Shown in pieces: positions 1 through 49,604 of a stretch of 49,604 nucleotides of DNA. A model generated the notes under the pieces. The model worked only from the letters and a program-made list of their open reading frames with translations. It was not told the origin of the DNA and searched no databases. Every line of letters begins with the position of its first letter. Position 1 is the first letter of the stretch. A program made the position numbers and the translations under genes. Source of the DNA: a virus; the IMG/VR virus record IMGVR_UViG_3300042507_007719, positions 1 to 49,604 of that record; one strand, written 5' to 3'.

Positions 1-44
1 TTGGCGGTGACGAGACGGGCGAGGTTGTAGGGACGGAATTTCAT
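1..44 (-). CDS. Start of a leftward gene cut by the window edge
   Basis: An ATG at 44 reading leftward opens a frame MKFRPYNLARLVTA that runs off the left edge. It follows the small leftward genes at 80-348 and would be the next member of that cluster. No Shine-Dalgarno-like sequence is visible before it. The fragment is too short to say more. Confidence 0.4.
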   Translation of the reverse strand, partial: MKFRPYNLARLVTA

Positions 45-79
45 AGTTAGCGGGTGATTTTGGGTTGTTGGCGGATGAA

Positions 80-244
80 TCAGGACAGTTGGCGGATGAT
101 TCCGACAAACTGGCGGATGGTTTCCCGTGCGTAGTCGCGCTTGTTGCGGTCGCGGCTATGGCGCACGGGCCAGAGGTGGCAGATCCGCTCGGACAACACG
201 CGGCGAAGCGTGAAGACCGAGGGTGACGGAATACGGACGGTCAT
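80..244 (-). CDS. Small basic protein, 54 aa, unknown function
   Basis: The frame begins MTVRIPSPSVFTLRRVL and ends in a basic helical stretch (RDRNKRDYARETIRQFVGI). I chose the ATG at 244 because it lies 5 nt after the stop of the preceding small gene (250-348). An in-frame upstream ATG at 292 would make 70 residues but would overlap that gene. The protein is rich in Arg and may bind nucleic acid, which is inference from composition only. I recognise no family. It is part of a leftward cluster of tiny genes with little spacing. It could also be a chance frame, because it is short and lacks a clear ribosome-binding site. Confidence 0.4.
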   Translation of the reverse strand: MTVRIPSPSVFTLRRVLSERICHLWPVRHSRDRNKRDYARETIRQFVGIIRQLS

Positions 245-249
245 GGCCG

Positions 250-348
250 TCAGTGCAGTTCGCGGTAGATGCCCGCGAGCTGGAATTTCCACGTGGACGG
301 CTTGATCAGCATGACGGCCACGTGCAGGACGATACGGATGGGTTTCAT
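250..348 (-). CDS. Tiny hypothetical protein, 32 aa
   Basis: A short leftward frame starts MKPIRIVLHVAVMLIKPSTW and ends IYRELH. The first half is hydrophobic enough to be a short membrane or amphipathic segment. It lies between the 58-residue gene upstream and the 54-residue gene 5 nt downstream, so a polycistronic leftward message is likely. The start follows a GC-rich hairpin (359-384) by about 10 nt. No family is recognisable, and at this size coding status is uncertain. Confidence 0.4.
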   Translation of the reverse strand: MKPIRIVLHVAVMLIKPSTWKFQLAGIYRELH

Positions 349-358
349 AAAATTGAGT

Positions 359-384
359 GCGGCGGGTGGTTGCCCACCCGCCGC
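359..384 (-). terminator. GC-rich hairpin between two tiny leftward genes
   Basis: There is an 11-bp perfect stem (GCGGCGGGTGG with its complement) and a 4-nt loop. On the minus strand it is followed by ACTCAATTTT and then the ATG at 348. The weak T-tract makes it an attenuator or partial terminator candidate rather than a certain terminator. Confidence 0.4.
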
Positions 385-391
385 GAGGGAA

Positions 392-568
392 CTACGGCTT
401 GATGTAGGCGTTGACCCCGATGGTCACGGGTTTGCCGCCGACGCTGGCGGTGGTGGCCATGTTGCCGCCGGAGGTGGCGACGACGAGGGTTTTGCCGCTG
501 GCGCTGGGGCGCGGGGAGTGCATCGGCAGGGTGATGACGAGGTTGTTGCCTTCGATTTTTGCAGTCAT
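392..568 (-). CDS. Small Ser/Thr/Gly-rich protein, 58 aa
   Basis: The leftward frame starts MTAKIEGNNLVITLPM and ends GVNAYIKP. Alternating hydrophobic and polar residues (NNLVITLP, KTLVVATS, KPVTIGVNAYI) predict a small all-beta protein, and the composition (few Cys, many Gly/Thr/Val) is that of a folded soluble protein. The ATG at 568 shares an ATGA overlap with the stop of a possible upstream frame (565-732), the coupling style used throughout this genome. A hairpin with loop ACAA/TTGT lies about 50 nt upstream. I cannot assign a function. Coding potential looks better than for its neighbours because the reading frame has sensible amino-acid usage. Confidence 0.6.
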   Translation of the reverse strand: MTAKIEGNNLVITLPMHSPRPSASGKTLVVATSGGNMATTASVGGKPVTIGVNAYIKP

Positions 569-732
569 GGTTTGATTGGTTGCGTGTTCGGTTGATGAGT
601 AAGCCCGCGAACACGGACGGACTTACAAAAGTCGGGGAAATGCCTGACGCGGGTGACAAAAGAGGTGGGCCATCCTCCCCCACCGGAGGATGGCCCTGTG
701 CAAACGCGCCGATTGGCGCGGCCCATGCACAT
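565..732 (-). CDS. Possible small Cys/Arg-rich protein, 55 aa (uncertain)
   Basis: The leftward frame begins MCMGRANRRVCTGPSSGG and ends PNTQPIKP, with its TGA overlapping the ATG of the next gene (ATGA). That junction argues for translation. Against it, almost the whole frame is made of inverted repeats (620-633, 667-696, 705-720), so the segment could instead be a structured untranslated leader. A competing frame in the same strand (345-914) is equally open, which shows that openness means little here. Confidence 0.25.
   Translation of the reverse strand: MCMGRANRRVCTGPSSGGGGWPTSFVTRVRHFPDFCKSVRVRGLTHQPNTQPIKP
620..633 (-). promoter_or_regulatory. Small hairpin with loop TTGT (minus strand)
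   Basis: GACTT/AAGTC pairs around the loop ACAA (plus strand). The same core, CTTACAAAAG, recurs at 1784-1793 and 3277-3286, each time before leftward genes. The loop and closing CTT/AAG are identical in all three. Confidence 0.45.
667..696 (-). terminator. 12-bp perfect hairpin, terminator-like on minus strand
   Basis: GGGCCATCCTCC (667-678) pairs perfectly with 685-696 around a 6-nt loop. On the minus strand it is followed within a few bases by CTTTTG, a modest T-tract. It could terminate a leftward transcript or be part of a structured leader, since two further hairpins lie within 60 nt. Confidence 0.4.
705..720. other. 6-bp GC hairpin with tetraloop
   Basis: CGCGCC and GGCGCG pair around GATT. 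It is the third hairpin in a row in the 600-720 interval and supports a structured RNA in this stretch. Confidence 0.35.
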
Positions 733-927
733 TTGTTCTGCGTAGATGGTGGAACGCAGGAAATGTGGCCGGGGTTACCGACGAAATCCACGGACGGAGC
801 CGTGTCAAAAGTGTGTTCCTCGTCGGGTAATCCTCCGAACACGCGCGCGCTTGTTCGACGAGGCTTCCGATATTGGTGGCGTCCCACCTTTTCAGCGAGG
901 AAAGGGAAAATCACGGACGGCGCCGTG
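733..927. other. Intergenic stretch with CACGGACGG boxes
   Basis: No convincing gene lies here. It holds two of the three copies of CACGGACGG (789-797, 912-920; the first is at 612-620). The two here sit in small hairpins closed by CCGTG. The only long frame covering the stretch (minus, 345-914) has non-protein-like composition. Confidence 0.4.
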
Positions 928-971
928 AAAAAAAGTGGGAGGCACGGGGGTTGGCGTTCCCCCCGTGCCTC
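928..971 (-). terminator. Strong rho-independent terminator for the 999-1757 gene
   Basis: The 12-bp stem GAGGCACGGGGG (939-950) pairs with 960-971 around a 9-nt loop. On the minus strand it is followed by CCAC and seven T residues (plus-strand A928-A934). It lies about 28 nt beyond the stop codon of the leftward gene 999-1757. Confidence 0.85.
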
Positions 972-998
972 GGGTCGCGGCGTAGTGGACGGCGCGGT

Positions 999-1757
999 TT
1001 AGGCAGCTTTTTTGGCCTTTTTGGAGCCGGTGCCTTCGACGATGGAGCGCAGGGCATCCATGACGGGCGTGGCATCCTGGAGTCGCGGCAGGATCTCGTT
1101 CAAGCCTTTGATGTGCGCCATCGCGGCGGACACAAGGTCGGCTTGGGAGATGCCTTCGGCGGCGGGCAGTTTGACGACGTTCGCGGGAACATCGGCTTTG
1201 CCCTTCTTGCCGGACTTCTCGGTTTTGCCGGACTCGGTCGGAGTCTCGGCGGTCGCGGTCTCGGTGGTCGACTCGGCGGAGTTGGCCTTGTCGATCAGCG
1301 CGGCCTTGTCGGCTTCGCGCTGCTTGTGCTCGGCGATCGTGCAGCCATTGTCGGCGACGCACTCAAGTTCCTCGCGGTAGTTTTTGGCCTTGAGGACAGC
1401 CTTGAGTGTGTCCATCGACCGGAACTTGCGGATGGCGCGGCACTCGGTGAACGTCAGCGTGTCGTAGCGCGCTTCCGAGATGGTTCCGTCTTCGACGAAG
1501 GCGAAAGCATCGGCGGCGAACTTCGCGTTGCTGATCGTGGAGCGGTGGACTCCGGCGGCGGACAAGACCTGTTCGACAGTCTCGCCTTTGGCAACGTGCC
1601 GGGCGATGAATGTCATGAGCTTGCCGAGTTCGGAGAACGCGCGGCGGACGATGTTGTCACGTTGGACAAAGAGTTCGACGCGCTGCTCCTGCTGCATGGA
1701 TTGAATCTCCGAAGCCTGCAGAACGGCGGTCGGAGAGGTCTTGGTGGCTTTAGCCAT
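999..1757 (-). CDS. Putative HTH DNA-binding regulator, 252 aa
   Basis: The ATG at 1757 is preceded on the minus strand by a clear AGGAGGT ribosome-binding site. The N-terminal half is helical and contains a helix-turn-helix-like stretch around residues 58-78 (GETVEQVLSAAGVHRSTISN), where a turn Gly and the polar recognition helix STISNAK are visible. The middle (about 145-190) is a low-complexity Lys/Thr/Glu/Ser linker. The C-terminal part (about 195-240) is a second helical segment, ending in a basic KKAKKAA tail. This fits a DNA-binding regulator or partition/replication accessory protein with two domains joined by a flexible linker, but I recognise no named family. It is a monocistronic leftward unit with its own leader hairpins and a strong terminator. 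Confidence 0.75.
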   Translation of the reverse strand: MAKATKTSPTAVLQASEIQSMQQEQRVELFVQRDNIVRRAFSELGKLMTFIARHVAKGETVEQVLSAAGVHRSTISNAKFAADAFAFVEDGTISEARYDTLTFTECRAIRKFRSMDTLKAVLKAKNYREELECVADNGCTIAEHKQREADKAALIDKANSAESTTETATAETPTESGKTEKSGKKGKADVPANVVKLPAAEGISQADLVSAAMAHIKGLNEILPRLQDATPVMDALRSIVEGTGSKKAKKAA

Positions 1758-1990
1758 TGTGTTACCTCCTATTGCGCGCCGTGCTTACAAAAGCACGGGC
1801 GGCGCGGTTTTCGCGTGACCCCGCACCCCACATGGGATGCGGACAGAACGCGGGAAAGGCGGGAACCAAGACCGCGACAGAGACAGAGAGGCCATTCAAG
1901 CCAGAGACGATCTGGCGGACGGCGTTTGCCTCACCGGACGGCCCCACAGGGCAGTCCGGTGAAACAAAAAACCTCGGACGGCGAAAATTA
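1758..1990 (-). promoter_or_regulatory. Structured leader region of the 999-1757 gene
   Basis: About 230 nt lie between an upstream terminator and the start codon. The region contains a 9-bp inverted repeat TCACCGGAC (1931-1939 with 1954-1962) and an 8-bp hairpin with loop ACAA (1779-1798) placed 21 nt before the ATG. Three CGGACGGC boxes start at 1916, 1935 and 1975. I see no convincing gene; a 78-residue frame here starts with TTG and has poor composition. The promoter must lie here, but I cannot place its boxes with confidence. Confidence 0.5.
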
Positions 1991-1996
1991 TTAAGC

Positions 1997-2025
1997 AAAA
2001 GGCGCGCGGGAAAATCCCGCGCGCC
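1997..2025 (-). terminator. Rho-independent terminator after the GCGC-rich gene
   Basis: GGCGCGCGGGA (2001-2011) pairs perfectly with 2015-2025 around a 3-nt loop. On the minus strand it is followed by TTTTGCTTAATAATTTT. It sits 12 nt after the stop codon of the leftward gene 2038-3018. Confidence 0.85.
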
Positions 2026-2037
2026 TCTGTGAGTGAG

Positions 2038-3018
2038 TTAGGCGCGGAGCAAGTCCGCCGCGACTAATTCCGGCAGATTCAAGCGCGCCGCCGTGGCGCG
2101 GTAGTCGCGGAGCATATTCGCCCACGCGGCGCGCGCGCGGCGCGGCGCGCCTTTTCCGCCTTTGTCGCGGAGGCTCCAATCGCCGCGAACCTTCGCGCCG
2201 CTACCTTCCGGCGAGACGCCGGAGGCGATGCGCAGCGTAAAGGCGATGCGACCAGAAGGCGCGCCGGAGGTGATGACCGCGCGCTTATAGGCAAAGGCGC
2301 GGCGGACAAAGCGCAAATCGCGGCGGAGTGCCGCGCGCTCTTTACGAAGCGCGCCGCCTATGGCGCGACCCGTGCGCGTCTCGTGGATTGTGCGAACGTG
2401 GCAGCCGTGGACAAGAAACGCGCGGCGCACAAGCGCGCGCGCTTTGTCATAGGCGCCGCGAAGCGCGAAAGCGCGCGCCGCTTCCGGCAGGTCGTCGCGG
2501 GACTCCGCGCCGTGCGCGTAGTCTTCCGGCAACGTGTCGCCGTGCGACATCTTCCGCCCCATGCGATCCACGGCGCGCGCGGCGCCGAGAAAGGCGGCGC
2601 CATGCGGCGCCGCGTCCGGTGCGATCTTGAAGCGCGCGAGAGTGTCGCGCGCCGCGTCCGCCGCTTCTTCCGGCGCGCAAAGCGCCGCCACGATTTCCGC
2701 CGCCGCCCCGCGCGCTTCTTCTTTCGCCTCCGCGAAAGTTAAGGTGAGGCGATTCGCCTCCGCGCGCACTGTGGCGCGGTGCGCGACCTTTCCGGCGAGG
2801 TCATCCAAGCCGATAAGATGCGGCACGGCGCCGCCGTGCGTGAAATCGCGCGCGGCGCGCGGGGCGCTGTTAATTTTTACTTTCCGCATGGCGCCGCGAA
2901 TAAAGGCGGCGCGCTCGTGCGCGGATTCGCGCGCGATCGTTTCCCATGCGTTGCCGGAGTTACGTCCGGCGCGTGCGCCTTTGGCGGCGCGCTTCGTTGT
3001 CGTTTGCTCTGTTACCAT
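2038..3018 (-). CDS. Ala/Arg-rich protein of unknown function, 326 aa, GCGC-dense gene
   Basis: I chose the ATG at 3018 (MVTEQTTTKRAAKG). AGGTAA lies 13 nt upstream on the minus strand, and a 16-bp palindrome lies at 3058-3073. An in-frame ATG at 3063 would put the palindrome at the very start of the gene. The protein is almost all helix-forming, with about one Ala in five residues and many Arg. It has no visible signal peptide or membrane segment. The DNA is packed with GCGC tetranucleotides, unlike the rest of the window, so the gene may come from another source or be under unusual mutational bias. I recognise no family. It ends in a strong terminator and forms a single-gene unit. Confidence 0.7.
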   Translation of the reverse strand: MVTEQTTTKRAAKGARAGRNSGNAWETIARESAHERAAFIRGAMRKVKINSAPRAARDFTHGGAVPHLIGLDDLAGKVAHRATVRAEANRLTLTFAEAKEEARGAAAEIVAALCAPEEAADAARDTLARFKIAPDAAPHGAAFLGAARAVDRMGRKMSHGDTLPEDYAHGAESRDDLPEAARAFALRGAYDKARALVRRAFLVHGCHVRTIHETRTGRAIGGALRKERAALRRDLRFVRRAFAYKRAVITSGAPSGRIAFTLRIASGVSPEGSGAKVRGDWSLRDKGGKGAPRRARAAWANMLRDYRATAARLNLPELVAADLLRA

Positions 3019-3057
3019 AGCAAATAAGAAGTTACCTGAAAGCGTAGCAACGCACAA

Positions 3058-3073
3058 GCGCAAAATTTTGCGC
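3058..3073. promoter_or_regulatory. 16-bp perfect palindrome, operator candidate
   Basis: GCGCAAAATTTTGCGC is a perfect palindrome located 40 bp upstream of the start of the leftward gene 2038-3018 and next to the tandem repeat array. It has the size and symmetry of a binding site for a dimeric regulator. The XRE-like protein at 3406-3624 is a candidate partner (inference). Confidence 0.5.
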
Positions 3074-3080
3074 GCGTTGC

Positions 3081-3349
3081 TTCACCCTTTAGGGATTGCG
3101 CGCATCACAAGCAACGCGCGCGCGCTTATGTAAGCGCGCTCACGCTCTGGTGATGCTTCACCCTTTAGGGATTGCGCGCATCACAAGCAACGCGCGCGCG
3201 CTTATGTAAGCGCGCTCACGCTCTGGTGATGCTTCACCCTTTAGGGATTGCGCGCATCACAAGCAACGCGCGCACGCTTACAAAAGCGCGCGCACGCTCT
3301 AATGATGCTCACCCTTTAGGGTTTGCACGCATCACAAGCAACGCGCGCC
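3081..3349. repeat. 76-bp tandem repeat array, about 3.5 copies
   Basis: Copies start at 3081, 3157, 3233 and 3309 (last one partial, one base shorter at its start). Copies 1 and 2 are identical; copies 3 and 4 have diverged. Each unit contains CCCTTTAGGG, an inverted GCATCAC/GTGATGC pair, and an internal stem GCGCGCTT/AAGCGCGC. The third copy changes the internal loop to CTTACAAAAG. There are no spacers between copies. No gene is present. The array could be a replication or partition site, a regulator-binding array or a structured RNA. Confidence 0.85.
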
Positions 3350-3355
3350 GGAATC

Positions 3356-3373
3356 TTACTTATGAATAAGTAA
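3356..3373. repeat. AT-rich interrupted palindrome beside the array
   Basis: TTACTTAT and ATAAGTAA are exact complements separated by GA. The site lies immediately after the 76-bp array in a locally AT-rich stretch (about 3350-3405). On the minus strand it is also downstream of the 3406-3624 gene, so it may help end that transcript. Confidence 0.5.
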
Positions 3374-3405
3374 AAATAACTCCGTCCAACCAAAAAAAAC
3401 GGGGG

Positions 3406-3624
3406 TCAGGAGCGCCGTCCGTCCATCCATTCGACGATGGCCAGGAGGGTTTCGCCGTTCGGGGTTTTGCGCCGTCCGACGTATTCGCAGATGCGGATGG
3501 TGGCGGAGCGGGGGTTGTCGGGCCGGAGGTAGCGGGCCAGTTGGGTGGTGAGGCCGCGTTCGGTCTTGAGGAGCCGGTCGAGCTTACGCATGAGGGCGTC
3601 CGTCCGAGGGGTTGGTTTGGTCAT
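3406..3624 (-). CDS. XRE/Cro-like HTH regulator candidate, 72 aa
   Basis: The small basic protein starts MTKPTPRTDALMRKLDRLL. The second half (LTTQLARYL, then ICEYVGRRKTPNGETLLAIV) matches the pattern of Cro/C1-type helix-turn-helix proteins. In those, a short helix-turn-helix is followed by a conserved RxTPNGE-type segment and a hydrophobic closing helix ending near EWM. It would act as a transcriptional repressor or regulator. It is transcribed divergently from the plus-strand operon that begins at 3707, with an 82-bp shared control region, which is the classic layout of a phage switch. No ribosome-binding site is obvious at the ATG at 3624. On the minus strand the stop is followed by eight T residues within 20 nt, without a clear stem. 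Confidence 0.75.
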   Translation of the reverse strand: MTKPTPRTDALMRKLDRLLKTERGLTTQLARYLRPDNPRSATIRICEYVGRRKTPNGETLLAIVEWMDGRRS

Positions 3625-3706
3625 GCGGCAAAGCTAACGCGCAAAGGTAGCAAGTCAAGGCGCCGTCCGGTAAAAAAGTCTACCGAAATGGCCCCAGCGC
3701 AAGGGT
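3625..3706. promoter_or_regulatory. Divergent control region
   Basis: This 82-bp gap lies between the leftward XRE-like gene and the rightward operon. It contains a GGTAG/CTACC inverted pair (about 3645-3685) that overlaps the first copy of the 24-bp repeat (3673-3696). I cannot define -10/-35 boxes with confidence. Confidence 0.4.
3673..3696 (+). repeat. 24-bp direct repeat, copy 1
   Basis: The repeat runs from AAAAAGTCTACC through GAAATGGCCCCA and ends 10 nt before the ATG at 3707. It is identical to 3924-3947. The ATG inside the repeat opens a 10-codon frame (MAPAQGYDGS) that overlaps the start of the next gene. Confidence 0.8.
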
Positions 3707-3925
3707 ATGACGGTTCATAATTACGTGCAGGGGGTGTTGCGGGAAGTGCTGGCGGCGGTGGGTCAAACGGAGTCTGCGGTGGCGTGCCTGAGTATTCCCG
3801 AAGCGGTCACTCTCTCTGTAAGTCTGGATCAGGAAGGAGTGGTCTGCGCCCCGTCCAAGGAATCGGGGCGGATCTGTTTCACCGTGATGGTGGTTCCGAA
3901 AATCGAGTGCTGCGGGGTGAACTAA
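3707..3925 (+). CDS. Hypothetical protein, 72 aa
   Basis: The start ATG at 3707 has AAGGG 3 nt upstream and follows the first 24-bp repeat. The protein (MTVHNYVQGVLREVLAAV) has an amphipathic N-terminal helix and a beta-rich second half containing three Cys (VCAPSK, IECCGVN). It is the first gene of the rightward operon facing the XRE-like regulator, so it is probably an early or regulatory protein (inference from position). I recognise no family. Its last codon is followed directly by the second copy of the 24-bp repeat, which begins inside the stop codon. Confidence 0.55.
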   Translation: MTVHNYVQGVLREVLAAVGQTESAVACLSIPEAVTLSVSLDQEGVVCAPSKESGRICFTVMVVPKIECCGVN

Positions 3926-3947
3926 AAAGTCTACCGAAATGGCCCCA
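3924..3947 (+). repeat. 24-bp direct repeat, copy 2
   Basis: Identical to 3673-3696. It starts inside the stop codon of the 3707-3925 gene and ends 11 nt before the ATG at 3959. The internal ATG opens a 7-codon frame (MAPLQGR) whose TGA overlaps the next start as ATGA. Confidence 0.8.
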
Positions 3948-3958
3948 CTTCAAGGACG

Positions 3959-4228
3959 ATGACCACAAGAAAAAAGACAACCAAACGGGCCGCGCAAGCG
4001 GCAAAGGATGTGCCAAGCGAGATCCCTGCGGCGGCGAATTACCGTCCGTGGTGGCAAGGCCAGCGGCGTTCGCGGCGCCGAGCCACGGCGTTTGACACGT
4101 TTGCGGCGGCGGCTTTGACCGGGCTGTTGGTGCGGGAGAGCGCGGAGACAACGCTCTCGGAGTTGGTCGAGGGGGCGCTGCATCTGGCGACTTTGATGGA
4201 GGCGGCGAAGGAGGAGCGCGGCAAATGA
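3959..4228 (+). CDS. Basic small protein, 89 aa
   Basis: The start ATG at 3959 has AAGGA 3 nt upstream. The N-terminal half is strongly basic (TTRKKTTKRAAQ, QRRSRRRAT), and the second half is a regular helix (ALTGLLVRESAETTLSELV). The shape suggests a small nucleic-acid-binding or oligomeric adaptor protein, but no family is recognisable. It is coupled to the next gene by an ATGA overlap. The 24-bp repeat and a 7-codon frame in front of it suggest a shared translational or transcriptional control with the 3707 gene. Confidence 0.6.
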   Translation: MTTRKKTTKRAAQAAKDVPSEIPAAANYRPWWQGQRRSRRRATAFDTFAAAALTGLLVRESAETTLSELVEGALHLATLMEAAKEERGK

Positions 4229-4338
4229 CACGGGCATGGCAGAAACGGCTGATTCTGCTGGGCGCGCTGGCCTATCTGCTGGCGTTTTGGGGTGTGGTGG
4301 CGGCGATTGTTATGCTGGTGAGGGGGTGCGGATCGTGA
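4225..4338 (+). CDS. Single-pass membrane protein, 37 aa
   Basis: The frame is MTRAWQKRLILLGALAYLLA, then a strongly hydrophobic run (FWGVVAAIVMLVRG). It is one transmembrane helix with a basic N-terminus. The ATG overlaps the stop of the upstream gene (ATGA), and its own stop overlaps the GTG of the next gene (GTGA). That coupling supports it as real despite its size. Function is unknown; it could be a small membrane regulator or superinfection-exclusion-type protein, for which there is no direct evidence. Confidence 0.6.
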   Translation: MTRAWQKRLILLGALAYLLAFWGVVAAIVMLVRGCGS

Positions 4339-4619
4339 CCTACGGAGGCTATCCGCCGTTTGTCGCGGGAAGCGACACGAGTGCCGAAGCGGCTTTGCAG
4401 ATCGCGCCCGATACCAACCGGCTCCGCCGTTTGGTGCTGGAGGCGATTGATGCGGGACGCGGCATGACTTGTTGCGAGGTGGAACGGAACTTGGGCTTGC
4501 GGCATCAGACGGCGAGTGCGCGCATTCGTGAGTTGGCACTGAAAGGCCGCGTAGTGGACAGCGGTGAACGGAGACTCACGGCATCCGGACGAAAGGCCGT
4601 GGTGTGGAGAAAGATATGA
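4335..4619 (+). CDS. Winged-helix DNA-binding protein, 94 aa
   Basis: The GTG start at 4335 overlaps the upstream stop (GTGA). A longer frame to 4236 would overlap the membrane-protein gene completely. After a Tyr/Pro-containing N-terminus (GGYPPFVAGSDTS), the domain at about residues 25-90 reads as a winged helix: helix LRRLVLEAI, a turn, recognition helix HQTASARIREL, then the wing KGRVVDSGERRLTASGRKAVVW. The last part, with SGxRxxTxSGRxAxVW, is typical of small phage MarR-like winged-helix proteins. It is probably a phage transcription regulator. It is coupled by ATGA to the next gene. Confidence 0.75.
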   Translation: MTYGGYPPFVAGSDTSAEAALQIAPDTNRLRRLVLEAIDAGRGMTCCEVERNLGLRHQTASARIRELALKGRVVDSGERRLTASGRKAVVWRKI

Positions 4620-4855
4620 CAACAAAAGAGCTACCATTGCCGTCCGCCGACAAGCTGTGGACGCATTTGCGGGTGCAGGATCCGAAGGAACTGCGGCGGC
4701 AGGGTTACAGGATGCTGGCGGGGCCGTATGCCGAGCGAGAGGCGGAATTGTTGCGTTCGGTAGTCGGAGATGCCGACCGGAGTGGGCGGTATCTGGGTTA
4801 TTCGGAGGACGCGGAGCGCCAGATTCATGTATGGCAGAGGAGCAAACGTCTATGA
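4616..4855 (+). CDS. Hypothetical protein, 79 aa
   Basis: The start ATG at 4616 overlaps the upstream stop (ATGA). An in-frame ATG at 4604 is possible but would overlap further. The protein (MTTKELPLPSADKLWTHLRV) is soluble and charged, with a helix-rich middle (REAELLRSVVGDAD) and a basic C-terminus (IHVWQRSKRL). No family is recognised. It sits between the winged-helix gene and the glycosyltransferase, coupled at both ends. Confidence 0.6.
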   Translation: MTTKELPLPSADKLWTHLRVQDPKELRRQGYRMLAGPYAEREAELLRSVVGDADRSGRYLGYSEDAERQIHVWQRSKRL

Positions 4856-5889
4856 ATGGTCGGATCGTTACATTGCTGCGGGACTACGAGGGGCACGGGC
4901 TGAAGTTTCGGGGCGGGGAGTCCTATGTGGTGGAGGATCCGACCCTTGGGCATTTGCTCATGATGGGGTTGGTCGGGCGGATGCGAGACAGAGATTTGGA
5001 ATTTGAGAGGAACTTGAAAGAGGCGAAAACGGTCTTGGTGACTCGCAGTGGGGGGTTTGGAGATATTTTGTTTTTGACCCCGCTTTTGCGGACCTTGGTG
5101 GCGGCGGGAAAGAACGTGACGGTGTGCTGTCATGCGAAATACCGCGAGGCGTTGTCGGGGGTGCCGGTAGAGTGGCGCCCGTATCCGATGCCGTTGGCGG
5201 AGGTCATGCCGTATGATCGGGAAATCTGGTTGGAGGGGGTCATCGAGTTTGCCGAGAGGCCGGAAATTCATGCGGTGGATTTGTTTGCCGAGGCGGCGAA
5301 GGTGGAATTGACGGAGGGCAAGGAGGTCAGCTTTGCCGTGCGGGACGAGGATCGGGCTTGGGCGGAGTTGGAGTTTCCGAAGAAGGGCAAGCGGGTGGGG
5401 GTGCAGTTGATGGCCTCCAGTCCGGCGCGGACGTATCCGAAGGAGTTGATGGTGGAGGTGATCCGGCGATTGCTGGAGAAGGGAGATACGGAGATTGCGT
5501 TGTTCGGGGCGCCGGGGACGGTGCAGTTGGAGGCGAACCATCCGTTGATTTTGAATGTGGCGTCGAAGGCCGATCTGTTCGGTCAATCGGCGGCGGTGTT
5601 GGAGCAGTGCGAGGTGGTGCTGGCGCCGGATAGCGCCATCGCGCATCTGGCGGGGGCGTTGCGGTTGCCGACCATCGCCCTCTACGGGCCGTTCCCGTGG
5701 CAAGCGCGCACGGCGTATGCGCCGACAGTGCGGGCTTTGACGGGGGCGTTGCGTTGCGCGCCGTGCTTTTGGCACGGACGGGGCGGCTCGTATCCGCCGG
5801 ATGGTCCGTGTTCGATCACCGGCAGGTGCGAGGCGTTGGGGCAGATCGAACCGGAGCGGATTGTGAGGGAGGTGCGGAAGTATCTATGA
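4852..5889 (+). CDS. Glycosyltransferase family 9 (heptosyltransferase-like), 345 aa
   Basis: I chose the ATG at 4852 because it overlaps the upstream stop (ATGA); the open frame extends further back but only as a shadow. The N-terminal half is a Rossmann-like domain with TVLVTRSGGFGDILFLTPLL at about residues 60-79, the GT9 opening motif. The C-terminal half has the nucleotide-sugar-binding pattern: GVQLMASSPARTYP, then LAPDSAIAHLAGALRLPTIA, then LYGPFPWQART. A Cys-containing tail (CAPCFWHGRGG) follows, as in many GT9 enzymes. GT9 enzymes transfer ADP-heptose or related sugars in LPS assembly. In a phage it could modify the host surface or decorate a virion protein. It lies in an operon with an FkbM-type methyltransferase and a DUF5672-like gene, so a glycan-modification role is likely. 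Confidence 0.85.
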   Translation: MNGRIVTLLRDYEGHGLKFRGGESYVVEDPTLGHLLMMGLVGRMRDRDLEFERNLKEAKTVLVTRSGGFGDILFLTPLLRTLVAAGKNVTVCCHAKYREALSGVPVEWRPYPMPLAEVMPYDREIWLEGVIEFAERPEIHAVDLFAEAAKVELTEGKEVSFAVRDEDRAWAELEFPKKGKRVGVQLMASSPARTYPKELMVEVIRRLLEKGDTEIALFGAPGTVQLEANHPLILNVASKADLFGQSAAVLEQCEVVLAPDSAIAHLAGALRLPTIALYGPFPWQARTAYAPTVRALTGALRCAPCFWHGRGGSYPPDGPCSITGRCEALGQIEPERIVREVRKYL

Positions 5890-6245
5890 GCAAACAGGCC
5901 ACGTGTCCGGAGTGCGATGGGATGGGCGTGATTCACGCCTCATGGGGATTCTGGGACGGAGAGAATGACGAGAGCGGGGTTTATGTGCGCCCCGAGGAGG
6001 ACTGCAAGCGTTGTGCGACGAAGGGAAGCCTGTTTGGCGAGGAGGCCGAGCGGGTCTTGGCGGGACGCGAGGTGGAGCGTCTGCGGAAGGCGAAACATAT
6101 CCCGGCGCGCAAGATCGCGCTGGCCAGCGGGCTGATGAAGCCGAGCGAGTGGTGCGACATGGAGAAGGGGCTGGCGCCGATCGAGATGATCGCCAAGGCC
6201 AAGGCGGCGGTGGAGGCAATGAGCGATGAGTCAGGCCAACAATGA
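5886..6245 (+). CDS. Zinc-ribbon protein, 119 aa
   Basis: The ATG at 5886 overlaps the upstream stop (ATGA). The N-terminus has CPECDGMG and, about 30 residues later, CKRC: two CxxC pairs that form a DnaJ-type or treble-clef zinc ribbon. The rest (residues 50-119) is helical: VERLRKAKHIPARKIALASG, with a helix-turn-helix-like IPARKIALASGLMKPSEWC. The combination suggests an XRE-like DNA-binding domain attached to a zinc ribbon, that is, a small regulator. This is inference from pattern. It overlaps the next gene by 20 nt. Confidence 0.65.
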   Translation: MSKQATCPECDGMGVIHASWGFWDGENDESGVYVRPEEDCKRCATKGSLFGEEAERVLAGREVERLRKAKHIPARKIALASGLMKPSEWCDMEKGLAPIEMIAKAKAAVEAMSDESGQQ

Positions 6246-6399
6246 GAAAGCGGTGTATCCGACGTTGGCCTTGGCGATCCGCGCGCGGGGGTATGTGCGG
6301 CGTCACCGGGGCAAGCGGTTCCGGCATTTGCGGATCTACCGCGTCGAGACGGGCTGGTGCCTGACCAAGATGACAAAGGGACAGATGAAACAACCATGA
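6226..6399 (+). CDS. Small basic protein, 57 aa
   Basis: The frame starts MSQANNEKAVYPTLALAIRA and continues GYVRRHRGKRFRHLRIYRVE. It has ten or more Arg/Lys residues and no acidic run, so nucleic-acid or protein binding is plausible. It overlaps the upstream gene by 20 nt and is coupled to the downstream gene by ATGA. No family is recognised. Confidence 0.55.
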   Translation: MSQANNEKAVYPTLALAIRARGYVRRHRGKRFRHLRIYRVETGWCLTKMTKGQMKQP

Positions 6400-6683
6400 A
6401 ATTTTTAGCAAAAAGACCCAAGCGGTTCGGGTGGAAATCGGTGAAGACACCCGCAACACCCGCAACACCCGCAAGAACATCCGCGAGACGCGCGGGATGG
6501 AAAGTGCCGATGACGCACAGGCTGGAATTGGAGCCGTTGCGGGAGTTGCGGGTCAGAGATGGGGGCTATCTGGTGGCGCCGTGTCTGGTGCTGTGGGCGG
6601 CGGTGTGGGGAACGCGGGAGGCTTACGAGTATGCTATGGCCAATATGGCAGCGGCACGGGGCTGTGATTTTCGGAGGGTATGA
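6396..6683 (+). CDS. Hypothetical protein with a TPA repeat, 95 aa
   Basis: The ATG at 6396 overlaps the upstream stop. The N-terminus is basic (MKFLAKRPKRFGWKSVK), followed by three TPA units encoded by three tandem copies of ACACCCGCA (6447-6473). A helical domain follows (LEPLRELRVRDGGYLVAPC, LWAAVWGTREAYEYAMANMA). The C-terminal helix with small residues may be membrane-associated. Function is unknown. It is coupled to the FkbM-like gene by ATGA. Confidence 0.55.
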   Translation: MKFLAKRPKRFGWKSVKTPATPATPARTSARRAGWKVPMTHRLELEPLRELRVRDGGYLVAPCLVLWAAVWGTREAYEYAMANMAAARGCDFRRV

Positions 6684-7249
6684 TCGAACTGGCGCGAGTG
6701 TTGCGGGAACAGGGTTTGCCTATGCCGCGCGTGGTGTGGGAGGTCGGGGCGAACCATCCGAATCAGGTGCATGTGGCGCCCTTGATCGGTGACGCGGAGC
6801 GGGTGGAGCTTTTCGAGCCGCATCCGTATTATGCCGAGGAGTTGCGGCAGTTTTTCGGGACCGGCGGCAAAGTAACGGTGCATGAGGTGGCCTTGAGCGA
6901 TCAGCGCGGTGCGCGCTTGCTGCGGGATGACGGATGCAGCTCGTATCTGGACGGAGTGGCAAGTCCGCGCGCGAGCGTGGGCAATGAGCCGAGCAATAGG
7001 GTCACGGTGATTTGTCGCACCGTGGATTTCTATGATCGGGGTGACATCGAGTTGCTGGCCATCGACACAGAGGGTTCCGAGTGGCACGTGATCAAGGGGC
7101 TGGCGAGCCGTCCGTGGCTGATTTGTGTGGAGATGGGGTGGCAGCATTACCGCAATCCGTATGCGGAGGAGATCCGGCAGTGGATGGGTTGGCAGGGCTA
7201 CCGCATGGTGGAGACAGACGGACAAGATGAGGTCTATGTCCGTCCCTGA
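6680..7249 (+). CDS. FkbM-family methyltransferase, 189 aa
   Basis: The start ATG at 6680 overlaps the upstream stop. The Rossmann-fold SAM-binding pattern is visible: VVWEVGANHPNQVHVAPLI (motif I region, with VGAN in place of VGAN/D-G), VELFEPHPYYAEEL (acidic residue and Pro for the SAM ribose), KVTVHEVALSDQRGARLL (motif with VALSD), then the FkbM core RTVDFYDRGDIELLAIDTEG and LICVEMGWQHY. FkbM-family enzymes O-methylate sugars or polyketides. The length (189 aa) is at the short end for the family but all core motifs are present. It is probably a glycan O-methyltransferase working with the neighbouring glycosyltransferases. Confidence 0.85.
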   Translation: MIELARVLREQGLPMPRVVWEVGANHPNQVHVAPLIGDAERVELFEPHPYYAEELRQFFGTGGKVTVHEVALSDQRGARLLRDDGCSSYLDGVASPRASVGNEPSNRVTVICRTVDFYDRGDIELLAIDTEGSEWHVIKGLASRPWLICVEMGWQHYRNPYAEEIRQWMGWQGYRMVETDGQDEVYVRP

Positions 7250-7898
7250 TCTGAAACTGCCCACGGTGACGCTGTTGATCTTCAATCCGGCGCATGATCC
7301 GAATTTGTCGGCGCGGATCGTGAATTGGGTGACGGAACGGATTCGGTTTGGGGATGTGGTGCATTTATCGAGCGAGGCTCCGAGCGTGCCGGTGGCGGGG
7401 CGTCAGGTTTTTGTGCCGAAGTGCGATTGGCAGGAGGGGCAGCGGTTCCAAGCGTATGAGTTGCACCGTTATTTCGACACGCCTCATGTGCTGCATATCG
7501 AGACAGACGGGTTTCCGGTCCATATCGAGCGGTGGGAGCCGGGGTTTCTGGATTACGACTATATCGGAGCGCCGTGGCCTCCGAGGTTGGTGCCGGAAGG
7601 CGGGGATCGGGTGGGCAACGGCGGATGTTCGTTGCAGAGCCGGAGGTTCCGCCGCCTCTTGTGGGAGAACCGGCATTTCTACAATGGGGAGCCGAGCGAT
7701 GTGTGGTTTACGCGCAATTCGCGGCTGCGGGAAGTGCTGGATCGGGAAGGAATCAGGGTGGCGGACATCGGAACAGCGATCCGGTTCAGCTACGAGAACG
7801 AGGTGCCGGAGTTTCCCGAGTGGCGGCATGAGCAGAGCTTCGGGTTTCACGGGAAATCGGAGTGGTGTAAGGGGGCGGTGGAGATGACCCACAAATGA
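7236..7898 (+). CDS. DUF5672-type glycosyltransferase-like protein, 220 aa
   Basis: I chose the ATG at 7236 (MSVPDLKLPTVTLLIF), which overlaps the FkbM-like gene by 14 nt; ATG 7227 is an alternative. The protein has VLHIETDGFPVHIERWEPGF, then LDYDYIGAPWP and RVGNGGCSLQSRRFRRLL. The DxD-like ETDGF, the FDYIGAPW block and the GNGGxSLxSR block are the hallmarks of the DUF5672 family, which are predicted glycosyltransferases. Catalytic activity is inferred. It forms a cassette with the GT9 and FkbM genes. It is coupled to the next gene by ATGA. Confidence 0.8.
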   Translation: MSVPDLKLPTVTLLIFNPAHDPNLSARIVNWVTERIRFGDVVHLSSEAPSVPVAGRQVFVPKCDWQEGQRFQAYELHRYFDTPHVLHIETDGFPVHIERWEPGFLDYDYIGAPWPPRLVPEGGDRVGNGGCSLQSRRFRRLLWENRHFYNGEPSDVWFTRNSRLREVLDREGIRVADIGTAIRFSYENEVPEFPEWRHEQSFGFHGKSEWCKGAVEMTHK

Positions 7899-8197
7899 GA
7901 TACGCTATCGAAGGTGCAACGCGTCCGCGTTGCTGCGCTGCGGTAGTCGGCGACAAAAGGTATCTTTTACACGAGCGGGCTACGAGCTATGTAGACCATC
8001 TGGACCGCCGCATTTGCGTGATTGATGTCTATGTATGGGACAATACCAAGTGGACATGGGAGCGCACGAGCGTGCGATCGTTCGCCGCCCTCGTTAAGAA
8101 ATTCGTAAAGCAGGGAGCAGAAATTCAAGAGCTTCCTGCATCTTTCAGACAGGCATTTTGGATGTGGCAGGTTTTTCGGTCAGATTGTCCGAATTGA
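7895..8197 (+). CDS. Hypothetical protein, 100 aa
   Basis: The ATG at 7895 overlaps the upstream stop (ATGA). The N-terminal half is beta-rich (RYLLHERATSYVDHLDRRIC, VIDVYVWDNTKWTWERTSV), and the second half is helical (FAALVKKFVKQGAEI, FRQAFWMWQVF). The stop TGA lies inside the TTGACA element that precedes the head-joining gene. It marks the end of the upstream operon. No family is recognised. Confidence 0.6.
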   Translation: MRYAIEGATRPRCCAAVVGDKRYLLHERATSYVDHLDRRICVIDVYVWDNTKWTWERTSVRSFAALVKKFVKQGAEIQELPASFRQAFWMWQVFRSDCPN

Positions 8198-8199
8198 CA
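8194..8199 (+). promoter_or_regulatory. TTGACA element, 14 nt before ATG 8214
   Basis: The TGA of the upstream gene is inside the hexamer. A purine-rich GGAGGG also lies between it and the start. See the finding on recurrent TTGACA elements. Confidence 0.6.
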
Positions 8200-8213
8200 G
8201 GCGCGGAGGGAAC

Positions 8214-8459
8214 ATGGCGGCGAGCGATTGGGTGGAAATCTATGCGACCTACAGTGGGGGGGAGTTGGCTGCCGAGATTGATGCTTTGAAGAAGCTGGCG
8301 ACCCCGCTTTCCTCCCAGCAGATCGGGAGCAAGAGCTACACCAAGGACTTGCGGGAGGTGCGGGACCGGCTGCAGGCGGCGAACCGGGTGCTGCGGACGC
8401 GGAATGCGAGCGCGGCGGATTACACGGCGGTGGCGGACTTTTCGAGGATTGAGTTCTGA
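8214..8459 (+). CDS. gpW-like head-tail joining protein, 81 aa
   Basis: The start ATG at 8214 has GGAGGG 3 nt upstream. The small helical protein (WVEIYATYSGGELAAEIDAL, LREVRDRLQAANRVLRT) matches the size and position of lambda gpW, which sits directly before the portal gene and joins head to tail. The segment SYTKDLREVRDRLQAANRVL resembles the second helix of gpW-family proteins. The stop overlaps the portal start (TGATG). Identification relies on position and secondary structure more than on sequence. Confidence 0.65.
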   Translation: MAASDWVEIYATYSGGELAAEIDALKKLATPLSSQQIGSKSYTKDLREVRDRLQAANRVLRTRNASAADYTAVADFSRIEF

Positions 8460-10219
8460 TGGATCCCAAAATCACATTTCTGGACAAGGCGATTGCCGCT
8501 GTCTCGCCGGAGGCGGGCTTGCGGCGGATGGTGTCGAAACACTGGTTGCAGGAGTTCGAGCGGGGGGATTGGAACAAGGAGCAGCGCGGTTATTCGGGCG
8601 GCAAGACGCGGCAGGGATCGCCGGAAACGCAGCGCAAGCAACGTCAGCGGATCAATCGGATCTGGGAAGCGCGGGACATGGAGGAGAAGTTTTGCTTCAT
8701 CCGTGGGGTGCTGGAGAAGCTGACGCAATACACGTGCGGGGCGATCACGTATCAGAGTCGCACGGGGGATTCGGACATCGACCAAGAATACCAGGACTAT
8801 TTCCATGATTGGTGCGGACGGGCGGATTTGACGGGGCGGTTCCGGCTGGCCGAGCTGGTGCAGTTGGGCTTTCGGGCCACGGCGCGGGATGGTGAATACG
8901 GGTGGATCGTGATTCCCGATGGGGACGAGATCCGCTTGCAACCAATCGAGGCTGACCGGATTGGCGGGCCGGATCAGGTGAAGGCCGAGGAGCGCAACGT
9001 GAACGGCATCCTCTTGGACGATCTGGGCCGCGTGGCGGGCTACGAGATTTACAAGCGTTCGCGCATGGCGCAATACACGAAGGAGACGTTCGATTTCGGG
9101 CTGGGCGCGGGGGTGGTGCCGCCGGAGATGTTTTTGCATCTGTTCCGTCCGACGCGGGCGGATCAATACCACGGGGATAGCTGGCTGTCGCCACTCTTGC
9201 CGCACGCTCGGGACGTTCATGAGTTGTTCGGCTTCGAAAAAATGGCCATGAAATTTTCGGCCGCGTTTGCGGGCTTCATCCGGCGCAAGGATAGCGCCCC
9301 GACCGGCAGCGGGTTGGATTGGATGACCAAGACCGGCTCAACGAGCGGGCCGAATGCTTTCGAGGTGCAGGCGGGAATGGTCAAAAGGTTGCAAGAGGGC
9401 GAAGAAATCACCTTCCCCGGCAGCACGGGGCGCCCCTCCGGAAACCTGATTCAGTTTGTGGAAATCCTGATCCGCGAGATGGCCTTGGGGCTGAATTTGC
9501 CCTTTGGGTTTTGCTACAATATGGCGCTTTTGGGCGGGGTAACGGCCAGAATCGAGGTGATGCAGGCATGGCGGACGATCCAGCAATACCAGCATTTGCT
9601 CGTGGACAAGGTGTTGAACAAAGTGCGGGATCTGGTGCTGGAGCGGGCCATTGCCATGGGCAAGATCACGCCGCATCCGCTCTGGCAGGCGGGAGCATGG
9701 AATTTCGGCGCGCGGCTGACGGGCGACACCGGCAACTATGTGCAGGAGCAGATGCTTTTGCTGCAGAACGGCATTATTCCGCGCGGCAAGGTGATCGAGG
9801 AGATCGACGGATCGAGCAACATGGAAGTGGCGCGGACGCTGGCCCGCGAGGTCAAGCAGTTGCAGGAAGTCGCGGCGGAATCGGTCGTGCCGATCGAGCT
9901 AATCGTGCCGAGCATGGCCAACGCTACGCAAATGTTGGCGGCGATCAATATGCCTCCGGAAATGCCTCCGCCTCCGGTCAAGGGCTTGGTTGGCAAGGTC
10001 GGGGAAAAGACCGCCGCGCAGTTGATTGATGTGCTCACGGCCCATGCCGAGGGCCGGTTGGAGCGGGAGAGCGCCATCGCGAGCCTTGTCTATGTCTATG
10101 GGGTGCCACGGGCCAAGGCGGAGTCGCTGGTGCCAGAGAAGCGCCCGCAAGTGGAGCAAAGCAATGGAGGCGGAAATCCAAACAGCGGAAACGTCCGAGC
10201 AAACGGCAGCGATGAATGA
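8459..10219 (+). CDS. Portal protein, lambda family, 586 aa
   Basis: The ATG at 8459 overlaps the upstream stop. The portal forms the dodecameric ring through which DNA enters and leaves the head. Recognisable lambda-type features are the N-terminal basic region, the wing segment LQPIEADRIGGP, a nearby HLFRPTRADQYHGDSWLSPL, and the helical stem region FGFEKMAMKFSAAFAGFIRR (about residues 255-275). The NLPFGFCYNM stretch and GGVTARIEVMQAWRTIQQYQ follow. The length is normal to slightly long for the family. A C-terminal extension (about residues 500-586) contains a helical LIDVLTAHAEGRLERESAIA hinge and a disordered Asn/Gly tail. Its end overlaps the next small gene. Confidence 0.9.
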   Translation: MDPKITFLDKAIAAVSPEAGLRRMVSKHWLQEFERGDWNKEQRGYSGGKTRQGSPETQRKQRQRINRIWEARDMEEKFCFIRGVLEKLTQYTCGAITYQSRTGDSDIDQEYQDYFHDWCGRADLTGRFRLAELVQLGFRATARDGEYGWIVIPDGDEIRLQPIEADRIGGPDQVKAEERNVNGILLDDLGRVAGYEIYKRSRMAQYTKETFDFGLGAGVVPPEMFLHLFRPTRADQYHGDSWLSPLLPHARDVHELFGFEKMAMKFSAAFAGFIRRKDSAPTGSGLDWMTKTGSTSGPNAFEVQAGMVKRLQEGEEITFPGSTGRPSGNLIQFVEILIREMALGLNLPFGFCYNMALLGGVTARIEVMQAWRTIQQYQHLLVDKVLNKVRDLVLERAIAMGKITPHPLWQAGAWNFGARLTGDTGNYVQEQMLLLQNGIIPRGKVIEEIDGSSNMEVARTLAREVKQLQEVAAESVVPIELIVPSMANATQMLAAINMPPEMPPPPVKGLVGKVGEKTAAQLIDVLTAHAEGRLERESAIASLVYVYGVPRAKAESLVPEKRPQVEQSNGGGNPNSGNVRANGSDE

Positions 10220-10343
10220 GTTGCGGTCCCTCGTGGACCGCGCTGATCGGCTGACGATGGATCTGGCCATTGCGCGGCGGGATTTGCAGCAGCTTCGTAA
10301 TGCGATGCAGATGTTTATTCACCGATGGGGGCAAGCGGCATGA
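10164..10343 (+). CDS. Small coiled-coil protein, 59 aa
   Basis: The frame MEAEIQTAETSEQTAAMNEL is followed by heptad-like LRSLVDRADRLTMDLAIARR and ends FIHRWGQAA. I chose the ATG at 10164; the ATG at 10212 gives a 43-residue version that overlaps the portal only by 8 nt. It is a single amphipathic coiled coil. Position between portal and the giant internal protein suggests a head accessory or scaffold helper (inference). It is coupled to the next gene by ATGA. Confidence 0.55.
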   Translation: MEAEIQTAETSEQTAAMNELRSLVDRADRLTMDLAIARRDLQQLRNAMQMFIHRWGQAA

Positions 10344-13300
10344 GCGAACTAACTCCATTAGCAAAATCGGTCTGGCGCCATTACTACGGGAAGCTGAAGA
10401 AGCAGACGCGGGGTGGGAAGTTGAGCAAGCAGTTAGACGGCTATCTTCCGGGGGATCGGAGGGAATCTAAGCTGCCGTTGTTGTTTCGTGGGACCAACAA
10501 AAAAGAAGTGGAAAACCTCGCACGGGGAAGGTTTAGGTCGAAGTGGGGGCAGGGAGATCGCGCGCCAGCGGTTTATCCAGAAAGTGAAAAAGAAGTGCGT
10601 GAAGCTATTGGAAGCAAGTCCCTGACTTGGGTTGCATCAAATCCAAAGATAGCTGCCAATTATGCTACTCACCGTCCGCGCGAGCAGGCGCGGATTGTCG
10701 CGGTGGCGCGGGGCGCTTTGAAAAGGCGAGATCGAGTTGTCAGTAACGCTATTGGAGCAACAACAACAACTGCCCCGCTTCGTGGCGGGATTGCGGCAAA
10801 AGAAGCGCGCGGGTTACTCAAAGGCAAGCCGCCGCAAGACACCTTCATGGCAACCTCAAGGGACTGGCGCTGGAAGCCGGTCCCCCTTGGCGACATTCAG
10901 AAGAAGCAGTTCAGCCGAATTGACAGGTCGGTTGTGGCGATGAACCGCCGTGATGCGACTCCGATTGGCTATGAGGGAGGGATTCCACTGACAGGGCGGG
11001 TTCCGCGTGATCGTTGGGTAAAGAAGATCCGCGATGAGGACTTGGATCGGCGCGATGCGAATCTGTTGCGGGCGGGTGTGACCGGCGCGGCAGCGGGGGC
11101 GCTGCTTGGTCGCGGTCAGATGCCTTTGAAGGCGCGGGTGGCGATCGGCGCCGGGTCAGGCTTGGCGGGTGTGCTGGGAATCCGGCAAGTGACCAAGGGA
11201 CGGCGTGATCCGTATGGTGAGCGTCAGCGCGGCGACAAGAACGCGGAGAGCATTCCGGCGCTGGCCGGTTTGGGTGCGGCGGGTTATGGCGCCTACAAGA
11301 TTTTGCGGAAGAAGTTCAAGATGTCGGATGGTCGGAAGGTGACGGAACTGGCCGAGATGTCGGCTGCCCAATGGAAAAAAGCTACTGCGCGTATGCCCGA
11401 CGATCCGCGTCAAAAAGCGGCGGCAAAGTGGCTAAAAAAACAAGGTCACAACTCTTATGTGAATTGGGGCTGGACTGATGGAGTCCACAAAACTTACAGC
11501 AAAAAGTATAAAACCGAAGGAGATCGCCTGCTTATTCATGAGGAAGATGGCAAACTGAACGTGCGCCGTGCGGGGGACGACAAGCTGGTCGCTTCATTTT
11601 CGTCCATCGAGTTTGCCGAGAAGAAGCGGCAGATGAACCCTTACGTGATGGCGGGGCTGTCGGGTGCGGCATCTGGTGCGGCATTGGGGATTTTGCCTTT
11701 GCTCCGGCGCGGGGTTCGGCTGCGGACGGCGGCGCGCACGGCGGCGGGTGGGGCAGCGGCGGGTGGAGCGATTGTCGGCGGCGGCTCGTTGCTGGGGAGT
11801 TCGATTTTGGGAGATCCGGATAACAAGGAGGGCGCGGCGTTTACGAAACGGGCGGCGGTGGGGGGAGCGATTGTCGGCGGGACTTTGGGCGTTGCCGGTG
11901 GGCTGGCAGCGCGGCGAGTGCCCGTAGTAAAGCAGGCCATTAGGGGTATGAGCAAAGAATGGCGACCGGCCATGTGGATTCGTCAGGTGGGTCCAGCGCG
12001 CGCGGCAGCGATCGGTGGTGTCGCTGGTGGTGCTTATGGAGCCGGGACCGGAGCGGACGAAGGGCAGCAAGTGGATAGTATCCGCAATATCCGCAAGGAC
12101 TTGAAGCGGATGCACGGGTTGTCGGCGGTGGAGTTTTCAGAAAATGTGATCATTAAGCAAAAGCGCGACACGTTGAGCAAGGTGCGCGATGCGGCGCAGT
12201 TGGCGGCGAGTTTGGGCGTGTTGGGATTGGCGGGCTACGCGGGATTGCGCACGCACAATCTCTACAAAATCGCCCGCCGTAAGATTCCGCAGGTGGCTAC
12301 GGCGATCGAGAAAGAGGCGCCCGGTGTTGCGCGGTATACCAAGGCCACGTTGCGGAGCGTCCGCAAAGCGTCTTCCCAAGTCTCGCAGACGAGCCGCGAT
12401 ATTCCGGCCAAGATTGACCGGATCGGCACGGTGATTGATGACGGTATGCTGGGCAGCGGTGGTTTTCGCGCAGCGTTCCGCAAGAAAAAGGAACTTTCGG
12501 CTATTATGTTTGAGCAAGAAAAGAAGCGTAATCTGGCCACGACAGCTATTTTGACCGGCGCGGCAGCGGGTGGCGCCGTGGCGGGAACGATGATCGGGTT
12601 GCGGGGCGGAAAAGCGGCGGTGCGCGTAATCCGCAAAGCCGATCGTGATGTGCGTAGGCAGGCTTTACGAGTCGAGAAAACGATCAAGAACACGGCGCGT
12701 CAGGTTGGTGGGGTCGCCACCAAAGCCGGGGAAACACAGAAATCGGTGCGCGAGTCCACCCGCATGTATGCGGATGTGGGCAGAATTTATCGCGAGGCCA
12801 AGGGCGGGCTCTACAATCTCTTGCATCCGGTCAACACGTTGCGGGAGACGAAAGCGGCGTTTCGAGCTGGTTTGCAGGGGAAAAGCTATTACCCGACCCG
12901 CCCGCGTCCGGAGTGGGCGATGTCGTCGGCCTCGGAGTTGGTGGAGCTTTCCGTTCGCGCGCGTAAGAATTTGCATGACGTAGCAAAGCAACGGATTGCA
13001 AATAAGCTGAAAAAAAACGGTAATATTGTTGTTGTTGCGCCTGAGTTTGGGCAGCTATGGGTCGGGCGTCCTCGCACGGAATTTTCTGAAAAGCCGTTTT
13101 CCGGCTACAACAAGAAGCGTCATGCGCGGACGGGTGGGCTGAATGATCGCTTCCGCCAGCAATACAACCGGGAGCATGGGAGTAAGCTGAAGCGTCCCGT
13201 CACGACCGAGCCGAGCAAACTGAAGCCGGGCAGCAAGGCAGCGAAGCGCCGTGCTTCTTTCTGCGCCCGCATGGGAGGAATGCAGGGACCGACCAGCAAA

Positions 13301-14986
13301 GACGGCAAGCTGACGCCGAAAGGTGCGGCTTTGAAGCGCTGGAATTGCTCGTCCCTGCAACAGCTTATCGAAATGAGCGACCGAACTTATCGTCCTGGCT
13401 CTACCGCTGAGATGCGCAGCATGAAGCCGACTACGGCGATCAAAGAGATTTTGAAAAAGGAGAACGCGCGGGGGTCAATCCGGCAGAAGGTGAAGACTTT
13501 GTTGCGGGTGCTGCCTTTCGAGGCCAGGCATGAGTTTCAGACCATGGCGCCGGGTCTGACGCCGGAACAGCGGCAAGTGCGCAACACTTTGTTGGTCACG
13601 GGTGCGGTGGTGGTTCCGGCGGCAGCGGCCGGATACATGGCGCATCGTTCGTTTCGTGAAGCGGATCGCAAGTATGGGGAAATACTGAATCGCACCGGCA
13701 TGCGCCCCGCCGATGTGTATGCAGGCAGCCGCCGCACGAATCGCGTGCTGGCGTTACCCGCTCCTTCCGCGACCCGTGGCGATGCGCCCCGTAAAATCAA
13801 AGAAGCGTATTCGACCGGCACATCTTGGGGTGTGCGGACCATCGACAATACCGGCAAGCCTTCGGCCAAAGTTCTGAGCAGGCAGGGCGGTGGAGTGAAC
13901 GTGCTGCCGATGGATTACACGCGCAGCCGTTACGGGGTGCGGAATCCGAAGGTCATCGTGCCTCCGCCCGGCCCTCGCGCGACGGAGGCCATGAAACTTC
14001 GCGCGGATCGCAACATGGCACTCAAGCCGATCGGCCAGAAGCGTGATCCTAAGATGAAACCGATCTTGGAGCGTGGCAAACGCTTGCAGAGGATCGGGTC
14101 CGACACAAAGAAGTGGTCGCGCGGTGAACGCAAGGCGGCGCGCGCCACTTTGGCCATGCTGCGGAAGCGTTACGGATTTGCCAGTGCGGCTTCAGTCACG
14201 GAATTGGATATTTATGCCCGCAACAAGAAAACGGGGCGTGCCTCGGGATTCTGGGATTACACCCGTGGCGAGGAGTTGGTGGGACGCGACAAAAAAGCGG
14301 TAGATGTCACCTTACCTGCCTTTATCGGTGCGGCGCAGCGCGAGGCAACAACCGGCTGGCGTTATGCACGGCGCGCGGGTGGCTTGGCGCAAGATTTGGG
14401 GGAAGTGGCATCCGGGCAAAAGACGAAGAAGCGCGAGTGGGAGAAAGGCTGGTTCCGTAATGCCGTGGCGGTCGGAGGCATGGGCGCCGGGTTGTTGGCG
14501 CATGGCTTGATCTACCGGAGCGGCAAGATCAACCCCCGCGCGCCGCGCTGGGCCAAGTCTTACACGCGCACGGTGGACGACATAGGCGAAAAGATCAACC
14601 GGTCCCGCTCGTCGTTGATGAAGCAGGTCAACCGCAGTGTGGGGCTGAGTGCGCGCCTGAAGCGAATCAGCCTGGACTACGATGCGGCGATGGTGGGCTG
14701 GGATGTGCGAGATCCGCGCGGCCGGAGTGCTCGCGTGTTTGCGCCGGGGGCGCGTCCGCGTTACCGCCGTCAAGCCGATTGGCATGAAACCAAGGATGGT
14801 CAGCGGAAAGTGCTGATCGGCGCGGGAGTCTTGGGTGCGCTGGCCACGGGTGCCGGAGGTATTTTGGTGGGGCGCCGGATCGGCCAAGTGAAAACTCTGG
14901 TCAAGCGCCGCGGCATCTACTCGGGCTACCAGAAGGCGCAACAAAATAAGCGGGTCATTATCCCGATGTTTCCTTCTGCAAGTTGA
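10340..14986 (+). CDS. Giant modular basic head protein, 1548 aa (putative ejection or internal protein)
   Basis: The ATG at 10340 overlaps the upstream stop (ATGA). The protein alternates basic soluble stretches with about ten Gly/Ala-rich hydrophobic segments (for example near residues 436-455, 466-490, 505-523, 735-758, 1083-1100, 1490-1515). These look like glycine-zipper membrane helices. A motif of the type (I/V/T)E(F/L/M)(S/A)(E/D) or a close variant recurs at residues 334, 423, 597, 722, 868, 913, 1010, 1286 and 1443. Near residues 958-1003 there is a Cys-containing basic module (SFCARMGGMQGPT, LKRWNC) known in other phage proteins. The N-terminal 130 residues (LFRGT at 48-52, TWVASNPKIAANYA at 96-109) faintly resemble ADP-ribosyltransferases. 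Its place between portal and protease fits a DNA-ejection or internal head protein, possibly cut by the prohead protease. Function is inferred. Confidence 0.8.
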   Translation: MSELTPLAKSVWRHYYGKLKKQTRGGKLSKQLDGYLPGDRRESKLPLLFRGTNKKEVENLARGRFRSKWGQGDRAPAVYPESEKEVREAIGSKSLTWVASNPKIAANYATHRPREQARIVAVARGALKRRDRVVSNAIGATTTTAPLRGGIAAKEARGLLKGKPPQDTFMATSRDWRWKPVPLGDIQKKQFSRIDRSVVAMNRRDATPIGYEGGIPLTGRVPRDRWVKKIRDEDLDRRDANLLRAGVTGAAAGALLGRGQMPLKARVAIGAGSGLAGVLGIRQVTKGRRDPYGERQRGDKNAESIPALAGLGAAGYGAYKILRKKFKMSDGRKVTELAEMSAAQWKKATARMPDDPRQKAAAKWLKKQGHNSYVNWGWTDGVHKTYSKKYKTEGDRLLIHEEDGKLNVRRAGDDKLVASFSSIEFAEKKRQMNPYVMAGLSGAASGAALGILPLLRRGVRLRTAARTAAGGAAAGGAIVGGGSLLGSSILGDPDNKEGAAFTKRAAVGGAIVGGTLGVAGGLAARRVPVVKQAIRGMSKEWRPAMWIRQVGPARAAAIGGVAGGAYGAGTGADEGQQVDSIRNIRKDLKRMHGLSAVEFSENVIIKQKRDTLSKVRDAAQLAASLGVLGLAGYAGLRTHNLYKIARRKIPQVATAIEKEAPGVARYTKATLRSVRKASSQVSQTSRDIPAKIDRIGTVIDDGMLGSGGFRAAFRKKKELSAIMFEQEKKRNLATTAILTGAAAGGAVAGTMIGLRGGKAAVRVIRKADRDVRRQALRVEKTIKNTARQVGGVATKAGETQKSVRESTRMYADVGRIYREAKGGLYNLLHPVNTLRETKAAFRAGLQGKSYYPTRPRPEWAMSSASELVELSVRARKNLHDVAKQRIANKLKKNGNIVVVAPEFGQLWVGRPRTEFSEKPFSGYNKKRHARTGGLNDRFRQQYNREHGSKLKRPVTTEPSKLKPGSKAAKRRASFCARMGGMQGPTSKDGKLTPKGAALKRWNCSSLQQLIEMSDRTYRPGSTAEMRSMKPTTAIKEILKKENARGSIRQKVKTLLRVLPFEARHEFQTMAPGLTPEQRQVRNTLLVTGAVVVPAAAAGYMAHRSFREADRKYGEILNRTGMRPADVYAGSRRTNRVLALPAPSATRGDAPRKIKEAYSTGTSWGVRTIDNTGKPSAKVLSRQGGGVNVLPMDYTRSRYGVRNPKVIVPPPGPRATEAMKLRADRNMALKPIGQKRDPKMKPILERGKRLQRIGSDTKKWSRGERKAARATLAMLRKRYGFASAASVTELDIYARNKKTGRASGFWDYTRGEELVGRDKKAVDVTLPAFIGAAQREATTGWRYARRAGGLAQDLGEVASGQKTKKREWEKGWFRNAVAVGGMGAGLLAHGLIYRSGKINPRAPRWAKSYTRTVDDIGEKINRSRSSLMKQVNRSVGLSARLKRISLDYDAAMVGWDVRDPRGRSARVFAPGARPRYRRQADWHETKDGQRKVLIGAGVLGALATGAGGILVGRRIGQVKTLVKRRGIYSGYQKAQQNKRVIIPMFPSAS

Positions 14987-15008
14987 CTAAAACAATTCTG
15001 AAAGACTT

Positions 15009-15536
15009 ATGAACGACATGATCAAAAGCAAGCTGGTAGCTCTGGAAGCTAAACTCGACGCGAAACTCTTTGCCACCTATCGGGGACCTGATGGGCGCTA
15101 TTACCAAGACGACGAGGGCTCCGCTCTGGGCACCGGTTTGAAAGTCGGGGCCGCTGGTGCCGCGGTGGGCGGCGCCGGTTACGGGGCTTTCCGCGCGGAC
15201 CAAGCGATCATGGGTCGCTATGGCCAGCGCAATTTGCTGCCACTCGGAAGCATGGAACCGGGCAGTCCTCGCTCTATCAGCACCCGCTCGGCCGCTCCGG
15301 CTAATGTCGCTCCGGGATCGCTCCAAACGGGTGTCAGCCGCCGCGCTGCTTACGGGCAGGCGCTTACGGATGCCAAGAATACCGTGATGAGCAAGGGCCA
15401 GCAGGGATTGCAGGCGGGAAAGCAGGCTTTTCGGGCCGGTGCTGCTGAAGTGGGCAACACAACCAACGTGTTTACCCGCCTCCGCCGCGCTCTGCGTATG
15501 GGCGCTCGCGTGGCCACTGGTGGACGCATTGGCTAA
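15009..15536 (+). CDS. Head-associated Gly/Ala-rich protein, 175 aa
   Basis: The ATG at 15009 follows GAAAGAC weakly. The N-terminal helix (MIKSKLVALEAKLDAKLF) is followed by ATYRGPDGRYYQDDEGS and a Gly/Ala-rich hydrophobic stretch (GLKVGAAGAAVGGAGYGAF). The rest is basic and low in structure-breaking residues. Its composition and the hydrophobic Gly segment match modules of the giant protein immediately upstream, so it may be a detached module of the same system. No named family is recognised. Confidence 0.65.
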   Translation: MNDMIKSKLVALEAKLDAKLFATYRGPDGRYYQDDEGSALGTGLKVGAAGAAVGGAGYGAFRADQAIMGRYGQRNLLPLGSMEPGSPRSISTRSAAPANVAPGSLQTGVSRRAAYGQALTDAKNTVMSKGQQGLQAGKQAFRAGAAEVGNTTNVFTRLRRALRMGARVATGGRIG

Positions 15537-15538
15537 CA

Positions 15539-16195
15539 ATGAAGCGGGGCAAAAAGCGTTGCTGGAAAGGCTGTAGGCCGGTTCCCGGCAAGAAGCCTTA
15601 CAGCGCGGGCAGCTGCACTTGCAGTATGTCCGCGCTGCGTCCCGGCATGATCGAGCTGATGCGCGGGGATTTTGCCATTCCCGCGTTGAAGCGAGCACTG
15701 AAACGCGGGGTGGGGAATGCGGGGGAGCCGGTGTCGATCCATGAGATCGGCGTTTCCGGCACGATGATTCCTTCTTTGCGGAAGAATCCGGCTAATGTGC
15801 GGCGGGCGACCAAGAAGTATTGGGGGCAGGATGAAGGTCTGGAGCAAGCCACGGCGGCCATGCGCTACAATCGGGATTGGGCGGCGAAGACAATCAGGGA
15901 AAGTCGGAAAAATGACCGCTATCGGCGTGATGTGAGAGATAACTTACCGGACTTGGAGTATTTGACCCGCGGACTGCGACTGGCGGCGCTGGCGCCAGGC
16001 ATGATCGAGTTTGCCGATTCGCGGCCGCGCAATGATATGGGGCAGTATATGGCCAATGAGACGGGGGGGGCCGATCCGAATTCGATGGCGGCGGCTTATG
16101 GGAATGTGGAGCAGGAAAAAATCATGCGCCGCCGCAGTTTGGTGCAGCGGATGAAGGCGATGATGGGACGTAACGATCAGCAGCCTGTGATGTAG
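15539..16195 (+). CDS. Basic head protein with Cys-rich N-terminus, 218 aa
   Basis: The start ATG at 15539 lies 2 nt after the upstream stop. The N-terminus KRCWKGCRPVPGKKPYSAGS is a short Cys/Lys module that I know from other phage structural proteins. It is followed by LRPGMIELMRGDFAIPALKR. A second, similar motif appears later as LAPGMIEFADSRPRNDMGQY (about residues 150-170). Both contain the IE(L/F) pattern seen repeatedly in the 1548-residue protein. The C-terminal part is helical and basic (LVQRMKAMMGRN). It is probably a minor head or internal protein, processed or packaged together with its two upstream neighbours (inference). Confidence 0.65.
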   Translation: MKRGKKRCWKGCRPVPGKKPYSAGSCTCSMSALRPGMIELMRGDFAIPALKRALKRGVGNAGEPVSIHEIGVSGTMIPSLRKNPANVRRATKKYWGQDEGLEQATAAMRYNRDWAAKTIRESRKNDRYRRDVRDNLPDLEYLTRGLRLAALAPGMIEFADSRPRNDMGQYMANETGGADPNSMAAAYGNVEQEKIMRRRSLVQRMKAMMGRNDQQPVM

Positions 16196-16202
16196 TTTTA
16201 CC

Positions 16203-16520
16203 ATGAGCAGCGATGACCACGGACACCGGATTGATCACCACGACAAGGAACTGGAGCGCCACAGCACGGCGCTGTCGCGGATCTCTGAGACTTTGGATCA
16301 TCTCCAACGGGAGACGCACGAGATCCGTGTCACTTTGAGGGAGCGGGATCAGACGACGAGGTTTCTCAAGGCGACGTTCAATTCGATCCTGGTGGCGGTG
16401 GTCATTCAGTTGGCCGCAACAGTGTGGTGGGCAGCCAAGATGGATGCGGCGGTGCAGGCGATGACGCAAACGGTGTCGGACCATGAGGAGCGGTTGCGGT
16501 CGCAAGAGCGGATGCCATAA
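16203..16520 (+). CDS. Coiled-coil membrane protein, 105 aa (XhlA-like)
   Basis: The N-terminal 55 residues are a charged coiled coil (ELERHSTALSRISETLDHLQ, ETHEIRVTLRERDQ). One transmembrane helix follows (FNSILVAVVIQLAATVWWAA) and then a short charged tail. This layout resembles XhlA-type hemolysin or holin-associated proteins, but its position before the head protease is unusual for a lysis gene. It could instead anchor or guide the giant head protein at the membrane. The terminator-like hairpin at 16548-16580 follows it. Confidence 0.6.
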   Translation: MSSDDHGHRIDHHDKELERHSTALSRISETLDHLQRETHEIRVTLRERDQTTRFLKATFNSILVAVVIQLAATVWWAAKMDAAVQAMTQTVSDHEERLRSQERMP

Positions 16521-16535
16521 GTAGCGCCCGCGCCT

Positions 16536-16541
16536 TTGACA
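16536..16541 (+). promoter_or_regulatory. TTGACA element, 15 nt before ATG 16557
   Basis: The hexamer precedes the protease start and overlaps a possible alternative TTG start at 16536. The downstream region is a hairpin (16548-16569). Confidence 0.55.
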
Positions 16542-16547
16542 AGGCCG

Positions 16548-16580
16548 CCGAGTTGTATGAACAACTCGGTTTTTTCTTTT
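16548..16580 (+). terminator. Terminator-like hairpin containing the protease start codon
   Basis: CCGAGTTGT (16548-16556) and ACAACTCGG (16561-16569) are perfectly complementary, the loop is ATGA, and TTTTTTCTTTT follows. It has every property of a rho-independent terminator, yet the ATG of the 16557-17840 gene is the loop, and its first codons (NSVFSF) are encoded by the stem and T-tract. Confidence 0.75.
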
Positions 16581-17840
16581 GCCACCCGCGGCCTTTCGGG
16601 GCGGGTGGATCGTGAGGCAGGCATCATTCGTGGCGCGGCGGTGATCACGGGCGGGGTGACGGCGCGCGGTCATGACTTGGAGGTGGATGACAAGACGCTC
16701 GAGCAGATTGTGACCTGTGGCAATGCCAAGGGGAGGGTGCAGGTAAAGCTCAATCACAAGGATCCGCAGGCGTTGCAGAGCATTTGCGGATACTTGGAGG
16801 GTTTTAGAAGGGAGGGCGACAAGGTGGTGGCGGATTGGCACCTCTTAAAGTCGCACGAGGAATACGACAAGTTGATGGAGAGAGCGGAGCGTATGCCGGA
16901 TTGCTTCGGGCTATCGGCGGCGTTCGCCGGTCCTCCGCAGGGCGAGAAAGTGAAAGGTGGGAAGAAAGCGGCGCGATGCGAAGAACTCCTAGCCGTCGAC
17001 TGCGTGGCAATGCCCGCTGCGAACCCACAGGGGCTTTTTGAGGACGCGCGGGTGGTTGACACACCGCGCGAGGAAAATTCTATGGATAAGAACCAGCAGA
17101 ACCAGCAGGAGCCGACGATTGCCGATGTGCTCGCCGCGCTGAATGAACTCAAGGCGACCGTCACGGACGTCTCCAACCGTCAAGCCGAGATCGACGCATT
17201 GATCGAGGCCAACACTCCGATCACCGCCGAGGAGCTGCAAGAGCTGGCTTCAATGAGCGATGCAGAATTGGCCGATCAAGGCATCAGCCGCGACGAGGTC
17301 AACGCCGCCATCGAGGCTTACAATGCCGAGGTCGAAGCCGAAGCCGGTGAAGGCGCCGAAGGCGAAGCGGAAGGTGCGGGCGAAGCCGGTGAGGCTGCGG
17401 TTCCGGCCGGTGCTTCGGCTGGTGAAGGTGCTTCTTTCAGCGAACTGCGCAAGCGCGTGGTCGAACTCGAAAGCGCCCTGAGCGCAAAGACGGAAGATGC
17501 CGAGAAGGCGGAGATCCTGACGGCGTTCGACGTGCTGGAGCAGAAAATGACCGCGCTGGCGGCGCAGAATGACGCTTTGCAGCGCACCATTCGCCTGCAG
17601 GGGATCAAGGCAGCGACTCCGGGAACGGAGAGCGTGCGGATGTTCAATGCGCCGGAAGGCGACGAGAAGGTGACGGAATTTGACCGTCTGGTTTCGGCCA
17701 AAGCGACCGAGCTGGAGGGAAAGGGACAGAGCAAGACGACGGCTCGCGCGAACGCGATCCGCTTCACGATGAAGGATAACCCGCGCGCTTATGCGGAGCA
17801 CAACGCTCATCGCGGGATCGTCAAACTCGCCGACGCCTAA
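16557..17840 (+). CDS. Prohead protease fused to scaffold, 427 aa
   Basis: I chose the ATG at 16557 (MNNSVFSFATRG); the TTG at 16536 is an alternative. Residues 1-170 form the protease: a beta-rich start (AAVITGGVTARGHDLEV), VQVKLNHKD with the probable catalytic His, CFGLSAAF with the probable catalytic Ser, and CEELLAVDCVAMPAANPQG. After a linker, residues 176-427 are scaffold-like: Gln/Asn-rich start, long acidic Ala/Gly/Glu stretch (VEAEAGEGAEGEAEGAGEAG) and coiled coil (LRKRVVELESALS). Lambda C and other phages place protease and scaffold in one gene with the scaffold also made separately. An internal start at 17082 (GAGG plus ATG) fits that plan. It acts inside the prohead to shape the shell and then cleave internal proteins. 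Confidence 0.85.
   Translation: MNNSVFSFATRGLSGRVDREAGIIRGAAVITGGVTARGHDLEVDDKTLEQIVTCGNAKGRVQVKLNHKDPQALQSICGYLEGFRREGDKVVADWHLLKSHEEYDKLMERAERMPDCFGLSAAFAGPPQGEKVKGGKKAARCEELLAVDCVAMPAANPQGLFEDARVVDTPREENSMDKNQQNQQEPTIADVLAALNELKATVTDVSNRQAEIDALIEANTPITAEELQELASMSDAELADQGISRDEVNAAIEAYNAEVEAEAGEGAEGEAEGAGEAGEAAVPAGASAGEGASFSELRKRVVELESALSAKTEDAEKAEILTAFDVLEQKMTALAAQNDALQRTIRLQGIKAATPGTESVRMFNAPEGDEKVTEFDRLVSAKATELEGKGQSKTTARANAIRFTMKDNPRAYAEHNAHRGIVKLADA
17082..17840 (+). CDS. Internal-start scaffold protein, 252 aa (nested)
   Basis: An in-frame ATG at 17082 (MDKNQQNQQEPTIADVLAAL) is preceded by CGAGGAAAATTCT, a good ribosome-binding site, and by TTGACA at 17056-17061. Translation from here would give the scaffold portion of the protease-scaffold gene alone, as with Nu3 inside C of lambda. 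The product is acidic and coiled-coil-rich, suited to forming the core on which the capsid assembles. Evidence is the site and the domain boundary. Separate expression is inferred. Confidence 0.6.
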   Translation: MDKNQQNQQEPTIADVLAALNELKATVTDVSNRQAEIDALIEANTPITAEELQELASMSDAELADQGISRDEVNAAIEAYNAEVEAEAGEGAEGEAEGAGEAGEAAVPAGASAGEGASFSELRKRVVELESALSAKTEDAEKAEILTAFDVLEQKMTALAAQNDALQRTIRLQGIKAATPGTESVRMFNAPEGDEKVTEFDRLVSAKATELEGKGQSKTTARANAIRFTMKDNPRAYAEHNAHRGIVKLADA

Positions 17841-17860
17841 ACCCAAGGAGGAAAAAGATT

Positions 17861-18217
17861 ATGGCAACCATCAATGACAGTGCAGACAGCTTTGTGGCGG
17901 CAAGCTCGTCTGGGGTCGCGGGTAAGATCCGCGTCAAACTCAACAGCGACCGCAAATTGGAAGTGGCCGGTGGCTCCGACATCGAAATCGGTGTGACTGA
18001 CTACAAAACGAAAAACGGCACGGAAGTCGTGAAGGTCAATCTGACCAACGGCGGCGGCAGCTTTGAAGTGACCGCGGGCGGCGCGGTGACTCCGGGAGCC
18101 ATCGTCAAGCGTGCAGCGAACGGCAAGGTCACAACCGACGGCGCCGGAAGCAACTTCGGCATCGCCCTGGGATCGGCGGCGGCCGACGGCGAGATCATCG
18201 AGGTCTACCCGCTCTAA
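17861..18217 (+). CDS. Capsid decoration/cement-like protein, 118 aa
   Basis: There is a strong AAGGAGG ribosome-binding site 10 nt before the ATG at 17861. The protein is beta-rich with Gly/Ala (SFVAASSSGVAGKIRVKLN, NGGGSFEVTAGGAVTPGAIV, GIALGSAAADGEIIEVYPL). The end pattern GxALGxAAADGxIIxV is typical of DUF2190/capsid-stabilising proteins found just before the major capsid gene. It would bind the outside of the shell. The good ribosome-binding site suggests high expression. Confidence 0.75.
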   Translation: MATINDSADSFVAASSSGVAGKIRVKLNSDRKLEVAGGSDIEIGVTDYKTKNGTEVVKVNLTNGGGSFEVTAGGAVTPGAIVKRAANGKVTTDGAGSNFGIALGSAAADGEIIEVYPL

Positions 18218-18238
18218 TCATCGAAGGAGGATAAAATT

Positions 18239-19219
18239 ATGTATCGCAACACAGACGCAGAAATCCGGCCTGAGCTTCAGGTCGTTGTGCAAGAGGCTTT
18301 GGAGGCCGAAAAATTCTTCATCGCCGACAAGGTGTTCACGCCGTTCGGTGTGGGAACCAAAACCGGCGAGTATCGCAAGATCCTCAAGGGCAGTGGTCAA
18401 CTGTTGGCTTCGACCAGCAGCGACATCACCCTGCGCGCACCGCGCACGGCTTACAAAGAAGTCGATCGTAGCTATGAGAAGGCTTCGTTTGCCTGCCAAG
18501 ATCGCGGTTTGACCGAAGTGGTCGATGACAGCGATCAGGCGGATCTGAGTCGTTTCTTCGACGCCGAGAGCGTCTCGACGCGCCTCGTTCTTTCCAACAT
18601 CCTCCGCGCGCAAGAGAAGCGCGTGGCGTCCAAGGTGATGAACGAGTCGATCTGGGGCAAGGCGGATGCCGCGGTGGCTTACACCGAGGCGAACATCGCC
18701 ACTCTGGATGTGGCCCGTGACATCGAGGAATCGATCGCTCGCGTCCACAAGCGCGGCGAGATGGTCAACACGATCATCCTTTCCCGCAACATCTGGAAGC
18801 GCGTTCGTCGCAGCCAGAAACTGCGTGAGTATGTCTTCGGCGGCGACAGCGGCGGCAAGATCATCACCAAGGGCGTGTTCCTGGACATCTTCCAAGACAG
18901 CGCTCCGATCCAGAATCTGATGATCGCCGAGGCGGTCGAGTCGACAGCCAGCAAAGGGCAGTCGGTCACTGACAACAAGTTGTCCTACATCTGGGGGGAT
19001 GACTACATCTGGGTGGGCTGCGTCATGCAAGGTGCCCCTGAGATGGGAGGTGCCGGCCGTATCTTCTACTGGCAGGAAGACGCTGAGTTCCAATATGTCG
19101 TCGAGAGCTATCGCGAAGAGAGCCGCCGTTCCAACGTGGTTCGCGTGCGCCAGCACAACGACGAGCATGTGGTCAACGAGTGCGCAGGCACTTTGATCAA
19201 GACGGGCTACACGGCCTAA
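18239..19219 (+). CDS. Major capsid protein, 326 aa
   Basis: A strong GAAGGAGG ribosome-binding site precedes the ATG at 18239. Position after the decoration gene, length and composition fit a major capsid protein. Visible features are an N-terminal helix (LQVVVQEALEAEKFFIADKV), the capsid-like segment YRKILKGSGQLLASTSSDIT, a long central helix region (LSNILRAQEKRVASKVMNES) and the C-terminal beta-rich part (YIWGDDYIWVGCVMQGAPE). It resembles the DUF-type or P22/HK97-like capsid proteins of tailed phages that pair with DUF2190 cement. I am confident of the role by context and less so of the subfamily. A terminator follows. Confidence 0.85.
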   Translation: MYRNTDAEIRPELQVVVQEALEAEKFFIADKVFTPFGVGTKTGEYRKILKGSGQLLASTSSDITLRAPRTAYKEVDRSYEKASFACQDRGLTEVVDDSDQADLSRFFDAESVSTRLVLSNILRAQEKRVASKVMNESIWGKADAAVAYTEANIATLDVARDIEESIARVHKRGEMVNTIILSRNIWKRVRRSQKLREYVFGGDSGGKIITKGVFLDIFQDSAPIQNLMIAEAVESTASKGQSVTDNKLSYIWGDDYIWVGCVMQGAPEMGGAGRIFYWQEDAEFQYVVESYREESRRSNVVRVRQHNDEHVVNECAGTLIKTGYTA

Positions 19220-19243
19220 GAAGTTTCACCATCCTGCAACGGA

Positions 19244-19278
19244 CCCCCGGCAGCGCGAGTTGCCGGGGGTTTCTGTTT
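19244..19278 (+). terminator. Rho-independent terminator after the capsid gene
   Basis: CCCCCGGCA (19244-19252) pairs perfectly with TGCCGGGGG (19261-19269) around an 8-nt loop, followed by TTTCTGTTTG. It ends the head operon just after the capsid gene. Confidence 0.85.
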
Positions 19279-19284
19279 GTGGGG

Positions 19285-19290
19285 TTGACG
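19285..19290 (+). promoter_or_regulatory. TTGACG element, 13 nt before ATG 19304
   Basis: One-base variant (TTGACG). Here it lies in an intergenic gap after the capsid terminator, not at a stop codon. Confidence 0.5.
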
Positions 19291-19303
19291 GCGGGGTGGC
19301 GGT

Positions 19304-19675
19304 ATGTTGTTCGACGAGGCGATGGCGGCGGCGGATGAGGCGGCGTTTGCGATGCTGAGTTCAGCGCGCGCGACGGTATGGAAGTCGGGGCAAGAGTCGC
19401 GGAGGCGGGAGGTGCGGGCGATCGAGATGCCGCGCGATGTGGGCGGCGATTACCGTCCTGGTGGACGAGTGGAGGAAGTGAACTTCGTTCTGGAGTGCGA
19501 GGCGGCGCCTTTGCAGGAGGAACCGATCGGGCTGGTCTTTGGCAGTCCGGAGGTGAAGGACGGGTGGCTGGTGAAGTGGAAAGAAGTGACTTACCGGATT
19601 GCCAGTGTGACGTGGCAGGGGGCGACGGTGACGCTGAATCTGGCGTCGAGGAATGACAGTAGTGGCGGTTGGTAA
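19304..19675 (+). CDS. Head-tail completion (neck) protein candidate, 123 aa
   Basis: The start ATG at 19304 follows TTGACG and a G-rich stretch. The N-terminal helix (LFDEAMAAADEAAFAMLSSA) is followed by beta segments (VNFVLECEAAPLQEEPIGLV, WLVKWKEVTYRIASVTWQG). Position right after the capsid, its length, and a beta-barrel-like C-terminal half fit small neck or head-closure proteins such as lambda FII. The sequence alone does not prove it. It ends 1 nt before the next start. Confidence 0.55.
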   Translation: MLFDEAMAAADEAAFAMLSSARATVWKSGQESRRREVRAIEMPRDVGGDYRPGGRVEEVNFVLECEAAPLQEEPIGLVFGSPEVKDGWLVKWKEVTYRIASVTWQGATVTLNLASRNDSSGGW

Positions 19676-19676
19676 G

Positions 19677-20099
19677 ATGAGCGCACGTTACGAGATCGAG
19701 GCGATGGTGGTGGGGGCTTTGAAACCCTTGGAGCACGAGTTGGGGGTGCCGGTGCTGGCGGGTCGGACCACGGGTGAGCGACCGGGATCATTCATTGTGG
19801 TGCGAGCGGAAGAGGAAAAGTTTGTGATTCCGAATGCACGGGCAGGTTTTGTCGAGGTCGACGTGGTGAGTGTGTCGCAGTTGGATGATGCGGGTGAGTT
19901 AGCGGCGAGCAAGGCCAGGATTGAGCGGATCGGGTTGTATTTTGGCACGGCAGAGGTGATGGAGGATATGCGGGAGGCCGGGACGGCGGAGATGACAACG
20001 TGGCCGAGTTTTGCGCTGATGCGCGGAACGAGCACGTTGCGCAAGGATCGTTCAGTGGGGGATGTGCTGCGCGTATCGTTTGGTGTGCAGCGTATGTGA
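19677..20099 (+). CDS. Tail completion/minor tail protein candidate, 140 aa
   Basis: I chose the ATG at 19677 (MSARYEIEAMVVGALKPLEH), 1 nt after the upstream stop, over an in-frame ATG at 19653. The N-terminal helix is followed by beta segments (GSFIVVRAEEEKFV, GFVEVDVVSVSQLDDAGEL) and a C-terminal beta segment (SVGDVLRVSFGVQRM). Length, fold pattern and position match the gpU/tail-terminator-like proteins that follow the neck genes in siphoviruses. Identification is by context. Confidence 0.5.
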   Translation: MSARYEIEAMVVGALKPLEHELGVPVLAGRTTGERPGSFIVVRAEEEKFVIPNARAGFVEVDVVSVSQLDDAGELAASKARIERIGLYFGTAEVMEDMREAGTAEMTTWPSFALMRGTSTLRKDRSVGDVLRVSFGVQRM

Positions 20100-20192
20100 C
20101 GACTTCAGATTGGAAATTGCAAGGCGCAGCGCGCTTTATCTGGGACTTCTTTATGTCAGGGGGGAGTGGGGGGTTGACACTGTAAGTGGGTC
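20100..20192 (+). other. Intergenic gap with G-rich tract and TTGACA
   Basis: No convincing gene lies here. There is a G-rich stretch (20158-20173), then TTGACA at 20174-20179, 13 nt before the ATG at 20193. Confidence 0.5.
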
Positions 20193-21197
20193 ATGCCCAA
20201 AGACAACTGGGGAGCGATTGCGCGGGAGAGCGCAGAGCACGCACATCGTAGCGTGGTGTCGGATTACAAGCGGCAAATCACGGCCGGGTTGGAACGGATC
20301 AAAGAACTGGAGGAGCAGCTAGGGGTGGTAGACGCGCTGAATGCGGCCAAGCCCTCGCAGAAGCCGTTGGCGGTGAAAAAGACGGCGAAGTGTCAGGCGG
20401 TGGCGGTGGCTTTGGCGAGTGACTGGCACGTGGAGGAGCAGGTGACGGCGGATTCGACCAATGGACTGAATCATTTTGACCTGCGCGTGGCGGAGGCCCG
20501 GATCGAGAAGTTTTTTAACAGTGTGGTGCGGCTCACGGAGATCGAGCGCAACGGTGCGGAGATCGACACGTGCCTGTTGTTTTTGGGCGGCGACCTGATG
20601 AGTGGATATATCCATGAAGAGTTGGCGGAGACGAATGCGCTGAGTCCGACGGAGACGATTTTGTGGGTGATGGAGCGGGTCTCGCGGGGGATCGCCTCGT
20701 TGCGGCAAAATTTTTCGCGGGTCTTGATTCCGTGTTGCTACGGAAACCATGGGCGGACCACGAAGAAACCACGGCATGCCACGGGGTTTCGCAACAGCTA
20801 CGAATGGTTGCTCTACAAGGTGATGTCGCAGCGGGTGCAGGACGGGGTGGAGTGGCAGGTGGCGGATTCGTATTTCAATTACGTGGATCTGTTTGGCAAG
20901 ACGTTGCGCTTTCACCACGGGGACGGGTTGAAGTATCAGGGCGGCATCGGCGGGCTGACCATCCCTACGGAGAAGGCGATTGCCTCGTGGAACAAGGCAC
21001 GCGTAGCGGATCTGGATTGTTTCGGGCACTGGCACACGCAACAGCAGAATCCGAAGTGGGTCAGTAATGGGTCGCTGATCGGCTACAATGCTTACGCGAT
21101 CAGCATCAAGGCGTCCTATGAGCCCCCGCAGCAGACATATTTTCTCTTCGACTCGAAGAGAGGGCGCACGATCACAGCGCCGATTGTTTTAGCATGA
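20193..21197 (+). CDS. Metallophosphoesterase-like protein, 334 aa
   Basis: The ATG at 20193 follows TTGACA by 13 nt. The N-terminal 50 residues are a charged helix (ITAGLERIKELEEQLGVVDA). From about residue 65 the calcineurin-like metallophosphoesterase pattern appears in order: ASDWHVEE (D-x-H), FLGGDLMSG (GGD), CCYGNHGRT (GNH), a late His-rich site FHHGDGLKYQG and FGHWHTQQQ (GHxH). All metal-ligand blocks are present. Members hydrolyse phosphomonoesters or phosphodiesters, including DNA. In a neck/tail gene block it may process DNA or act in virion assembly, but the substrate is unknown. It is coupled to the next gene by ATGA. Confidence 0.8.
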   Translation: MPKDNWGAIARESAEHAHRSVVSDYKRQITAGLERIKELEEQLGVVDALNAAKPSQKPLAVKKTAKCQAVAVALASDWHVEEQVTADSTNGLNHFDLRVAEARIEKFFNSVVRLTEIERNGAEIDTCLLFLGGDLMSGYIHEELAETNALSPTETILWVMERVSRGIASLRQNFSRVLIPCCYGNHGRTTKKPRHATGFRNSYEWLLYKVMSQRVQDGVEWQVADSYFNYVDLFGKTLRFHHGDGLKYQGGIGGLTIPTEKAIASWNKARVADLDCFGHWHTQQQNPKWVSNGSLIGYNAYAISIKASYEPPQQTYFLFDSKRGRTITAPIVLA

Positions 21198-21628
21198 ACT
21201 GGAAAGCCGAAGTAAACCGGATGAATGTTTCGGCTTATGCCTGGCCGAAGGGTTGGAGCACGCGAGACGAGATCGCGGAGCAGGTGGAATGCTCGCCGGA
21301 GCGGGTGCGCGAGGTGCTCAATCCTGGCATCAAGGCGGGAACCATCGAGTTCCGGGATTTCAAGGTTTGGGAAGATGGTCGCTTTGTTCGCCGCACGGGC
21401 TACCGGAAGGTGAGCCAAGCAGCGGCCAGCGCACCGAAGGTCGCGCCGCAGGTTGCGCCGAAGGCGATGGAGCCTAAAGCGGGGATGCCGGTGGTGTCGC
21501 GCAAGCGGGGGACCAAGGGCAAGATCGTGTCGGTGAAGGGCGACCGGATGGTGATTGATTGGGAGACGACGGGGCGGAAGGAGTGCAGCATGTCGGCGTT
21601 TCGCAAGAAGGACATCCGGCTGGCTTGA
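21194..21628 (+). CDS. Winged-helix plus KOW-like protein, 144 aa
   Basis: The ATG at 21194 overlaps the upstream stop. Residues 15-50 read as a helix-turn-helix (GWSTRDEIAEQVECSPERVR). A Lys/Ala/Pro linker follows (ASAPKVAPQVAPKA). The C-terminal 55 residues (KGKIVSVKGDRMVIDWETTG) resemble a small KOW/Tudor-like barrel with RKECSMSAFRKKDIRL. The pair suggests a DNA- or RNA-binding adaptor that works with the metallophosphoesterase, since the two are coupled. Function is inferred. Its TGA stop lies inside TTGACA at 21625-21630. Confidence 0.6.
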   Translation: MNWKAEVNRMNVSAYAWPKGWSTRDEIAEQVECSPERVREVLNPGIKAGTIEFRDFKVWEDGRFVRRTGYRKVSQAAASAPKVAPQVAPKAMEPKAGMPVVSRKRGTKGKIVSVKGDRMVIDWETTGRKECSMSAFRKKDIRLA

Positions 21629-21630
21629 CA
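21625..21630 (+). promoter_or_regulatory. TTGACA element, 13 nt before ATG 21644
   Basis: The upstream gene's TGA is inside the hexamer (21626-21628). Confidence 0.6.
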
Positions 21631-21643
21631 TCGGTGGGCAGGC

Positions 21644-22087
21644 ATGGCCCTGCGAATGGTAGCGCGACCGGAGAAATGCCCGCCTTGGGTGGCGGATCTC
21701 ATTGTTGATCTGGATACGAAGTGTTTTCCGGAGGATTACCGCGTCAAGCCGGAGGGGGCTTACTGGTGGATCGAAGAGGAGCGGGGCGAGCCGGTGGCGT
21801 TTGCCGGGATGAAGGTGTGCGCTGCGGAATACAATCGCGGGCTAGGCTATCTATCGCGGGCGGGGGTGCTGCCGAAGTATCGGGGGCAGGGACGGCAGCG
21901 GCGGCTGATCCGCGCGCGTATAGCTTTGGCGCGACGGCTGAATTTACTGGAGGTCGTGACGTATGTGATGGCGGCGAATCTGGCGAGTGCGAACAGTCTG
22001 ATCGGCGTGGGCTTTCGGCTTTACAGTCCGGCAGAGCGCTGGGGCGGGAAGGATGCGTTGTATTTCCGGAGGCGACTGGGCGGTTGA
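21644..22087 (+). CDS. GNAT-family acetyltransferase, 147 aa
   Basis: GNAT features appear in order: a beta strand AYWWIEEERGEPVAFAGMKV, strand GLGYLSRAGVLPKYRGQGRQ with the acetyl-CoA pyrophosphate loop R-x-x-G-x-G-R (here RGQGRQRRLI), and a C-terminal strand-helix region EVVTYVMAANLASANSLIGV with Asn/Ser contacts. The length is normal for a single GNAT domain. Such enzymes acetylate proteins or small molecules. In a tail-gene block it may modify a virion or host protein. The stop overlaps the next TTGACA element (TGA at 22085-22087). Confidence 0.8.
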   Translation: MALRMVARPEKCPPWVADLIVDLDTKCFPEDYRVKPEGAYWWIEEERGEPVAFAGMKVCAAEYNRGLGYLSRAGVLPKYRGQGRQRRLIRARIALARRLNLLEVVTYVMAANLASANSLIGVGFRLYSPAERWGGKDALYFRRRLGG

Positions 22088-22089
22088 CA
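22084..22089 (+). promoter_or_regulatory. TTGACA element, 16 nt before ATG 22106
   Basis: The upstream gene's TGA is inside the hexamer (22085-22087). Confidence 0.55.
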
Positions 22090-22105
22090 TGGCGCAAATG
22101 GCATT

Positions 22106-22465
22106 ATGCCACTTTCAACAGCAGGACTAAATGCCGGGGGGGTCACATTGACCACAGCCATTCCTCAGGGAACACAGATCACGAACATGACCGAGATTAT
22201 TTCGATCACGGTTCGCCGGATCAATTCGACTCAGATCGAGGCCAAAAAGAGCAACGGAGACATCGCGGCGATTGCCTATGGCGGCGAGAAATACGAGATG
22301 GAGGCCGAGGGTTACACAACCGTGACTCAAGTTCCGAACCTCGCGGGCGCGACATGGACTGCCTTCAACCTAACCGGCCGCGTGATGAGCTATGAAATTC
22401 TCGGATCGAACGAGGACTTTGTGAAGCTGCGCGTGAGCGGCATCGGATTTGCCGGAGCCACGTAA
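22106..22465 (+). CDS. Tail tube protein candidate, 119 aa
   Basis: The small beta-rich protein (GGVTLTTAIPQGTQITNMTE, IEAKKSNGDIAAIAYGGEKY, WTAFNLTGRVMSYEILG) lies directly before a probable tail assembly chaperone and the tape measure. That order fits the major tail (tube) protein. The length is short but within range for small tube proteins. Assignment is mainly positional. The stop overlaps the next start (TAATG). Confidence 0.6.
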   Translation: MPLSTAGLNAGGVTLTTAIPQGTQITNMTEIISITVRRINSTQIEAKKSNGDIAAIAYGGEKYEMEAEGYTTVTQVPNLAGATWTAFNLTGRVMSYEILGSNEDFVKLRVSGIGFAGAT

Positions 22466-23034
22466 TGGATGAAGTCCGCTTTGTCTTTGACGAGCGGTTC
22501 ATCGAAGCGTTTGTCAGTAGGCCTGAAGGGCATCATGTGATGGGACGGCGCTTGCGGCCGTTCAGCACATGGCACTTGTTGCAGTTGCAATATGTGCAGA
22601 ATCCTTTGGTGACGGGCGGCGCGGTTGCGGCGGGAGATATGGATTTGGCGACGAGGATTTGCCAGACGCAGTTTCCGGAATCGGTCCGACCGAAGCGGCG
22701 GTGGTGGACGTGGCGGGCAATACGTGTGCAGTCGGCGGTGGCGGCGTTTGAGGCATACGTGGCAGATTATGCTAGCGGTCCGGACATCCAAGCCGAGCAG
22801 ACTAAGACGCAATCGGCGCGGTTGCCCGATATGGACAGTCTACTGCAGGAGTTGGCGCTTTACCGCAAGATGAGTGGGTGTTCGCGTGAGGAGGCGTGGA
22901 ACGTGCCGATCGGGGAGATGGCGTGGATGAATGCGGCGTGGGCGCGGATGGAGGGGGCCAAGTTTTCTATTATGACGGAGTTGGAGCGTGCGGCACTACG
23001 GAGGGCGAAGGCAAAATTGACAGAGGCGAAATGA
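22465..23034 (+). CDS. Tail assembly chaperone candidate, 189 aa
   Basis: The ATG at 22465 overlaps the upstream TAA. The protein is helical: FDERFIEAFVSRP, FSTWHLLQLQYVQNPLVTG, LPDMDSLLQELALYRKMSG, VPIGEMAWMNAAWARMEGA. A C-terminal charged helix (LERAALRRAKAKLTEAK) closes it. Its position between the tube gene and the tape measure gene is that of the G/GT-type tail assembly chaperones, whose product coats the tape measure during tail assembly. I see no frameshift site. The role is inferred from position. Confidence 0.6.
   Translation: MDEVRFVFDERFIEAFVSRPEGHHVMGRRLRPFSTWHLLQLQYVQNPLVTGGAVAAGDMDLATRICQTQFPESVRPKRRWWTWRAIRVQSAVAAFEAYVADYASGPDIQAEQTKTQSARLPDMDSLLQELALYRKMSGCSREEAWNVPIGEMAWMNAAWARMEGAKFSIMTELERAALRRAKAKLTEAK
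23017..23022 (+). promoter_or_regulatory. TTGACA element, 16 nt before ATG 23039
   Basis: This copy lies inside the end of the 22465-23034 gene. The stop at 23032-23034 is separate from the hexamer. Confidence 0.5.
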
Positions 23035-23038
23035 TCGA

Positions 23039-25657
23039 ATGATTCGGCGTTTCGCAGCATGGATAAAAGAACTGTTCCGGCGCAGAAATTTGCGAAAGGA
23101 GGCGAAGGCGCAGGCGATAAAAGAAGCAATTAACCGCGAGCTAAGGGCTGGAACTAAACGAGAGGATATTTATTTAGGGCAAGATGCGCGGGTTCGAACG
23201 CAAGCCAACCCAGAAGGGGTTTTGGTAGCGAATCGTAAAGACGAGCCATTCGGGGCACAAGAGGGTGTTTCGAGGGTGATTGCCGAGGGCAAAGATCCAA
23301 AGCGGCATGGCGGCGGGGTGGTCCCCAATTTCGCGGGTGCTGGGTCGCCGCCGTTGTTTTCGCGCGCGACAATGCAAAGCCTTGGTAGCGGCGCGAGGAA
23401 CTTGGCCGAGGCAGCCGTGGGGGCGGACCGCATGAACAAGGCGCTGGGCGCGGCGGGAAAGGCGGGGACGGCACTGAAGGTGGCGTTCGCCGACATGCTC
23501 AGTCCGCTAGGGTTGGCGGCGGGGTTTGCCCTGACGTTCAGCGTGGGTCTTTACAAAGCGGTGATGGACTCTCGCTTGCTGCAGGCGGCTCTGGAGCGGG
23601 TCGCGCAGGTGCAGGTATATTCGGTGCAATTCGAGAAGTTGCTCGGCGGGATGCGTCAGGCAAAGCAGCGGCTCAATGAGCTGGCTTCCATGGCGGCGAG
23701 CGGGCCGTTCAAGTTTGATGATTTGGTGCAGGCCAACGAGCGGCTGCAAAGGCTGTCGCGTGGCGGGTTTGCCGGGAAGAAGGCCATGCAGATGGTCGCT
23801 GATGCGGCAGCGGCGACGGGAGTGAGCACGGCGCAGATGGCGGGGATGGTCGGCGGGGCGTTTGATGATGCGTTCAGCGGGCGCTTGATCGAGGGAGCGG
23901 TGAATCAGTTGCGAGATGTGGGAGCGATCAGCATGTCGGCGGCGGACAAGCTGATAAATCTCGAGCGAGCGGGAGTGCGCGGCAAAAAGCTTTTCGATGA
24001 ACTGACACGTTCTTTAGCGGCAAACAAGGGGGCGGCGGCCGCGTTGCGCAACACGATTGCGGGGTTGAACAATGAGCTGGAGCAGGCAAAAGGGCAGCAG
24101 TTGGGGTCTATCGGGGAGATGTTTGCCCAGGGGCAGATGGATGGGTTGCGGGCTTCGATCAAGTTGGTGAAGGAATTCGGGCCGGTGCTCAAGGAGTTGC
24201 TGATGCCGTTTGCGGTGGTGGCCAATGCGATCGGCAAGATGACGCTGGGTGTAAGCAAGTTGGTATCGAACATTCCGGGGCTCAAAAGCGCGCTGGTCGG
24301 CGTGGCGCAAGCAGCGGGGACGGCAGCGGTGGCATTGGCGGCCTTGGGATTGTTTCAGTTGGCGGTGGCGATCCGGGCTTTGGTCTTGCCGTTGCTGGCG
24401 AAGTTGGTGACAGGGTTGGTAGCTTCTGCAGCGGCGGGTGGTATTGTTGGTCGTGCATTAGGTTTTGTGGCGGGTGGCTTGTTGCGTTTTTTGGGTCCGA
24501 TCGGGCTGGTCTTGGCGGCATTGGATTTGATGGGTGTAAAATTTGAGAATGTGGCAAGGTCGGCAGGTTTGTTGCCGGATTCGGTGACGGAAGCAGCGGA
24601 GGCTTCGCGCAAGGCGAGCCAAGATATTCGGGAGGCGTTGGATGGGTTGCGCGCGGGGGGAGGCGGAACGGCAGGCGAGGGGATAGAAATTTTGGGCGCG
24701 GCGGAGGAGAATTTCCGTCGCGCGGAGAAGGCCCGCAAGGAGGCTGCGGGACAAAGGCCGTCGGAGACTCGAGAGGCGGTAGGAGGCATGGCGGCGACGG
24801 TGCTGGGCGCGCCAGTGGATGCTCTGGCGGGCATCGTGAATGCGGGAGCGCAAATGATGGGGATGGCTTCGCCCTTCAAGACTTCGGTGGATCAAAGCGG
24901 AACGATAGATCCGATTGGAGGATCGGAAATGTTGCGGGAGTTTTTTACTGGAAGCCAGGGTCAGGCGCAGCGCGAGCAGGAGGCGGCGGCAGCAGCCGAA
25001 GAGGCCAAGAGGTTGCGGGATGAAGCGCGTGCGCAACTGGATCAGACTCCGGCACAGTTTTTGAATGATCCGGATTTTGCGGCAGCGAAGTCGGAGGCAT
25101 TGGACATTATGGATCGGGCCAACGAGGCGCAGGACAGGCTCAATGAGGCGGAGATGCCCGATGAGCAGAGGGCTCAACAACAGCAGAAGATCGACGCGAT
25201 GCGTTCGGAGGCAGAGGCCAAGATGGCGCCGGAGGCCATGGAGGAGCGGTTCGACCGGCGGATGGCGCGGGACGATGTGAAGGCGTCGATCACGCGGGCA
25301 ATGGCCGATGGAACAGGCAACGAGCAGCTGCGCCTCCAAGCCAACGAGTTAGAAGATCGAGTGAAAACAGAGCGCCGGGCCAAGGAATTTCAGTCCATGG
25401 GGATAGAAAGACCGGAGGCGATGGAAATGGCCCGCGCGCAGACGGTGAGCGAAAGGCTGCAGAGCGAGCAAGAGCGGGCCCAAGCCATGACGTTTTCTTC
25501 GGGTTTGGGCAAAGTGGGTGGAGCTGCGGGTGAAATGGGCGGTGGCAAAAGCGAGGAGGCCCGACTGTTGACTGAAATCCGCAATTTGATGGAGCGTGAC
25601 ACGAACGGCAAGCCCCCGCCGCCAATGCCGGAAACCATGAAGAAGATGCAGCGCTAA
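23039..25657 (+). CDS. Tape measure protein, 872 aa
   Basis: The start ATG at 23039 lies 4 nt after the upstream stop, with TTGACA 16 nt before it. The protein has a basic N-terminus, then MNKALGAAGKAGTALKVAFA, long alpha-helical stretches and an extended hydrophobic block (about residues 420-505: VGVAQAAGTAAVALAALGLF, IVGRALGFVAGGLLRFLGPI) typical of tape measures. The C-terminal third is a charged coiled coil (AAEEAKRLRDEARAQLDQ). It sets tail length and helps pass DNA through the membrane. The length of 872 aa implies a tail of roughly 130 nm if it follows the usual 0.15 nm per residue rule. The N-terminal 100 residues carry an unusual basic and Gly-rich extension (HGGGVVPNFAGAG). Confidence 0.9.
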   Translation: MIRRFAAWIKELFRRRNLRKEAKAQAIKEAINRELRAGTKREDIYLGQDARVRTQANPEGVLVANRKDEPFGAQEGVSRVIAEGKDPKRHGGGVVPNFAGAGSPPLFSRATMQSLGSGARNLAEAAVGADRMNKALGAAGKAGTALKVAFADMLSPLGLAAGFALTFSVGLYKAVMDSRLLQAALERVAQVQVYSVQFEKLLGGMRQAKQRLNELASMAASGPFKFDDLVQANERLQRLSRGGFAGKKAMQMVADAAAATGVSTAQMAGMVGGAFDDAFSGRLIEGAVNQLRDVGAISMSAADKLINLERAGVRGKKLFDELTRSLAANKGAAAALRNTIAGLNNELEQAKGQQLGSIGEMFAQGQMDGLRASIKLVKEFGPVLKELLMPFAVVANAIGKMTLGVSKLVSNIPGLKSALVGVAQAAGTAAVALAALGLFQLAVAIRALVLPLLAKLVTGLVASAAAGGIVGRALGFVAGGLLRFLGPIGLVLAALDLMGVKFENVARSAGLLPDSVTEAAEASRKASQDIREALDGLRAGGGGTAGEGIEILGAAEENFRRAEKARKEAAGQRPSETREAVGGMAATVLGAPVDALAGIVNAGAQMMGMASPFKTSVDQSGTIDPIGGSEMLREFFTGSQGQAQREQEAAAAAEEAKRLRDEARAQLDQTPAQFLNDPDFAAAKSEALDIMDRANEAQDRLNEAEMPDEQRAQQQQKIDAMRSEAEAKMAPEAMEERFDRRMARDDVKASITRAMADGTGNEQLRLQANELEDRVKTERRAKEFQSMGIERPEAMEMARAQTVSERLQSEQERAQAMTFSSGLGKVGGAAGEMGGGKSEEARLLTEIRNLMERDTNGKPPPPMPETMKKMQR

Positions 25658-25661
25658 AGAT

Positions 25662-26468
25662 ATGCCAATCCAAGTCACAGGATTTTTTACCCCGCAGTTT
25701 GAAAAAGAGCGGCAAACAGTAGACCGCGTCGGCTTTATGCAAACGGTTTGGGTGAAACGCGTGAGGACGGAGGAATTCCTCAGCGGCCCAATCCCACCTC
25801 AACTTTGGCGGGAGGACATACGCTTCACGCGCGAGGAAGTGGAGTTGGTTGATGGTGTGGCGGTCATCCGACATTTTTATGATGGCCTGCCCAGTGGCGC
25901 AACGGATCCCAGCGGTAGGGCAGGCATTAATACGCTGTATGAATTCGATCCGTCATTTGATGAAGTGCCGATACAAGCGCACCACAACTTCGGCGGGCCC
26001 GATGGTTCGGATGACAGCCTTTTCAAGAAATATGGCGGCTATTATGACGGCAATGGCAATTTGAGATGGCGACCGGCGGAGAGCAAATCAGGCAAGAGTT
26101 CATCGAGGGGCCTTGCTCCTCTTGGGAGTCCCGCGCAATCGGTCGGAGGACCGGGGGCTGTCAAAAGTCTGCAGGGTGTGGAGTCTTACCTTCGGATGGG
26201 TGGGGTGTTTCGCATCGTTTATGCGCATCGCGGTGAAGCCATGCCGTCCAATTTGTTTTTCGGGGTAGGAACAATCCAAACTCCCCCATCATCCAATGTG
26301 TTGCCAACTTTGCCCTCGTCGCGCAACTGGCTGAAGGGGCCGCCTAGTGCGCGGTGGCGTGGCAATGCATGGGAGATCACGGAGGAATACATACTTTCCG
26401 GAGTGGGTGGATGGATCAAGGACATCTACGATGGGCGGACCGAGAGCCAAGCAGGGCAAAGCACGTGA
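25662..26468 (+). CDS. Tail-tip/distal tail protein candidate, 268 aa
   Basis: The ATG at 25662 lies 4 nt after the tape measure stop. The protein is beta-rich with many aromatic and Gly residues (LWREDIRFTREEVELVDGVA, YEFDPSFDEVPIQAHHNFGG, YYDGNGNLRWRPAESK). It follows the tape measure, where distal tail and tail-hub genes lie. No family is recognised. It is coupled by a GTGA overlap to the next gene. Confidence 0.6.
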   Translation: MPIQVTGFFTPQFEKERQTVDRVGFMQTVWVKRVRTEEFLSGPIPPQLWREDIRFTREEVELVDGVAVIRHFYDGLPSGATDPSGRAGINTLYEFDPSFDEVPIQAHHNFGGPDGSDDSLFKKYGGYYDGNGNLRWRPAESKSGKSSSRGLAPLGSPAQSVGGPGAVKSLQGVESYLRMGGVFRIVYAHRGEAMPSNLFFGVGTIQTPPSSNVLPTLPSSRNWLKGPPSARWRGNAWEITEEYILSGVGGWIKDIYDGRTESQAGQST

Positions 26469-26968
26469 TCTACCCCGGTCACAATATTCGCACGAGGAGC
26501 TTTGGCCAAGGCGGGCGCCACGTGATCGTGTCGCGCGGATCGAATCCTTCGGTCTGGTCGGGGGCGTTTTCGGTGGCCCTGGGCGGAGACTATGTGACGG
26601 TGAATTTCGGGTTGGTCAACGACGTGGAGCCGGAAATCAACGGAGTGCCGATCAGCGGCGTGACCGCGAAGGGGGATCGGGTGCAACAACCGCAGTTGAC
26701 CTTGGAAGACGGTTTTGATGCGGAGGGGCGGCAGTGGGTGGCGTTGCAGGTCGAGGTGGACGAGGAAGGGCGGTTTGAAAAAAAACCGACAGTTATCGTG
26801 ACCAAAGACATACGAGCATCGGACGAAAAGATCGGCCTGCATCCTCTGGGCGTGTTCACCATTACTCGGGAACTGCATCAAGTAACGCATTTCCATCTCA
26901 AACACGCGTGGATCAAAAGCGTCAGGCGCGATAGCGGGCCTGCGCGGCATTTTTTTTGGAGTGCATGA
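26465..26968 (+). CDS. Minor tail protein candidate, 167 aa
   Basis: I chose the GTG at 26465, which overlaps the upstream stop (GTGA). In-frame ATG codons at 26354 and 26411 would give large overlaps. The protein is beta-rich: RHVIVSRGSNPSVWSGAFSV, YVTVNFGLVNDVEPEINGV, WVALQVEVDEEGRFEKKPTV. The C-terminal segment (LKHAWIKSVRRDSGPARHF) is basic. Alternating strands suggest a small tail-hub or baseplate protein. It is coupled to the next gene by ATGA. Confidence 0.6.
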   Translation: MIYPGHNIRTRSFGQGGRHVIVSRGSNPSVWSGAFSVALGGDYVTVNFGLVNDVEPEINGVPISGVTAKGDRVQQPQLTLEDGFDAEGRQWVALQVEVDEEGRFEKKPTVIVTKDIRASDEKIGLHPLGVFTITRELHQVTHFHLKHAWIKSVRRDSGPARHFFWSA

Positions 26969-28212
26969 AAAGGCTCTCGCAAGTGGTGGCGCAAAATTCA
27001 CCGCCGTCGGAGGCGTCACCGGCAAAGCCGGTGGTAAGCAGTGGGGTGGGCATTTTGCAATCGCAGGTCGGGGAGGACACGATTCTCTCGGCGCTGCCGA
27101 CCGCGACCTTCATGCATCCTTGGGAGGTGCATGCGATCAATCACATAGAGTGGCAGCAGGATGGTCCTCGTGAGGGGTGGACGTTTCGGATGGTGCCGGG
27201 TTTTGTCAACGGGATTGATCCATTGTGTTTCGGGGTATTTGCCACGGGCGAGACGGCGAGTGCACGGGACATTGCGCGGGGTAGGGGCAGCGGGTTGAAC
27301 CGGGTGGGCGGAGCAGCGCGGGAGTTTGGCGGGGGATCGCGGGGATATGGTGACACCAAGCTGGGCGGTGGGGGAGAGCCAGCGTGGTATCCGTTGCTGC
27401 AGGGTCCAGTGATTCCGGTGACGAGCTATATGAAGACGTTCACCAGGATACCGCCGTTTTTCAAGGAGAAGGGAGTTAAAGAAGTTCCGAAGGATTTTGC
27501 TGCGGCAGGTTTATCGGTCAATGAGGCGGGGGGCTTCACGATGGACCTGACGCCGAGCGCTGAAGAGGCGCAAAATCAGATTCCGTCGAGATTGCTGATC
27601 GGGCAGGATTTTTGGATTTCGATTGCCCGGGCCGCTTACAAATCGGATGTGACGCTGGTAGGCAACCTGATCACGGGGCAGATCATGGATTATACGGTGG
27701 GTTTTGACGGCTCAGAGGTGCAGCGCGTGGGCGTGCGCCCAAGACTGAATCAGGGTGATTTTGAGGAAATGGCCCGCGCACGGGAGTCGCGCCGCAATGA
27801 GGCGCGGATGCGTGTGCAGACGGGCGGGCCGGTGGATGATCCGTATGACTACCAATTTCTTTTCACCTTTTGGCTGTTGAGTCCGGAGATAACACCGCGG
27901 TTGGATGCCGGCCAGCCGGGAGCGCCCGCCCAGACCTCTCCGCCTCTGTCGCAGTGGGAGCCTTATGTCGAGTATGGCATAGGGCCTAATACCACGGGAA
28001 ACTCGGGCGGCGGGTGGTGGAATTTTTACCATGCGGCCAAGAACGAGCCGCCGTTCAACGCCAACCAGCTCAGTTTATCTTCGATCGGCGTGTTGGTGGG
28101 GCGCTATACGTTTGTGCCGCAGGCCACGCAGGGATTGCTGGAGGCCGAGCAGCAGAGAATTTTCAACGCAATGCTCAACAGAACCTCAAACGAGGGTAAA
28201 TTTTGGAACTAA
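26965..28212 (+). CDS. Tail protein of the tip region, 415 aa
   Basis: I chose the ATG at 26965, overlapping the upstream stop (ATGA). The protein has long stretches of beta propensity with Gly/Asn loops (ATFMHPWEVHAINHIEWQQD, WTFRMVPGFVNGIDPLCFGV, VRPRLNQGDFEEMARARES). Aromatic-rich segments appear near the end (YEYGIGPNTTGNSGGGWWN). Its place after the distal tail genes suggests a hub or tail-associated protein. No named family is recognised. A small gene starts 1 nt after its stop. Confidence 0.6.
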   Translation: MKRLSQVVAQNSPPSEASPAKPVVSSGVGILQSQVGEDTILSALPTATFMHPWEVHAINHIEWQQDGPREGWTFRMVPGFVNGIDPLCFGVFATGETASARDIARGRGSGLNRVGGAAREFGGGSRGYGDTKLGGGGEPAWYPLLQGPVIPVTSYMKTFTRIPPFFKEKGVKEVPKDFAAAGLSVNEAGGFTMDLTPSAEEAQNQIPSRLLIGQDFWISIARAAYKSDVTLVGNLITGQIMDYTVGFDGSEVQRVGVRPRLNQGDFEEMARARESRRNEARMRVQTGGPVDDPYDYQFLFTFWLLSPEITPRLDAGQPGAPAQTSPPLSQWEPYVEYGIGPNTTGNSGGGWWNFYHAAKNEPPFNANQLSLSSIGVLVGRYTFVPQATQGLLEAEQQRIFNAMLNRTSNEGKFWN

Positions 28213-28213
28213 C

Positions 28214-28396
28214 ATGGTAGACGAATTCGGCTTGGACAAGGCGGCGCGGCGGGCGGCGGCGAATGATTTGCAGCAGCAAGAACGTCGATTGCCTGTGAAT
28301 CTGAACTGGGCGTTGCCCGGGGCGTTGACTCCGTTTGACTGGAAGTTTTTCGGGGTGCAGCCTCCGGAATCGGGGATGCCGAAGAAATCATCATGA
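28214..28396 (+). CDS. Small tail-region protein, 60 aa
   Basis: Frame MVDEFGLDKAARRAAANDLQ, then QERRLPVNLNWALPGALTPF. It is a charged helix followed by a Pro-rich tail. It starts just after the upstream stop and is coupled to the next gene by ATGA, which supports it. Function is unknown. Confidence 0.6.
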   Translation: MVDEFGLDKAARRAAANDLQQQERRLPVNLNWALPGALTPFDWKFFGVQPPESGMPKKSS

Positions 28397-28839
28397 TCAC
28401 AGTGGCATTTGATTTGGCGGATGATGGGCAGGAGGATGAGCGGCGGCGGCTGGTAGAGGAAATCGCGCGGCTTCAAGCCCAGCTGGAGGCTTTGCCGCCG
28501 GGTGACGATCCCGGCCTTGTGCGGGCGAGCTTGCAGGCAACCATCAATGGACTGCAGAGCAGACTCGCCGCCATGAACGCCTTCAATGAAGACGAGATTG
28601 ATGATCTTGATGTAGAGGCGTTGGATGATCTGATCGAGGAATTAGACAGCGCGATCAACACGGAGTCAGATTTTCAAACCAAGCAGTATTTAATGAGGCT
28701 TCTGGCGAAAGCACGGGCAGCGCTGGCAAGAAAATCGCGAGAAGATTCTGCGCTCAGGCGAGCATCCACCAAAACAGTCATTCTTAGAGCTGGAGGCGAC
28801 GTTAGGACCTTTTTCCCCGCACGAAAAGGTCGGAATTGA
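28393..28839 (+). CDS. Coiled-coil protein, 148 aa
   Basis: The ATG at 28393 overlaps the upstream stop. The heptad pattern is strong (RRRLVEEIARLQAQLEAL, LVRASLQATINGLQSRLAAM), followed by an acidic helix (EDEIDDLDVEALDDLIEELD) and a basic C-terminus (SALRRASTKTVILRAGG). It is a predicted elongated helical protein of the tail-tip cassette. Its TGA lies inside TTGACA at 28836-28841. Confidence 0.65.
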   Translation: MITVAFDLADDGQEDERRRLVEEIARLQAQLEALPPGDDPGLVRASLQATINGLQSRLAAMNAFNEDEIDDLDVEALDDLIEELDSAINTESDFQTKQYLMRLLAKARAALARKSREDSALRRASTKTVILRAGGDVRTFFPARKGRN

Positions 28840-28841
28840 CA
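28836..28841 (+). promoter_or_regulatory. TTGACA element, 15 nt before GTG 28857
   Basis: The upstream TGA lies inside the hexamer (28837-28839). The start codon here is GTG. Confidence 0.55.
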
Positions 28842-28856
28842 GGTGTGGGGCGGTAA

Positions 28857-31595
28857 GTGCGCTCCTTGTATTATGCCAATTTGCAGACTCGGCGACCGGC
28901 CAGCAGTATAGGGGGCGGCGAAGTCACGGTTCCTAGTCTGTTGGCCGGACAACAGTGGCAGATTGCGCTGCGCTTTACCGATGCTGCGGATGGCCAGTTC
29001 GGAGAGATCCGTCCCCCGGTGCGCAGTTTGCGGGCCTCGCTTGGACCGGTGGATGCGCGACCGGCAGCGGGTAGCTTTCGTTTGCAGGTAGGTTTGGGTA
29101 ATTCGACAAGTGCCAACACGACAGCAGTCTTGCCTGCCAATGCCACGGCAGTTCAGGTGGCGGCGGCGCTGAATGGGTTGGCAGGCGCAGGCGGAGACTA
29201 TTCGGTGGATTTCGATGCTGGATCTTACCTGATCCGGCGCGCTGGCGGGCAGATGGTGACTTTGACCGCGAGGCAGAATGTCTTGCGTCCGATCAGCGCG
29301 GTGCGAGTGAGGCCTTATCAAGTGGATGGCGCCTGGGTGCACGAGGTGCGCTTGATCCAAGCGCCTTATGCTTTTGCCGACAATGCGGCGCAAGCATTAC
29401 CGACACCGCCTTACGTGCAGACGCTGGTGGATGGCTACACTTCGCCGGACAACACGTGGAAGATCAACGAGGTGCAGCAGTTGATCTTACCAGCGGAGTT
29501 CCGGTCTACTTACCGGCTGACTTTCAATTATGCAGGCGGCGTGGCCAACACGGGGTTGCCGCGCAAAACACGGGTGCTGGGGATCGAGGACGGCGCCGAG
29601 GAGTTGCAGGCGGCGATCAATGAAATTCTCAAGGATTTGGGGGGCTACGACGGCGAGGTGGAGGTGGCCAACCCAACCAGCAATGTGGCGCGCATCACTT
29701 TTGGCGGCAAGGCTTTGGACGGTGTCGATGTGCCGCCTTTGGGGGTGGAGGCGTTTCCGTTGCCGGGCGACGAGGGGGATTGGGTATTCACGTTAGACTT
29801 AAATCGCTCCGAGATGTGGGTGGCGCTGCGCGGGGCAGAATCGGTGACTGTGCCTTTCGAGGTGGAGGCGGATGTCTATATCGACCGCAACGATTTGAGT
29901 CAGGGGTGGACGACGATCAAGCTCTGGAGCGTGCCGGTGACGGTGACGCGGCCGTTGCTTTATGAGGGCCTAGCGGCGGCCCAGTCCATTGATTGGCTAA
30001 GGCCGATTTCGCCTCGCTCGTATGTGCCGTTCAATCCCGACCAGATCATAACCGGTCAGCAGCATTGGGTGGGGACGATCGGGTTTGGCGCGGCCAACAG
30101 TCCGGCTTATGGCACTGCGGTGAGCGTTGGTTTTGGCACGGCAGGGGGGGAGCAGATTTTCACGATCGACCATGATCTGAATACCGAGGCAGTGCATGTG
30201 ACGGTGCGAGAAAATGAAGCGCCTGGAGACATCGTTTCGCCGAAACGGGTGAGCGTGGACGGACCGAATAGTGTCTCTGTGGCCTTCGGCAGCGCCTTAT
30301 CGAGCGGTGAGGTTTACGGGGTGGTGATCACGAGCGCGGGACCGCGCAGTGTGTTCTTGGGGCACACGCACACGACGGCGCAAGTGACGGGGTTGGAGGA
30401 AATCATCGGGGCATTGGCCGAGCGCGTGCTGGCACTGGAGCGGCTGTTGCCGAGGAGTGGTGCAACGGAGAGCGGGATAAGTGATAAACCGGCTGAGACG
30501 TTGCTTCCGTGCGTTGGGGAAGTTTTGCCCGATTTAAGCACGTTGGATTTCCGATCGCCAACCGTGGCAAGCCAAACCTTTGCTACTCCAAAACAGGGAA
30601 TCCCGGCATCGGAACAGCTAAACCTAATTCCCAAAGCGCCGGAGGGAACGTCCGCGGCGCAACAGGAGAAGCAGGCGGAGGACGAAAAGGTCAAGCAAAA
30701 GGAGGATCCGGATGCGATGCCGCCGAATTTGTTGCTGCGCGCTCTGATTCCGGGCGTGGGAAGCACTGGCAAGCCCGCTCGCCCAGGGGGCAAAAACAAT
30801 GAGGGAGAGGTTGTTCCAGAGGTGCCAGAAGAGCCTGCAGCCCCGGCGCTCTTCCCGCCTCGTCGTGGATCAAAAATGCCCGTTTTGCTGCAAGCAGTGC
30901 AGAGTTCGGCGCCGGTCAATACGTCAGTGTTGCCCACGGGCACGGAGTTGGTCGATGGCAGGGTGTATCGCTACACGGGCAGCGAGGAGTTTTTCGTGCC
31001 GGGCGATCTGGGGCGGCCGACTCTGAAGCTGCCGTCGCAGGGCGTGTTTGCCTACAAGCAGGGGCAGTTTTACCGAGTGCGAAGTGAGGGTGGCAGTGTG
31101 TATTATCCGGTGGAGTTCGAGCGCGAGCTGTGGCGCGTGCATCTTTCGGCACAGCAGATGCCAGAGGGTGCAACGCTGACGATCGGGGGGGAACTGAGGT
31201 ATCGCCTCTTGGGAGAGTTTTTCGATGCGGTGCTGGCCAAGCAGGCGCCGCTGGATTTGGCAGCGCAATACATGCTCTACGTCGAGGCGTTGGAGTTGGA
31301 GGAGGGTGGGGCGCTAGGTGCGGTAAAGCGCACGACCACTCTTGCGGCAACACAGGTGATCGTTTCGCCCGTGCTGAAATCCTTCCGCTGGAGGCTGGCT
31401 GTCACGCGGGACGCGGCGGGGTTGGCCTCGAGTTTCACGGCCTTTTCGACGACCACTTCGGCAAGCGGATTCTCCGCGCCGTTCATTTTGCGGATGCGTT
31501 TGGGCGGCTTTGACATCGACGATATGGCGTCGGATGTGGTGAGGGGCCAAGTGGCTCTGATTATGCCCCCGACCCGGGCAGAGGTAGCACTATGA
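28857..31595 (+). CDS. Large tail/receptor-binding protein, 912 aa
   Basis: The GTG start at 28857 follows TTGACA by 15 nt. The protein is beta-rich throughout (for example LAGQQWQIALRFTDAADG, YSVDFDAGSYLIRRAGGQMV). Near residues 502-535 it has GHTHTTAQVTG followed by a coiled coil (LEEIIGALAERVLALERLL). This is the trimerisation pattern of phage fibres. A Lys/Glu/Pro linker at about 590-680 joins a C-terminal domain (residues 680-912) that ends FILRMRLGGFDIDDMASDV. The end resembles the end of the next gene, suggesting a duplication. It is probably a baseplate-upper or fibre protein. It is coupled by ATGA to the next gene. Confidence 0.75.
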   Translation: MRSLYYANLQTRRPASSIGGGEVTVPSLLAGQQWQIALRFTDAADGQFGEIRPPVRSLRASLGPVDARPAAGSFRLQVGLGNSTSANTTAVLPANATAVQVAAALNGLAGAGGDYSVDFDAGSYLIRRAGGQMVTLTARQNVLRPISAVRVRPYQVDGAWVHEVRLIQAPYAFADNAAQALPTPPYVQTLVDGYTSPDNTWKINEVQQLILPAEFRSTYRLTFNYAGGVANTGLPRKTRVLGIEDGAEELQAAINEILKDLGGYDGEVEVANPTSNVARITFGGKALDGVDVPPLGVEAFPLPGDEGDWVFTLDLNRSEMWVALRGAESVTVPFEVEADVYIDRNDLSQGWTTIKLWSVPVTVTRPLLYEGLAAAQSIDWLRPISPRSYVPFNPDQIITGQQHWVGTIGFGAANSPAYGTAVSVGFGTAGGEQIFTIDHDLNTEAVHVTVRENEAPGDIVSPKRVSVDGPNSVSVAFGSALSSGEVYGVVITSAGPRSVFLGHTHTTAQVTGLEEIIGALAERVLALERLLPRSGATESGISDKPAETLLPCVGEVLPDLSTLDFRSPTVASQTFATPKQGIPASEQLNLIPKAPEGTSAAQQEKQAEDEKVKQKEDPDAMPPNLLLRALIPGVGSTGKPARPGGKNNEGEVVPEVPEEPAAPALFPPRRGSKMPVLLQAVQSSAPVNTSVLPTGTELVDGRVYRYTGSEEFFVPGDLGRPTLKLPSQGVFAYKQGQFYRVRSEGGSVYYPVEFERELWRVHLSAQQMPEGATLTIGGELRYRLLGEFFDAVLAKQAPLDLAAQYMLYVEALELEEGGALGAVKRTTTLAATQVIVSPVLKSFRWRLAVTRDAAGLASSFTAFSTTTSASGFSAPFILRMRLGGFDIDDMASDVVRGQVALIMPPTRAEVAL

Positions 31596-32395
31596 TTATT
31601 TCAGCGATCGAGAAGATTGAAGCATTGCCGGTGCCGCCGCTGGGCTTCCTGCCGGCATTACACGATGCGACGTTGACGACGTTTGTCGGAACCACGCTGG
31701 TCACAGGCACAGCCGTTGCCTCCACATTGCCCAGCGCGGACCAGCATGCCAATCAAGTGTTTTTGGTCACGGACGCGGACATTACGGCGCCGAGTTATGA
31801 GTCTTGGCCAGCGCAGACGATTGCCAAGACCACGCATGTGGGGTCGGACGGAAGATTTTGGTATCCGGTGGTGCCTTACGGAACGACGAACACCTACTAC
31901 CCCAAGGCCTTCGAGCGGACTCTTTACACGATTGCTTTTACTCCGTCGTCTTTGCCTTTGAGGCTACAATGGGAGCTACTGCGGGAATACAGCTTCCGAC
32001 TTTTCAACAACAACACGGATGTGGTGTGGAATATCGTGTGGGAGTTTGGTGACAGGATTGCGGAGACATCCCCAGCCCCGGTTGGCCCGAACATCAAGGC
32101 TTACTCGTGGCGGCGGCCTCTCTTGGACGAGCAAATTCCGATCACCGATGTGCTAACCAAGAATATTTTCGGCATCAGCTTGCGTAAGATCGACTACACA
32201 CAAGCGGGAGCACCGGTGTATGAGTCGACTATCGAGCGGTATGGGAGGCGATTGGCAGCGTCGAGCGCGCAGTTGCCTTTGACGGAACACTTTGTCCTGC
32301 GGCTGCGCTTATCGTCGTTCGACACCCTGGACTATGTGACGAGTCCGCGGGGTTACGTGGCCTATTTGGTCGATGTCGTGAAAGCTAAGGAGTAA
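31592..32395 (+). CDS. Tail-associated protein, paralogue of the 28857 C-terminus, 267 aa
   Basis: The ATG at 31592 overlaps the upstream stop. It has IISAIEKIEALPVPPLGFLP, FWYPVVPYGTTNTYYPKAFE, LPLRLQWELLREYSFRLFN, and ends FVLRLRLSSFDTLDYVTSPR. The last element matches FILRMRLGGFDIDDMASDVV of the previous gene. The two domains are probably related copies of a fibre or baseplate domain. Function in adhesion is inferred from position. Confidence 0.65.
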   Translation: MIISAIEKIEALPVPPLGFLPALHDATLTTFVGTTLVTGTAVASTLPSADQHANQVFLVTDADITAPSYESWPAQTIAKTTHVGSDGRFWYPVVPYGTTNTYYPKAFERTLYTIAFTPSSLPLRLQWELLREYSFRLFNNNTDVVWNIVWEFGDRIAETSPAPVGPNIKAYSWRRPLLDEQIPITDVLTKNIFGISLRKIDYTQAGAPVYESTIERYGRRLAASSAQLPLTEHFVLRLRLSSFDTLDYVTSPRGYVAYLVDVVKAKE

Positions 32396-32397
32396 TT

Positions 32398-35300
32398 ATG
32401 CCACTGACTCCGGTAACTAATGTCGCGGTGGGAACGCTGACGCGGACTACGAAGTTTGGGTCTTTTGATTACCGGTATGGACGCAGTGACCGATCTTTAA
32501 CAATACTGAATCAGAGCTTGCCCGTGCAGCTAGATTACGAGGCGACGATTACTTGGACAAATAACGAGTCGCAAAACCACTTTGTTGAGATTAGGACGAG
32601 CGGAACTGGTGCGCCGGAAACAGTCCAACTAGCGCCACGCGGAGCGCGGTCGATAAGGATTCCAATACAGAATTGGAAGTCGGCTGACAACTCCACGGCA
32701 AGCCGCACAGTCTCGATTAGCGTCAATTTGAAAACTGCCACAGAAGAGTCTGCCGTGACTACTGTGACGCGCACGATTTCGCTAAATGAGGTAGGGAGCA
32801 TTCCGAGCGACCCGAGTTTGTTTGCCGTGGAATTCGCAGCCGGAACTCCCTTAGCGGGTTCGTTGAAGCTTCCTCCGCATAGCGGATTGCGATCGGGCGA
32901 CTTGCTATTTTACGGGAACTTGAGTTTTACTAATCTTGGGACAACACCGATTATTACGGCTTTTGGAAAATCGGCGCCCGATGCCCGTCTGTGGGGACTG
33001 CAACGGTTTTTTGCATACGATGATGAAGTGGTGCCAGTAGGCCCGGTGGCGGATAGAAGCGGCATCAATCAAGTTACAGGGCTTTCTACGCCGAGCTTTT
33101 TTAGCCAAAGCGGGCATTTAGGGTTGGTGGACCAAGGGTTTTATCGCGCGCGCGGGATATTTACGTTGGCTTCTGCTCCTTCGCTCGTTCTTGCGGGTGC
33201 GCCGGTTTCCCCGCCATTCGGCTTGCCACCGGGCGTAACTTTTATTAGCGAGTGGGTAGTCTCCATCGGCGGGGGTCAGTATGCGGCCATTCCCACGCCG
33301 CGCGTTTGGACTAATACAGAAATAACCGTTGAAAGAGAGACTATTTTTGAATATTGGCGTAATGGTCTTCCTGTTCCTCGGATTACTTCCCCTGCAAATG
33401 TCTCGGTCAATGTCGGAGATAATGTTTTTTATACGCTGACCGCAGAAAGTCCCGTGGGAGTGGATAGTTTTGCGGTGAATTTTGGCACGACGACGGGACT
33501 GAGTTACAATAGCATAACGCGTCGCGTTACTGGTATTTTGACAACTTCAGGGGTGCGCACGTTTACGGTAAGCGCGTCCAACGAATTTGGAACCGTGACG
33601 CAGACCGTTACGGTCAACGTAGGCGTGGTGGTTCCGGTAATCACGAGTGCTGTGCAGGTATCCGCCGTCGCGGGGACTCCCTTTACGTATCAGTTCAGTG
33701 CGACGAATGCCACGACCTTCTCGGTAAATCTGAACGGTGTTCCGGGGATTTCCTACGACTCCTCGACGCGGCGGATCACGGGTGCTTTCACCTCTGGAGG
33801 AATCAAATCCATCACTTTGACTGCGAGCAACGCAGACGCCACAACTACCCAAACGCTCAATGTGTCGGTGGCTGTGGTTGCTCCGGTATTCACCAGCGCG
33901 CTTACGGCTGACAATATTGCGGGATTGCCTTTCAGCTACACGTTAGCGGCGCGCGATGCGACCGACTACAGCGTGTCTTTTGGCACGACTGCGGGGCTGA
34001 CGTATGATTCGGCCACTCGGACGATCTCAGGCGTCCTGACTGCCGGGGGCGCTTACAACGTAAGCATGACGGCCTCGAATCCATACGCCTCGAAGACCGA
34101 GACATTGGTGATCACGGCAAGGGTGGTTGCGCCGTTGATCGGGCGGTATGTGGGGGTGGCGAGTCTAACGCGCTCGGGGACCGTGGCGACGGCGGTGTGT
34201 AGCGGCAATCACGGTCTATCGGTGGGAGCCTTGGTGAACATCGTGGGGGCGTCTATTAGCGCTTACAATGGGACATTTACCATCACGGGCGTGCCTGCGT
34301 CCAATTCCTTGCAATACACGGTAAGCGGATCGCCTGCGACTCCGGCGGTGGCGGCGACGCCGGATGGGATCTTGGCGGGGCCGGGCGCTCTGACTCTGGC
34401 GGCACGTGCGGGGGATGATTTCAACTATGAAATCATCGCGACGAATGCGACGAACACGGCGGTGGAGTTCGGGACTTCGACGGGACTTGCGTATTCGCCG
34501 CAGACGAGGCTCATCACGGGAGCGTTTACGTCGGTGACTCCGGTGCAAGCGCTCCGGCTGACGGCAAGCAATCCACTGGCCAACACGACGCGGGAGTTAA
34601 CGGTCAATGTGACAATCCCGCAACCGAGGGTGACGAGTGCCTTGCAAGTGCGGGCGATCACGGGACAGCCGTTTTCTTATGTGCTCAATACGGTGGATGC
34701 GACGAGTGTGGCGGTGAGTTTCGGAACGGCCCTCGGCCTGACTTACAATGCGACTAATCGCACTCTATCCGGTGTCTTCGCGGAAAGTTTGGCGGGGCAG
34801 CAGGTGATCGACATTGCCTTGGCCAACGAGTTTGCCAGCAACAGCCAGCAGTTGTTGATCAACGTGGAAATTCCACGGTTGCAAGATCCGAAAAATGTCG
34901 CGGTGAGTTTGCTGCATCGTGTGTGGGCGGCTCCCGGCAGGCAGACGACGGTGTATGGCAGCGAATTGGTGCCGCCGAACAAGTTTGATCTGTATGGATT
35001 GGTCACGTGGGAGAATACGGAGCCTCGCACGCACAACGTCATTTTGACGGTGGCGGGTCGCCGCACGACGAGACCCTCGGGGAGCACTTCGGCGCTGGTC
35101 TATCTGGCCTCGTGGACTGCACCGGAGGTGGCGGCGAAGACAGTCAACATCGGAGTGCAGTTGACCGGGACGGAGTTCAGTTCGACCTTGGTGACAAGTA
35201 ATGTGTCCGTGAATGCGGCGGCGGCGGCGGAGTTCACCGGGGAGTTGGCGGTTCGCTCCGATGCGAATTTCGACCCGGCTAATGCCTTGCTGGTGCCCGG

Positions 35301-36948
35301 ATGGAATGGCGCATTGGACCGGAATCCGGCGACGTATCTGAATCAAGTTTACATCGAATATACCCCACCCGATCAGTTTCTCTTTTTGCGCCGAGGTGAT
35401 GAGGCGGATCGTTTCCTTGCTCAAAATCCCGGTGCATTTGAAGCATGGAATCAGCCTCGCGGCAGCGGCGCGCTGCTGATTCAAGTTCCGGGAAAACTAA
35501 CAGCAGGCGCGGAGGTATCAACAAGCGGCACAGACGAGCTTGGCAAGGTAACTTACGATTTGTCTGATGAAGTTGTCTCTGGGGACTATTATTTTACTTC
35601 GGTGGAGCAGCGGGCCTTGGATTTGCCGGGGCGATTGATCGGCGGCGCGGTCTATCGCGCGGAACTGAGGGTGGCGACGGGTGCTGTGCTGCCCAAGAGT
35701 TCAACCTACCAGATTACTTGGGAGGGGCTTAGCGGCACGCGCCGTATTCCGCCCCAATATGTCACGCGGCAGCACTACAATGTGGCCATGATTGCGCAAG
35801 GGGTGTCGGAGTTGCCGCTGGGCACGGCCTTGAGCAAGTCGCTGTTTTTCACGGCTCCGGCTTTGACGGTGCCGTTCACCGCAACCGGGCCTTCGGGCGC
35901 GTTTGCCATCAATCGCCCGGCGCGCATTCCCTTGGTTGCTTCGCGGCGGGCAACTTGGACGATCGACTCGATTCAAGCCGCCAATGGCTCGGCGGCAAAC
36001 TTGCCGGAGTTTGGCATCGAGTATGATCCGCCGGTCTTCGGCACTTCGGGACCGGAGCGCGCCTACTTGGTGGGCTCGCCAAGCACGGCGGGGGTGTTTC
36101 GCTTTAACATGACGGCGCGCAGCGGAAGCGAAAATGCTTCGGCAACAGGGACAGTATCGCTTGTGGCGAGTTTGCCACGCACGACGATCTCAACCAATAG
36201 CACGATTACCCGTGACGGCTGGAAGGCGAAGGTCGGTGATGAGCTAAGTCTCGCTTTCAGTTCCAACCCGCCCACATCGCTGTGGACGGCCACGGGACTG
36301 CCACCGGGAGTGCGGCTGAATCAAGACGGAACGATCATCGGAAGATTTACGAAAGGGGGCAATTATCTGGCGACAATCTCTGCTCAAGGCATTGGAACAT
36401 CGCCGTATGACCCGTCACTGCCGACGACGATAAAGTTCACGATCGAGGCGGGTAGCGTGGCCTTGGAGGATTATTCAGCAGCGGGTCGCTCGCCGTGGCT
36501 TTTGTCGGAGTGGCAACTGATCGACCTGCACGTGCTGGCCCGGAGCCGGGAGGTGCAGAGCACGATGTTCGAGGGCGGGGCATTGCGGATCAAGGTGGGT
36601 GATGCCTTGAACTTCGGCATCTTTTTCGTGGATGCGGCGGACAATGTGTTTGAGCTTGCTCCGTCTCGTCTGCGTTTGACGATTCGCAAGGCGGATAATC
36701 TGGATGATCTGATGATCTTCAAGGGCGCGGAACCACCAGTCGCGGTGGAAAGCAACTTCCAGACTTACTATGAACTCAACGTGGTAACAGGAAGTCGGGA
36801 GCGTGAAGTGGCACTGGAATGGGCGGAGGAGAATGAAAAGAACGAGCCGCTGAAATGCGTGGCTGACCTTGATTGGGTGAAGGATGGTAAGAACTACAGT
36901 TCGCGCACGTTCCCGGTGATCTTGGAGTTGGATGTGACCAGACCGTAG
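32398..36948 (+). CDS. Multi-Ig-like adhesin/tail fibre, 1516 aa
   Basis: The start ATG at 32398 lies 2 nt after the upstream stop. Five Ig-like (He_PIG-type) modules follow one another at about residues 325-410, 413-495, 496-577, 661-742 and 742-828. Each carries a core like NFGTTTGLSYNSITRRVTG. A different insert (IGRYVGVASLTRSGTVATAV and on) lies at about 578-655 between modules three and four. After residue 830 the protein is beta-rich with no clear repeats. The last 160 residues (LSEWQLIDLHVLARSREVQ and on) are duplicated as the 36953-37711 protein. It is a host-recognition or adhesion protein on the tail. Long Ig arrays in phages bind carbohydrate or host surface. Confidence 0.8.
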   Translation: MPLTPVTNVAVGTLTRTTKFGSFDYRYGRSDRSLTILNQSLPVQLDYEATITWTNNESQNHFVEIRTSGTGAPETVQLAPRGARSIRIPIQNWKSADNSTASRTVSISVNLKTATEESAVTTVTRTISLNEVGSIPSDPSLFAVEFAAGTPLAGSLKLPPHSGLRSGDLLFYGNLSFTNLGTTPIITAFGKSAPDARLWGLQRFFAYDDEVVPVGPVADRSGINQVTGLSTPSFFSQSGHLGLVDQGFYRARGIFTLASAPSLVLAGAPVSPPFGLPPGVTFISEWVVSIGGGQYAAIPTPRVWTNTEITVERETIFEYWRNGLPVPRITSPANVSVNVGDNVFYTLTAESPVGVDSFAVNFGTTTGLSYNSITRRVTGILTTSGVRTFTVSASNEFGTVTQTVTVNVGVVVPVITSAVQVSAVAGTPFTYQFSATNATTFSVNLNGVPGISYDSSTRRITGAFTSGGIKSITLTASNADATTTQTLNVSVAVVAPVFTSALTADNIAGLPFSYTLAARDATDYSVSFGTTAGLTYDSATRTISGVLTAGGAYNVSMTASNPYASKTETLVITARVVAPLIGRYVGVASLTRSGTVATAVCSGNHGLSVGALVNIVGASISAYNGTFTITGVPASNSLQYTVSGSPATPAVAATPDGILAGPGALTLAARAGDDFNYEIIATNATNTAVEFGTSTGLAYSPQTRLITGAFTSVTPVQALRLTASNPLANTTRELTVNVTIPQPRVTSALQVRAITGQPFSYVLNTVDATSVAVSFGTALGLTYNATNRTLSGVFAESLAGQQVIDIALANEFASNSQQLLINVEIPRLQDPKNVAVSLLHRVWAAPGRQTTVYGSELVPPNKFDLYGLVTWENTEPRTHNVILTVAGRRTTRPSGSTSALVYLASWTAPEVAAKTVNIGVQLTGTEFSSTLVTSNVSVNAAAAAEFTGELAVRSDANFDPANALLVPGWNGALDRNPATYLNQVYIEYTPPDQFLFLRRGDEADRFLAQNPGAFEAWNQPRGSGALLIQVPGKLTAGAEVSTSGTDELGKVTYDLSDEVVSGDYYFTSVEQRALDLPGRLIGGAVYRAELRVATGAVLPKSSTYQITWEGLSGTRRIPPQYVTRQHYNVAMIAQGVSELPLGTALSKSLFFTAPALTVPFTATGPSGAFAINRPARIPLVASRRATWTIDSIQAANGSAANLPEFGIEYDPPVFGTSGPERAYLVGSPSTAGVFRFNMTARSGSENASATGTVSLVASLPRTTISTNSTITRDGWKAKVGDELSLAFSSNPPTSLWTATGLPPGVRLNQDGTIIGRFTKGGNYLATISAQGIGTSPYDPSLPTTIKFTIEAGSVALEDYSAAGRSPWLLSEWQLIDLHVLARSREVQSTMFEGGALRIKVGDALNFGIFFVDAADNVFELAPSRLRLTIRKADNLDDLMIFKGAEPPVAVESNFQTYYELNVVTGSREREVALEWAEENEKNEPLKCVADLDWVKDGKNYSSRTFPVILELDVTRP

Positions 36949-36952
36949 CGCC

Positions 36953-37711
36953 ATGAACGAATCTGCCGTCGATCGGGTGCCTTGGATTGGGGCCAGATGG
37001 GATCTGTTGGATTTGCAGGTGTTGCTGCGCGGGGGGCTGGTGCAGGGCACGCTGTTGGAGAATGGGACGCTGCGATTGCGGGAGGGCGACAGCTTTCGGT
37101 TGGCGGTGTTTTTCGTCAACGGGCTTGATCAGGTCGTGGATCCCGCGCCTTCGCAGGTGAGGTTCTCGATCCGGGCCGCGAACAATGTCGATGAATTGCT
37201 GACCATGGCGCTCCAACCGGCGGTAGCGCAAAGCGAGGAGGGGATGCCGTATTTTTTGTTTGAGCCGAACGTGGCCCGGTTGGGAGGTGCGGCGACGGAA
37301 TTGATGGATGGGCAGAATGAGTTGCGCTGCGTGGCTGATGTGGATTGGACGGTGGGCGGCAAGATTTACAGTTCGGCTTCTTTTCCGGTGTTGTTTGAGT
37401 TTGGGCTGACGACTCAGGAGGAGGTGAAAAACATCACCACCCGCCCGACGACACCGACAAAACCGACTACTCCGACGACACCGACGACACCGACAAATCC
37501 GACGACACCGACGACACCAACGCCGCCGCAACCGCCTCCTCTGCCGCCATCGCCTCCCGGCTTGGATGAGGGGGCGATACGGGCATTGTTTGATCAATGG
37601 CTGTTGGAAGTGTTGCCGGTGGAGGAAGGGTTTCTTTATGTGCGCAACGGCGAGATTACGGATGCGGTGCCGGGCACGGATTGCAGCACGGGGGAGCAAT
37701 GGACGCCGTAA
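36953..37711 (+). CDS. Paralogue of the adhesin C-terminal domain with Thr/Pro stalk, 252 aa
   Basis: The ATG at 36953 lies just after the upstream stop. Residues 15-160 (RWDLLDLQVLLRGGLVQGTL, FVNGLDQVVDPAPSQVRFSI) match WQLIDLHVLARSREVQSTMF and FVDAADNVFELAPSRLRLTI at the end of the 1516-residue protein. Gene duplication is clear. A Thr/Pro stalk (TPTTPTTPTNPTTPTTPTP) at residues 165-200, encoded by tandem CCGACGACA units, leads to a small C-terminal domain (LFDQWLLEVLPVEEGFLYVR). It is probably a tail spike or fibre subunit whose stalk length can vary. Confidence 0.7.
   Translation: MNESAVDRVPWIGARWDLLDLQVLLRGGLVQGTLLENGTLRLREGDSFRLAVFFVNGLDQVVDPAPSQVRFSIRAANNVDELLTMALQPAVAQSEEGMPYFLFEPNVARLGGAATELMDGQNELRCVADVDWTVGGKIYSSASFPVLFEFGLTTQEEVKNITTRPTTPTKPTTPTTPTTPTNPTTPTTPTPPQPPPLPPSPPGLDEGAIRALFDQWLLEVLPVEEGFLYVRNGEITDAVPGTDCSTGEQWTP
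37445..37519 (+). repeat. 9-bp microsatellite encoding a Thr/Pro stalk
   Basis: Imperfect tandem copies of CCGACGACA over about 75 bp inside the 36953-37711 gene. Such tracts can gain or lose units by slippage, and nine bases keep the frame. Confidence 0.8.
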
Positions 37712-38250
37712 AAGTATGCGCGGTTCCAAGCGCGCGAGTGCCGATTGTGGGCGGACGAGTTTTGATCGGGCGCTGTAATCCGGTCATCAACGGCGATTTT
37801 CGCGATCTCACGGGATTGGTTGCTCGGCCCGACGGATGGTATGGTGGAATGCCTGCTGGGTGGGTGGGGCGGGCGGGACAAATCTTTGCGGTGAAAACAT
37901 TTGGCCAGACATTTTTTGCCAATTTGCACGTTCTTACGAGAGAGACCGGCGTGTTTTTTCGACAGGATGTTGGACGCAGTTGTTGCGGAAGAGTTTCTCT
38001 GCGGTTTTACGTGGACAATCCTTACAACAATGCCCTTTACGGAGACTATAGCCTGACTTACCAAATCATTGCCGATGGCGCGGTGGCGGCGAGCGAGGTG
38101 GTAAGTGGCGGCAGAAATGCACCCCGCACGGTAACATTGCAGGCTCAGGTCAAGGCGGGAGCGCCAATCGCCATCGCTTTCTGCAAGGGCGCGCTCAACC
38201 ACGCGATGGGGATCACCGACGTGTCGATGGTCGGGGTGGTGCGTGATTGA
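37699..38250 (+). CDS. Carbohydrate-binding-like tail protein, copy A, 183 aa
   Basis: I chose the ATG at 37699 (MDAVKVCAVPSARVPIVGGR), overlapping the upstream gene by 13 nt. The segment CNPVINGDFRDLTGLV starts a jelly-roll pattern typical of CBM4/9-like sugar-binding domains, with GWYGGMPAGWVGRAGQIF, FANLHVLTRETGVFFRQDV and a C-terminal LQAQVKAGAPIAIAFCKGAL. The gene at 40081-40602 is a diverged copy (ERVVNGDFSNVSGM, YYANLQGLTRSPVEAGELL, VTLTASNVPAGHVVRINFWK). It is probably a fibre-tip or receptor-binding domain. The TGA lies inside TTGACA at 38247-38252. Confidence 0.7.
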   Translation: MDAVKVCAVPSARVPIVGGRVLIGRCNPVINGDFRDLTGLVARPDGWYGGMPAGWVGRAGQIFAVKTFGQTFFANLHVLTRETGVFFRQDVGRSCCGRVSLRFYVDNPYNNALYGDYSLTYQIIADGAVAASEVVSGGRNAPRTVTLQAQVKAGAPIAIAFCKGALNHAMGITDVSMVGVVRD

Positions 38251-38252
38251 CA
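38247..38252 (+). promoter_or_regulatory. TTGACA element, 16 nt before ATG 38269
   Basis: The upstream TGA lies inside the hexamer (38248-38250). Confidence 0.6.
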
Positions 38253-38268
38253 CCTGCGGCAAGGGCAG

Positions 38269-38601
38269 ATGATAGCGAGAGACATCATAATTCCCCGCCG
38301 CAGTGATTTTGTGTTCGAGGCGCATTTCAAAACTGGATCCGCGCCGCTAAATGTGGGTGGGTGGAAGTTTTGGTTCACGGCCAAGAGATCGCTCGATGAT
38401 CTGGATGAGGCGGCGATCTTTCAAAAGGTGGCGGCCCCATCCATGGGCACCAGTGTTTCGTTTCACATCAACGAGAACGATACGGCCGAGGCAGGAGAGT
38501 TCTTTTACGACTTCAAGGCGCTGAGCCCGGCTGGATATGGTGCGCCGCTGCAAGGCGGTGCCTTGAGTATCCCGCCCGTGGTGACATTGGCGGCAAGCTA
38601 A
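38269..38601 (+). CDS. Small Ig-fold baseplate-like protein, 110 aa
   Basis: Frame MIARDIIIPRRSDFVFEAHF, then WKFWFTAKRSLDDLDEAAIF and FHINENDTAEAGEFFYDFKA. It is a small all-beta domain with the DF-FEAHF and FTAK pattern of BppU/DUF2479-like N-terminal domains, which attach fibres to the baseplate. Length and position (before the next fibre) fit. The ATG at 38269 follows TTGACA by 16 nt. Confidence 0.6.
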   Translation: MIARDIIIPRRSDFVFEAHFKTGSAPLNVGGWKFWFTAKRSLDDLDEAAIFQKVAAPSMGTSVSFHINENDTAEAGEFFYDFKALSPAGYGAPLQGGALSIPPVVTLAAS

Positions 38602-38605
38602 ATCC

Positions 38606-40084
38606 ATGACTTACCTGCGGGCAGACTTCGATTTTGCCGACCCATCAAACGCGATGTCGGCGCTACGTGCCGACTTCGACATTGATTCCTTGGTTCAAGT
38701 GGAATCGGCAAACTTTGTCGGGTCGTGGTTTGTCGCGCAATTTGGCTTTCCCATGGTGGGTCCAACCGGTCCAGCCGGAAACGCGTCTTCCCACACCCAC
38801 CCCGCCAATCAAATTTCTGATTCGACGGGTTCGGGCCGAACACTGCTGACGTCCAATCTTGTCGGCGCGAGGGCGCACCTCAGTTTGTTTCCATCGTTTG
38901 CCGACAGGGCGGCTTTCCCCGCGACGGGTGATGTGGATCGCGTCTATACGGCTCTGGACACATCCAAGATCTATGTCTGGGTGCCGTCGTCATCTACCTA
39001 TGTGGAGGTATCTCCGCAAGTCAAAGCCGACTGGAACGCAACGAGTGGCGATGCGGAGATCCTAAATAAACCCTCCTCGCTTCCGCCTTCTGCCCACAAT
39101 CACGACGACCTCTATTTCAACGCCGCCGTTCCGTGGACTGCCAACCACACCATTGCTGACGGAACCCGCTATCTCGCTGGAGATGTAGTGTATTCAGGTG
39201 GGAGGATTTATCGGGCAAAATACGACAACGAATCTATGCCTGTCACCGAGGCACTGTATTGGGAGGACTTAGGGCCGGGCAATCGGCTGAATATTGATGG
39301 ACGGGACATTGCGAATATTCCGAACCACGACGACCGCTACTACACCGAGACCGAGACTGACACATTGCTTAACGGCAAAATATCGGTGCCGACAACAGTC
39401 GTATCAACATACAATAGTTCACAAACCGTCACCCTCACCGCTCGACGCCATGCTTACTATTTAGTAGAAGCGAATACTGGCGCGACAGTGCAACTGACGC
39501 TACCTCCCGCAAGTAGCGGCACCCTAGTTGGAGACATTGCGACATTTGCAAGGTTATCGGCCAGCCCATTTAACCAAGGGACCATTACAGTTGGCTCAAC
39601 GATCATTGGACACGCCGAGCAAAGAACTTTTCGGTATACAGGCGATCCGGTCAATATGTGGAACCTCTTAGAGGTCGATACTCACACTCACCCATTCAGC
39701 AGTATATCAGACTTCCCTGTAGAATACGTTATTGCCTGCTCCAACGAAACCACGGCACTGACTTCTGGTGTCGCGAAGGTCACATTCCGTGCCCCTGTGG
39801 CGTTCCGTCTCACCTCAGTTGCCGCATCGGTTACTGTAGCTCCGACAGGATTACCTTTGGTTGTGGATATCAACAATGGGTCAAACTCAGTGCTTTCCAA
39901 CATCGCCAAATTGTCTATCGACGCTACAGAAAAAACTAGCGCCACGGCAGCTACGGCGGCTGTGATTCTTGCGAACTTTCGGGATTTTACGCAGGACGCC
40001 GAAATCACCATCGACATCGACCAAGTAGGCTCCACGGTAGCTGGCGCTGGACTCAAAGTTATTCTCAGAGGGACAAGGCTGTGA
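38606..40084 (+). CDS. Tail fibre with collagen-like and His/Asp motifs, 492 aa
   Basis: The ATG at 38606 lies 4 nt after the upstream stop. A short collagen-like GPTGPAG (about residues 51-57) is followed by SHTHPANQ. HNHDDLY (about 164) and NHDDRYYTETETD (about 243) are typical of repeats in phage fibres that trimerise around His/Asp-rich turns, as is DTHTHPFSSISDFP (about 356). The C-terminal 125 residues form a beta-rich head (ITIDIDQVGSTVAGAGLKVI). It is a trimeric fibre for host recognition. It is coupled by GTGA to the next gene. Confidence 0.8.
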   Translation: MTYLRADFDFADPSNAMSALRADFDIDSLVQVESANFVGSWFVAQFGFPMVGPTGPAGNASSHTHPANQISDSTGSGRTLLTSNLVGARAHLSLFPSFADRAAFPATGDVDRVYTALDTSKIYVWVPSSSTYVEVSPQVKADWNATSGDAEILNKPSSLPPSAHNHDDLYFNAAVPWTANHTIADGTRYLAGDVVYSGGRIYRAKYDNESMPVTEALYWEDLGPGNRLNIDGRDIANIPNHDDRYYTETETDTLLNGKISVPTTVVSTYNSSQTVTLTARRHAYYLVEANTGATVQLTLPPASSGTLVGDIATFARLSASPFNQGTITVGSTIIGHAEQRTFRYTGDPVNMWNLLEVDTHTHPFSSISDFPVEYVIACSNETTALTSGVAKVTFRAPVAFRLTSVAASVTVAPTGLPLVVDINNGSNSVLSNIAKLSIDATEKTSATAATAAVILANFRDFTQDAEITIDIDQVGSTVAGAGLKVILRGTRL

Positions 40085-40602
40085 GTGCTTTTGTAATCAA
40101 TCCGTATGCCTTCGCTGAAGAACGCGTCGTAAACGGTGACTTTTCTAATGTCTCTGGAATGAATAATAATGCTACGAATTGGTGGGGCAGGGCGGTGCCT
40201 TTTGGCTGGGGCACATTTGTAAATGTGGCTACAAACGATTTCTTGGTGCGTTTGCTGAATGGCGTCTATTACGCAAATCTTCAGGGCCTTACACGTTCAC
40301 CAGTAGAAGCAGGGGAGCTGTTGCCGTTTTTCCAAGAGTTCACAATGCCTGCAACGCTTGATTTTGTTCTCACATTTAGCGCCTCAAACCCATTTAATGC
40401 AAACGCGTGGGCCATGGGTGCTAATGTCTTTAACAGAACTCTTGGGCAGCAAATTGCTGGTACGGGGACTGCAATCAACACACCACAGACCGTCACGCTT
40501 ACAGCGTCCAACGTGCCTGCGGGTCATGTGGTTCGTATAAACTTTTGGAAAGGAGCGGCGGCTCAAAATCCTGCACTTTCTAATGTCAGCGTAATATTCT
40601 AA
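40081..40602 (+). CDS. Carbohydrate-binding-like tail protein, copy B, 173 aa
   Basis: The GTG start at 40081 overlaps the upstream stop. Jelly-roll features match copy A at 37699-38250 (ERVVNGDFSNVSGMNNNATN, PFGWGTFVNVATNDFLVRLL, YYANLQGLTRSPVEAGELLP). A CBM-like sugar-binding role is inferred. The two copies are separated by about 1.8 kb with two fibre genes between them. Confidence 0.7.
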   Translation: MSAFVINPYAFAEERVVNGDFSNVSGMNNNATNWWGRAVPFGWGTFVNVATNDFLVRLLNGVYYANLQGLTRSPVEAGELLPFFQEFTMPATLDFVLTFSASNPFNANAWAMGANVFNRTLGQQIAGTGTAINTPQTVTLTASNVPAGHVVRINFWKGAAAQNPALSNVSVIF

Positions 40603-40604
40603 GT

Positions 40605-41069
40605 ATGAAACTTCTCTACAATGCCCAAACAGAACAAGTCCTTCCGTGGCCGCGCATTGATGAGGAGCCGATTGTCGGTCTTGCTCCAGAGCTTTTGGAG
40701 ATGACTGTGGTGGAAAGCGAACCGCCTGCTTACAACTCCGAAACCCAAGTGCTCACTCAATCGGATTCCGTCAATGTGGAAGAGCAGACTGTGACGCGCA
40801 CTTGGGCGGTCACCGATCTTACCTATACCGCAGAGGAGTGGACCTCCCGATTCCTTACCAGCTTGCAAATCATCGGCCTTCAGCGTCTTGAGCTGGCGTT
40901 GGTGACGAGCGGCAAAATGCTGGGCCCGGCTATGACGGGTATGAAGACATGGCTGGAGGGTATTCTTTTATCTTCGGCGGCTGATCCAACTCCCCGCAGC
41001 GATTGGCCCGAACCGCCCGTGAGTTACGAAGCCGCCTCACAAGAAGCGGTTGCTCTGCTCGCGCCGTGA
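40605..41069 (+). CDS. Fibre-assembly-like or tail-end protein, 154 aa
   Basis: The ATG at 40605 lies 2 nt after the upstream stop. The protein (MKLLYNAQTEQVLPWPRIDE, EPPAYNSETQVLTQSDSVNV, WAVTDLTYTAEEWTSRFLT) has a beta N-terminus and a helical C-terminus (FLTSLQIIGLQRLELALVTS). The last gene of a fibre operon is often a fibre-assembly chaperone, which is the most likely role. I see no named family. It ends 33 nt before the holin gene. Confidence 0.55.
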   Translation: MKLLYNAQTEQVLPWPRIDEEPIVGLAPELLEMTVVESEPPAYNSETQVLTQSDSVNVEEQTVTRTWAVTDLTYTAEEWTSRFLTSLQIIGLQRLELALVTSGKMLGPAMTGMKTWLEGILLSSAADPTPRSDWPEPPVSYEAASQEAVALLAP

Positions 41070-41082
41070 GCGACTCATTGAA

Positions 41083-41088
41083 TTGACA
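41083..41088 (+). promoter_or_regulatory. TTGACA element, 14 nt before ATG 41103
   Basis: It lies in the gap between the fibre operon and the lysis cassette. Confidence 0.55.
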
Positions 41089-41102
41089 CTGCGCGAGTGG
41101 GT

Positions 41103-41264
41103 ATGGACTACCTACTCGATCGTTTGCGGGAGAATTCAACTTGGCGCGGACTGTTGATGCTTTTGACCGCCTTTGGCGTGAGTCTGGATGCTGAACATGC
41201 CAATGCTATCATTGCTGTCGGGCTGTCTCTTGTCGGCCTCATCAATGTGCTGCGCAAAGGTTGA
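41103..41264 (+). CDS. Holin-like membrane protein, 53 aa
   Basis: Frame MDYLLDRLRENSTWRGLLML, then LTAFGVSLDAEHANAIIAVG and LSLVGLINVLRKG. Two hydrophobic helices are joined by a short acidic turn, with a basic end: the layout of a class II-type small holin. The next genes are a lipoprotein and an M15 endolysin, so it is placed in a lysis cassette. It would open or depolarise the inner membrane to release the endolysin. It is 33 nt after the previous gene, preceded by TTGACA. Confidence 0.7.
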   Translation: MDYLLDRLRENSTWRGLLMLLTAFGVSLDAEHANAIIAVGLSLVGLINVLRKG

Positions 41265-41270
41265 GCTGCC

Positions 41271-41411
41271 ATGCGTCTCGCCGTGGCGGTTTTGTTTTTG
41301 TTTCCTCTCGCGGGCTGCGAGGGGGTGAAGGTTGGCACGGGCTATAAGTTCGATTCGAGGGAGTTCTTCCTGCAAATCGAGCGGCCCTTGGAGCCGGGAC
41401 TTAAAAAGTGA
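41271..41411 (+). CDS. Small lipoprotein (Rz1-like spanin candidate), 46 aa
   Basis: Frame MRLAVAVLFLFPLAGCEGVK, with a hydrophobic signal peptide and a lipobox LAGC, so the mature protein starts with Cys16. The rest is short and charged (YKFDSREFFLQIERPLEPGLKK). Size and position between holin and endolysin fit an Rz1-type outer-membrane spanin subunit. It starts 6 nt after the holin stop and is coupled by a GTGA overlap to the next gene. Confidence 0.7.
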   Translation: MRLAVAVLFLFPLAGCEGVKVGTGYKFDSREFFLQIERPLEPGLKK

Positions 41412-42013
41412 ACGTGCTCCAATGGTTGAGGAACTTATTCGCGGGCTGCGCGGTTGGCCCGAATCGGACCGCCGCGCTGTCGCTCTCGCCCTCGTCGAGC
41501 GTCTTAACCTCTGCGATCTCGCGGAAGTCTTTGCCGCCGCTCACCATCGGATCCGAGCGGAAGCCGAGCGGCGAAGAGTGGCGGGCGGACGAGAGGAGTG
41601 AGCGGAATATCGCAACCTTGGAGCCGGTGACGGCGAAGCTGGCGAGGGAGCATTTGCGGCGTCTGGCGGATAAGGGGTTGAATTTCAAAGTGACGAGCGC
41701 CCGCCGGACATTCCAGGAGCAGGCGCGGCTATATGCAAAGGGGCGCACGGCGCCGGGACCGCGTGTGACGAATGCACGCGCGGGGTATTCTTGGCACAAT
41801 TTTGGGACGGCGTATGATCTGACGCTTTTCAGCGGTAAGAATCCTGTGTGGGATTCCAAACACTACGATACGGCGGGGCGGATCGGGGAGGAACTGGGCT
41901 TGGAGTGGGGGGGGCGCTGGACGAAGCTCGTGGATCGGCCTCATTTCCAGCGCAGGCTGGGGCTGACGCTGGCGGAGGCGCGCGCTAAGTATCCGCAGGG
42001 GCAGGTGGCTTAG
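41408..42013 (+). CDS. M15-type endolysin (L-Ala-D-Glu peptidase-like), 201 aa
   Basis: The catalytic domain is clear from about residue 70: FKVTSARRTFQEQARLYAKG, SWHNFGTAYDLTLFSG (HxxGxAxD zinc site), LGLEWGGRWTKLVDRPHFQ (W and final zinc-ligand His). This is the M15 metallopeptidase layout that cuts peptidoglycan cross-bridges. The GTG at 41408 overlaps the lipoprotein stop, but the first 65 residues are Ser/Arg-rich and may be a shadow of the 41422-41601 frame. TTG 41618 and GTG 41627 give a compact 120- to 130-residue enzyme more like the family average. I am sure of the enzyme and unsure of the start. Confidence 0.85.
   Translation: MNVLQWLRNLFAGCAVGPNRTAALSLSPSSSVLTSAISRKSLPPLTIGSERKPSGEEWRADERSERNIATLEPVTAKLAREHLRRLADKGLNFKVTSARRTFQEQARLYAKGRTAPGPRVTNARAGYSWHNFGTAYDLTLFSGKNPVWDSKHYDTAGRIGEELGLEWGGRWTKLVDRPHFQRRLGLTLAEARAKYPQGQVA
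41422..41601 (+). CDS. Small helical protein inside the endolysin N-terminal region, 59 aa
   Basis: In another frame of 41422-41601 the product reads MVEELIRGLRGWPESDRRAV, ALALVERLNLCDLAEVFAAA, with a basic end. Its amino-acid usage is far more protein-like than the overlapping N-terminus of the endolysin frame. It may be the true gene between lipoprotein and endolysin. It is a small helical protein with no recognised family. Confidence 0.5.
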   Translation: MVEELIRGLRGWPESDRRAVALALVERLNLCDLAEVFAAAHHRIRAEAERRRVAGGREE

Positions 42014-42218
42014 GATTTAGGCGTGGGAGTTGAAAGCTCTCAAGGCCGTAAGTGATTTTAAGGCGATTCTCGGCTGCTATTCGCAAAATATCGCGGATGT
42101 ATTCGGAACGCTTCAGTCCGTTGGCCCCGGCCAAAGCCTCAATGCGCTGCAGGGTGCGCTGGTCGATGCGGATGGTGAGGGTCTCGGTGCAGAGGTCGTC
42201 ACTAGGGTGATCGCTCAT
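41985..42218 (-). CDS. Ribbon-helix-helix regulator, 77 aa
   Basis: I chose the ATG at 42218 (MSDHPSDDLCTETLTIRIDQ); a TTG at 42254 is less likely. The RHH pattern is LTIRIDQRTLQRIEALAGAN (beta strand plus helix) and GLKRSEYIRDIL (second helix). Such small dimers bind operators through the beta strands. The gene is read leftward, tail to tail with the endolysin; the last 29 nt overlap. It is divergent from the small 42330-42479 gene, with a 111-bp control region between. Confidence 0.75.
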   Translation of the reverse strand: MSDHPSDDLCTETLTIRIDQRTLQRIEALAGANGLKRSEYIRDILRIAAENRLKITYGLESFQLPRLNPKPPAPADT

Positions 42219-42275
42219 TCCAAGGACTGTCGGGCCATTGTGCCAGCGGGTCAAATTTTTTCTGCATTTTTCCGC

Positions 42276-42304
42276 TTGCGTTGGCGCGGATGCGGATTTA
42301 TTAC
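42276..42304 (+). promoter_or_regulatory. Possible sigma-70-type promoter
   Basis: TTGCGT, 17 nt, then TATTAC, 25 nt before the ATG at 42330. It lies between the divergent RHH gene and the rightward gene. Modest match. Confidence 0.4.
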
Positions 42305-42329
42305 AAAACTATCACGAAATAACGCTGCT

Positions 42330-42479
42330 ATGAATAGCGATCTAGCAACAATAGTCATTGGGGACTTTCCCTCAGATGCCGCAGATTTCTTGCGGGCGGA
42401 GGCGGAAGCGGCCGGAACAAGTCTCTCGGCTGTGTGTGAAGGAATTTTGCTCGCGTATGTGGAGGAGCAGGAATCATGA
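42330..42479 (+). CDS. Small RHH-like protein, 49 aa
   Basis: Frame MNSDLATIVIGDFPSDAADF, then LRAEAEAAGTSLSAVCEGIL. The strand-like ATIVIGDFP and the helix EAEAAGTSLSAVCEGI fit a small Arc/CopG-type ribbon-helix-helix. The ATG at 42330 was chosen because upstream in-frame codons read through the minus-strand RHH gene. It is coupled by ATGA to the excisionase-like gene. Opposed small RHH genes next to the integrase suggest a lysogeny switch (inference). Confidence 0.6.
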   Translation: MNSDLATIVIGDFPSDAADFLRAEAEAAGTSLSAVCEGILLAYVEEQES

Positions 42480-42853
42480 GCAAGCTGTGCAAAAAATTAG
42501 CACCGCAAGATGCGGTGCAGGCGATTTCGCGGTGGGGAGAAAACAAGCCGGTGCGATTAGCGGGATTTGCCGCGGCAATAGGTTTGTCATACGACGCGGC
42601 GCGGACGATCACGCTGCAGCCGGGCTTCCCTAAAGTCGGGCAGTGGATCTTCCGCGAGGATTTCGAGGCTTGGCGGCGCGAGCAGGTGAAGGCGGCTGCT
42701 AAGGCGGCGGTAGGTCAGGCTCAAGGCGCTGCGACCAAACGCGCAAATCGTCGACGTTCACGCGCTGATAAATTTTGTGAATCGTCTCCGACGCATGATT
42801 CACCAGACGCATGGCCACCGAAAGCGGCACGTTTGCTCGAGCGAGTCGGGTAA
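42476..42853 (+). CDS. Excisionase-like HTH protein, 125 aa
   Basis: The ATG at 42476 overlaps the upstream stop. Residues 25-65 (VRLAGFAAAIGLSYDAARTI, FPKVGQWIFREDFEAWRRE) match the wHTH of excisionases/AlpA-type proteins. There the domain ends in a strand and helix with Trp and a basic patch. A basic tail follows (KRANRRRSRADK). The last 155 nt are on the opposite strand of the integrase C-terminus (42699-42853), so the two genes overlap tail to tail. The extended tail beyond residue 80 may be a by-product of the overlap. It is probably the Xis directionality factor. Confidence 0.65.
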   Translation: MSKLCKKLAPQDAVQAISRWGENKPVRLAGFAAAIGLSYDAARTITLQPGFPKVGQWIFREDFEAWRREQVKAAAKAAVGQAQGAATKRANRRRSRADKFCESSPTHDSPDAWPPKAARLLERVG

Positions 42854-43742
42854 TAAAGGTGACGCGGCAACAATGAAAACAATGATGCGGCAAATCCAAG
42901 GAATTGAAAAAGAATCGCCAGTCCTTCGACGGGCACTCGGGGAAGTCGACGGTGTAGCGCGTGCCCGCTTGCAACAGCTCCTCGAAGAGCGTGCGCAGGC
43001 TTTGCGGCAAGGGAATGCTGTAGGCGCGGCGGCGCCCGCCTTTGGGCGCAGGAAAGTGGAGGGTGGCACGCTCCAAGTCGACTTGGGTGCGGAGGTCGAT
43101 GCGGGTCTCCCGCAAGCGGCAGCCGGTGGCCATACTGATGCGGAAGGCACGGCGCATCCACGTGGCCTGAGTGAGGAGCGCGGTCTCAATAAGACCTTGC
43201 TCGGCCTCGTTGATCTCGGGCTTCTCAGCGATGGCGTCGTAGCGGGCGCGGAAGGAATCGAAGACGTTGCGATCAACCAAGCCTCGGACTTTGGCCTCGT
43301 TGAGCAAGGTCTTGAGCATTTTGACCTCGCCAGTGGCGGTGTTGTGGGCGATGTGCTTGCCAGCGGGCCTTTTGTGCGCCGTGCGCCAACGGAGATACGC
43401 CTGAGCATGCTCATGGCGAAGGGCGCGCGGATGCGCGAGCTTTTGCTCGCGGAGATAGAGCGAAAGGTTCCGCCAACGCAACTCGTAGGCCTCAAGCGTT
43501 CGTGGAGCGCGCGCGATGGATTCCAGGAAGGAGGGGACCCAATCCCATCCGCTGGCGAGAGCGTGGCGTCCGGCAGGGGCAGACTTTTCGGCGTAGGTGT
43601 ATTTGGCGAGCAGGGCGGAGGCTCGGCGGCGGTCGTCGGGGTCATCAGCGCGCAAGCCGGTGCTGATGTGCCGCCGCTGACCGGACTCGAAAAACGAGAG
43701 GTAGTAATAGGGCGAGCGAGGTCGTCGGTAGAGCGAGGCCAT
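42699..43742 (-). CDS. int: Tyrosine recombinase (integrase), 347 aa
   Basis: The ATG at 43742 starts a gene reading left. N-terminal MASLYRRPRSPYYYLSFFES looks like an arm-type DNA-binding domain. Residues 70-160 form the core-binding helical domain (SFLESIARAPRTLEAYELRW). The catalytic domain has GCRLRETR (Arg I), HCFHCCRVTFIT (H-x-x-R, Arg II), VNHASETIHKIYQRV (His and the nucleophile Tyr). Length and order are normal for phage integrases. It integrates the phage at att. The att-like tRNA fragment with flanking arm repeats lies immediately upstream, 100-200 bp from its start. Confidence 0.9.
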   Translation of the reverse strand: MASLYRRPRSPYYYLSFFESGQRRHISTGLRADDPDDRRRASALLAKYTYAEKSAPAGRHALASGWDWVPSFLESIARAPRTLEAYELRWRNLSLYLREQKLAHPRALRHEHAQAYLRWRTAHKRPAGKHIAHNTATGEVKMLKTLLNEAKVRGLVDRNVFDSFRARYDAIAEKPEINEAEQGLIETALLTQATWMRRAFRISMATGCRLRETRIDLRTQVDLERATLHFPAPKGGRRRAYSIPLPQSLRTLFEELLQAGTRYTVDFPECPSKDWRFFFNSLDLPHHCFHCCRVTFITRLARANVPLSVAMRLVNHASETIHKIYQRVNVDDLRVWSQRLEPDLPPP

Positions 43743-43765
43743 GAGGAGTCTAAAAATGCGTTAGC

Positions 43766-43784
43766 AGTGCAGCACTGTGCAGCA
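43766..43784. repeat. Arm-type site pair upstream of the att core
   Basis: AGTGCAGCA (43766-43774) and TGTGCAGCA (43776-43784) lie 10 bp apart, one helical turn. Related copies occur on the other side of the tRNA-like core at 43907 and 43928. Confidence 0.55.
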
Positions 43785-43860
43785 AACATAGACTCAGATA
43801 CCCCCGTAAACAACTAAATCCACAGAGAAATATGCAAATGTTATCTCGTATAAAAATGAT

Positions 43861-43897
43861 GCCCCCCGTTGCGTCGGTTCGATTCCGACCCTCGCCT
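43861..43897 (+). other. attP core candidate: 3' part of a tRNA
   Basis: The T-arm stem GTCGG, loop TTCGATT and stem CCGAC (43873-43889) are followed by CCTCGCC and T, the acceptor 3' strand and discriminator. No 5' half is present. This is the usual core of a phage att site that copies the 3' end of a host tRNA gene. The matching tRNA would start GGCGAGG. Confidence 0.7.
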
Positions 43898-43906
43898 CTC
43901 TCTGTT

Positions 43907-43936
43907 AGTGCAGCGCAAAAAAGGAAAAGTGCAGCA
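43907..43936. repeat. Arm-type site pair on the other side of the core
   Basis: AGTGCAGCG (43907-43915) and AGTGCAGCA (43928-43936) lie 21 bp apart, two helical turns. With the pair at 43766-43784 they flank the core symmetrically. Confidence 0.55.
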
Positions 43937-43983
43937 CCTCGGCCTTTCGGGCCTCTGAACAGAATTCCTCGGAGGGGGCGGCC

Positions 43984-44145
43984 GTGAGCGAGTATTTCGC
44001 GGTAGTTTTGCTCGCTCTGGCCATCGGCGCGGCGGGCGCGTTGTGCATTTTTTCGGCTTATGACATGGGCCTGCACCGAGGGCGCAAGCAAGGCGTGGAG
44101 CAAGAGCGCAGGCGGCGCTGGTTTTTTCCGGAGGAGCGGCCATGA
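43984..44145 (+). CDS. Single-pass membrane protein, 53 aa
   Basis: The GTG start at 43984 is preceded by GGAGGGGG, a strong ribosome-binding site. Frame VSEYFAVVLLALAIGAAGAL, then CIFSAYDMGLHRGRKQGVEQ with a basic end. One transmembrane helix with positive charges inside. It is the first gene after the att region and is coupled to the next gene by ATGA. Function is unknown. Confidence 0.6.
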   Translation: MSEYFAVVLLALAIGAAGALCIFSAYDMGLHRGRKQGVEQERRRRWFFPEERP

Positions 44146-44318
44146 GGGATGTGCGCAGGCATTGGCTGTCGGCGGTGCAGGAGATGATGCGGCAAACGCG
44201 TCTGCCTTTCCGTGAGTGTTGTAAGCGGATCGGTGCGCGGGGTGGGCAGGCGGCGGCGGCGCAACAACGAGGGATGGCCAAGCGACGAGTGCGTGAGGAG
44301 GCGCAGGGGTTGCGATGA
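44142..44318 (+). CDS. Small basic protein, 58 aa
   Basis: The ATG at 44142 overlaps the upstream stop. MRDVRRHWLSAVQEMMRQTR, LPFRECCKRIGARGGQAAAA, with a basic end. Possibly a small DNA-binding helical protein. It is coupled by ATGA to the next gene. No family recognised. Confidence 0.55.
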   Translation: MRDVRRHWLSAVQEMMRQTRLPFRECCKRIGARGGQAAAAQQRGMAKRRVREEAQGLR

Positions 44319-45064
44319 ATATGGTGTCATTGGATTTGCCTTATGAGGCGCGGGCGGAGGGGATGCGGCGTATCGCGGAGGCGCGGATGCTGGAGTGGCT
44401 GGATGAGTTGCCGCGGGAGGAGCGGGATCTTGTCTTGCTGAGTCCGGCTTATGGCAAGGTGGCGGATCGTTGGTATGAGCTGTCGGCGGCGGAGAAGCTG
44501 TCCTTGGTGCATGGGGAAGTGGCATCGCGGTCGGATGCGGGGCTGGATGAGGATGTGGCGAATTCGTCGCGGGCTTCTTATGTCGTGGATATGGCGGCTG
44601 CGTTGGATTCGCTGGCTGATGAGTTGCAGGAGCAGTTTGGCTTTGATCGGGAGACGGCGCTAGAGTTGGCGAAGTGGGATGAGCTGGAGGCGAGGCCGCG
44701 TGGGTTGGCTTATTCGGATTGGTTGCTCAATAAGGTGTTGCAGCGGTTGGCGGCGGCGACGAATGCGAAGGTGGCTTCGGTGGCGGTGGCCTTTGCGCTC
44801 TCGGTGCCGGAGGTCTGGATCATGCGGCATGTGACCGAGGAGAACGGCACGCGGCGTATGCGCCGCGTGCCTTGCCGCACGCAAATGTCGGCGGCGCAAG
44901 CGCTGGCGACGACGCGGCAGAATCTTTCCAAGGAGGTGCGGAAGGCGGCGGAGTTTTTAGGCATCAGTGAGGGTCTGCACATGAAGACGCCGGGGGCGGT
45001 GGAGTCGTTCCGGCGGGCGCAGACGGGCAATCATTGGCGGCATCGGGTCTTCGGCTGGAACTGA
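44315..45064 (+). CDS. Early-region protein, 249 aa, unknown
   Basis: The ATG at 44315 overlaps the upstream stop. Helical throughout: MRRIAEARMLEWLDELPREE, LQEQFGFDRETALELAKWDE, YSDWLLNKVLQRLAAATNAK, VAFALSVPEVWIMRHVTEEN. The last half contains QALATTRQNLSKEVRKAAEF, also found in short form in the next gene. It may be an early phage protein (replication or regulation). No family recognised. Confidence 0.6.
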   Translation: MNMVSLDLPYEARAEGMRRIAEARMLEWLDELPREERDLVLLSPAYGKVADRWYELSAAEKLSLVHGEVASRSDAGLDEDVANSSRASYVVDMAAALDSLADELQEQFGFDRETALELAKWDELEARPRGLAYSDWLLNKVLQRLAAATNAKVASVAVAFALSVPEVWIMRHVTEENGTRRMRRVPCRTQMSAAQALATTRQNLSKEVRKAAEFLGISEGLHMKTPGAVESFRRAQTGNHWRHRVFGWN

Positions 45065-45065
45065 T

Positions 45066-45422
45066 ATGGACATCATCGACCCACAGGATCATGAGCGGAA
45101 GGTCGCGGATTTGCGCGCACGATTCGGTTTCCGGCAGGACTTGGCGGAGCGGGTGGTGGAGTTGCATGAGCGGCGGCTGCGCGCGGAGGCGCGTAATTAC
45201 AATGCGTGGCTGATGAATAAGCTGATCGTGCGCCTGTCGGGCGCGCGGGAGCCGAGGTTGGCGGCTTTCTCGGTGGCACTGGCGTTGCGGGTGTGGGTTT
45301 TTATGAGGCGTTCGCTGCTGAAGACGACGCGGCAGACGGCGGAGTATCTGGGCGTGGATGAACATTTGTTGGCCGAGGAGGTGCGGCGTTCAACGGATTG
45401 GATGGAGATGCGCCGGGACTAA
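45066..45422 (+). CDS. Paralogue of the 44315 protein, 118 aa
   Basis: The ATG at 45066 lies 1 nt after the upstream stop. LRARFGFRQDLAERVVELHE, YNAWLMNKLIVRLSGAREPR and LAAFSVALALRVWVFMRRSL match LQEQFGFDRETALELAKWDE, YSDWLLNKVLQRLAAATNAK and VASVAVAFALSVPEVWIMRH in the upstream gene. So this is a shortened tandem duplicate. Function unknown, the same as its neighbour. Confidence 0.6.
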   Translation: MDIIDPQDHERKVADLRARFGFRQDLAERVVELHERRLRAEARNYNAWLMNKLIVRLSGAREPRLAAFSVALALRVWVFMRRSLLKTTRQTAEYLGVDEHLLAEEVRRSTDWMEMRRD

Positions 45423-45428
45423 TTTTTT

Positions 45429-46124
45429 ATGGATACCGAACAAAACAATGCAGGCGGATTGGAGCTGTTGCTTCCGAGTCCGGAGGGTCAAAGGAAATTT
45501 GAACTGACGCCGCGCGGGTTGCGTTTTTTTGAGCCAATGGGCGTGGAGGAGTGCGCTCAGTTGTTGCGCTCGTTGAAGATGCTGGGGGATCATTTTGAGT
45601 TGTGTTTCGGCAGTGCGGTGAAGGCGACGATGGCGTGGCATGGTGAGGAGCACACGAAGGAGATCCTGGCTCAGTTGGAGTTGCCGCTGGCGGCGGCGCG
45701 GCGGGCGTTGGCGCTGGCGCAGGCGGAGTTGCCGTTCGATACGTGGACGGGACTGACGGCGGAGCATTTGGTGATTCTGTCAGTGGAGTTTAAGGGGCAT
45801 GAGTTGCAGGAGCGATGGGCGCAGCGGGTCGTGGATCATGAGTTGTCGCCGCGGGCGTTGAAGCGTTCGATCGAGCGGGGTGAAGTGGTCACGGATTCGG
45901 AGATGGATGAGGATTCGGGCAAGAAGAGTGGAGGCTTGGGCTTCCTCGATGAGTTGGATTGGGCGTTTGAATCGTGGGCACGGCGGATCGGTGGCCGCAC
46001 GGCGGTATTGGATCTGCCGGTGGAGGATCAGGAGCATTGGATGAAGGGCGTGAAGAAGATCGTGGATCTCTATCATGAGGTGGAGACGCGAGTGGCTTCG
46101 GCGAAAGGAGCGGTCGAGGTATGA
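45429..46124 (+). CDS. Early-region protein, 231 aa, unknown
   Basis: The ATG at 45429 follows a TTTTTT run. The N-terminal domain is mixed (LELLLPSPEGQRKFELTPRG), and the C-terminal part is helical (LTAEHLVILSVEFKGHELQE, LSPRALKRSIERGEVVTDSE, with a possible helix-turn-helix near RALKRSIERG). An acidic linker (DSEMDEDSGKKS) precedes the last helix. It may bind DNA (inference). It is coupled by ATGA to the next gene. Confidence 0.55.
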   Translation: MDTEQNNAGGLELLLPSPEGQRKFELTPRGLRFFEPMGVEECAQLLRSLKMLGDHFELCFGSAVKATMAWHGEEHTKEILAQLELPLAAARRALALAQAELPFDTWTGLTAEHLVILSVEFKGHELQERWAQRVVDHELSPRALKRSIERGEVVTDSEMDEDSGKKSGGLGFLDELDWAFESWARRIGGRTAVLDLPVEDQEHWMKGVKKIVDLYHEVETRVASAKGAVEV

Positions 46125-46339
46125 GCGAGCAGGAGATCGTGCGCGCGTCGAAGCGGTTGGAGGCCGTGCGGCGCGTAAGGCAGGTATTTGCCGAGATGGG
46201 CGCTTTGCTTGTGGATGAGTTGAGCGCAGATGATGCCGAGCGGGTCGTACAAGCGGGACGGACGGCAGCTGCCAATGAATTGGCGCGGGTCTTTGATGAG
46301 GCGCGCGCTGACATGGATGGGGTGCTCAATGCCCGCTGA
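46121..46339 (+). CDS. Helical protein, 72 aa
   Basis: The ATG at 46121 overlaps the upstream stop. MSEQEIVRASKRLEAVRRVR, QVFAEMGALLVDELSADDAE, RVVQAGRTAAANELARVFDE. It is a charged all-helical protein, possibly a coiled coil. It overlaps the next gene by 11 nt. Function unknown. Confidence 0.55.
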   Translation: MSEQEIVRASKRLEAVRRVRQVFAEMGALLVDELSADDAERVVQAGRTAAANELARVFDEARADMDGVLNAR

Positions 46340-46940
46340 ACTTACGGCCATAGATTACAAGGTGGATGGCGTGGCGGAATTTCCGCTGCGGGGCCGGTGC
46401 GCGATGGTGGGGCGGGTAGATGCGGCTGATGCAGAGTTGGTCGCATCGCGGCGCTGGTATTGGAACATCGCGCGAGGAATTTATTGCGCTTCGGAGAGGG
46501 TCATGCTGACTACGCTCTTGTGGCCCAAGGCTTGCGGGAGGGTGGTCTTTGCGAATGGGGATAAAACCGATTGCCGCCGCCGCAATCTGGTGGAGGGTTG
46601 CTATTCACGTAGCGGCATCTGGTTTGATTCAGAGCGCGGCAAATACAATGTGCGCGTAGCAAAGGGTAAAATGCGGTGGCGCGTTCGCTGCGAATCTTTT
46701 GAGGAGGCGCAGGCCATGAGGTCGCAACTGGCGGCCATGACAATGCGGGAATTGGTGTGCTGGAGGGCGCGGCAGGACGAAGTGGTGCCCGAGGAGTTGT
46801 CGTGGCTGGGAGATGACATAGTCCCCATGATCGCGACGCGTTGCGCACATGATGCGGCGCTGGCGGCGCGCAAGGGTTACGAGGCCGGTCTGATGGCCTC
46901 AAGAATTGTGCAAACAAGAAATATGGAAGTCTTCCGTTAA
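46329..46940 (+). CDS. HNH/AP2-like homing-endonuclease relative, probably inactive, 203 aa
   Basis: I chose the ATG at 46329 (MPAELTAIDYKVDGVAEFPL), overlapping the upstream gene by 11 nt. The segment ANGDKTDCRRRNLVEGCYSR matches the second half of an HNH motif (normally DHINGDxxDNRxxNL). The expected DH at its start is replaced by VF. GIWFDSERGKYNVRVAKGKM, then RWRVRCESFEEAQAMRSQLA match an AP2-type DNA-binding domain, which often follows HNH in phage endonucleases. Loss of the catalytic His suggests it now only binds DNA. It sits before the primase, so it may be a replication accessory. Confidence 0.65.
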   Translation: MPAELTAIDYKVDGVAEFPLRGRCAMVGRVDAADAELVASRRWYWNIARGIYCASERVMLTTLLWPKACGRVVFANGDKTDCRRRNLVEGCYSRSGIWFDSERGKYNVRVAKGKMRWRVRCESFEEAQAMRSQLAAMTMRELVCWRARQDEVVPEELSWLGDDIVPMIATRCAHDAALAARKGYEAGLMASRIVQTRNMEVFR

Positions 46941-46961
46941 CAACAATCTGTCCCCACAAGA

Positions 46962-48026
46962 ATGGAATTATCCGAGCTTAAACGCAGGGTCTCACTCCGA
47001 GACATTCTCACCCGTGATGGCGTCAAGATACGTCGATCCGGGGGATCAAGGTTTGCGGCTTTGTGCCCATTTCACAGCGAACGCACGCCTTCCTTCTATA
47101 TCACCGCAAGTCACGCTGGTGATCGTTTCAAGTGCTTTGGGTGTGATGCGGCGGGGGATGTTTTTGACTATTGGATGAGGACGCGGAATGTGTCGCTCGC
47201 GGATGCAAAAAAGTCGCTGTGCTCATCCGAGGGCATTGTGTGGCTTGAGCCGGAGCAGCGTCCGCTGCCGCAAGAGGAAACTGAGGTCGTGCCACTCACC
47301 GGAGAGGGGCTGTCGCTATGGGAGGAAGGCGTGAAGTGTTTGCGGAATTCCGAGGCGGAGCAAAAGCGAATTGCTGAATGGCGTGGTTTCGAATCCGCCA
47401 CTATTCGTGATATGGCCGAGCGCGGATTGATGGGCTTGCCGGTGTATCGTGGGAAGCGGTGCGAGGCTTTCGCCGTAGAAATACCAGATAGCGGAACCAC
47501 AGGCCGCTTTCTTGCGGGTTATCATGTCCATACTCCGAAGCTCAAGGGGCGCTATCGTTTCGAGCCGCAGGGGATTGGTTCGTGGCCATTTGTCATCGGT
47601 GACATCATTCACTGTCACGCATTGGTTGTTTTGGAGGGGCAGTGGGATGCTATTGCATTTTATGATGCTGTCGCTGCCTACAAGACGCCGCTTAAAGGTG
47701 TGGCGATTGTTGGTATACGAGGGGCAACCGCTTGGCGCCGTATTTTGGACTATGAGTGGTCCCCTCAGACCCAGGCATTCATTTTTGCCGATGCAGATGA
47801 AGCCGGATTGGCGTGGCAGCGTTCGGATTCGTTGAGTGGTGCCTTGGCTCTGCGCTGCCGAGCGATCCACTTCTTCTGTTTCAAAGTGGGATCAGACGGA
47901 GTCAAAGATTTCAACGATTGGATGAAACATGATTGGGGCATCACCTCGTCGGATTTACGAGGATTTTTGCGGCACCACTATCTCAATGGCCAAAAAACAA
48001 GGAGTCGAAAATGGCAAACAAAATAA
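46962..48026 (+). CDS. DnaG-type primase with CHC2 zinc finger and TOPRIM, 354 aa
   Basis: The ATG at 46962 has no clear ribosome-binding site. Residues 35-65 hold the CHC2 zinc finger: CPFHSERTPSFYI and FKCFGCDAAGDVFDYWM. The TOPRIM fold appears at about 215-290: LVVLEGQWDAIAFYD (acidic E) and IFADADEAGLAW (DxD). Together this is a bacterial-type primase that makes RNA primers. It lacks the C-terminal DnaB-binding domain of full-length DnaG. It is followed by a D5-type helicase, so the two form a phage replication module. It overlaps the next gene by 16 nt. Confidence 0.85.
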   Translation: MELSELKRRVSLRDILTRDGVKIRRSGGSRFAALCPFHSERTPSFYITASHAGDRFKCFGCDAAGDVFDYWMRTRNVSLADAKKSLCSSEGIVWLEPEQRPLPQEETEVVPLTGEGLSLWEEGVKCLRNSEAEQKRIAEWRGFESATIRDMAERGLMGLPVYRGKRCEAFAVEIPDSGTTGRFLAGYHVHTPKLKGRYRFEPQGIGSWPFVIGDIIHCHALVVLEGQWDAIAFYDAVAAYKTPLKGVAIVGIRGATAWRRILDYEWSPQTQAFIFADADEAGLAWQRSDSLSGALALRCRAIHFFCFKVGSDGVKDFNDWMKHDWGITSSDLRGFLRHHYLNGQKTRSRKWQTK

Positions 48027-49360
48027 AGCCGCGCGGTGAGAATCCGCTGATCCAGATCACTGGTGCAGGTAAGGACCGATTTGATGAGCATCAGATTTAT
48101 CAGAGTCTCATGCTCAAGATCCCACCGATCATGGTGTATGAGGACGATTGGTTTGAGTATGACGGTAAGGCTTGGCGCCCCTCTCGCCGCAAGCAGTATG
48201 TCAGCACGGTCTACGATATTTTGCCGCTCGCACATCGAAGTGCGAGGTTGGCCTCCAACGTGCTGAATGCCGTTGAAGCAGCACGGCAGATGAAGAATGA
48301 AAAGTTGCGCGGAGCTATCGTCTTTGACGACGACGGCAGGGTGCTTGTGAATGTGAATAATGGGGTGTTGCGCGTTTCCGCCGAGGGAGTTGAGTTGCTT
48401 CCTCACGATCCCAACTATCTTTTTACGGGCTGTTTGCCCTCGAACTATCACGCGAACGCGGAATCACCAATTTTTGAGGAAGCACTCAATGCGACCCTGC
48501 ACAATGTGAAGGACAAGTCGCTCTTGCAGTGGTTTGCTGGCTATTGTCTCTTCCCAGACTGCAAGCAGCATGAGGTGTTCCTCATTTGCTACGGGCCGGG
48601 TGGCACGGGTAAAAGCACTTTGGCAGAGGCCATAGTCTCTGCATTCGACGACGATGTGCTGGTGCGAAAGCTCTCTTTGTCGCAGATATGCAGCTCCGGC
48701 CCTGGCTCTTACTCACTTCCGACTCTGGAAAGGGCCATGGTTAATCTCGGGACGGAATTGGACACTGTAGAAGTCGAAGAGTCGGGGACTTTCAAACAGC
48801 TTATCTCAGGAGAGAGCATCGTGGCCCGCGGGATCTACGGCAAGCCGTTCACAATGAATACTACCTGTAAGCATCTGTTCCTTTCAAACGTCATGCCTCG
48901 CTTCAAGCATGGCACAGACGCAGAACTGCGCCGCGCGCGCTTCTTGGCCTTTGGGAAGAAGCCGGAGGCTATAGATAGAACCCTCAAGGAGAAGCTGGTT
49001 GCTCAGAAGGACTACATTCTCTATTGGGCCGTCGAGGGATTGCGCGCCATTTTGGAGGGGGTTTCGGCGCCGTTTGGGGGAGAGGAGAGCAATAATGTTG
49101 TTCGCAGGTTTCAGCTTTCAAACGATCCCGTGCAGTGTTTCGTTAGCGAAAACATCGTTTTTGATCCTGATCATGAAGAGACGAAGGATTCTGTCATGGA
49201 GGCATTCTCTGAATTTCTCGACGCTCATCAATTTGCCCATCGTACGCGGGAATACTTTTTCCGCGCTTTGTATGAGCGCAATCCCGAGATCAGAGTGGTG
49301 GAGTATCGCAATAAGCAGCCTCGTTATTGGCTTCGAGGCGTGCGATTGCTCACCAATTAG
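48011..49360 (+). CDS. D5-type SF3 helicase/primase-helicase, 449 aa
   Basis: The ATG at 48011 follows AAGGAG by 7 nt and overlaps the primase end by 16 nt. The Walker A is CYGPGGTGKSTLAEA (about residues 195-210). After it come RAMVNLGTELDTVEVEES (Walker B-like), KQLISGESIVARG and LFLSNVMPRFK with the sensor Asn, then the arginine-finger-like ELRRARFLAFG, in the order of the D5/P4 C-terminal helicases. The N-terminal 170 residues match the D5_N domain that precedes the ATPase (ALNATLHNVKDKSLLQWFAG). It is the replicative helicase of this phage. Confidence 0.85.
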   Translation: MANKIKPRGENPLIQITGAGKDRFDEHQIYQSLMLKIPPIMVYEDDWFEYDGKAWRPSRRKQYVSTVYDILPLAHRSARLASNVLNAVEAARQMKNEKLRGAIVFDDDGRVLVNVNNGVLRVSAEGVELLPHDPNYLFTGCLPSNYHANAESPIFEEALNATLHNVKDKSLLQWFAGYCLFPDCKQHEVFLICYGPGGTGKSTLAEAIVSAFDDDVLVRKLSLSQICSSGPGSYSLPTLERAMVNLGTELDTVEVEESGTFKQLISGESIVARGIYGKPFTMNTTCKHLFLSNVMPRFKHGTDAELRRARFLAFGKKPEAIDRTLKEKLVAQKDYILYWAVEGLRAILEGVSAPFGGEESNNVVRRFQLSNDPVQCFVSENIVFDPDHEETKDSVMEAFSEFLDAHQFAHRTREYFFRALYERNPEIRVVEYRNKQPRYWLRGVRLLTN

Positions 49361-49604
49361 CGCCCCTGCGCTTCTCCTTGCGATCCTCTTAGCTATCGCT
49401 TTTCAGGAATGTGATAGGATGGGATCTTTTTTTACCCAACTTACCCAACTTACCCAAGCATTTCCTGTATGTTTTTTGAAAAGAAGGAGTGAAGTAGTAT
49501 ATAGGGGGACTTTGGGAGTTTGCCTGCGAAGGTTGGGTATTCGCCCACCACCATGGTAAAGGAATCTATTAACCTGCAAAAGCGTCAGGTTTGAGCGAAG
49601 CGAC
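49361..49604. other. Intergenic end region with TTACCCAAC repeats
   Basis: No convincing gene lies here. TTACCCAAC is repeated at 49432-49440 and 49441-49449, and TTACCCAAG at 49450-49458. GTTGGGTA, the complement of the core, occurs at 49532-49539. A T-run precedes the first copy, and TAGTATATAGGGGGAC (49496-49510) lies between. The only frame (through the repeats) reads TQLTQLTQ with unnatural composition. The repeats could be an origin, a partition site or part of an RNA. Confidence 0.7.

Follow-up and report, generated by a model that had tools for sequence, protein, structure and literature searches.

Gene order at the locus

In the window (the whole stretch of viral DNA analysed, 49,604 nucleotides, from an uncultured phage taken to infect Verrucomicrobiota), a giant open reading frame sits between the portal gene and the protease-scaffold gene. 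Portal protein (lambda family; Pfam/PHROGs searches): 8459..10219 (+). Giant gene, probably encoding a modular head polyprotein: 10340..14986 (+), 1548 aa as translated from the window; its ATG at 10340 is part of an ATGA that includes the stop codon of a small ORF upstream. The upstream ORF (10212-10343) codes for a small coiled coil (MNELRSLVDRADRLTMDLAIARRDLQQLRNAMQMF...) and is kept in L009 (contigs of relatives bear L numbers). After the giant gene come two smaller proteins, a short membrane protein, the protease-scaffold fusion, a small head protein and the major capsid protein. The second putative head-cargo protein (175 aa; 15009..15536, +) carries the N-terminal motif KLF↓ATY (the arrow marks a candidate junction; F codon 15069-15071); the third (218 aa; 15539..16195, +) carries PGMIEL (L codon 15656-15658) and PGMIEF (F codon 16010-16012); all three motifs had been noticed in the initial annotation and are present. 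Protease-scaffold protein: 434 aa, 16536..17840 (+), assigned from its predicted fold and the alignment of relatives; small head protein: 17861-18217, phrog_673 scaffolding / Phage_cement_2; major capsid protein: 18239..19219 (+), phrog_1005, used as an anchor for finding relatives; no obvious motif copy was seen at its N-terminus.

Upstream of the head genes, a heptosyltransferase-like gene (4564-5889) and a FkbM-methyltransferase-like gene (6680-7249) were recognised by eye; in L012 a relative of the former stands between portal and giant gene.

Protease-scaffold protein

The protein encoded at 16536-17840, between the portal and capsid genes, was not recognised by Pfam, PHROGs or NCBIfam. 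An AlphaFold model was built from 19 relatives (pLDDT 72.8); its top match was T4 gp21 (5jbl; Foldseek E 5.9e-4; Z 10.2 over 133 residues), herpesvirus proteases were next (Z about 6), and many annotated prohead proteases in a viral library were matched as well. The protein is thus predicted to be a protease of the T4 gp21 / herpesvirus-assemblin fold, its protease domain being taken as 16536-17060, and the enzyme that the initial annotation had placed next to the giant gene as a prohead protease does have the predicted fold of one. H74, S127 and D155 are invariant in the alignment of the 19 sequences, H74 and S127 being candidates for the catalytic His and Ser. F15 (16578-16580), near the N-terminus, is also invariant in the 19 sequences and stands within K-E-F in many; a second candidate site, SVRMF↓N, lies at residue 370. 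The C-terminal half looks like a scaffold, as judged from its position and coiled-coil look without a family match, and holds a recurrent candidate site, PLAF↓SAEG or VRMF↓NAPEG; motif-like sequences within the coiled coil (e.g., VRELSARF) are candidate cut sites only. A SET-domain gene (PF00856, 27.3 bits, above cut-off) stands among the head genes of L014 (7837-8331), directly preceding the protease gene; L015, L016 and L017 have it too.

Recurring motif in the window protein

Nine short segments of the type (I/V/T)E(F/L/M)(S/A)(E/D), or near variants, had been described in the giant protein; all are there, within 1–2 positions of the residues given. The literal formula [IVT]E[FLM][SA][ED] matches at five sites (335, 423, 597, 913, 1010) vs 0.02 expected (2000 shuffles); 868 (VELS) and 1287 (TELD) are close to it, and 722 (AIMFEQ) and 1443 (RISLDYD) are weak-looking by themselves. 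The latter two are supported by orthologues: 722 aligns with ALMF↓AEKK of L004, and the junctions aligned with 1443 read KKLREL↓D, QMF↓D and KEF↓S. Two junctions of the same type, at 191 (QKKQF↓S) and 1066 (RHEF↓Q), had been overlooked. Since the formula was drawn from the window protein itself, it is post hoc there; the relatives provide independent tests, which weigh more.

Modules and predicted fragments

The eleven junctions give twelve predicted fragments of 45–223 residues, each basic (pI 9.6–11.5); all are encoded on the + strand. Module 1 (residues 1–191; 10340..10912) terminates with QKKQF↓S and is found in L003, L004 and L033, and missing from L009, L012 and L014; its AlphaFold model was unusable (pLDDT 35), and an ADP-ribosyltransferase reading (RGT ... 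TWVASNPKIAANYA) is not claimed, no Pfam or PDB match having been obtained. Module 2, the GIPLTGR module (192–337; 10913..11350), terminates with KVTEL↓A; module 3 (338–425; 11351..11614), with SSIEF↓A, and is lost exactly motif-to-motif in L009 and L014 (KMSDGR-FEF↓AEKK). Module 4 (426–599; 11615..12136) terminates with SAVEF↓S and has Gly-zipper hydrophobic segments with 13 GxxxG. Module 5 (600–724; 12137..12511) terminates with SAIMF↓E; it is behind the GIPLTGR module in the window, and the homologous stretch of L035 is ahead of it. Module 6 (725–870; 12512..12949), with a hydrophobic Gly/Ala segment, terminates with ELVEL↓S; module 7 (871–915; 12950..13084), with RPRTEF↓S.

Module 8 (916–1012; 13085..13375), terminating with QLIEM↓S, contains DUF6321 (PF19846; residues 929–1001; 48.8 bits vs a Pfam gathering cut-off of 28.5), the sole domain of the giant protein recognised by Pfam, NCBIfam and PADLOC; Pfam detected it in three relatives as well. 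Outside this group DUF6321 occurs mainly in cyanophages and Pelagibacter phages; in Pelagibacter phage Ran it is a free-standing 79-aa protein encoded between the scaffold and capsid genes, which agrees with a release of module 8 as an independent head protein. A literature search for DUF6321 found no papers.

Module 9 (1013–1066; 13376..13537) terminates with RHEF↓Q; module 10 (1067–1289; 13538..14206), with SVTEL↓D; module 11, the KKREWEK module (1290–1445; 14207..14674), with RISL↓D; module 12, the WDVRDPRGRSARVF module (1446–1548; 14675..14983), has a hydrophobic hairpin. The suggestion that the products are many small membrane-active ejection proteins fits in part: hydrophobic Gly-rich (Gly/Ala) segments are present in five of the twelve fragments, and the others, one of them with DUF6321, are soluble and basic.

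In modules of relatives, zinc-peptidase-like signatures (HEAGH, HEIGH; L040:3501-6083 and L018:4337-6535) were seen; an LRAT/NlpC-like module (YGVGVG...NCE, by eye) is free in L004 (14725-15786) and inside the giant protein in L033 (1007-5752). Database searches gave no backing for either the zinc-peptidase or the LRAT-like (HYGVGVG..NCE) reading, and both are leads only.

Relatives and module exchange

A direct search for relatives gave three contigs. With the capsid protein, and next the protease, as anchor, the set grew to about 20 different phage contigs, plus four contigs of Verrucomicrobiota genomes (Akkermansiaceae, Spartobacteria, Verrucomicrobiales, Chthoniobacter). The Verrucomicrobiales locus, L052, is probably a prophage, because its 250-kb contig also carries bacterial ABC transporter genes (judged by contig number). 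Among cultured phages of the phage collection none had the giant protein or the protease; the DUF6321 part alone is known elsewhere.

The differences between the window and its close relatives consist of entire segments with motifs at their edges. The DUF6321 module changes its place (SFCARM at 973 in the window, 483 in L004, 194 in L012 and 582 in L014), and the order of modules 11 and 12 is swapped in L018. Of the nine sites first described, seven have a homology break no more than 12 residues away (2.5 expected, p about 0.005). Family-wide, 82 of 152 motif sites in 86 head-region proteins lie within 8 residues of a break (35±5 expected), and the excess persists with matches of <60% identity only (68 vs 32). 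Three of four decoys (order- or residue-changed) were flat at the breaks, and Trp was flat; F followed by S/A/D/N/E stood at a break in 42% of cases, other F in 28%. The fourth decoy, hydrophobic-then-E, was found at breaks as well (9/21) and may belong to an F↓E-K junction class.

Fusion and fission of genes take place at the motif and lend indirect support to a viral polyprotein. A separate 353-aa gene of L004 is internal in L033, from KLKLREF↓D onward; gene 6714 of L049 (MNIRLKLHEL↓AAKS) corresponds to the stretch of L045 after LQGLKEL↓AARS (89% identity); the CWKGCKPVPG module of the third head-cargo protein has its own gene start in the window and is fused after RVVEL↓G in L004. The giant gene of L012 begins at the M of RVEM↓SQAIG of L004; the start of the window protein, M-SELTPLAK, aligns with QF↓SELSPTAK of L004 and resembles KEF↓SALSDTEK of L035. 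Such cases may be regarded as natural experiments: the N-terminus set by a start codon is nearly the one that the putative cut would yield. The homologue alignment proposed in the initial annotation thus came out as expected for a cleavage signal: the motif is conserved, the spacers vary, and modules are gained, lost, relocated and fused at the motif.

Motif across the wider family

The generalised motif is [FL]SA[KR]L+xL[RK]E[F/L/M]-[S/A/D], with G too at the following position in the wide family. In the 86 head-region proteins of the wider family, [LIVM][RK]E[FL][SADGN] gave 66 matches vs 2.5 expected; in control proteins, 30 vs 3.1. The control matches come nearly all from small cargo-like genes that directly follow the capsid gene or directly precede the giant gene; with the control set so contaminated, the head-vs-control contrast is conservative, and a generic coiled coil, considered in the same comparison, was discarded as the origin of the motif. 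Of 176 motifs, 30 are located within the first 25 residues (13.6 expected); the majority lie further inside the proteins, and there are cargo genes that begin with no copy.

At three orthologous junctions the hydrophobic and the small/acidic residue are kept, and E and the helix vary; three modules retain a hydrophobic↓small-or-acidic junction shortly upstream despite a different upstream neighbour. Conservation of this pair while E varies makes F/L/M the likelier P1 residue. Many sites read LxE-F, and E is absent at several orthologous junctions where F/L stays; the cut is therefore probably after F/L/M, and a T4-like cut after E (LxE↓) is possible. As read from the alignments, the signal is degenerate and the exact cuts are uncertain, because E is not kept at every junction. 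Motif codons differ synonymously, even among copies within one gene, which argues for selection on the peptide.

In L044, L045, L046 and L047, NHGGHGEHGG / NHRGHREHGG stretches stand just ahead of several motif copies, often at gene starts, both among the head genes and downstream of the capsid gene. They have the look of short DNA repeats read through in translation, and modules may have been joined there recently. Post-capsid genes of L038, L040 and L043–L047 (about 11700–14700) bear the same motif (ALRELAARSE...EFAMVRD) and may form a second cargo cluster.

Interpretation and alternative readings

The giant protein is probably a head polyprotein that is processed by the prohead protease and delivers basic proteins into the head. 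That the neighbouring protease cuts it had been proposed in the initial annotation; the motif and its enrichment, its position at junctions, the module exchange there, the gene context and the gp21 fold are seen in sequences and model, and cutting, scissile bond, packaging, ejection and activities are inferred from them.

The motif might instead serve only for binding or targeting (to scaffold, capsid or portal), with the giant protein left whole as an internal head protein of the beads-on-a-string kind; we consider this unlikely, though the least unlikely of the alternatives. In its favour, the motif is amphipathic at many sites (LSAKLRLREL) and, as would be expected of targeting peptides, is more frequent near N-termini than by chance; T4 CTS peptides have both functions, targeting and being cut (PMC9026906). 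However, some separate genes (the giant gene of L012, L004_c) start at a junction with no upstream peptide, so a copy before each module is not required; moreover, the hydrophobic/small pair is better kept than the helix, and F is invariant at the N-terminus of the protease itself.

A second alternative, which appears improbable, is that the protein is ejected whole as a multidomain effector of the 'polyvalent protein' kind, its short linkers lying at spots prone to recombination. Polyvalent proteins have many domains and are variable; their genes lie close to those of the virion, and they are presumed to be injected (PMC5512222). HExGH and NCE signatures can be seen by eye, in modules of the relatives only; against this reading, DUF6321 alone is recognised by the three domain searches, and the linkers share one specific motif conserved as amino acids rather than as DNA. 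This last property also bears on a DNA-level recombination linker that merely marks where modules were joined: the location at module junctions and the HGGHGEHGG-type repeats preceding some copies would suit it, but the peptide is kept while codons differ even within one gene, and the motif recurs at the protease N-terminus; with the codon variation pointing to selection at the amino-acid level, the linker was rejected as highly improbable.

If the polyprotein reading is adopted, the giant protein would co-assemble into the prohead with the protease-scaffold protein; the gp21-fold protease would cut at the motif copies, most likely between F/L/M and S/A/D, to give about a dozen basic proteins, which would stay packaged together with the DNA. 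At infection, the ones with Gly-rich hairpins would plausibly exit with the DNA to act on the host envelope, and others would act on functions of the host. The motif, which frequently takes the form of an amphipathic peptide ([FL]SA[KR]L+xLRE[FL]), may double as a targeting signal, cf. the T4 capsid targeting sequence. The same signal at every junction would make modules freely swappable between phages. A broader proposal, which we put forward tentatively and would rate at somewhat less than an even chance, is that this clade of Verrucomicrobiota phages uses the polyprotein as a cassette platform, in which any module between two targeting-and-cutting peptides is packaged in a fixed ratio, freed by the protease and delivered to the host; the linker would perhaps be excised by two cuts.

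If true, the polyprotein would be a new way of loading a virion, in which all cargo proteins come in the same number of copies and modules are easily swapped. The very large proteins without annotation that these phages encode between portal and protease would then be explained, head cargo could be sought by a sequence rule, and a simple tag system for packaging foreign proteins in phage heads would suggest itself.

Comparison with known systems

Trimming of individual internal head proteins is already known in tailed phages; a polyprotein of exchangeable cargo would be new, and no description of a multi-module cargo polyprotein was found in the freely accessible literature searched.

By analogy, T4 appears to offer the closest mechanism for the giant protein. 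The T4 gp21 consensus is (L/I)xE↓, the cut being after E and not after F, whereas E-F/L/M-small is preferred here. In T4, basic internal proteins enter the prohead by means of a 10–19-residue peptide that is removed by gp21, and many internal proteins, together with the ADP-ribosyltransferase Alt, are ejected (PMC9026906). Common to the T4 internal proteins (IPI-III, Alt) and the present system are the basic character, a protease of gp21 fold and variable cargo; the short hydrophobic/acidic motif near the start of the T4 proteins may have its counterpart in the copies near N-termini here. T4, however, has separate cargo genes with one N-terminal peptide each, and here up to a dozen modules stand in one chain with the motif at each junction.

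In SPN3US several cuts are made within one propeptide (PMC10052503). SPN3US and phiKZ (ejection proteins processed by gp245 / gp175) likewise have many head proteins, a prohead protease and repeated motifs in the propeptide; there, long N-terminal propeptides are chopped and one mature part is left, whereas here the inter-motif segments are conserved exchangeable modules.

The polyvalent proteins DarA and DdrB of P1 are proteolytically processed (PMC5512222); these and other polyvalent proteins are likewise giant, mosaic, encoded near virion genes and likely packaged. They are defined by recognisable enzymatic domains in one chain, and here DUF6321 alone is recognisable; no uniform junction motif was encountered in the passages on them that were consulted, in contrast to the uniform one found here.

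In staphylococcal 80alpha the host enzyme Prp cuts capsid and scaffold between F and A (PMC5744158), a cut of the F↓A/S type as proposed here, there removing a short N-terminal peptide. Prp is host-encoded and one peptide is removed by it, whereas the enzyme described here is phage-encoded and of predicted gp21 fold, and its candidate sites are internal and repeated.
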